IMG/VR virus record: IMGVR_UViG_3300002144_000223
Coordinates: 1-31,056 of that record
Reading direction: 5' to 3' (one strand)
DNA length: 31,056 nucleotides
DNA from: a virus
The notes under the pieces were generated by a model. The model was given only the letters and a program-made list of their open reading frames with translations. It had not been told where the DNA came from and did no database searches. The translations under genes and the position numbers were made by a program. Within the stretch, counting starts at the first letter, position 1. Each line of letters begins with the position of its first letter. This document shows, in pieces, positions 1-31,056 of the stretch.

Positions 1-3000
1 TCAGGTTTTAATTTTGCTTTCTTTAATTGTTCTTTATATAGCTCAATTTGATTTTCATAATAGTCGTATTCTATTTGGCCATTTTCGTATTGCTCCTCTA
101 GCTTATCTATTTTACTTTGTATTTCATCAACCCCCGATTTAAGTGCTGATGAAGATTTTGATTCAGAAGATTTGCTGCTTATATCGCCTAGGCTTATGTT
201 GTTTTTCCCTTTGAATTCGCCTTTAGTTGCTAACTCTTTAAGGGCGTTCGTAAACTCTCCCTTGTCAAAGCTTTTGTTGTAGTCTCTAATAAAGTCAAAA
301 GTATCTTTACCTGTGGTTAGATTTATTTTTAATCCGTAATTCTGAAATACTTTTCTTAAAATGTCGCGTAATTTTGTAAATAGAGTTTCATTATAAACTA
401 AATCGCCACTTGCTATTGCTTCAGACAAATAGTTAAGCGTTTCTTCAAACGAATCTGCCTCTGCCTTTGCTTTTCGGGCATTATAATCTTCGTCAATTTT
501 AGCAAGCCCTTCGGCGGTAAGTTTGGACACTTTGTACCTCTTTAGCATGCTGTCCACAAAAACTTTCTTGTCCGCTTCAATTTCTTTAATTTTTCCCGCT
601 AGGTTTGCGTTTTCTTGCGAAACACGTTTGCCAAAATCAGATTCAGCAATTTTATCTTTTCCGTAATAAGATTCTAAGAAAGAAAATAAATCTTTACCGA
701 CCTTTGTCATAATAGTGGGATCATTCTGTATTGCAGTATACAATACCCTATGTAAAAGTTCGTGTCTACCCGTTGTAGATATACCGTCATCTAGATTTAA
801 TTCGCTATTTATAAGCAATGTAAGTTTACCTGTCTTCTTCGACTTATAAAAAGTGCCATAATTATTGCTAGTTTGGTTTTTAATTTGTTCGGAATTATAG
901 CCGTCTTCTTTTAGTATAGTTCTGTACTCATCAGGGTCCGCTAATTTAACTATTGTATCGTCTCCAAATAATTTGCTAACAGCTCCTTTGGTTTTTTCAA
1001 AGTCTTTTGCAATATCTAAAGAAATTTTTTCAATGGCCAAGTCCTCGTTTATAAATCTCAGTCTCTCAGTTGCCTCTTCTTTTTCTAGCTCGTTCATTCC
1101 TTGAAGCTTCGACTTTATATCCTTAGCTTCCACAAGCATGTTATATATCTTGCCAGTAGACTCTTTGCTGTATTCTTTGCTAATACCATCAATCATTTTT
1201 ATGTTACCATGTATAACAGATAACTCATCCATTTTAGTCTTATATTCTTTCTGTAGAATATCTATAGATTCTGCTTTAACTTGTTCGGTAGCATTACTGT
1301 TCAGTATTTTGCCGGCTTTTTCCTGTATGTCTACACTACTTTTATTTAGCTCTAGTATATCATTGTAAGTTGATTTAGGCATACCGTGCACTCTATTTAC
1401 TATCTTATTAGTAAGATTAGAATTTTCCTCAGTTAACTGTTGAGCCTTACTCTGGTATGCTGATAATACAGCTGGCGTTATTCCAGGAGTATTCATTTTT
1501 ACCATTAGTCTAGCTATTTCGGAACCATTATTCTTTATAATAGATTGCTCTGAAGTAGGCATGAATGGTTTAATAGCAGCTCCTGCAATATGTGGCGCTG
1601 ATAACATTAAAGCTGTCAGTACTGTTGTATCTTTAAGTACATCTCCTACGTTATCAAGTAGACCTACATTTTTTCCTAATAAGAATTTATCAATGGAGTT
1701 TTGAGCTAAGTTAGTAAATTGCTCGGACATGTTCTCATTAAGCATGTCAACTGATCTACCCCCAAACCAAGAAGCTAATGTTTCTTTTTTGAGAGTATTC
1801 ATAAAAGCTTGCTTTCCTTCTTCTTTACCTAGTGCTTGTAGTGGTCTAATTGCCCCTTTGAACATATTAGTGGTTACGTTCTCCCCAACACCTTCAGCAT
1901 ATCCAAAAAGCAATGACGCTGATACCATTTGAATAGGATTATAGTCTGTTTCCCCTCTATTGTTACTTCCTGCAAGTTCAAGATACTTCCCACCAGCAGA
2001 ACTAGACGCTATCAATTTCGCCGCTGTTGTTTCCAACTTAAGAGCCGGAACAATCACAGCTCCTGCTTTAGTTGTAGCAAACTTACTTAACCACTTTGCA
2101 GAGTTAGATAATGCGCCTTTAACAATTTCGGATCCCCCTTTTTTAACTACATTTAACGCAACCGCCTCAGCTATAGCCCCTGCTTTAAGCGCTGCATTAC
2201 CTGTACCTCCTGTTAATGCCATCAAAACAAAGTTTGGTATTTGAGAAGCTATAAGATCCCACGCATACTCCCCAAAAGTTTCTACATTTTCAACTTTACG
2301 TTTTCTACCATAAAAGTTTTCATGCATTTCATCTCTTCTTGCTTTGAATCCTAACACCGCTTTTGTTGTATCAGATAAAAAGTCCATTTCATCTTCACCT
2401 TGCAACATACTAACGGCTTTTCTAGGAGCCCAGGTAGCTACATCTGTAACCATATTAGCTACTCCAATAAGTCCCTCAACAAATCCCTCTACCGCAGGTA
2501 CTATTTTAGTAAATTCCCAACCAATACCATAGTGTCTTTTTGCTAAGTCAAATTCTTCATTAGCCGTTCCTAATTTCTTAGCTGATTTATCGTAGGCTTC
2601 TAAATTTGAAGTATATCCAGCGTATGATATATTAGCAAACTTCTTTAAATCGTTTAGATTTTTTATTTTTATATTAAAAGCATCAACCTGATCTTGTGTT
2701 TCAAACTTTGGGTTTTCACCGTATGATTTAAGTTCCGCTTGTATTTTGTCAATTTTGTTAGCGTAATCAGTAAGATCATTATTAAGCATGCTATTGATTG
2801 CGGCTTTCTTTTTGAATTCCGGAGTTTCTATAGCAATTACTTTTTCGCTGCGACTTTCAAGTAAATCTTGTTTGCTCCCGCTTATGTCTTTTAAGTACTG
2901 TTCTGTTTTTTTATTAGCTAACGCTGCATATTGTCTATGCCCATATTTTCTTTCAGACAAAGAACTTATTTGGGTTTCCGTTAGCTTTTCCCCTTTTTGT

Positions 3001-3653
3001 TTAGCTTCTTTCAAAACTTGTTCACGTTCACTAGCAAATGGAATATATGCTTTATCTCCATCACCTTCCCAAGCATTCTCAAAAGCAGCTCCAACAGATG
3101 TCCAACTATCATCTTCTCTTTTCTCACCTACGGTCTTAAATGACTTTTCTCTTAATGTATTGATTTTCACCTCGTCTACATCAGCTTGCGTTATAATTCT
3201 ATTATTATTGTATTCTTTGTAAGCTTTGTCTTCTTCAGCCGTTATTGCAGCTAATTCCGCTTTTGGGAGCCTAGACTCTTTCTCTAGCTTTACTTTTAAA
3301 GCTATTTTTTCCGGAGAGTAATATGTGCCTAATCCTTTTTCTTTTCTTTTCTTTGTATTCATGGCTATGTCATTAGCCACCTTTTCTTCTGGGGTTAACC
3401 CCGATTTATTGTTTTTCGATTCCAAAGAAGAATTTACCGATTTGGACACCGTACTTTCTGTTTTGACTGCTCCTGGTTGTAATGGGATCGGTGCTACATC
3501 TGCAGACTTTGTTGTTGCACCTTTTTGCTTTCCCTCACTAGTAACTTCTATTTCTTTAGAACCATTACCCATTTTTGATGATAAAAAATGTTCGGTATCT
3601 GTGTCTTCTACATTTAAGTAACTCCCGTCTGATAATTTATATATTTTTGGCAT
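1..3653 (-). CDS. Giant internal virion (cargo/ejection) protein with HELLH zincin motif, 3' end cut off by window
   Basis: The reading frame is open from the ATG at 3653 to base 1, so at least 1217 residues are visible and the C-terminus is missing. It begins MPKIYKLSDGSYLNV and is rich in Lys/Glu helices. Two Gly/Ala-rich hydrophobic stretches lie near residues 455-500 and 660-690, the kind of segment seen in proteins that cross membranes during DNA ejection. H964-E965-L-L-H968, preceded by STTGR, is a zinc-metallopeptidase HExxH motif; E1078 in LSEAIAS is a candidate third ligand. This resembles the metallopeptidase domains of large polyvalent phage proteins. It is the last gene of the structural run, 16 bases after the 383-residue gene, where short-tailed Bacteroidota phages keep ejected cargo proteins. 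The open frame and size are certain; the peptidase role is inferred, and the virion location comes from context. Confidence 0.8.
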   Translation of the reverse strand, partial: MPKIYKLSDGSYLNVEDTDTEHFLSSKMGNGSKEIEVTSEGKQKGATTKSADVAPIPLQPGAVKTESTVSKSVNSSLESKNNKSGLTPEEKVANDIAMNTKKRKEKGLGTYYSPEKIALKVKLEKESRLPKAELAAITAEEDKAYKEYNNNRIITQADVDEVKINTLREKSFKTVGEKREDDSWTSVGAAFENAWEGDGDKAYIPFASEREQVLKEAKQKGEKLTETQISSLSERKYGHRQYAALANKKTEQYLKDISGSKQDLLESRSEKVIAIETPEFKKKAAINSMLNNDLTDYANKIDKIQAELKSYGENPKFETQDQVDAFNIKIKNLNDLKKFANISYAGYTSNLEAYDKSAKKLGTANEEFDLAKRHYGIGWEFTKIVPAVEGFVEGLIGVANMVTDVATWAPRKAVSMLQGEDEMDFLSDTTKAVLGFKARRDEMHENFYGRKRKVENVETFGEYAWDLIASQIPNFVLMALTGGTGNAALKAGAIAEAVALNVVKKGGSEIVKGALSNSAKWLSKFATTKAGAVIVPALKLETTAAKLIASSSAGGKYLELAGSNNRGETDYNPIQMVSASLLFGYAEGVGENVTTNMFKGAIRPLQALGKEEGKQAFMNTLKKETLASWFGGRSVDMLNENMSEQFTNLAQNSIDKFLLGKNVGLLDNVGDVLKDTTVLTALMLSAPHIAGAAIKPFMPTSEQSIIKNNGSEIARLMVKMNTPGITPAVLSAYQSKAQQLTEENSNLTNKIVNRVHGMPKSTYNDILELNKSSVDIQEKAGKILNSNATEQVKAESIDILQKEYKTKMDELSVIHGNIKMIDGISKEYSKESTGKIYNMLVEAKDIKSKLQGMNELEKEEATERLRFINEDLAIEKISLDIAKDFEKTKGAVSKLFGDDTIVKLADPDEYRTILKEDGYNSEQIKNQTSNNYGTFYKSKKTGKLTLLINSELNLDDGISTTGRHELLHRVLYTAIQNDPTIMTKVGKDLFSFLESYYGKDKIAESDFGKRVSQENANLAGKIKEIEADKKVFVDSMLKRYKVSKLTAEGLAKIDEDYNARKAKAEADSFEETLNYLSEAIASGDLVYNETLFTKLRDILRKVFQNYGLKINLTTGKDTFDFIRDYNKSFDKGEFTNALKELATKGEFKGKNNISLGDISSKSSESKSSSALKSGVDEIQSKIDKLEEQYENGQIEYDYYENQIELYKEQLKKAKLKP

Positions 3654-3669
3654 ACTATGTAATTAAATT

Positions 3670-4821
3670 TTATTGTTTTTTATACGTTTTAGCATCAACA
3701 GGTTCGCTGGTAACAATATTTCCGCTACTATCAAATCCAAACTCTGTCATTGTACCATTGGCATTTTTTACTACAGAAGTTCTAACAACACCATTATCGC
3801 TGCTACTATTAGTCGAGGAGCCTTTGCCTTTGCCATCTGCAATAGCTTTACTCCTTGCAACAGCTTTGTTAATTGAAGCTTGATCTTTTCTGCTCTTCTC
3901 AGCTATTCCTTCATTAGCTACATCATTCCTAGCCTTAACTAGTCTGTCTATTACCTTAGATCTTATAATATTTATTTCACCTTCAGCCCCTTTATTTGCA
4001 TCCCAAATGTTCCCTATGTCCTTCATGCCAAGCTCTGATTCAAAGTCATACACAATAGACTTAAGAGCATTAGGGTTTTGTAATTGCTCTTCTAGCTGCA
4101 TACGGTACATATCATTATCCGTTTTAGTTAATGCCGTACCTGATTTGTATATGGACTCATTGCTTTTTAGTATGCTGTTAGCTAACTCATAATCCTTATA
4201 TATAGGAGCTTGGCTATCATTAAATGCTACTAACTTATTATCTATATTAAACCCTATGTTTCCACCTTCCGTTATTTGTAAAGGAGCATCATAACTAGCA
4301 TCGCTTCTTTTATCCCCATCACCGTCATAAAAACCATACATAATCATAGATTCTCTATTCTTATCCGGGTCCATGCCTTTCGACAAAGAGTTATTTAGTT
4401 GATCACCGGCATAGTCCAATTTACTTTTCTTGTAAGATTTTAACTGTTCTGCTAAATTAGTAAAACTGTTATTCACACCATTCATAACATCGACATACTG
4501 AGCATACTCAGGAGATGATGCATCCTCTATTTTTGATATGTTTTTAGCAGCATCAGCATACTTAGATCTTTCTGCCATAAGAAAATTTCTCATTGCAGCA
4601 GTCTCTGAACCAGAAAAAGAACTAAAGTCCATTCCTGTTTTTAGTTTGCCCATGTAGTCGTTTACGGTGTTTTGGTACTGGTTGTTTTTCTTAACAGTAG
4701 AGGGAGTACCCGTAGCGCCTTCCCCCGTCATTAGTCCTTTGCCAACTATCTCCCCAATATCCATAAAAGCTTTGCTATCTCCTACCCGTTTAGCTCCTTG
4801 TATTAATATGTTATTTGCCAT
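3670..4821 (-). CDS. Putative internal virion/cargo protein (383 aa), unknown family
   Basis: I do not recognise a named domain. The protein is hydrophilic and mostly helical, with a Gly/Thr-rich N-terminal part, a DGDGDKRSD segment near residue 170 that could be a calcium-binding-like loop, and a Ser/Gly/Asn-rich linker near residue 335 before a short beta-like tail. It lacks a signal peptide and membrane segments. It sits between the Gly/Ala-rich 203-residue protein and the giant zincin protein, with only short A/T-rich gaps on each side, so it is probably expressed with them as a virion component. The start is the ATG at 4821, preceded by an A-rich leader (AAATAAAAATAAAATACAAT) without a Shine-Dalgarno sequence. 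The role as cargo protein is inferred from position only; a tail or neck part is the main alternative. Confidence 0.8.
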   Translation of the reverse strand: MANNILIQGAKRVGDSKAFMDIGEIVGKGLMTGEGATGTPSTVKKNNQYQNTVNDYMGKLKTGMDFSSFSGSETAAMRNFLMAERSKYADAAKNISKIEDASSPEYAQYVDVMNGVNNSFTNLAEQLKSYKKSKLDYAGDQLNNSLSKGMDPDKNRESMIMYGFYDGDGDKRSDASYDAPLQITEGGNIGFNIDNKLVAFNDSQAPIYKDYELANSILKSNESIYKSGTALTKTDNDMYRMQLEEQLQNPNALKSIVYDFESELGMKDIGNIWDANKGAEGEINIIRSKVIDRLVKARNDVANEGIAEKSRKDQASINKAVARSKAIADGKGKGSSTNSSSDNGVVRTSVVKNANGTMTEFGFDSSGNIVTSEPVDAKTYKKQ

Positions 4822-4843
4822 TATTGTATTTTATTTTTATTTA

Positions 4844-5455
4844 CTAAACAAATGTCCCCCCAGGAATCATTGACATACCACCTTTTACTACTCCGGCAAC
4901 GCCTCCAACTATAGCTTTAGTTGCATCTGCTCGGGCTTCATTAGCCGAAGCTAGTCGTTGCTGGGACATACCGAACATTGTATCAACTTTGTCTTTTTCG
5001 GCTGCTCTTGAATCGTATGCACCTTGGATTTCGTTAGTTTGTATCTGCCCCGCCATTTGTCTTTCAGCGGCTTGATTACCGGCCTCTTGTTGTCCAATAG
5101 AAACCGCGGCTCCTTGAGCATTTGTTGATTGTTGATTAGCTAAGGATTGAGCTAATGCTGCAATACCTGAGCCTCCAGCGGCCCCTTGCAATGAATCCAT
5201 AGTATTAGCCATACCTTGATTTTGCTGTTCAGCAATAAAGTTAGCTTCCTTGGTATTTACAGTTAAGTCCTCGTAAACGTTTTCTTGGTTTTTATATAAG
5301 TTGGAAGTGTCTGCTCCCTCCATACGAGTTTTATTCCTATTAAACTCCCCCTGAGCGGCCTTTTGTTCTCTTTTTCTGGCTCCACTACCGATCATTCCTC
5401 CTGCTATAGAGGCTAGTCCTTGAACCGCACCCATAGCTGCTCCTATTGGTATCAT
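4844..5455 (-). CDS. Small Gly/Ala-rich internal virion (ejection-type) protein
   Basis: The 203-residue protein starts with a glycine/alanine-rich hydrophobic segment (MIPIGAAMGAVQGLASIAGG) and ends with another (AIVGGVAGVVKGGMSMIPGG). Between them is a polar, Gln/Ala/Asn-rich helical body with NQENVYEDLTVNTKEA near residue 57 and QGAAGGSGIAALAQSLANQQ near residues 89-108. This pattern is typical of podovirus internal virion proteins (T7 gp14-like in architecture, not in sequence) that are stored in the head and ejected into the envelope. From memory, close versions of the central motif are common in marine Bacteroidota phages; no search was run. Its place ahead of two more putative cargo genes fits. 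The start is ATG at 5455. Confidence 0.8.
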   Translation of the reverse strand: MIPIGAAMGAVQGLASIAGGMIGSGARKREQKAAQGEFNRNKTRMEGADTSNLYKNQENVYEDLTVNTKEANFIAEQQNQGMANTMDSLQGAAGGSGIAALAQSLANQQSTNAQGAAVSIGQQEAGNQAAERQMAGQIQTNEIQGAYDSRAAEKDKVDTMFGMSQQRLASANEARADATKAIVGGVAGVVKGGMSMIPGGTFV

Positions 5456-5487
5456 AATTATATTGTTTTATAAGTTATTATCACGTA

Positions 5488-5814
5488 TTATTTGCTACTT
5501 TCAACTACCTCACTACCAACTGTAAACAGCTCAGCTTCGGTTTCAGAGTTATTCATAAACTGCATTTCTGCATAGTACCCCTTTATTCCACTTGTGTTAA
5601 CCTCTGCTGTCTTGCTAAACAATATAAAGCTAGTTATAGTTGGTCTTACTGCGGAAGGGTCTATATCTACAGTAATGGATTTTCCAAATACTGCGATTAT
5701 AGTTCCTATTAATATAATGTCTATTCCATTTACATCATTTGTGTAGTAAGCTGTATCTCCAATCTGGACGGATACATTTAATGCTTTTGGGAAAGTTAAT
5801 GTTATTGAATCCAT
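5488..5814 (-). CDS. Hypothetical small beta-rich virion-region protein (108 aa)
   Basis: I do not recognise this protein. It is beta-rich, with segments such as MDSITLTFPKALNVSVQIGD, VNGIDIILIGTIIAVFGKS and TVDIDPSAVRPTITSFILFS; alternating hydrophobic residues suggest a small barrel or sandwich. GYYAEMQFMNNSETEAELF near the C-terminus resembles the end of small phage structural proteins in which the final strand reads K-x-x-Y-x-E-x-x-x-x-N. It follows the 67-residue gene by one base and precedes the ejection-type protein, so it is probably a minor tail or head decoration component. The start is the ATG at 5814 and no other start is plausible. Confidence 0.7.
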   Translation of the reverse strand: MDSITLTFPKALNVSVQIGDTAYYTNDVNGIDIILIGTIIAVFGKSITVDIDPSAVRPTITSFILFSKTAEVNTSGIKGYYAEMQFMNNSETEAELFTVGSEVVESSK

Positions 5815-5815
5815 A

Positions 5816-6019
5816 TTAGTTATTTATTAGCCATAGGTTACACTCGCCAACGGCGTTTAATATTTGACTATGATCGCAATGGTCATCGACATAATATATA
5901 GCCACGTATTTATCTTCATTTCTATCTTTATATATTACATATCCATTAGCCCAAAACTCTATATTTGGGCTATCTAAATTATTGTACATAAATGTTGTTG
6001 CTTGTTTTATTTCAATCAT
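5816..6019 (-). CDS. Hypothetical small protein (67 aa)
   Basis: The short open frame has no domain that I recognise. The sequence (MIEIKQATTFMYNNLDSPNI, then FWANGYVIYKDRNEDKYVAI) looks like a small folded alpha/beta protein, with two Cys residues in the C-terminal third (HCDHSQ and GECNLW). It lies 5 bases after the end of the fibre-like gene and one base before the 108-residue gene, on the same strand, which supports a real gene in the operon. Function is unknown; a chaperone or clip for the fibre is possible by position but nothing in the sequence shows it. Confidence 0.6.
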   Translation of the reverse strand: MIEIKQATTFMYNNLDSPNIEFWANGYVIYKDRNEDKYVAIYYVDDHCDHSQILNAVGECNLWLINN

Positions 6020-6024
6020 AATTA

Positions 6025-8430
6025 TTAAACGTTAGGTGTTGTAGTATCTGCGTTGTTTAATACGCCTATGCCTGTCGCTAGGTCATAGGTTAATGTTGCT
6101 AATCTCCATCCGGTAGTAGTATTTTCGCTCGTGCCATCTGGATATCCAGGAGAATAAGGGCCTGGTATTACTAAACTAACAGAGTCTATATTTAGTGTTT
6201 CCGTAGCTGTTGGGTTCTCCCATATAAATCCATTTTTTACAGGTGTTCCGCCCTTCCATAAGGTACAAGCGGCTTTAACAGGCTCTATTCCGGTAGTGTC
6301 AAACCAAAAACATCTAAAGTCTCCTACAATAACCTCCTCAGTCGGGTAAGCTGCTTTAAACTGGTTAATATCCATAAGAACAGATTCAAATCCTATTCCC
6401 GTGTTATCGAGTCCCCATGTCATAATTGGGGTTCCGGTTGTGGGCCAGGCAGAACTAACGGCCCATCCTAGCATGTCAGGCTGCGTTATTTGTCCAATAT
6501 TAGGGCTTACTATTCTTGATCTTGTATCTAGGTCTGACCCGTCAATAAACTCATAAGTTACCATAACCCAGTCCGCATAAAATTGGAAGCTGCTTTCACC
6601 TAGCGTAAACTCAACAATAAGCGTGTTGGCTGTTGAATCAGTTATTTCAACAGTATAATTAGTGGAAGCTTCTAGTCCGGTTAGCTCTAGTGGACTAACC
6701 GCTGTAAGAACAGGGGGGGAGCCGCCTAATGTGTAGGTAAACGGGCCAGCGTTACCGGTAAAGTATATTGTAGCGGTACCATTGTTGCCTGCCTCATTGT
6801 CAGGATCTGTAGTAGTATAACTGTCTAATCCTAAAATTGATGGGGTATCAAACTGTACAATTTCTCCATATCCGGTACCTGCTACATTGGTAGCATAAGC
6901 TCTTACATAGTATGTTGTGAGGGACTCTATAGAGCTAATCTGGCTAACGTAATTAGCCGCACCGGTACCATCGTTTGTAGATCCTAATATACTTAAGAAA
7001 TTATCAGTGCTCCACTCAACGCCTTTTGCCGTAATAGGGCCGTTATTATCAATAATGGTATTGCCACCGCTACTAGCCGACGCGCTTGTAATGTTTGTTA
7101 TTCCTGTAGTTATTACTTCTGGCAACGTAGCTATATGAGCGTCTAGATCTAGCAAGCTTGTCCAGTCTAAGCTGCCTGCAAATTCTATATCGCTGTTAAC
7201 AGTGACAGTTAAATCGTAGCTACTCACTAATGATAAAGAAGTAGAAAAGACACTAAAATTATAATTTGATTCCGGAGGAGCTACTACAGAAGGTATAGTC
7301 CAATCATTTACAGATGGCTGATTTACAATACCCATAGGGCTTGTAGAAGTAACGGTAAAGATGTTTGATGCCAATATACCAGAAGATAAAATACCCGGTG
7401 TATATGATGTACTTTGCAATGATGGAACACTAATAGCGGGATTAAAGCTAGTTACTCCAAAAGCTAAAGAAGACTGCACTAGTTGTACAACAAACCAAGT
7501 TGATGGTTGGCCTAAAATTGTGTCAAATGAGCTAGCTAAATCACCGGTCAATACGAACTCGTAGTAATCGTTATCTATAGTTGAAGGATATATTATTGCT
7601 ATAGCTTCAATTCCCGTAACTCCAATAACACCCGTAAACGTGTTAATAGGTGTGCCTACTTTATCTGAGTATGTTAATGAATAATTTGCCCCTGGAATAC
7701 CGTATAGAGTGCAGGTTCTACTTTCTCCCGTTGCTAAAATATTTGCTAAAGAGCAAGAATAACCCGTGATCTCAATAGAGGGGTTATATATTTCGTAAGC
7801 ACAAGCATTAAGAGACCATACGTCCCCAGCTATATTTGCATTAGGAAAAGTATATCCTATAGTAAAATCAACCTCTATTAGATTACCACTAATATCAAAA
7901 ACTTTATTTGATGATAATGTATAATTATTTGTATTCCCCAAAGTTAATGATAGAGTAGGATTTGTCGGAAAATAATATCCTGAATCTGCAATTATAGGAA
8001 CTGTTAATACGTTTGTTGTTGTGTTAAAATTACCAGTGGCGCTGTATGAAGCTGGGTATGCACCTATGTTACATGATACACTATTTGAGATAGATCCACT
8101 TATGCTATACATAATTAGTTCAGCAAACCCATCTATGCAAAATGGAATTGAAACATTATCCTGAGGCATTATAAATGGGGAAATAAATGTTATAGTAGCA
8201 TTAACGTTTAGTCCGTCTTGCGCGAATGTGATATTACTTATGTCTACCGGCAATGGCAATACTGCATTAAAGTTAGAAGCTATTATATTGTATCCAGCAT
8301 TCGGAACTAATGCTACTAATACAGTTGGGTGCAATATACTTATATCTGCCCCTGTCGTCTCGTTAAAACTAGCTATACTGGCCGTGAAGTTATCTAATTC
8401 TGTTATCATGTATATTATATTATTTAGCAA
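6025..8430 (-). CDS. Fibre-like virion protein with FN3-like and SprB-type repeat modules
   Basis: The 801-residue protein is Ser/Thr/Asn-rich and almost all beta, with very few Lys residues, as in extracellular fibres. Residues about 440-527 form a fibronectin-III-like unit ending SLTTYYVRAYATNVAGTGYG, a signature common in Bacteroidota secreted proteins. Residues about 534-612 (NEAGNNGTATIYFTGNAGPF, then YTVEITDS) resemble the SprB repeat of flavobacterial adhesins. The C-terminal part (613-801) has a DLDTRSRIV segment and a Trp-rich beta region with no family I can name. It follows the muzzle gene directly and overlaps it by 7 bases if the ATG at 8430 is used; the in-frame ATG at 8409 (MITELDNF), preceded by an A/T-rich leader, is an equally good or better start. 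Likely a tail fibre or host-contact protein; the modules suggest a host surface-protein origin. Confidence 0.8.
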   Translation of the reverse strand: MLNNIIYMITELDNFTASIASFNETTGADISILHPTVLVALVPNAGYNIIASNFNAVLPLPVDISNITFAQDGLNVNATITFISPFIMPQDNVSIPFCIDGFAELIMYSISGSISNSVSCNIGAYPASYSATGNFNTTTNVLTVPIIADSGYYFPTNPTLSLTLGNTNNYTLSSNKVFDISGNLIEVDFTIGYTFPNANIAGDVWSLNACAYEIYNPSIEITGYSCSLANILATGESRTCTLYGIPGANYSLTYSDKVGTPINTFTGVIGVTGIEAIAIIYPSTIDNDYYEFVLTGDLASSFDTILGQPSTWFVVQLVQSSLAFGVTSFNPAISVPSLQSTSYTPGILSSGILASNIFTVTSTSPMGIVNQPSVNDWTIPSVVAPPESNYNFSVFSTSLSLVSSYDLTVTVNSDIEFAGSLDWTSLLDLDAHIATLPEVITTGITNITSASASSGGNTIIDNNGPITAKGVEWSTDNFLSILGSTNDGTGAANYVSQISSIESLTTYYVRAYATNVAGTGYGEIVQFDTPSILGLDSYTTTDPDNEAGNNGTATIYFTGNAGPFTYTLGGSPPVLTAVSPLELTGLEASTNYTVEITDSTANTLIVEFTLGESSFQFYADWVMVTYEFIDGSDLDTRSRIVSPNIGQITQPDMLGWAVSSAWPTTGTPIMTWGLDNTGIGFESVLMDINQFKAAYPTEEVIVGDFRCFWFDTTGIEPVKAACTLWKGGTPVKNGFIWENPTATETLNIDSVSLVIPGPYSPGYPDGTSENTTTGWRLATLTYDLATGIGVLNNADTTTPNV

Positions 8431-11400
8431 TTTGGGTTTACAAACACGGATACATTATATATTGTAGGAACGGTTTCTCCTGTTATTGAAGATGCCCTAC
8501 CTATACCCTGAACATTAAATTCTTGGGTATCTACATTGTTATCGCAATTTGTATTAAAGAAAGTTTGCATACCTTTTATGTAATTGAACTTTTTACCTTC
8601 TTTATCAATGAATTCTTTCACTTTTCCCTCTTGCAAGTCAGTTACTATTGAATTTGTATACCAACCATTTTTTATTGAAACAGAAGTTGGTATTAAACTT
8701 TGTGCCTGTATTTCTGCAATTGAAAAGTTCCTAGTTCCATATCCAGCCACGTTGTACACATATTCTAAAGCATTAGACCCAGTGTAGTTGACAGTGCTAA
8801 AAGATTTTACGGTTACGGGATCATCATTAACTACCATGGTAAACGAGCTCTCATAATACTTTCCTAACAGAGCATCGGCTTGACCAATCCCATAGAAATT
8901 ATTATGTAATATATTTAGGTTGTGTTCCCATATTTTCCCGTTCTTAAACGTGTAGTATGCACTATTCAAAGAAACGCCGGACTCAGGAATGTAGACTTTT
9001 CTACCTGTCCATCCATCAACTTCTTCTTTAAAAGATATTGTAGTTTTGGTAGTTGGCAGTGAATTTAAAAAAGTAGAACAATTGGAATCTTTGCTAGTTC
9101 TATCGAACTCGCCTACCCCAAGTACATTCTGCCAATAAGCGGTTAAGGAGCTTAAGGTAACGTTGTATTCCTTAGAATTCATGTCCCATGAACCAATTAT
9201 ATTTTTATTTAAAGTTAAGTTGTCATTAAAAAATGTATCTAATCCTTTGTCGGAAATCTCAGTGATGCCATCTTGTGATAACCTTATAACGGTTCCCCTA
9301 GCTTTATCAGTAAAGTATATTCTGTTACCAAATTTCGCAAAAGACTCCGGATTTGTTGATATTCCAAACTCGCCAGAGTATGCTATCGCCTGCCCAAGAA
9401 CGTTGCTATTTGACGTAATATTAGCACTGCCGTCCGCGTTATATAAAGCGTCTTTCTTTGCTAATATTTGTAAACATTTATCTTCGCAGAGAGTGACCAA
9501 GTTTGTATCCTTTGAGTGCAACTTTTGTATTGATCCATATTCAGGTAACACTTCTTTTGTTATAGCCTCTGCTTGTATAAACTGGTTTAAGTTATTTATA
9601 CCAGAAGTGGAATTAAATATTTGAGAAAATATTAATCCATTTGTTAAAGTTTCCTGTTTATATGGTTCCTCAAGAGTAGCGGATGCTTTTACTCCATTAC
9701 CTAAAGTAGAGGCATTATAGTCATCCCTAATTCTATTTGACTCTACACCATTTCCAAAAGAATAACAATTAGACCAATCAAGTTTGTGTAAATTACCATG
9801 ATCTGCTGCTTCGTAAGCTCCCGGCACTTCCCAATATATATTTAATTCAGTAGCTTCTTTTGGTTCTGTTTCAAATATAGCTGGGTTGTTTGTTGTGAAA
9901 GAGTCGTCCTCTGGATTTATCCCAATAAACTCCATTTCCGTAAACTGTGTAAGATTTGGGGTACTCCCAGTTAGTACAGTCCCCACCGGATTCCAAGTTA
10001 ATCCTCCCCATGTGCCTTTTTGCTTGAAGCTTACTTTAAACCTAGCTATTTTGTTTTGATTGTCTTTGTATCGTGAGTTTGAGGGGCTACAGGCATAAGT
10101 CCTTTTATTTTCTCTAACCGTATTAGTTATTTCGTATATAGTCTGGTCTGGATCGTCAACAAATCTAAACAAAGATCCGTTTGAAGTCAGATTACTATAA
10201 AATTCGCTATAAGCAACTGGGTCAGGATTAAACGCATGTCCAGAATAAGCTATATTCATTATTCCAGGAGTATCGGTACCATTTTTAAATCCCGCACAAT
10301 CTGTAGCACAATAATCAATAAACCACCTAGCTTTTTGTCCCTGGGCATCGGGTTGATCCCATGTCTGCCTCCAAAAACCACTAGAGCTATGACCCTCTCT
10401 TAAAAGATATAATGGGACAGCTGATTTTCTGAAGTAATTAGTATTACTTTCATTTGATGCAGCTATAATTTTTTGTGTTAGTACAGAATCTTTATTGACT
10501 TTTATAAAGAACCTGCCTGTAAATTCAGGTTTGTTCTGTGTATCTATGTATGCAACTTGTAATATTAGTCCGGGAACTGCATTACTAAACCCATAAGGCT
10601 CAGTCGATGTAAAATTCATATCTTCCCCGAAAATTTTAGCGGACGTTAGCCTATAAAAATCGGGTATAGGGGCAGACGTTGACGATATTTTGTACCATTC
10701 ACTAAAATTACTCCCGTTACCAACCCTCATGACTAAACCGGAGGTGGAGGGAGCATTGTCGCCAAACTCTTCTTTGTATTCTGTCTGATCAACATCTAAG
10801 AAGATTGTTCCTGCTATTGGAAAACCAGAGTTTGAGAATTGCGTTGCCAACGTCCCCATATTAATGCGGGTTTCTTTAAGATAAAGCGGGGCTTCGTTCT
10901 CAATAGCTATGATTTTATATCTAGCTTGATCCGTTACTGGATTGCTATTGTCGTGTTCTTTTTTTAGGATTATAAACGTTTCTTCATCCACTTTGTTTCT
11001 TTCAGCAGATGGAAACGACATCCAAACGTTACCGTCTTCAGCATCATATACCCTATCTAAAGCTAAGTTATAATATTCTTTTGATGTTTCTTTTATAAAG
11101 TATTTAAAATTAGAGAATTGATCAGTTTGATTATAATAAGGCAAACTATTCTGTATTCTTATATCTATAGAGTTAGCGAACGCTGCTTGGGTTTTATTTA
11201 ATGTTATGGAGGCCTCATTTGATGTAAATACAGGAGTTGTTCTGCCATATAAGTCCATGTAAGCAACCCCCACTTGATATGTTCTTATGGTTTTTATAGA
11301 TGGCACCCCAGTAAAAGCATTATTATCATCAATTAGCATTACACTAGATGAAAAAGAGGCAGTTAAATCTACCTGCAAAGGTTGGTACACATTGTCAAGT

Positions 11401-12818
11401 AAATCAAAATTTTGGGTATAGTTTGCATATACTAGTCTATTTGCCGTAATTTCCTGAGCTTTAGCCCACCTTGGTAAGTTGTCGTATGGCCTTAACAATT
11501 GATTAGACTGTACAATTGAACTTATTATTTCTGTCTTTATATTAAAAGAATTAGCTGTCCATTCGCTATCGTTTGGTTTAAATGAATCAACCACATATAC
11601 GCTATTGCTATTGGAATCTTTAAATAGTAAGTCCACTTCAACAACATCATCAGGTATATTATCAGGTATATAATTTGATAGTTTTAGCTGTCTAACGTTA
11701 TTAACCATTCCTAGGTTATACCCCTGGCTAGGATTATAATTAAATTCTCCCGGTAAAAATACAGCGTTTGTAAAAGGAGAGAAGGCAGAAACTTCATTGT
11801 TCTTGTATTTCCACCGACTAGCAAACCTAGCAAATTTGAATTCAAAAAATGGAGTGTCTTGCTCTAGCGTTACATCATAAAAAGCGGGAGCTAGGGTTAC
11901 TCCCGGAGTTAATCCCACAGACAATATATTAACCACTGCTCCTGTCTGATTATCTCCGCTCCCTATAACGGAGCGTACGATTACACGGATAACCGCATCA
12001 GTATCAAGTGGGTCATTTTCGCCATTGGTTAGCAATAGTATATCGCCAACACTATAATATGGCAAATTACCACTTATCCAATTTAAAGTTTTAGGAGGAC
12101 TGTCTGGCCCAAGAGCTACTATATCCCCATTTGGATCTAAGTAAAAGAACGAACTTGTGGTATTTGTATCTACATTAGCAACTTCCCCGGAAGAATTTAG
12201 TCTGTCCGTTTTAAACGCAGTTATCGTTAAAGGTTGTATTGGGAATTTTTTTATTGAAGTAATGTCAGCCTCAATAAAATCCCTACCATATATTTGCGAA
12301 TGGGTTGTAAAGTTATCCGTTGATGTAGTCCAATCCTCTATGTTTATTTTTTTTGGTTCAGTTTGATTATCTGTCCAAAGCAACATACCTTCTAAAACAT
12401 TTATACCGGTTATCAAATAATCCTGGCTAAATTTCAAAATGTCTTGAGTGTCTACCAGTAACGGTGCTGTAATCTTTGTTGTAGTGTTATATGAAGCTAT
12501 TACGCTAGCCGTATCTGACGAAATAAACCAATATATATATTCCGTAGTATTGTCGGCAATTGATCCAATACAGACCGCGTTTTGCAATGAAGATATATAG
12601 TCTGAACTCCACTCTGTAAATACTTGAGTAGAGGGATTATACGTTTTATTCTTTTTTTCTAAGTTACCCTTTATGTTCTGAAAAGTTCCGACTTGTGACG
12701 TCGCAGATGTAGCAACTTGTAAATTTAAAGCATCTCTATATTCACTGTTTGGAACAAGCCTTTCGTCAAGGTCTTTATTCATTTTTCCTCCAGTAAAATT
12801 GTGTATTAAATCTGCCAT
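8424..12818 (-). CDS. Tail muzzle / stabilization protein (1464 aa)
   Basis: The N-terminus GGKMNKDLDERLVPNSEYRD is the hallmark of the large tail 'stabilization' proteins found after the ring proteins in crAss-like and other short-tailed phages. The rest is beta-rich, with Ile/Tyr/Trp strands typical of beta-propeller or barrel tail hubs, and a conserved-looking C-terminal region with GWTGRKVYIPESGVSLNSAY and NGKIWEHN. In crAss-like virions the protein of this size and position forms the muzzle that closes the tail and interacts with cargo. It is the longest complete gene in the window and starts at 12818, nine bases after the 308-residue ring gene. Family assignment is from remembered sequence signatures plus gene order; I am fairly sure of a tail hub role, less sure of exact homology. 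Confidence 0.85.
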   Translation of the reverse strand: MADLIHNFTGGKMNKDLDERLVPNSEYRDALNLQVATSATSQVGTFQNIKGNLEKKNKTYNPSTQVFTEWSSDYISSLQNAVCIGSIADNTTEYIYWFISSDTASVIASYNTTTKITAPLLVDTQDILKFSQDYLITGINVLEGMLLWTDNQTEPKKINIEDWTTSTDNFTTHSQIYGRDFIEADITSIKKFPIQPLTITAFKTDRLNSSGEVANVDTNTTSSFFYLDPNGDIVALGPDSPPKTLNWISGNLPYYSVGDILLLTNGENDPLDTDAVIRVIVRSVIGSGDNQTGAVVNILSVGLTPGVTLAPAFYDVTLEQDTPFFEFKFARFASRWKYKNNEVSAFSPFTNAVFLPGEFNYNPSQGYNLGMVNNVRQLKLSNYIPDNIPDDVVEVDLLFKDSNSNSVYVVDSFKPNDSEWTANSFNIKTEIISSIVQSNQLLRPYDNLPRWAKAQEITANRLVYANYTQNFDLLDNVYQPLQVDLTASFSSSVMLIDDNNAFTGVPSIKTIRTYQVGVAYMDLYGRTTPVFTSNEASITLNKTQAAFANSIDIRIQNSLPYYNQTDQFSNFKYFIKETSKEYYNLALDRVYDAEDGNVWMSFPSAERNKVDEETFIILKKEHDNSNPVTDQARYKIIAIENEAPLYLKETRINMGTLATQFSNSGFPIAGTIFLDVDQTEYKEEFGDNAPSTSGLVMRVGNGSNFSEWYKISSTSAPIPDFYRLTSAKIFGEDMNFTSTEPYGFSNAVPGLILQVAYIDTQNKPEFTGRFFIKVNKDSVLTQKIIAASNESNTNYFRKSAVPLYLLREGHSSSGFWRQTWDQPDAQGQKARWFIDYCATDCAGFKNGTDTPGIMNIAYSGHAFNPDPVAYSEFYSNLTSNGSLFRFVDDPDQTIYEITNTVRENKRTYACSPSNSRYKDNQNKIARFKVSFKQKGTWGGLTWNPVGTVLTGSTPNLTQFTEMEFIGINPEDDSFTTNNPAIFETEPKEATELNIYWEVPGAYEAADHGNLHKLDWSNCYSFGNGVESNRIRDDYNASTLGNGVKASATLEEPYKQETLTNGLIFSQIFNSTSGINNLNQFIQAEAITKEVLPEYGSIQKLHSKDTNLVTLCEDKCLQILAKKDALYNADGSANITSNSNVLGQAIAYSGEFGISTNPESFAKFGNRIYFTDKARGTVIRLSQDGITEISDKGLDTFFNDNLTLNKNIIGSWDMNSKEYNVTLSSLTAYWQNVLGVGEFDRTSKDSNCSTFLNSLPTTKTTISFKEEVDGWTGRKVYIPESGVSLNSAYYTFKNGKIWEHNLNILHNNFYGIGQADALLGKYYESSFTMVVNDDPVTVKSFSTVNYTGSNALEYVYNVAGYGTRNFSIAEIQAQSLIPTSVSIKNGWYTNSIVTDLQEGKVKEFIDKEGKKFNYIKGMQTFFNTNCDNNVDTQEFNVQGIGRASSITGETVPTIYNVSVFVNPNC

Positions 12819-12827
12819 GTGTGTCTT

Positions 12828-13754
12828 TTAGTGTTTAATCCATTTGGATTGGTTTTTCATAAGTTGAGCCATTAGATTTGTTTTAAGGTTTGAAAGTCTA
12901 ATTTTGGCATTCCTTTTTGCAGCGGTGAGTTCATGCTTGTATCTAGCTACAAGATACTCCTGAGTATTAGCTCTAGTTGCTAATATAGCGTGAGCTACAT
13001 ATTTATATATTGCATCAACTGCAAACTTGTGTACGGTCATATCAGCATCACTACCAATACCATCACTTATATATTTTAGAGTTACTATTCTACCTCTTAT
13101 ATCAGAGCTAAATCTAATTACTCCTTTTATTTTGTCTATGTAAAATGTACCGTTTGCTTGAGCCATTTCTGGATTTAACCCATATCTTCTGCCATAAGCG
13201 TACATTCCTATTAAATCAGGGTTATTACTATAATCCCACGCTCCATTTGGGGGCAACGGTGCGCTAGAAGCATTATTAGTTCTATCCCATCTCTTTAGCG
13301 TTTCAGATTCATTAGCTAATGGTACATTACCTACGTTGTCAAATGTATACTCGTAAGCCTCATCCTGCACGTAAGGCGATGGATTACTTGTTATGTCTGT
13401 TCTGTAAATAGGTCGTTCAATACCGCTTGGATCAGTCCATGATATTTTAGTATAATTGACATAATCTTGAGGTAATATCATATATAGCCCAGGAGGTATC
13501 TCAATTTCTATAGCTTTGTCCTGTGGTAAAATATCAAAACTAAATTCTTGGATTGCACGCATTGCATGAAATTGTACGTCTGTTCTTTTTATTTTAGATA
13601 TTATTTTATCTTCACCAACGTACATTATCATAAAGTTATTTATAATGTCATTTATTGGTACGAATTGGTAATTACCATATTCCTCATCATTACTATTCCA
13701 TACTCCGTCAGGACCTAAGTAATATTCCTCTTGCGTTTTATCTATTAGTGCCAT
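12828..13754 (-). CDS. Tail ring/tubular (connector) protein, 308 aa
   Basis: The protein contains FVPINDIINNFMIMYVGEDK followed by IKRTDVQFHAMRAIQEFSFD, a helical segment typical of the ring (tail tubular) proteins placed under the portal in crAss-like phages. Middle and C-terminal parts are mixed: a beta region (RPIYRTDITSNPSPYVQDEA) and a long C-terminal helix (AVDAIYKYVAHAILATRANT) rich in Lys/Arg at the end (AAKRNAKIRLSNLKTNLMAQ), which fits a ring oligomer touching DNA or portal. It lies three bases after the 248-residue ring gene and before the muzzle gene, the order expected for connector proteins. The start is ATG at 13754. Exact ring number cannot be decided from sequence alone. Confidence 0.8.
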   Translation of the reverse strand: MALIDKTQEEYYLGPDGVWNSNDEEYGNYQFVPINDIINNFMIMYVGEDKIISKIKRTDVQFHAMRAIQEFSFDILPQDKAIEIEIPPGLYMILPQDYVNYTKISWTDPSGIERPIYRTDITSNPSPYVQDEAYEYTFDNVGNVPLANESETLKRWDRTNNASSAPLPPNGAWDYSNNPDLIGMYAYGRRYGLNPEMAQANGTFYIDKIKGVIRFSSDIRGRIVTLKYISDGIGSDADMTVHKFAVDAIYKYVAHAILATRANTQEYLVARYKHELTAAKRNAKIRLSNLKTNLMAQLMKNQSKWIKH

Positions 13755-13757
13755 TTA

Positions 13758-14504
13758 TTAGGATTTTTCTTGTTGAGTGTCTTGCATTTCCATTCCATTC
13801 GCTATTTGATATAAACCAATATCTTTCATAAGTAGCCCAGCTAATTCAAGTATTTTGATAACTAAATCCGTTTCTTCAGACTCATGTAGCTGGAAGTCAG
13901 TAGATGACGTTGAATCATATAAAGCTTCCCCGTATACCATTTGGTATCCCCAAGAAACCTCAGTGGGCGTAGTTATATAATTACACGAAACACCCTCTGT
14001 TAAAGCTGCATTTCCATATACTTTATATCCATTTTCATTAGCTATGAAAACAGGTCTAGAATTAGATGGTTTGGTATAGGGTGATTGAGCTATATACAAG
14101 TATTCATTGTAATTTAACCGCTGTGCTTCTACAGGCGTTATTGTGGTAACTACAGTGTTTGGAACTGGGTATAATGATTTTGAAGTAGTAACGTTATCAT
14201 ATACTATTGTACCTAATCTATATAGGTTTGCAGGAGTGTTCCAATATGGATCAGAATAACTCATTGGGGCATTAGCCTCAAAGATATTAATTTTTTCATT
14301 AAGGATATTAAGCATGTCAGAAAATTCTGTACTGTTGCCAGGGAGCCTGCCAAATTGATTAATATCATAAAAATATTGCTCAAATATATCTAATTGAGCT
14401 TGATTAGCAAACAAATTAAACTCCTGTGGGGTAACATATCCCCTTTGTTCTTTGTTAAGTATTGCTAATACTCTTTGATAAACAGTATCTACGCTTACAG
14501 CCAT
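13758..14504 (-). CDS. Neck ring / head-tail adaptor protein, 248 aa
   Basis: The N-terminus reads VDTVYQRVLAILNKEQRGYV followed by TPQEFNLFANQAQLDIFEQY, a helical pattern I associate with the first connector ring protein of short-tailed Bacteroidota phages. A central beta region (YRLGTIVYDNVTTSKSLYPV) and a helical C-terminus (ETDLVIKILELAGLLMKDIG, ending in a QEKS tail) follow. The gene begins after a hairpin at 14523-14565 with an A-rich leader (ATTAAAAAAAAATAAATT) and is followed three bases later by the second ring gene. In function it would sit below the portal and hand over to the tail. Confidence in the adaptor role comes mostly from the synteny with portal, capsid and muzzle genes. 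Confidence 0.75.
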   Translation of the reverse strand: MAVSVDTVYQRVLAILNKEQRGYVTPQEFNLFANQAQLDIFEQYFYDINQFGRLPGNSTEFSDMLNILNEKINIFEANAPMSYSDPYWNTPANLYRLGTIVYDNVTTSKSLYPVPNTVVTTITPVEAQRLNYNEYLYIAQSPYTKPSNSRPVFIANENGYKVYGNAALTEGVSCNYITTPTEVSWGYQMVYGEALYDSTSSTDFQLHESEETDLVIKILELAGLLMKDIGLYQIANGMEMQDTQQEKS

Positions 14505-14522
14505 AATTTATTTTTTTTTAAT

Positions 14523-14565
14523 TTATAGTAAAAAGGCCACCCATAAGGCAGCCTAACTACTATAA
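14523..14565 (-). terminator. Hairpin terminator after the 284-residue gene
   Basis: On the minus strand AGGCTGCC (14554-14547) pairs with GGTGGCCT (14541-14534) around a 5-base loop: 8 pairs, including two G-T pairs, followed directly by a run of five T. An outer arm, TTATAGTA at 14523-14530 and TACTATAA at 14558-14565, also pairs perfectly, so the structure is extended. It starts 11 bases past the stop at 14576, as expected for a factor-independent terminator, and would partly insulate the capsid region from the tail genes. Confidence 0.7.
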
Positions 14566-14575
14566 TGGGTATTCT

Positions 14576-15430
14576 TTAAAGTCTTTTTTGTATTGCTTTA
14601 AATACTTCCATTCCTTCATCAGTCTTAAAATAAGCTGATAATGCAGAATATGGGTGTTCGTCAAACGGAACAGTCATAAGTTTTCTTCCCCCAACCCCAT
14701 AAGTAAATGTACGTTGGTCTCCAGATAAAGCTAATATTCCAGCCTCAACAGCCTTAATCCCGATGTTTCTTAATTGTGTGTTATCATCATTTGCTAATTG
14801 CATAAATTCTTCAGGGTAGTTTCTAGCGAATACCAGTAAATCTCTCTTCAGTTCTTTTGAAGATAATTTAGTAACTTTTGATCCCATTTCTACTCTTAGT
14901 ATTCCTTCGGCCTCATCAATGTCCATGTTCTTCGCCATATTCAAAGCTTCTAGCTCAAATTCAATCCAATCTACTTGGTTTGTTGCAATAAATTCTGGCT
15001 GGTATTCTTTTACAACCCCCGATAAAACAGCTGGGTGGTATAATGATAACAGCTTTTGCAAAGCTACTTGTTCTTTAGGAACTCTAAGTGATCCATTTCT
15101 TAGAACAATTCTGCCTAATATTACTTGGCCTTCTTGTTCGTCAACAAATACTGATCTTTGATTAGTAGCATATCTTAATTCTCTTTGGTATCCTTTTTCC
15201 GGATCAAACCACAATAAAGCTTTTGTATTACTGTGCTTTGTTGGTAATGTGAAAATCAGGGGTTTTCTACCCGTGGTTAATTCATATAACCTATCTTTTA
15301 TAACCCATTCGTCTTTTTTAGGAGCTTGTTTTACAGGTTCCTTTGGTGCGTCTGAGAATGTTGGTTGTACATCATATTGTACATATTCTTGTGCGCTTTC
15401 TGTAGCGACTTTTGTAGCTTGTTTTGCCAT
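14576..15430 (-). CDS. Conserved structural-region protein downstream of the capsid gene (284 aa)
   Basis: I do not know a function. The N-terminal 45 residues are low in complexity and rich in Lys/Ala/Pro/Gln. A beta region follows with KDRLYELTTGRKPLIFTLPT, ALLWFDPEKGYQRELRYATN and GQVILGRIVLRNGSLRVPKE, then a helical part (ALQKLLSLYHP, EELNMAK-like ELEALNMAKNMDIDEAEG) and a C-terminal beta/helix pair. I recall similar proteins placed right after the capsid gene in marine Bacteroidota phages. It is flanked by a hairpin on each side (15477-15503 and 14523-14565), which suggests that its mRNA level is set separately from capsid and tail genes. Head completion, vertex or capsid auxiliary protein are the most likely roles, by position. 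Confidence 0.75.
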   Translation of the reverse strand: MAKQATKVATESAQEYVQYDVQPTFSDAPKEPVKQAPKKDEWVIKDRLYELTTGRKPLIFTLPTKHSNTKALLWFDPEKGYQRELRYATNQRSVFVDEQEGQVILGRIVLRNGSLRVPKEQVALQKLLSLYHPAVLSGVVKEYQPEFIATNQVDWIEFELEALNMAKNMDIDEAEGILRVEMGSKVTKLSSKELKRDLLVFARNYPEEFMQLANDDNTQLRNIGIKAVEAGILALSGDQRTFTYGVGGRKLMTVPFDEHPYSALSAYFKTDEGMEVFKAIQKRL

Positions 15431-15476
15431 GATATAATATAATTAAAAAATTTATAAGAGTAATAAAAGGTAATAA

Positions 15477-15503
15477 TTACCCCCGTAAATTCAACGAGGG
15501 TAA
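15477..15503 (-). terminator. Hairpin after the major capsid gene
   Basis: On the minus strand TTACCCTCG (15503-15495) pairs with CGGGGGTAA (15485-15477) across a 9-base loop: nine pairs with one T-G. A T-rich but interrupted stretch (TTATTACCTTTTATTAC) follows. It lies 22 bases past the capsid stop at 15525. It could be a weak terminator or an mRNA-stabilising 3' hairpin that favours capsid message. Confidence 0.55.
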
Positions 15504-15524
15504 CCACTACACTAAAAAGTAATA

Positions 15525-16991
15525 CTAGGTTGCTTTGAACAATACAAAGTTGTTCGCTGCTTGAGTACACATAGTTCTTTCAGATAAGAAATGAACATTC
15601 ATTTTATCAGAATCACTTGTGTAGTTTCCTCCAACAGAACCAGTAACCCAAGATTTTAGACGTCTGTCATCAGCTTCAGAAGCACGGTAACGGATGTGTA
15701 AGAATGGTCTTGAGATATTTTGTCCCAATGATTGATCATAAACTGTAGAAGTTCCAGCAGGAACTAACACTCCTTTAATGTCATTGATAAGTCCACGAGT
15801 TGTAGAATCATTCAAGTATTTCCAGTCAGTTTTGTAAAAATCATAGGCACCTCTACGGAATCCAGAGAATCCTAAGTTTAATGCCATATCTTCAGAGTTG
15901 TCAAATACACCGTAAGATGTACCACCAGCTCCATAAGAATTTTGAGCAGCAAGCATATTGTCAATAGAAAGTGAGGTAGCTCTATCCAAGAACAACATAT
16001 TTTCTTCAATCGCTCCTTGTTTGTCCAATTCTGAAAGAATAGTATCAAATTCAGCAATACCAACACCTCCAGCAGCGCCAAAGTCAGGGTCGTTATAAAC
16101 AAGTCCTCTTTCCTCTAGTGCAGAAAATAAACCTTGAGTTCCCTCAATGTTACCACCACCAGGATTTTGTCCAACGTTAGCTGTGATTGTTCCAGCTGCT
16201 TTTTCAGCTTCAACCATTGCCATTTCTAAGTAATCTTCAAAACGAATTCTAGCTTCGTGCTCTGATTTTAAATACCATAAGTAACCACCAGTACCAATCT
16301 CAGTAGTAACTTCTACCCATCCGATTTGAGCTACGTCAGAACCGTTAACAGTATACTTGTCTCTTAAGATAATTGGTTGATTGCTGTAAGGCGTAAAAGA
16401 TGCATCAACTGAGTTTCCTGCAGCCTCAGATCCTTTTAAATACTCAGAACCATAAACGAACAAGCTAAGAGGTAATTCAGCGGTAGCCCCTTGCAAAGCT
16501 GCTGTGAAGTTACTATTCGCATTATCATAAACAGAGATGTTGTAAGTTTGAATTCCACCAGCTAAAGCCCCTACAGAGTTAACATAAGCTTTGTTTGTTG
16601 TATTGCCTAGTGCTACTACAAGAGTCATCCCAGCTCCTAGTAAAGGTGCTTTTCCGTCTGCTCCAGGAGAAGGTAATCCAAGTGTTTGTCCGTTTGCTCC
16701 ACCAGGAGTGTTTGAAGTAGCAGTATCATAAGCGATATGCAATCTTCCTTGTTCTGACCATACTACTTGATCTGATGCCATTGGCATTTCAGCTCCAACC
16801 ATACGCAAGAATCCAGCGATTGTACGGTTACCGTAACGCTCAATTTCTTTTTCGTACACCTCAGGTAAGAATTGTTGTGTCCAGTCCATATCTGCCAAAG
16901 ACAAATAGTTGTCTCCAAATAAACCTTTTACAGGACGTGGAGTTAAATGTGATAAATTTGCCAAACTAGTTGGCGACGTTGCAAATGCCAT
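15525..16991 (-). CDS. Major capsid protein
   Basis: The 488-residue product has the size and place expected for an HK97-fold capsid protein: portal, scaffold-like gene, then this gene. It starts MAFATSPTSLANLSHLTPRP and carries DWTQQFLPEVYEKEIERYGN and FLRMVGAEMPMASDQVVWSE near the N-terminus, a segment typical of capsid proteins of Bacteroidota short-tailed phages. The body is Ala/Gly-rich with balanced alpha/beta composition; the C-terminus (SEADDRRLKSWVTGSVGG, then KMNVHFLSERTMCTQAANNF) is compact. Its codon use is visibly more even and G/C-richer than neighbouring hypothetical genes (many GCT, CCA, GGT codons), as expected for a highly expressed gene. The start at 16991 has an A-rich leader (AAATAAAAAATT). 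A hairpin follows. No single catalytic motif exists to prove the call. Confidence 0.85.
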   Translation of the reverse strand: MAFATSPTSLANLSHLTPRPVKGLFGDNYLSLADMDWTQQFLPEVYEKEIERYGNRTIAGFLRMVGAEMPMASDQVVWSEQGRLHIAYDTATSNTPGGANGQTLGLPSPGADGKAPLLGAGMTLVVALGNTTNKAYVNSVGALAGGIQTYNISVYDNANSNFTAALQGATAELPLSLFVYGSEYLKGSEAAGNSVDASFTPYSNQPIILRDKYTVNGSDVAQIGWVEVTTEIGTGGYLWYLKSEHEARIRFEDYLEMAMVEAEKAAGTITANVGQNPGGGNIEGTQGLFSALEERGLVYNDPDFGAAGGVGIAEFDTILSELDKQGAIEENMLFLDRATSLSIDNMLAAQNSYGAGGTSYGVFDNSEDMALNLGFSGFRRGAYDFYKTDWKYLNDSTTRGLINDIKGVLVPAGTSTVYDQSLGQNISRPFLHIRYRASEADDRRLKSWVTGSVGGNYTSDSDKMNVHFLSERTMCTQAANNFVLFKAT

Positions 16992-17002
16992 AATTTTTTA
17001 TT

Positions 17003-18184
17003 TTAAATGTTTTTAAATGTTTTAATCCTCAATTTCGAATCAGCTCCTCTTGTATCTACTGCTCGCACGGCCCATCCATTAACTTGTTTAACATCTTGAT
17101 GTACGCCGCGAACGCCCATCTCAATATTCTTAGCTCTGGATGTGCTATCTTTTACAGCGTCGGCTTTACCTTGCTCATAAAAGTGTTGCGCTACAGCATC
17201 AGCATTCATTGCCGTAAACAAACCCTTGTGATAACCTTTAGCATCTGACATCTCATTTTTTTCGTTCAAGAACTTCTTGATAAAATTATTGATGTCGCTT
17301 TGGGTGTTTTTCACCTCAGGAGCATTTTTAACATTAAAACGATACTTTTTATCCCCCACGTTGAAATCAAAACCTTTGAAATCTTCTGAAAATACTTGAT
17401 CTGTTTTTTGCAAAAATGTTTGTGTTTGTGTTTCGGCTATTTTAGTAGCTTCTTCATTCTCTTTATTATAACGGTTAAAAAACTCAACCGCTTTTTGTTG
17501 TTCAGGTGCTAATTTAGAACCGGACTTAATCTCACTGTAATATTTAGATTTTAAGTCTTCTAGGTGCTTCCTTGCATTCTGTAGTTCTTCTTTCTGAGCA
17601 ATCTTTTTCTTTTTGATTTCCCTTTCGTCATCCACATCCTCATCAAACGAAAAATTGTCTTCCATTAAAAAGTCAATTTCATCACTGTCTAAATGTGGCT
17701 TTGTATTTTGGTAGTATTCTTTTAGTAAATTATAATTATCTAATTTACTATAATCTGTATTTAGTTTAACATAGTCTTCTAAACTACCCCCTGTATCCGC
17801 CATAAAGTCAATAACTTTTTGGATGTTTTCAGGTAATTCTACCCCGGTATTTCTTGTATCTAGCAAAGCTTCTTTAACTTCCTCTTGTAGGTTTATTGCT
17901 GCTACTGGGGCTTTGTCCGTTAATGGTTCATCAATTATTTCTTCCAACACGGACTCTATATCCTGTGTTACAATCTGATCTGGCGCAATTACTTCTGGAA
18001 CATCTGTATTAGCTACTACCGGAGTAATTTCTTTTTCCACTCTTAAAACAGGGTCCTTAGCAGGTTCAACTGCTTTTTTTGACGCTTGTCTAAGATCTAC
18101 TTTTATTGTTCCATCAGCTCCTACTGATGTACCGTTATTCTCAACTGCAGGTTCCTGCACTTGTAATTCATTAATTTCTTCCAT
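17003..18184 (-). CDS. Putative capsid scaffolding protein (393 aa)
   Basis: The protein is strongly acidic and hydrophilic. Residues 1-120 are disordered-looking, rich in Glu/Val/Pro/Asp (EVIAPDQIVTQDIESVLEEI); residues about 170-260 form a highly charged coiled coil (DEREIKKKKIAQKEELQNAR); the C-terminal part is basic (GWAVRAVDTRGADSKLRIKT). The layout of acidic, helical rod and basic tail, together with the position between portal and capsid genes, is what phage scaffolding proteins show: the basic end binds capsid subunits while the rod multimerises. It begins at 18184 with an A/T-rich leader and ends 11 bases before the capsid ATG. No protease domain is visible. A minor capsid protein is the alternative. 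Confidence 0.7.
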   Translation of the reverse strand: MEEINELQVQEPAVENNGTSVGADGTIKVDLRQASKKAVEPAKDPVLRVEKEITPVVANTDVPEVIAPDQIVTQDIESVLEEIIDEPLTDKAPVAAINLQEEVKEALLDTRNTGVELPENIQKVIDFMADTGGSLEDYVKLNTDYSKLDNYNLLKEYYQNTKPHLDSDEIDFLMEDNFSFDEDVDDEREIKKKKIAQKEELQNARKHLEDLKSKYYSEIKSGSKLAPEQQKAVEFFNRYNKENEEATKIAETQTQTFLQKTDQVFSEDFKGFDFNVGDKKYRFNVKNAPEVKNTQSDINNFIKKFLNEKNEMSDAKGYHKGLFTAMNADAVAQHFYEQGKADAVKDSTSRAKNIEMGVRGVHQDVKQVNGWAVRAVDTRGADSKLRIKTFKNI

Positions 18185-18216
18185 GATAAAATATTATATA
18201 AGTATTAGTACTATTA

Positions 18217-20646
18217 TTACCTAGGTTCGAAAGAACCTAAGTCAAAACCACCTCCAACTATGTCATTGCCAGATGATTCAAAATTCTTTGGTGGTAAATT
18301 GTTTTGTTTTTGGTTTGTTAATTCACTTTGCTGAGTACCTTGCATTTTAAGTCTTTGATCTTTTCTATCTTGATCTTCTTTAATTTTTTGTTGCATTGAC
18401 TCAACTTCCATGCCTTTTAACTTCATATTATATTGGAATTCTAATTCCATTAATTGTTTTTTAGCATCTACCTCAACAGCTATCCTCTGTTGCTCAATTT
18501 GACCTTTCAGTTGTTCTAATTGTGATTTTGTTTGGAACATTGCCTGATCTTTCTGTATTTCAGTTTGAGCAGCAGCTTGTTGCATTTGAATATTCGATTG
18601 TGACTGCGCTTGTATATTTGCTTGTTGCTCCGCTTGTATTCTTTCTTGTCTTTTCTTTTGTCTAACTTTTAACAGCTGGTTAGCAAGCTTTATATTTCGG
18701 ACCTCACGAATATCGATGGCATCAGATAAATCTATTAATCCTCCAGAAAGAGCAACTTGAATATTATTTTCGAGCATGGCTTTTTCCTCGTCATCCGGGG
18801 TAAGCTCCAAGTTTATTGCAAAGTCATGTATATGCAAATCACTAAGTTCATCAAGCGTGGCTACATTAAATCCACCTATTTTTTGTATAAATGCCTCTTT
18901 AGCGGGGTGATATTCTAATATATCAGATATTCTTAATGATAAACATTCCGCTAGTTCTTGTGTTAAAAATAATCCTGCATCTAGTATATGTCTTGTGGCA
19001 GTGTTTGAATTAGCGGCTGCTAATTTCTGTACACCAACCAATGCCCTAGGGTCTGGAGAACTACCATCTCTGGCTTCATTAAGACCAGTCACATCCCTTA
19101 TCATTTGTAGATAGTAGTTGTAAGTCTGTATTAATGTTTGTAGTTTTGCTCCACCATTACCAGTTGGCACTTCCTGTATTGGCACTTTACCTGGGTTCAT
19201 GTCGCCATCCTGAGTAAATGATCTACCTATAATTGATCCAGTTTGGAAAAACATATTTAATGCTTCCTGTGGATTATAGTTTGTACCATTGCCTAAATCA
19301 ACCTCGTTTATACCATCAACATCAAGGTATACCCCGTCTGGTATCATTTTTTGTAATACCTGTTGCATCTTTAAATGCGTAATCTGAACCATGTCTGCAA
19401 ATCCCGTACATCTACCAATAAGTGATTCTATTCTACCTTGGTACATTCTAGGGGCTACAATACTATAGCTCATTTTAACTTTAGTTTCGTCACTCTTAGG
19501 ACGCATCATGTTTTTAGCCAACTCCCACTTTAATAGTATATCAGTGCCAAGAACCATTACCCCGTCATACAATACTTCAATTGATCTTGACATTTTACCA
19601 AACTGAGCTTCGTAATCTTCAATAGGCGGATCAAATTGATCGTCTCTTAGTATTACTTTTGATGCCCCCGTTGCTGTTTCTTTAACTTTATACACCTCAT
19701 TCATATAGGTTTTGAAGTTAAAATACAATATTTGCACCACATTAGAATCTCTGTTGTTATTATTTGTACTAACATTATTGTCTAGTACACCATAATTTTG
19801 AGATCCTTGTTGCTGTATCTTCTCCATCTGACCTTGATCTAGATTCGGAAATTGCTTTTTAAGCTCGTTTAACGGAACAAACTTAACCTCACCAACATAA
19901 TATATGTCTTGAAAGTATGGGTCCTCCGTGTAAGAGTATACTAAATAAGCAGGGTCCACATATTCAACTGTTACGCCTTCAGACTCGGTAAAATTATTTT
20001 TAACTGCTCCAATTCCCAGAGTAGTCAAGTCATAATAGAATCTTTTTTTAGTTAGACTATATCTGTTACCATCTAATATTGTGTTGATGGCTATTTCTTC
20101 CGCTATCTCTATGCCTTGCTTGTAGCTAAGTTGCATGTGCAAGTCTAACTCTTCTTGTGAATCGGGTAACCTTTCTGGAGGGTTTTCAAATAAATTTATC
20201 CCAAAGTTTTCTTGTGCAAACTGGTTTAACTCTGCAGTCTGTAAGTCTCTAATAATAGACTCTAAATACTTTGTTCTCTTACTTACTCCGTATGGGTCTT
20301 GTGAATAGGCTTTCAAATCAAAAGATCTGTCTGCAATGCCATTTACAACGATGTCTACGAATTTAGAAAGTATCGGCACCGGTTTCCAATCAAGGTTTAA
20401 ATAGGATAAATCACCGTTTATTGATAGTTCATCTTTATACTTCTGTATTGGTTGTTCACCTCTGGCATACAATCTTAGTCCATGGAAAGTGTTTTGGTTA
20501 CTTCTATACCTAGTGGTTCCTGAGTTATTAGAAAACCACTCATTAGCGATAGCTCTACCAACCTGAAGTCCATAATTATCTGACATTTTTTCATTGTCAC
20601 TAACTACTTGACTTGGAAAAAAACTATTTACTGCTCCTTTAGCCAT
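18217..20646 (-). CDS. Portal protein
   Basis: At 809 residues it fits the large portals of crAss-like and P22-like phages. The N-terminal part (GLRLYARGEQPIQKYKDELS, then LDWKPVPILSKFVDIVVNGI) resembles the portal wing entry, and near residues 518-540 the segment GLNEARDGSSPDPRALVGVQ followed by KLAAANSNTATRHILDAGLF is the characteristic stem/clip region. The last about 170 residues are a Gln/Glu/Lys-rich coiled coil (RQKKRQERIQAEQQANIQAQ), a barrel-like extension often seen in these portals. It follows TerL by one base and precedes the scaffold-like gene. The dodecameric portal forms the DNA entry vertex and docks the terminase. Start ATG at 20646 follows an A/T leader. The identification is firm from size, motif and position. 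Confidence 0.88.
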   Translation of the reverse strand: MAKGAVNSFFPSQVVSDNEKMSDNYGLQVGRAIANEWFSNNSGTTRYRSNQNTFHGLRLYARGEQPIQKYKDELSINGDLSYLNLDWKPVPILSKFVDIVVNGIADRSFDLKAYSQDPYGVSKRTKYLESIIRDLQTAELNQFAQENFGINLFENPPERLPDSQEELDLHMQLSYKQGIEIAEEIAINTILDGNRYSLTKKRFYYDLTTLGIGAVKNNFTESEGVTVEYVDPAYLVYSYTEDPYFQDIYYVGEVKFVPLNELKKQFPNLDQGQMEKIQQQGSQNYGVLDNNVSTNNNNRDSNVVQILYFNFKTYMNEVYKVKETATGASKVILRDDQFDPPIEDYEAQFGKMSRSIEVLYDGVMVLGTDILLKWELAKNMMRPKSDETKVKMSYSIVAPRMYQGRIESLIGRCTGFADMVQITHLKMQQVLQKMIPDGVYLDVDGINEVDLGNGTNYNPQEALNMFFQTGSIIGRSFTQDGDMNPGKVPIQEVPTGNGGAKLQTLIQTYNYYLQMIRDVTGLNEARDGSSPDPRALVGVQKLAAANSNTATRHILDAGLFLTQELAECLSLRISDILEYHPAKEAFIQKIGGFNVATLDELSDLHIHDFAINLELTPDDEEKAMLENNIQVALSGGLIDLSDAIDIREVRNIKLANQLLKVRQKKRQERIQAEQQANIQAQSQSNIQMQQAAAQTEIQKDQAMFQTKSQLEQLKGQIEQQRIAVEVDAKKQLMELEFQYNMKLKGMEVESMQQKIKEDQDRKDQRLKMQGTQQSELTNQKQNNLPPKNFESSGNDIVGGGFDLGSFEPR

Positions 20647-20647
20647 A

Positions 20648-22861
20648 TTATCTTTTTATTATTTCTGATGTTGATCCGCCTTGCGAATATCTTGCAATAC
20701 TTAACTTTATTGATGTTTGTTGCGTTGGTGCATTTGGTCTATATAGTTCTTTGTTACAAGCCATTATAGCAAGTCCAGAACTAATAGCAGCATCAAATTT
20801 TGTTCTATTATTTATATCGAACTTAGCCCAGTCATTTAATGTATCTGTGAAGTACATCGTACCGTAGTCTCCGTCTTCTTTAAGTCCAACGTATCTATCT
20901 ATATACATTTCTATAGCTGCTGCGTGTGCTTGTTTCATATCCTCACTTGAATTAGGTACTCCACCTATTTCTTTTTCGGTTACGGATAATTTATTCCACA
21001 CTTTATCTGGTCTATTAATTGAGTAGCCTCTGTAGCCTCTTCTTTTGAAGTAATACAATAACCTTGGTTTGTTATTTTCTGCTAGTATTGGCATACCATA
21101 AAATACACACGCCATTAATACATCTTCAAAAAATATTTCCGCCGTAGGAGGTCTTGATACATACTCTAGAAAAAATGTACTGGGAGGAGCGTCTTCTAAG
21201 TTAAACTTAGTTAGGCCGTGTAATGCGCCTTTAGATCCTCTATTGTCTGTTGTCCCCGATATATCATAACTATCACACCCAAAAGCACCTACGTGTTCAT
21301 TACCTGGATATTTTAATCCATTTTTAACTATTTGCTTATTTTGCATGGCCCCACTTGGAGTCCATGTTACCATAAATCTTCCTTGAGGGTTTGGTGAAAA
21401 TATTACTTTTGTATCTTTTACCCCGTTTTGCCATTGAAAACTTCCTCTTGTTACAACATTTGATGCCTTTAAATCTTCGTTATAATCTATTTGTTCGTAT
21501 ATCTTTGCTAAATTAAATATACTGTTCTGTGTTTCATCTCTGAAAGCATGTTCCTCTGTTCTAGGAAACTGTCTGTAATATTCATTTAGTGCATCTTGAT
21601 CTCCTCTTAAGCCGTCTGCTTCATTGATCCAGTGTTCTATAACACCCATATCTATGGAATCACCTTGAGGGCCTACAGTACCTGCTTTTGGAGTATTGAA
21701 TACCGGTATTCCGTAAGAGTCAATAAATCCTTCGTAATTCCATTCCATCGGTATAAATAAAGAATATAGCCCAGATCTAGTCTGTCCATTTGCGTTCCTT
21801 CTTGTAACGTCAGAATTTGAGTATAAGTTTTTAAAATTATCCCCTCCTTTATCTAATGAATTAGAAGTTGACCCCATTAAGCACTTACCGATTACCCTGC
21901 TACCAAGTCTTAATGTTGTCTTAGTAACCCTCCAGTTGTTCAGTATATTATTTGGCCTTTCCCATTTGCCACTCTCATCATGTACTAAAAGTTTTAACTT
22001 TTCTCCATCATAAGCATTATCTCCCGTATTCTTCCAGTCAATAGTAGTATCTAACCCAGTTATTATTTCTGTTTGATTAGCTGCCCCTAACTTACGCCTT
22101 GTAAGTTTTGATGCTGGCACACGATAGGCAAGCTCTGTTTTTGGACGGTCCATACCATCCTGTATTGGTTTGAAAAAGAATGGATAGTTAACAGATATTG
22201 GTACGACTTTATCAGTAAACATCTTTTTAGCATCACCACCAGATTTTGATAATATACCGTATCTAGAATCACTTGATATTGTTGCTAAGTTTACAATTTC
22301 TCCGGATGCCATGAATGAAAATCCAGAACGTCTGTTCTTTAAGTAACACATGCCATAACACCTCTGATCAGCTTTGCAAGCCTCCCAGAATATATAAAAC
22401 AATCTATTTGATTCCCTGAAATCCGGTTTACCAACGTCAATCTTTGACCATTGTAAATACATATAATGAGAACCTGTAATATAAGTCGGAGCTCCGTTGT
22501 TATTAAACCAATAGCCGTTATCCCTTCTATTAAACTGCTCATCTATATAAACTCCCCACTTGTCTTTAAACGAGTCAGGGTAGTCTCTCCAATCAAATAT
22601 ACTATTTATTGATTTGAACTCCTTAGGGTAGTCCTCAGGCGTCCATTTGTCAGTACTGTTACTTATTTTAGTTGTAGCCTTTGGTAAAGCTATCTTTAAA
22701 TTTTGTATTTGGTATATTTCTCCAATTTCGCCCGTCTTACTTATAACAATAATATCGTATTCTTTGTTGTATCCATAAGTCCATTTTTTAGACTTATTTA
22801 ATCTAGATATTGTTATATCCCGTATTGGGGTTATTACACTATATAATGATTGCTCGTACAT
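20648..22861 (-). CDS. terL: Terminase large subunit (TerL)
   Basis: The 737-residue protein is the packaging motor ATPase and headful nuclease. A deviant Walker A lies at K175-NRRSGFSF-183 (the usual GxxxxGKT is replaced by a basic RRSG core), Walker B at L289-KLLVHDE-296 with the catalytic Glu, and a coupling-like S/T motif at GSTSNS near residue 330. The nuclease domain contains G528-C-D530 (first metal aspartate), FFEDVLMACVFYGMPILAEN near 577-596, and D690 in TKFDAAISSG. The ED-x-L-x-A...YG-x-P pattern is typical of TerL from Bacteroidota podoviruses. The start TAATG overlaps the stop of the 91-residue gene by one base, which suggests translational coupling. It is longer than lambda-type TerL because of N-terminal and linker additions. 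Confidence 0.92.
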   Translation of the reverse strand: MYEQSLYSVITPIRDITISRLNKSKKWTYGYNKEYDIIVISKTGEIGEIYQIQNLKIALPKATTKISNSTDKWTPEDYPKEFKSINSIFDWRDYPDSFKDKWGVYIDEQFNRRDNGYWFNNNGAPTYITGSHYMYLQWSKIDVGKPDFRESNRLFYIFWEACKADQRCYGMCYLKNRRSGFSFMASGEIVNLATISSDSRYGILSKSGGDAKKMFTDKVVPISVNYPFFFKPIQDGMDRPKTELAYRVPASKLTRRKLGAANQTEIITGLDTTIDWKNTGDNAYDGEKLKLLVHDESGKWERPNNILNNWRVTKTTLRLGSRVIGKCLMGSTSNSLDKGGDNFKNLYSNSDVTRRNANGQTRSGLYSLFIPMEWNYEGFIDSYGIPVFNTPKAGTVGPQGDSIDMGVIEHWINEADGLRGDQDALNEYYRQFPRTEEHAFRDETQNSIFNLAKIYEQIDYNEDLKASNVVTRGSFQWQNGVKDTKVIFSPNPQGRFMVTWTPSGAMQNKQIVKNGLKYPGNEHVGAFGCDSYDISGTTDNRGSKGALHGLTKFNLEDAPPSTFFLEYVSRPPTAEIFFEDVLMACVFYGMPILAENNKPRLLYYFKRRGYRGYSINRPDKVWNKLSVTEKEIGGVPNSSEDMKQAHAAAIEMYIDRYVGLKEDGDYGTMYFTDTLNDWAKFDINNRTKFDAAISSGLAIMACNKELYRPNAPTQQTSIKLSIARYSQGGSTSEIIKR

Positions 22862-23136
22862 TATTTAGATCTTTTTTCAGCAAAGCCTGTAAATTTCTTT
22901 TCGTCTTTATCTTCTTTTGGTCTGTCTTCCAATATCCTCTGTTCTTCCTCAATTCTAGTTAGGATTTCAAAGGCGTCAAATATAGCTAGTTTTTTTGTTG
23001 CGGCAGCATTCTTAAGTCTGTCAGCTGATATATCATCACCTGAGTCAACGATCTTTTCTTGAGCTACCTTTATTAACTCCTCAACTGCTTTATGTCCAGC
23101 TAGGATTATATTCTTCTTCGTCTCCTTGATATTCAT
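22861..23136 (-). CDS. Possible small terminase subunit (91 aa helical protein)
   Basis: The protein is short, charged and helical, with DISADRLKNAAATKKLAIFD and AFEILTRIEEEQRILEDRPK. This ADxLKNAA-type segment followed by an amphipathic helix and a basic tail (KKFTGFAEKRSK) could form the oligomerisation core of a small terminase. The position immediately before TerL, with a TAATG stop/start overlap, is the usual terS place. The first 47 bases overlap the end of the 193-residue gene; no later start codon preserves the protein. I see no clear helix-turn-helix DNA-binding motif, so the terS assignment is inference and should be treated as tentative. Confidence 0.6.
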   Translation of the reverse strand: MNIKETKKNIILAGHKAVEELIKVAQEKIVDSGDDISADRLKNAAATKKLAIFDAFEILTRIEEEQRILEDRPKEDKDEKKFTGFAEKRSK

Positions 23137-23671
23137 ATTTGATTGTAATTAGATTTGTGGGTACTCGGTATAACCTCTGCCCTTCTATTATGAATTCATA
23201 TTCCATTCCTGGCCTGAACCCAACAAGTGTGCCATTCTCTATATTGTCATTGCCATATTTAACAATACCAATTAATGGTCTTTCTTTATCTAGTGAAAAT
23301 ATATTTTTTGATTTCAATGGCTTAACAAAACAATATCCATCCAAAGCAACCCACTTGTTATCTTTCTTATAAGCATATATTTGATCCGGTTGAACCAAGT
23401 ATGTGTGCTCATTATAAAAGTTTTTACTGTCTTTTTCTTTTCCTCTTACATCCCTAAACCTTCTGAATACGTTATGATGCACTATTATTTCGTCTCCTTT
23501 CTGTATAGGAGATTTGCCCACCATAGGTGTACCATTAACTATGCCCACACGATTTGTGTATTGGTAGTTTTGTAATTCCGTGTTTAGTATAAGTTGTGTA
23601 CCGTCTATTTCTATTTCTCCTGTTGTCCTGTTCCCTTTTGGGGTAACCAAATAATTAAATACACTGCGCAT
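23090..23671 (-). CDS. Beta-barrel protein, possible tandem GroES-like (co-chaperonin-fold) repeat
   Basis: The protein of 193 residues is beta-rich. Residues about 25-115 hold GIVNGTPMVGKSPIQKGDEI, IVHHNVFRR, and YLVQPDQIYAYKKDNKWVAL, an order (glycine-rich strand, KGDEI turn, strand with HHN, then a DQIYA strand) that resembles the GroES barrel. Residues about 115-180 repeat the plan: FVKPL, RPLIGIVKYGND, GTLVGFRPGMEYEFIIEG, YRVPTNLITI. The likeness is by eye only and needs fold comparison. It lies in the small-gene run before TerL, two bases after the 73-residue gene. If real, it would be a second GroES-related gene besides the short GroES at 27367. Alternative: unrelated beta-barrel tail or head accessory protein. 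Confidence 0.75.
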   Translation of the reverse strand: MRSVFNYLVTPKGNRTTGEIEIDGTQLILNTELQNYQYTNRVGIVNGTPMVGKSPIQKGDEIIVHHNVFRRFRDVRGKEKDSKNFYNEHTYLVQPDQIYAYKKDNKWVALDGYCFVKPLKSKNIFSLDKERPLIGIVKYGNDNIENGTLVGFRPGMEYEFIIEGQRLYRVPTNLITIKYEYQGDEEEYNPSWT

Positions 23672-23673
23672 GA

Positions 23674-23895
23674 TTAATAGGCTATATCGTATTCAACGGA
23701 TATTGACATGTTCTTGTTAAAGTCTTTCCAGACCATAGTTAGATCTTCTTTGCTTATATAGATGGAATACTTATCTTCCTCCTCTATTATAGTAACTATA
23801 GTATGACCGCCATACACTTCTTGCCCTACGGCATAGTGCATGGCGTCATTCTTATAATCTTTACCAATACTTATTTTACGTATTATTTGCAACAT
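23674..23895 (-). CDS. Hypothetical small protein (73 aa)
   Basis: No named family. The core reads VGQEVYGGHTIVTIIEEEDK, followed by YSIYISKEDLTMVWKDFNKN and a short strand ending in VEYDIAY; it looks like a compact alpha/beta fold with a conserved GGHxIVxII strand that I recall in other Bacteroidota phage genomes near packaging genes. The start at 23895 overlaps the upstream gene by 20 bases; the in-frame Met at residue 19 (MHYAVG) is an alternative start that removes the overlap. Its neighbours are the coiled-coil gene and the GroES-like gene, so it is probably a late gene. Confidence 0.65.
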   Translation of the reverse strand: MLQIIRKISIGKDYKNDAMHYAVGQEVYGGHTIVTIIEEEDKYSIYISKEDLTMVWKDFNKNMSISVEYDIAY

Positions 23896-24145
23896 CAGAA
23901 ATCTCTCCGGTTACTAAGTCCACGCTAACTGAACCATATTCGCTTTCTAGCTTAGATTGTATTTCTTTTAATTCGGCACCTAATCCTGCTAATGCATGGA
24001 GTAGCTCGTGCTTATGAGCTTCTAATCCCCCAATTTGCATTTGTGCTTTGTTAATTGCTGTAACTTTTTCATTTAAGATTGCTAACTCCTCGCTTGCAAT
24101 AACTCTTGTTGCGTCTTCAACAACCGCTTCTGTAACTTTTTTCAT
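23876..24145 (-). CDS. Conserved coiled-coil protein (89 aa)
   Basis: The sequence from residue 20 to 70 is a heptad-rich helix (ELAILNEKVTAINKAQMQIG, then ELLHALAGLGAELKEIQSKL) and ends with EYGSVSVDLVTGEISDV, a beta hairpin that caps such helices. I recall this architecture (helix with Q/H-x-LLHA, then YGxVSxxxxTGE) in small proteins close to the packaging genes of Bacteroidota phages. It contains HELLH by chance within the coiled coil; I do not read it as a peptidase. It starts 18 bases after the 51-residue CGC gene. Function unknown; a scaffold-like or assembly role is possible. Confidence 0.75.
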   Translation of the reverse strand: MKKVTEAVVEDATRVIASEELAILNEKVTAINKAQMQIGGLEAHKHELLHALAGLGAELKEIQSKLESEYGSVSVDLVTGEISDVANNT

Positions 24146-24163
24146 TTTGATTTAATTTAATTA

Positions 24164-24319
24164 TTATTGTTTATAAGGAAACACTTTATTTAATGCTTCT
24201 TTCTTTTTTTGGCAGCCGCAATCTTTTTTAGTAATTTTTGATATTGTATCTACTACTGTTTTTATTCCGGTTACCGTTGTTATTTTTTCTATTGTATCAC
24301 CTAATCCCTTTGATTTCAT
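24164..24319 (-). CDS. Small CGC-motif protein (51 aa)
   Basis: This short gene runs from ATG at 24319 to TAA at 24164. It reads MKSKGLGDTIEKITTVTGIK, then TVVDTISKITKKDCGCQKKK and EALNKVFPYKQ. The order GLGDTIEK, TGIKxVVD, DCGCxxRK/KK, LNxxFPYK is one that I recall from many Bacteroidota phages, usually without a functional name. The Cys-Gly-Cys pair in a basic setting could bind a metal or form a redox or dimer link; a short N-terminal amphipathic helix comes first. It lies between the lysine-rich 349-residue gene and the coiled-coil gene. Two in-frame stops bracket it and the motif makes chance unlikely. Confidence 0.8.
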   Translation of the reverse strand: MKSKGLGDTIEKITTVTGIKTVVDTISKITKKDCGCQKKKEALNKVFPYKQ

Positions 24320-24369
24320 AATATTAACATTTCCAATTTCTTCTAGCTATATTATTAGGGCAATCCCCA

Positions 24370-25419
24370 TTATTTAAAGTACTTCATTTTCATTGGAGAC
24401 TTTTTATTAAAGAACCCGTTTGTTTTTTTAGTAACAGCAGAATCCTCTTCTTTACCAGGCAATTCAACTACATCTGGGGTAGTGCTTACCTCCGGTTTTT
24501 TAAACTCTTTAGTAGCAATACTACCTGCTTTCTTTATTGTGTCTTCCTTTTTATTTTTATCAAGGTTTTGACTAGCTTCATAATCAATTCCTTCTTTTTG
24601 TTCTTTTTTAGTTGAGTCTGATTCTTCTGTTAAACGCTGTTTGCTCAGTACATCTTTAGTTGAACCCACCGCTATATTCTGTTGACTCTGATTCTTAGAA
24701 GATTCTATTTCTGACTTGATAACTTCCGCTCTTTGCGTCCTTTTATTCTGTTTTATTTCTGCCTTTTTTTCTTTAAAGGCTTGCTTGCCTTCTGGGGTAG
24801 ACTTATCTGCGCCTGCTCTTGCAGTTCTCATGTCATTTCTTTTTTCCTGCGCAGTAAGATTTTTTATATTCCTAACATTACTTCTTCTTTGATAGGCTGA
24901 CTGGGCATCCCCCTTGTCTTTTACATAAATATCTCCTTCTGCTTCTCCGGAAACGTTGGAAGCGGGAGTGCTTTTTGTTGTAGTTGTTGATGTTGATGCA
25001 TCTTTTGCTTTAGCTTCTGCCTTTGCTTTATTTGCTGCTGCTCTTGCTTTTGGGTTTCTTAGTCCATAACCTTCTAAATCCTTGCGGTGTATCTTTTGCT
25101 TCTCAAGAGCGTCCACATTGGATGTCCCAGGAACTGTTGATGTTGTGGTCAATATTTGACCCGCGTTGGTGCTTGCATTTGTTGATCTATATCTTGACCC
25201 ACTAATCATACCGGAGTTTGAAGTAGTCTCATCCCCTCCCTCTAGCGGGTTTTTTTTCTGCTTAGCTGGAGCTGACATCATTTTATTAGGTGATGGAGCA
25301 TTACTTGTCTGGTTATTGCCGGACACTCCAGCGGCCCCAACGTTAAGTATTGGCTCTGAGACTTTTTGGCCGAATAAACCTTTGCTTATTCTTGCTGTAA
25401 TTGGAATATTATTTGACAT
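24370..25419 (-). CDS. Lysine-rich protein with two SPxKM motifs and duplicated C-terminal module (349 aa)
   Basis: Family not recognised. The protein is low in complexity and rich in Lys/Ser/Thr/Asn/Ala, predicted disordered with one charged helix block (residues about 130-260, KAKAEAKAKDAST, KQAFKEKKAEIKQNKRTQRA). It contains SPNKM at residues 43-47 and SPMKM at 341-345, with an APAKQK stretch at 50-55. Residues 302-344 (ATKEFKKPEVSTTPDVVELP onward) are nearly the same as the C-terminus of the 267-residue protein two genes upstream, a duplicated module. Base composition equals that of the neighbours. Such proteins may be packaged with DNA or bind nucleic acid, but no function is shown. Confidence 0.75.
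   Translation of the reverse strand: MSNNIPITARISKGLFGQKVSEPILNVGAAGVSGNNQTSNAPSPNKMMSAPAKQKKNPLEGGDETTSNSGMISGSRYRSTNASTNAGQILTTTSTVPGTSNVDALEKQKIHRKDLEGYGLRNPKARAAANKAKAEAKAKDASTSTTTTKSTPASNVSGEAEGDIYVKDKGDAQSAYQRRSNVRNIKNLTAQEKRNDMRTARAGADKSTPEGKQAFKEKKAEIKQNKRTQRAEVIKSEIESSKNQSQQNIAVGSTKDVLSKQRLTEESDSTKKEQKEGIDYEASQNLDKNKKEDTIKKAGSIATKEFKKPEVSTTPDVVELPGKEEDSAVTKKTNGFFNKKSPMKMKYFK
24388..24516 (-). repeat. Copy A of duplicated 43-codon module
   Basis: This encodes residues 302-344 of the 349-residue protein. The partner copy is at 26142-26270. By eye about 34 of 43 residues are identical, and the DNA is also similar, including a shared stretch around TAGTTGAATTRCC on the plus-strand complement side. 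Both copies sit in the same orientation at the ends of their genes. Confidence 0.85.
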
Positions 25420-25436
25420 ATTTTTTTATTAAGTTG

Positions 25437-25760
25437 TTACTGTTGGGTTGTTTTGTTTAAATCAGCGGCTACAGGTTTTGGGTCTTTTTTGTTAAAAACT
25501 TTTCCAACCTCTGCCCCTACATCTATGAATTTTTTACCAACATCTGCGGCTCCCGCGACTAAAGCTGCATTCATCTTAGCCGGTGAACAACTTTGTGTTA
25601 TAGGTGTACTCATAGCGGTTTCTGCTTCGGATAAAGAAACGTTCTGCCCTCCCTCTCCTTGTCTTGGTCCTGGAGCTGATAATTCTTGTGCCCCATTCCT
25701 GTTTTGTTTACTAGTGATGCTATTTAATATCCTAGCGCTGTTTCTAACTGTAAATGCCAT
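25437..25760 (-). CDS. Small protein with SPAKM motif (107 aa)
   Basis: No known family. It starts MAFTVRNSARILNSITSKQN, is Gly/Gln/Ser-rich in the first half, then has CSPAKMN at residues 58-64, followed by an Ala/Gly-rich segment (AALVAGAADVGKKFIDVGAE) that could form an amphipathic helix and a Lys/Pro-rich tail. The SPAKM motif is shared with three neighbours (see findings). It lies between the zincin candidate and the 349-residue gene with short gaps and belongs to the same transcription unit. Function unknown. Confidence 0.7.
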   Translation of the reverse strand: MAFTVRNSARILNSITSKQNRNGAQELSAPGPRQGEGGQNVSLSEAETAMSTPITQSCSPAKMNAALVAGAADVGKKFIDVGAEVGKVFNKKDPKPVAADLNKTTQQ

Positions 25761-25765
25761 AGTCT

Positions 25766-26113
25766 TTATTTTTTATATGCTTCTGCTTCCCATTCAAAAT
25801 CTGGATGTCCTTCGTTCATTTCTGCCCTTCTGTATATTTTTGTTGGAGACTTAGTGTCTTTTTTCCATATAACAGAATCATCAGTGTATTGTAATCTACC
25901 TTGAGACATTTGATCTAAATGTATTTTCTCGTGTTTGACAGCTTCTTTAACTTTACTCTCAGGCAACTTGTCATTAATAAATATTGTGCCGTCTCTATTA
26001 GCCTCTGCTTCAATACCTTCCCCAAGGTCATCTTTTTTAAACACAGGTGTATTATTAGTTGACTCACTATGGGTACCAAATATACCGCTTTTAGGGGTCA
26101 TCTTAAAGGCCAT
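25766..26113 (-). CDS. Small zincin-like putative metallopeptidase (115 aa)
   Basis: H61-E62-K-I-H65 within ESKVKEAVKHEKIHLDQMSQ is an HExxH zinc motif on a helix, and a WEAEAY segment at 108-113 gives E109 or E111 as candidate third ligand, the layout of minimal zincins. The N-terminal 50 residues contain a beta part (RDGTIFINDKLPESK) that could form the substrate-side strand. It also holds SPTKI at residues 89-93, a variant of the SPxKM motif of its neighbours. It lies one base from the 267-residue gene and would be expressed with it. Length is short for a peptidase, but known minimal zincin domains fall in this range. An inactive scaffold-like homologue is the alternative. Confidence 0.7.
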   Translation of the reverse strand: MAFKMTPKSGIFGTHSESTNNTPVFKKDDLGEGIEAEANRDGTIFINDKLPESKVKEAVKHEKIHLDQMSQGRLQYTDDSVIWKKDTKSPTKIYRRAEMNEGHPDFEWEAEAYKK

Positions 26114-26114
26114 A

Positions 26115-26918
26115 TTAGCGTTTTATTTTTTTAGCTACAGATTTCATTGCAGACTTTTTACCAAAGAATCCTTTTTCTTTTTTAGTAACAGCAGATTCTC
26201 CTTTTTTACTAGGTAATTCAACTACATCTGGGGTAGTACTTACAGACGGTTTTTTAAACTCTTTAGTAGCAACTACTCCACTTGATTTTATGGTTGAAAC
26301 CGGCTCTATGTCTTTAGCTTTATGTCTAACTTTAGATCCCATCGCGGCATTGATTTGGTTTTGAGCAGCGGCATATTCACGACTGCCTTTTGCTGCAGAA
26401 TTTCTTGCTTTAACAAGTTTATCCATAGTCCCTCCTTTATTAGCCGCTTCGTAGCTGTTTGCTTTTACAGCAGGTTTTTCCTCTACTTTAGGAGCTGGCT
26501 TAGTTGCAGAATTTCTTGTAACTGACTTAGTCGTTGCTTTTGCACCCGGAGCCGGTAACCCTTTAATACTTTTATATGTTTTTGGGTCTGATGCTTCCAT
26601 TGATGCAACAACTCTTGCGGCCCTTTGCCTAGCTGTTCCTATTCTACCGCCTGATATATCAAATTTTTTATCTGTAGAGCGAAGCATAGCTTTAGCGTCG
26701 TTATAACTTTTTGTTGCCTTGTTGGTTTCTCTTCTTTTGTTAGCCTCTCTTGATTTTTTCCAAGTCTCTGTCGAACCCATCTTAGCAGGGGACTTTACGT
26801 ACCCATACTCTTTTTTCATTTCCGCATTTGACTCGTTTTTCTCGTGTTTCGCTTTTGCGGATTTTGAAGCGTACTTTTCTCCAGTAGCTTTTTCTGTAAC
26901 TTTCTTCTTGATTGCCAT
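26115..26918 (-). CDS. Lysine-rich protein with SPAKM motif and duplicated C-terminal module (267 aa)
   Basis: The protein is very basic and Ala/Lys-rich (AKAKHEKNESNAEMKKEYGY, then VKSPAKMG at residues 42-49). Residues about 55-130 contain a charged helical region (KKSREANKRRETNKATKSYN and ARQRAARVVASMEASDPKTY); then comes a Lys/Pro/Ala-rich linker and the 217-259 module shared with the 349-residue protein, ending in KKSAMKSVAKKIKR. No known domain. It begins 11 bases after the winged-helix gene's stop. A DNA-binding or virion-packaged role is plausible by composition but not shown. Confidence 0.75.
   Translation of the reverse strand: MAIKKKVTEKATGEKYASKSAKAKHEKNESNAEMKKEYGYVKSPAKMGSTETWKKSREANKRRETNKATKSYNDAKAMLRSTDKKFDISGGRIGTARQRAARVVASMEASDPKTYKSIKGLPAPGAKATTKSVTRNSATKPAPKVEEKPAVKANSYEAANKGGTMDKLVKARNSAAKGSREYAAAQNQINAAMGSKVRHKAKDIEPVSTIKSSGVVATKEFKKPSVSTTPDVVELPSKKGESAVTKKEKGFFGKKSAMKSVAKKIKR
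26142..26270 (-). repeat. Copy B of duplicated 43-codon module
   Basis: This encodes residues 217-259 of the 267-residue protein and matches 24388-24516. The shared core ATKEFKKPxVSTTPDVVELP is followed by SAVTKK and GFFxKKS. Nucleotide similarity continues through the core, so the copies probably arose by duplication or by gene conversion. Confidence 0.85.
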
Positions 26919-26929
26919 AATTATTGGTT

Positions 26930-27370
26930 TTACCTGTTTTTGTCTTTTATCATGTTATCGATAGCTTTGTTAAAAACTTTGTCAGTGTATGATTTGTTTT
27001 TAAAAAACTTACTCCTATGAGATGTTGGTAAATCTTCAACTCCTAGAAGTATATTATATATTCTTGTAATTAATCTTTTTGCTTTTGTCGATGTTTGATA
27101 AACACTATACTTCATTGTTGTATTGTTGCGTTGCCTCCATACATCAATCCAACCATCTTTGCGAAGTCGTTCCCATCTGGCTTTGTCCCAAGAGTACGTA
27201 TACGCACCATCTATGAAATCATTACGTGTAAAATGTACTTTGCAATCTAAATATATAAGTAGTTCTAAATCAGCATCATTCAACTCGTGTGTTTTGCATG
27301 CCCATTTACGTACAATCCTATAATATTTGAACAGGTTTATATCTCTTAAGTCCGCTGGCGTTAGTCTCAT
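26930..27370 (-). CDS. Winged-helix-like DNA-binding protein (146 aa)
   Basis: The segment DADLELLIYLDCKVHFTRND (33-51) followed by WDKARWERLRKDGWIDVWRQ (61-80) and TMKYSVYQTSTKAKRLITRI (85-104) has the order helix, recognition-type helix, beta wing and C-terminal helix of MarR-like winged-helix proteins. Arg and Lys clusters on the wing support nucleic-acid contact. The start at 27370 overlaps the GroES stop (ATGA), so translation is likely coupled. It could be a late-gene regulator or a small packaging-type protein; sequence alone does not separate these. Not a canonical family to me. Confidence 0.7.
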   Translation of the reverse strand: MRLTPADLRDINLFKYYRIVRKWACKTHELNDADLELLIYLDCKVHFTRNDFIDGAYTYSWDKARWERLRKDGWIDVWRQRNNTTMKYSVYQTSTKAKRLITRIYNILLGVEDLPTSHRSKFFKNKSYTDKVFNKAIDNMIKDKNR

Positions 27371-27624
27371 TCAATAATAACTACATCGTTAATTGTTATA
27401 ACAAAATATAGTTTATCCACCCATTCTATTCCGTGGCCTGCGTGTTTATCATATCTGATAATATCACCCGGCTTTAAAAAATCAATCTTGTCACCAACGC
27501 TAATGATTTCACCTTTTAGGTATCTAACATCATGGTTCTGACTTTGCGTTATTTCAAGTCCTCCAACTGTCTTAGGGGCCTCTTTAATTTTGTCTATAAT
27601 AATAAAGTGGTTTACTGCTTGCAT
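27367..27624 (-). CDS. groES: GroES-like co-chaperonin (85 aa)
   Basis: With the start at 27624 the protein reads MQAVNHFIIIDKIKE. Residues 17-31 form a mobile-loop analogue with GGLEIT (family GGIVL-type motif), followed by RYLKGEIISVGD, FLKPGDIIRYDKHAGHGIE and a final strand ITINDVVIIE. It is shorter than bacterial GroES (about 97 residues), mainly because the roof loop region is reduced. The start was chosen because the GroEL stop TAA overlaps it as TAATG; an upstream ATG at 27651 would add nine residues from inside the GroEL gene. It should cap the adjacent GroEL during folding of phage or host proteins. Confidence 0.88.
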   Translation of the reverse strand: MQAVNHFIIIDKIKEAPKTVGGLEITQSQNHDVRYLKGEIISVGDKIDFLKPGDIIRYDKHAGHGIEWVDKLYFVITINDVVIIE

Positions 27625-29216
27625 TATCCTCTCATATTTGAAATTATACAATCAGCTGATACTATGGTAGTTGCAACACTTATTGCGTTTTTCAGTGCTG
27701 ATTTTGTAACCAATACTGGATCTATAATACCATTTTCAACCATATTTTTGTAGCATCCACAAGTGGCATCTACTCCAACTCCTATCCATTCTCTGTCTTC
27801 TAACTCAATATCCGAGTCTACAAACTCTTTCGGATTTAATATATCCTCATATCCTGCATTATCTAATATTGTATAATATGGAGATTGTATTGACTTAAGA
27901 AGTATATCGTAACCAGCTCCTTTGGGCTCTATTATTTGCGAAGCATTTAAAAGAGCTACTCCACCTCCAGGAACAATTCCTTCAATTAAGGCGGCTTTGG
28001 TTGCATGTAATGCATCTTCAACTCTATCTTTCTTTTCTTTTAATTCTAAAGCAGAATCGGCTCCTACATATAGGACACCAACTTTGCCAGTAAGCATTGA
28101 TAATCTTTGCTCTAATTTCTTTTTAATATAACCGTTTGTTTCTTTTGCAATCTTAGTTTCAACATCTGCAATTCTTTCTGAGACGTCAGCATCAATATCT
28201 TTAACTTGTAGGATAGTGCTTTTAGAATCAGTAACAGACTTAAGTACTTCGCCTAACACATTTATGTCTATCAAATCTAGATCATCCCCAAGCTCTTCAT
28301 TTATAACTGTAGCCCCGGTTAATAAAGCTAAGTCTTCAATAGTATCTTGTTTTGTTGGGCCAAATCCAGGCAAATCGACAACATTAACTTTAATGTTACC
28401 TTTTACTTTGTTTGTTAGTAACGTTGCATAAGGTTGTTGTTCAACAGTAGCAATTATTAATAAACTTCTTTTTGTTTTGACTATATGTTCTAATATACTT
28501 TGTATTCTTCTTATATTTGGAATAGGTGAACTTACAATCAACACCAACGGATTATCAAGAACCGCTGTGCCTTTATCTTTGTCTGTTAAAAAGTAAGGAG
28601 ATTTAATGCCTGAGTCAAATTGTGTTCCTTCAACAAAATCAATATAAGTTTCATTTGTTGGAGAATCTTCCATTAAGACTACCCCATTCCTTCCAACTTT
28701 TTCGAAAGCTTCACCAATTTTTTCGCCAAGTTCCTTGTCGTTATTACAGCTGATGTAAGCAACTTGCCGTAGCATATCACCCTCAACTTCAATACTGACT
28801 TTATCAAGGTATTTAGTAATCTCTTCCGAGCACTCAAAAATTTGGTTCTTAATGTCCCTAATTTTTTCATCACCTTCGTATTCGTTTATGTTTTTAAGCA
28901 ATGAGTAAGCTAAGACAGTAGCGGTAGTTGTACCGTCCCCTGCCTCTCTTACTGTATTACTAGCAGCTTCCTTTATTAAAGTAGCCCCTATATTTTCGAC
29001 CGGGTCCATTAAGACTACGCTTTCTGCAACGGTTACACCGTCTTTTGTTATCACCGGTCTACCCATAGCGTCCTCGTATATTACGCATTTTCCAGATGCA
29101 CCTAACGTGCTCTTAACTGCGTTTGCTAATTTTTCGACGCCACTCATTATTTTGTCCTTTGCTTCATCTCCAAAGCTCAGGTTCTTCACAATATTACTTG
29201 GTAAGTTAAATTCCAT
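27624..29216 (-). CDS. groEL: Phage-encoded GroEL-type chaperonin
   Basis: The 530-residue protein is a full-length group I chaperonin. Visible motifs: VITKDGVTVA (D59), GDGTTTATVLA at residues 93-103, RVEDALHATKAALIEG with the ATP-hydrolysis Asp at D401, PGGGVALL shortly after, and IIDPVLVTKSALKNA in the C-terminal equatorial part. It ends NMRG and lacks the Gly-Gly-Met C-terminal tail of bacterial GroEL. It makes a folding chamber together with GroES encoded next. Phage copies are thought to help fold capsid or other large virion proteins, but the client here is not shown. A 65-base gap with a possible promoter-like motif precedes the ATG at 29216. It could be host-acquired, but its divergence from bacterial GroEL suggests a long phage history. 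Confidence 0.95.
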   Translation of the reverse strand: MEFNLPSNIVKNLSFGDEAKDKIMSGVEKLANAVKSTLGASGKCVIYEDAMGRPVITKDGVTVAESVVLMDPVENIGATLIKEAASNTVREAGDGTTTATVLAYSLLKNINEYEGDEKIRDIKNQIFECSEEITKYLDKVSIEVEGDMLRQVAYISCNNDKELGEKIGEAFEKVGRNGVVLMEDSPTNETYIDFVEGTQFDSGIKSPYFLTDKDKGTAVLDNPLVLIVSSPIPNIRRIQSILEHIVKTKRSLLIIATVEQQPYATLLTNKVKGNIKVNVVDLPGFGPTKQDTIEDLALLTGATVINEELGDDLDLIDINVLGEVLKSVTDSKSTILQVKDIDADVSERIADVETKIAKETNGYIKKKLEQRLSMLTGKVGVLYVGADSALELKEKKDRVEDALHATKAALIEGIVPGGGVALLNASQIIEPKGAGYDILLKSIQSPYYTILDNAGYEDILNPKEFVDSDIELEDREWIGVGVDATCGCYKNMVENGIIDPVLVTKSALKNAISVATTIVSADCIISNMRG

Positions 29217-29252
29217 TATTATTTAATTTGATTTGATTTTATTTGTTTAATA

Positions 29253-29271
29253 CCTATATTATTACGTATTA
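29253..29271 (-). promoter_or_regulatory. Promoter-like element ahead of groEL
   Basis: On the minus strand the gap between the spanin-like gene and groEL reads TAATACGTAATAATATAGG. It matches 14 of 19 positions of the T7 late promoter core (TAATACG and TATAGG halves), and its AAATAATACGT core occurs twice more in the window, at 5482-5492 and near 23877-23887. No phage RNA polymerase is visible here and the region is very AT-rich, so chance is quite possible. Confidence 0.25.
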
Positions 29272-29281
29272 TTTTATATTT

Positions 29282-29782
29282 TTAGAACCCGTGAATATTG
29301 TCACTAGCCTTTTTAAATACTATAACCAAGAATGCAATTATAACAATACCTATTATCCATAAGAATATGTTAGACACAATAGGTTCTTTTTTGTCTATTA
29401 TTTTTGAACTACTAGCAACCGCTATTTCTTCACTCACTTTATTAGTAGCCGTGGAGTCAATACGCTTTGTTTCTGACTCTTTTTTAATATTTGTATACAA
29501 AATGTTAGACTTAGTTTTTTTAATGCTTAGAATCACGTTTTTATATAATACATTATTAACAGATATTGGCTTAGACGTGTCAATAGGTGTTAGTATTAAT
29601 TCGTCTATTTCAACTTGTGTATTTATGTTGGTTGTGTCAATCTTTTTTATGCTGGTTTCTGCAACCAACTTTATAGTAGTTTCAGACACACTGTCTTTCT
29701 TAATTTTTATATTTGCAATATCTACTTTGCGAGCTCCGCAGGACACCAGCAACAATGCAATAACTACTATGTATAGTTTCAT
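29282..29782 (-). CDS. Lipoprotein with C-terminal membrane segment, unimolecular-spanin-like (166 aa)
   Basis: The N-terminus MKLYIVVIALLLVSCGARKV is a lipoprotein signal with lipobox LVSC (C15 as lipidated Cys). The middle is a Lys/Asp/Thr-rich periplasmic stretch with beta and helical parts (TSIKKIDTTNINTQVEIDEL) and the C-terminus has one membrane segment (residues about 139-156, IFLWIIGIVIIAFLVIVF) followed by a short polar tail. Such a protein would be tethered to the outer membrane and anchored in the inner membrane, as in phage T1 gp11. It sits directly after the DUF5675-like gene with an ATGA overlap, in a probable lysis cassette, which fits a spanin. No sequence family is recognised; the role is inferred from topology and neighbours. 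Confidence 0.75.
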   Translation of the reverse strand: MKLYIVVIALLLVSCGARKVDIANIKIKKDSVSETTIKLVAETSIKKIDTTNINTQVEIDELILTPIDTSKPISVNNVLYKNVILSIKKTKSNILYTNIKKESETKRIDSTATNKVSEEIAVASSSKIIDKKEPIVSNIFLWIIGIVIIAFLVIVFKKASDNIHGF

Positions 29783-30165
29783 GATTGTATTGTTAACGTT
29801 ATATTATCCGCTTTTTGCATTTTCTTAAAAAGTTTTTCAAAAGCTTTTCTAGATTGCCCTATAAAGTTTTTGTTTCTAGATTGCCCCACTAGTATACAAC
29901 CTTCTGTATCATGGTTTGTATTACCACTATGTATACGTACACCTTCAAAATTAGGCACACCTATTAACAATGGTAGTAATCTTTTAAACCTATTCGATTG
30001 GTTGATTATTACTTTATATGTTCCTTTTGGAATTGCAGTTTCACCCTTTATTTTAATGGCTCTTTCTGTATCTTCCAAAGTAAAACACTCAAATATTCCG
30101 TCAACTAAAAGTTCCCCTATAGTTGACGTTTCTGTCTTGTAAAGTCTTTTAACCGTTAATAACAT
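29779..30165 (-). CDS. DUF5675-like protein, putative endolysin
   Basis: The 128-residue protein begins with the strands VKRLYKTETSTIGELLVDGI and has GETAIPKGTYKVIINQSNRF, a beta fold typical of the DUF5675 family. The segment GVRIHSGNTNHDTEGCILVG (residues 75-94) holds H79, N82, D86 and C90, close to the catalytic plan of L,D-transpeptidase-like folds (His-x-x-Asn ... Gly-Cys), so it may act on peptidoglycan. The gene lies between two small membrane genes and the spanin-like gene, which makes a cell-wall role likely. It overlaps the start of the 166-residue gene by four bases. Family identity is from memory of the motif; enzymatic activity is not established. Confidence 0.8.
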   Translation of the reverse strand: MLLTVKRLYKTETSTIGELLVDGIFECFTLEDTERAIKIKGETAIPKGTYKVIINQSNRFKRLLPLLIGVPNFEGVRIHSGNTNHDTEGCILVGQSRNKNFIGQSRKAFEKLFKKMQKADNITLTIQS

Positions 30166-30328
30166 CTTTCTTCTTTATTTTACCTATTATCCAATCGTAT
30201 ATTTTCATACCGGTAAATATTATTGATATAACCAATAATAATATTTTTAGCGCTGCTTCCAAATTTGTAAGACTAATTATTAAAGTTAGTGTGTTTAATA
30301 GATACACTCTGGTTGATCCCTGGTCCAT
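30149..30328 (-). CDS. Small membrane protein in the lysis cassette (59 aa)
   Basis: ATG at 30328, TAA at 30149. It reads MDQGSTRVYLLNTLTLIISL, then TNLEAALKILLLVISIIFTG and a basic end MKIYDWIIGKIKKKDVING. There are one or two membrane segments (about residues 8-20 and 25-42) and a Lys-rich tail, as in small holins or antiholins. It overlaps the holin-like gene by one base (TAATG) and the DUF5675-like gene by 17 bases, so it is almost certainly translated with them. It may be a holin, a holin partner, or a signal-arrest-type helper. Confidence 0.75.
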   Translation of the reverse strand: MDQGSTRVYLLNTLTLIISLTNLEAALKILLLVISIIFTGMKIYDWIIGKIKKKDVING

Positions 30329-30525
30329 TATTTTATTGATTTAGCTTTCATTAATCTTTCAACTATATTTGTGGCCCCCTCAATAGATATGTATGCAGTT
30401 GCAATAATTACCCAATCACTAGACTCTAGAGTACTAGCAAATAAGCCAATAGAAGCAATAATAAATACCATTAGCTTGCGGCTAATCCATTTGCTTATTA
30501 ATATATCAAGTTGTTCTTTACTCAT
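30328..30525 (-). CDS. Holin-like small membrane protein (65 aa)
   Basis: It has an N-terminal polar helix (MSKEQLDILISKWISRK), then two hydrophobic segments (LMVFIIASIGLFAS, about residues 18-32, and WVIIATAYISIEGA, about 38-51) and a basic tail (RLMKAKSIK). Two closely spaced membrane helices in a short protein beside a cell-wall gene is the classical holin layout; SDWVIIATAYI is a segment that I recall in phage holin-like proteins. Stop and start overlap with the genes on both sides (TAATG). Membrane permeabilisation is inferred. Confidence 0.75.
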   Translation of the reverse strand: MSKEQLDILISKWISRKLMVFIIASIGLFASTLESSDWVIIATAYISIEGATNIVERLMKAKSIK

Positions 30526-30746
30526 TATTTTATAACATTTTGCAATTCGGCTACTTTAGCCTCGGATAGCGCCTCCAAAAACCACTCTTTAGCCAACATA
30601 ATCTCTATATGCTGAATATTCCTATTTTTTGAATCTACGTCTTCCTCCGTTAGTATTTCTTTTGAATTTAATTCATTAATTAAGTTTACCGAATCATAAG
30701 CGGCGTTTATTGAGTTTTGAATTTCTTCTTGTGTTAATTCTTCCAT
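30525..30746 (-). CDS. Hypothetical helical protein after the tail appendage (73 aa)
   Basis: With the start at 30746 it reads MEELTQEEIQNSINAAYDSV and continues as acidic helices (EILTEEDVDSKNRNIQHIEI, then LAKEWFLEALSEAKVAELQN). No family is recognised. The start was chosen over an upstream ATG at 30803 that would read back through the A7C repeat and overlap the preceding gene by 29 bases. It is followed by TAATG into the holin-like gene. Helical composition suggests an oligomerising accessory protein, for example a tail appendage chaperone. Confidence 0.6.
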   Translation of the reverse strand: MEELTQEEIQNSINAAYDSVNLINELNSKEILTEEDVDSKNRNIQHIEIMLAKEWFLEALSEAKVAELQNVIK

Positions 30747-30776
30747 TTTTTTTTGTTTTTTTGTTTTTTTGTTTTT
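30746..30776 (-). repeat. A7C repeat leader
   Basis: On the minus strand the bases before the ATG at 30746 read AAAAAC, then AAAAAAAC twice, then nine A with the last one starting ATG. It joins the end of the tail appendage gene (stop 30777-30775) to the 73-residue gene. A-rich leaders support initiation where no Shine-Dalgarno sequence is used, as in Bacteroidota; the tandem units could also vary in length by slippage. Confidence 0.8.
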
Positions 30777-31056
30777 ATATAGCCGTTGCTGTAATAACGC
30801 CAATGTTACTAACAGTTATTTTATATGAAGTTCCATTTGGAGATTTTAATACTACTCCTGCTCCTGCGCCTCCAACATATAATGCGGTAGTGCTTGTGTT
30901 ACCAATTCTAGCTGTATTAGATCCATCTCCAATAGCGGTGTGACCTATTACTATTTGATTACTATCAGCATTAGTCTTTGATTTTGTACCTGCCCCGATG
31001 AACACAGAGCTGTTGGGTGTTTCATTTGCTGTACCACCAAATACTATAGAACCCGC
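30775..31056 (-). CDS. C-terminal end of a tail appendage protein (5' end outside window)
   Basis: The frame is open from base 31056 to the stop at 30775, giving 93 residues. It contains SVFIGAGTKSKTNADSNQIV, IGHTAIGDGSNTARIGNTST and GVVLKSPNGTSYKITVSNIG. The IGxxAxGDGSNTxxIGN repeat type is found in trimeric beta-helix or YadA-head-like phage fibres and tail appendages. A short conserved end (GVVLKSPNGTSYKITV...) is common in such appendage C-termini. The gene precedes the lysis cassette. The truncated N-terminus is outside the window, so the full architecture is unknown. Confidence 0.75.
   Translation of the reverse strand, partial: AGSIVFGGTANETPNSSVFIGAGTKSKTNADSNQIVIGHTAIGDGSNTARIGNTSTTALYVGGAGAGVVLKSPNGTSYKITVSNIGVITATAI

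Follow-up and report, generated by a model that had tools for sequence, protein, structure and literature searches.

Co-chaperonins with two Cpn10 domains have so far been a plastid peculiarity, described within the literature searched in chloroplasts and in the plastid of the malaria parasite, and they pose the puzzle of fitting even domain numbers to a seven-fold chaperonin. Cpn20-type proteins of plastids have been proposed to form seven-domain rings together with a single-domain co-chaperonin (PMC5780408). Among phages, gp31 of T4 is required for folding of the capsid protein (PMC6318259), and phages EL, OBP and AR9 encode GroEL-like chambers with altered ring contacts (PMC7185714, PMC9598537). 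Single-ring phage chaperonins are also known (PMC9598537). The presence of phage GroEL and GroES together is documented in PMC7185714, citing Marine et al., and viral GroEL/GroES pairs of the sort considered here have probably been reported before in that work on virioplankton chaperonins.

The DNA analysed here, termed the window, is an entire virus record of 31 kb (31,056 nucleotides) that is linear and probably a fragment. The chaperonin genes of the window and its packaging and structural genes, with the small gene between ES2 and terminase, are located on the minus strand. GroEL (Cpn60) is encoded at 27624-29216 as a protein of 530 residues that was identified by a full-length Cpn60 domain (PF00118, residues 30-527, E 6e-53, 180.6 bits with a cut-off of 34.3), a match to phrog_5725 (E 6e-135), the catalytic aspartates and its position in the tree described below. 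The score was above the cut-off of NCBIfam subfamily NF000592 and below the threshold of the NCBI equivalog TIGR02348 (468.7 versus 582.1 bits), indicating a divergent member. Residues D59, D94 and D401 align with the catalytic D52, D87 and D398 of GroEL and each is invariant in 20 of 20 relatives. A preliminary description of the window had listed D59, D401 and GDGTTTATVLA (G93-A103) as kept and the GGM tail as lacking. Both statements hold, with D94 as a third catalytic residue; the protein ends in ...SADCIISNMRG, and the tail is missing there and in every viral relative compared. A Gly/Met-rich tail is present in most cellular Bacteroidota copies. The canonical inter-ring contacts (R452, E461, S463 and V464) are not kept, R452 being replaced and positions 461-464 deleted in 16 of 20 relatives, and the R197-E386 pair is lost, with serine in place of R197 in the window. 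Given these changes, a single ring or a labile double ring is plausible. The GroES-binding site is altered as well, L234 being replaced by Gln in all 20 proteins and V264 being polar or small.

The stop codon of GroEL overlaps the start of a single-domain GroES of 85 residues, hereafter ES1 (27367-27624), in the sequence TAATG at 27622-27626, as previously described. The ATG at 27624 was preferred as the start over an upstream TTG, from which the ORF caller derived a version of 94 residues, because relatives align from an MQA or MKA start. ES1 scored 33.5 bits with PF00166 (Cpn10; cut-off 21.1), and the PHROG assignment agreed. The mobile loop, identified by alignment with GroES, spans residues 14-34 (KEAPKTVGGLEITQSQNHDVR, 27523-27585) and contains the GG plus hydrophobic motif as VGGLEIT, the consensus of relatives being GGLELT. 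Co-variation of this loop with the L234 replacement in GroEL was unsupported, since Gln is found in 20 of 20 GroELs while the loop varies. The roof reported earlier as abbreviated is nine residues shorter than that of Salmonella GroES in the alignment. An identical gap is present in GroES of elemo, MW202828 and Bacteroides phage SJC03, so the short roof is not unique to ES1 and is a common variation compatible with membership in the Cpn10/GroES family. It recalls the wider opening of gp31, which, like CocO of RB49, is a phage co-chaperonin. In SJC03 the short-roof GroES-like protein of 87 residues (2227-2490) and a GroEL of 540 residues (2504-4126) are both entered in GenBank as 'hypothetical protein'. 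In the Callevirus phage Calle (25745-27868) the GroEL-GroES order of the window is reversed: the single Cpn10 gene comes first, followed by a small ORF and then by GroEL.

A pattern scan of IMG/VR recovered at least 597 relatives of the window GroEL. The GroEL-GroES junction was as in the window in all of the best 80 loci. The ratio dN/dS between close relatives was 0.04-0.13 for GroEL, ES1 and the double-domain protein described below, with dS near saturation, and on this comparison of sequences the three genes are under purifying selection. The invariant junction and a dN/dS of about 0.05-0.09 for the pair indicate that the pairing of GroEL with ES1 is not due to chance. The chaperonins of EL, OBP and AR9 are reported to work without a co-chaperonin, whereas in the window the GroEL gene overlaps that of a GroES and a double-domain co-chaperonin is encoded besides; the presence of an adjacent GroES in all of the best 80 loci argues against co-chaperonin-free working of that kind. 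The statement that few phages encode both parts holds reasonably well across sequenced phages as a whole (278 of 50,697 phage records matched the window GroEL, some being bacterial contamination) and does not extend to this lineage, where the pair is universal among the best 80 loci.

The preliminary description recognized a genuine GroEL/GroES pair and overlooked a third gene at 23090-23671, which extends it to a three-gene set. This gene encodes a protein of 193 residues, hereafter ES2, located a short way upstream of terminase. It matched phrog_13932 'co-chaperonin GroES' (E 2e-14), while searches of Pfam, NCBIfam and PDB sequences with the window protein returned no match; thus its identity was revealed only by PHROG, by fold and through its relatives. 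The AlphaFold model (pLDDT 84, pTM 0.78) was compared with the PDB by Foldseek, and the top two matches were the Cpn20 and Cpn23 chains of Chlamydomonas 7ekq. Alignment with Cpn20 extended over 204 columns with a query-normalised TM of 0.54 across the whole protein, above what one half alone could give, which indicates a tandem fold. The next matches were single GroES chains covering half of ES2, and T4 gp31 was a weak match at rank 42. The two halves correspond to an N-terminal Cpn10 domain with an LILN loop (residues 1-105, 23357-23671) and a C-terminal Cpn10 domain with a short mobile loop (residues 106-180, 23132-23356). When the C-terminal 88 residues were folded alone (pLDDT 77), the top 33 PDB matches were all Cpn10/GroES, including the tandem chains of 7ekq, and matches of high probability were limited to that family. 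Profile comparison gave a probability of 97 (P 1e-10) for the C half with Cpn10 and 86 (P 5e-6) for the N half with phage single GroES; 60 column permutations, performed with a slightly smaller alignment, never reached the Cpn10 score of either half. In the Pfam search of 56 ES2 orthologues a Cpn10 match was obtained for one, below threshold. The C halves of the Calle and phi18:3 orthologues passed the Pfam Cpn10 cut-off (28.0 and 32.6 bits), and the N halves of elemo and phi18:3 scored 11.7 and 11.5 bits with the Cpn10 profile, the best of 600 shuffles being 8.7. The predicted model and these comparisons provide good support for ES2 as two Cpn10 folds arranged head to tail, an arrangement shared with plastid Cpn20. 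Of the two domains the C-terminal one is the firmer, the N half being assigned by fold and a weaker profile signal. Beside this architecture the short roof of ES1 is the lesser oddity.

The likeness to Cpn20 and Cpn23 of chloroplasts, and to Cpn20 of the apicoplast, consists of the two head-to-tail Cpn10 domains and, for the chloroplast proteins, of coexistence with a single-domain co-chaperonin (Cpn10) and Cpn60. ES2 differs from these proteins in being phage-encoded and, in the phage group of the window, in the shortened mobile loop of its C domain, and sequence comparison starting from the window protein detected no similarity to them. Since a sequence search of the PDB with ES2 matched no chain, the resemblance is one of how the proteins may work and does not place ES2 in the plastid Cpn20 family. 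Orthologues of ES2 are already on record, one being named the Pervagoviridae core gene 'chaperonin cpn10' (PMC8776804) and others, in phi38:1, phi18:3 and elemo, 'co-chaperonin GroES', so that relatives stand in databases as plain GroES or as hypothetical proteins, entries that the present assignment corrects. No description of the tandem structure of these orthologues, or of their occurrence alongside a single-domain GroES in phages, was found in the open-access literature; within that literature the tandem architecture and the single/double pairing seem to be new, the phage GroEL/GroES pairs and the 'cpn10' label having been known.

Recent internal duplication was rejected as the origin of ES2, the halves showing no mutual signal (P 0.03, with 6 of 60 permuted profiles equally good); any duplication would thus be old. 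In many genomes of Bacteroidota a divergent second Cpn10-like gene lies away from groES-groEL, and these genes were ruled out as the source of ES2 because they are single-domain. The C-terminal tail of ES2, YEYQGDEEEYNPSWA (23093-23136), hardly varies within the marine clade and is missing from ES2 of elemo, Calle, Panino and MW202828. Because the next ORF overlaps this stretch, the conservation may stem from either frame.

Downstream sequence of 5.5 kb or more was available at 69 GroEL loci; ES2 was found there on the same strand in 62 of them, and in six of the other seven elsewhere in the record. Terminase was next to ES2 in all 131 ES2 loci with room. The isolates elemo, Calle, Panino and MW202828 contain GroEL together with the single and the double co-chaperonin. 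Phage phi18:3 encodes the single (31108-31362) and the double (41458-42060) protein with no Cpn60 match across its 71 kb, indicating that the lid pair itself forms a conserved unit. None of the three genes was found in Gundel in these searches.

The reading favoured here, with somewhat better than even confidence, is that the window encodes a complete group I chaperonin set of GroEL, ES1 and ES2, with ES1 and ES2 as lids on the folding chamber and the single and double proteins probably co-assembling. From the computed gene identities, tandem fold and conservation of the set, we infer the lid function, the mixed ring and the substrates as follows. The phage GroEL ring, in which the ATPase residues are kept, would most likely hydrolyse ATP and be capped by the Cpn10-domain lids, forming a chamber in which phage proteins made late would fold. 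The case of gp31 and gp23 suggests by analogy that the substrates are probably virion proteins, for capsid and tail, encoded in the adjoining operon, among them a probable capsid protein of 488 residues, about 54 kDa. By analogy with Cpn10/Cpn20 of plastids, ES1 and ES2 would most probably co-assemble in one ring, three double proteins and one single protein supplying seven domains. Where a relative encodes no GroEL, as in phi18:3, the counterparts of ES1 and ES2 would need to act on the GroEL of the host. T4, by comparison, combines host GroEL with one single-domain lid, in contrast to the phage of the window with its own GroEL and both a single and a double lid. These considerations suggest that the marine phages of this group substitute their own proteins for part of the folding machinery of the host when virions are assembled. 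A more tentative proposal, which we regard as possible but rather less than evenly probable, is that phages of Bacteroidota evolved the mixed lid, in which one single Cpn10 protein is combined with three double ones, independently of plastids, and that the pair, and not GroEL, is the conserved unit, working on phage GroEL where present and otherwise on that of the host. A phage lineage with a single and double set would be an apparently independent second case of what is found in plastids, and the culturable isolates (Elemovirus, Callevirus, phi18:3 and Panino), with or without their own GroEL, constitute a natural experiment on the mixed ring. The altered GroES-binding site of GroEL (L234 to Gln, and V264) counts against the favoured reading, as do the short mobile loop of the ES2 C domain, the weak sequence support of the N half, and the different transcription contexts of ES1 and ES2, which are on opposite strands in elemo.

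The main rival holds that the two lids never mix, ES1 capping phage GroEL and ES2 acting like gp31 to redirect the GroEL of the host to capsid proteins of the phage. The LILN/LLLN loop of the ES2 N domain resembles the hydrophobic GroES tripeptide, while that of ES1 is usually LE(L/I); the binding groove of phage GroEL is altered, ES2 sits in the structural operon, and phi18:3 has ES2 without GroEL. However, phi18:3 also keeps a single GroES, showing that the single protein is not tied to phage GroEL, and ES2 accompanies GroEL in nearly all marine loci with room, within reach or elsewhere in the record. Separate lids are therefore considered unlikely, at roughly one chance in four.

A second rival, still less probable, is that ES2 is no lid of GroEL, the double Cpn10 serving as an adaptor or assembly factor for terminase or portal or capping another ring. 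Such a role would be in accord with the constant adjacency of terminase (131 of 131), with the listing of the orthologue as a Pervagoviridae core gene together with structural genes (PMC8776804), and with the occurrence of tandem Cpn10 proteins in the chloroplast ClpP complex 7ekq. In addition, the mobile loop of the C domain is short and without a GGIVL-like motif in the phage group of the window, although long in Calle, so that this domain may not bind GroEL. On the other hand, the hydrophobic core of the N-domain loop (LILN/LLLN) is conserved across orthologues, and a single GroES accompanies ES2 even when no GroEL is encoded. In phi18:3, virion MS/MS underlies the annotation of neighbouring genes but not that of ES2, an absence that is weak evidence.

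In a tree of the phage group with 20 cellular Bacteroidota, one Salmonella and 14 other phage GroELs, GroELs of the phage group formed one virus-only clade (SH-aLRT 99) separate from those of Bacteroidota and Salmonella, and those of elemo, Panino and MW202828 joined close to it with long branches, a placement whose support of 94 is not decisive. Some phage GroELs do group with bacterial ones, those of Vibrio phages Va1 and 2.275.O standing with gammaproteobacterial GroEL. For the genes of the window, recent acquisition from a bacterial host and chimeric assembly are ruled out to the point of negligible probability by the virus-only clade, a best match of only 42% in the phage-record collection, the reversal of the cellular groES-groEL order, and recurrence of the layout in the best 80 separate contigs and in isolates. 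Placement of the pair inside one bacterial clade with near identity, the outcome that the preliminary description named as refuting it, was not observed, and no near-identical cellular homologues in the same order were seen.

The terminase of the window is 62% identical to that of podovirus genome MW202828 (60.9 kb, Manatee Spring) and 46% identical to that of Elemovirus phages of Flavobacterium. Other relatives are Callevirus (Pervagoviridae) and Maribacter phage Panino, with Pachyviridae more distant. The phage is of podovirus type, and its isolate relatives, for example Elemovirus, Callevirus and Panino, have genomes of 60-77 kb, and we infer that the host very probably belongs to the Bacteroidota. 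The chaperonin-bearing group is a widespread family of marine phages. A terminase scan of genome contigs matched phage contigs only. Contigs of the group are binned into many unrelated MAGs assigned to Woesearchaeota, Pacearchaeota, Euryarchaeota, Desulfobacteraceae and Maricaulis, and such assignments evidently represent mis-binned phage DNA.

Downstream of ES2 are genes for the terminase large subunit (20648-22861; phrog_6681, E 5e-168), the portal protein (18217-20646; phrog_6547, E 6e-142) and a virion structural protein, the probable major capsid protein of 488 residues (15525-16991; phrog_13704, E 5e-95). The order of genes is the same as in Calle, where the corresponding gene is labelled capsid; the product is a candidate chaperonin substrate. 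A small gene conserved in relatives (22861-23136) overlaps the ES2 tail and encodes a protein of 91 residues (MNIKETKKNIILAGHKAVEELIKVA...) that is found between ES2 and TerL in the relatives compared, has no family match, and is by position a candidate small terminase subunit. The lysis cassette placed beside the GroEL/GroES pair in the preliminary description is weakly supported: DUF5675 and small membrane-like ORFs are present, and no endolysin or holin family was matched. Two different lysine-rich ORFs (24370-25419 and 26115-26918) share the C-terminal segment ATKEFKKPxVSTTPDVVELPxK...SAVTKK..GFF.KKS.MK, and short SPAKM/SPMKM-like motifs recur in the ORFs neighbouring this pair.
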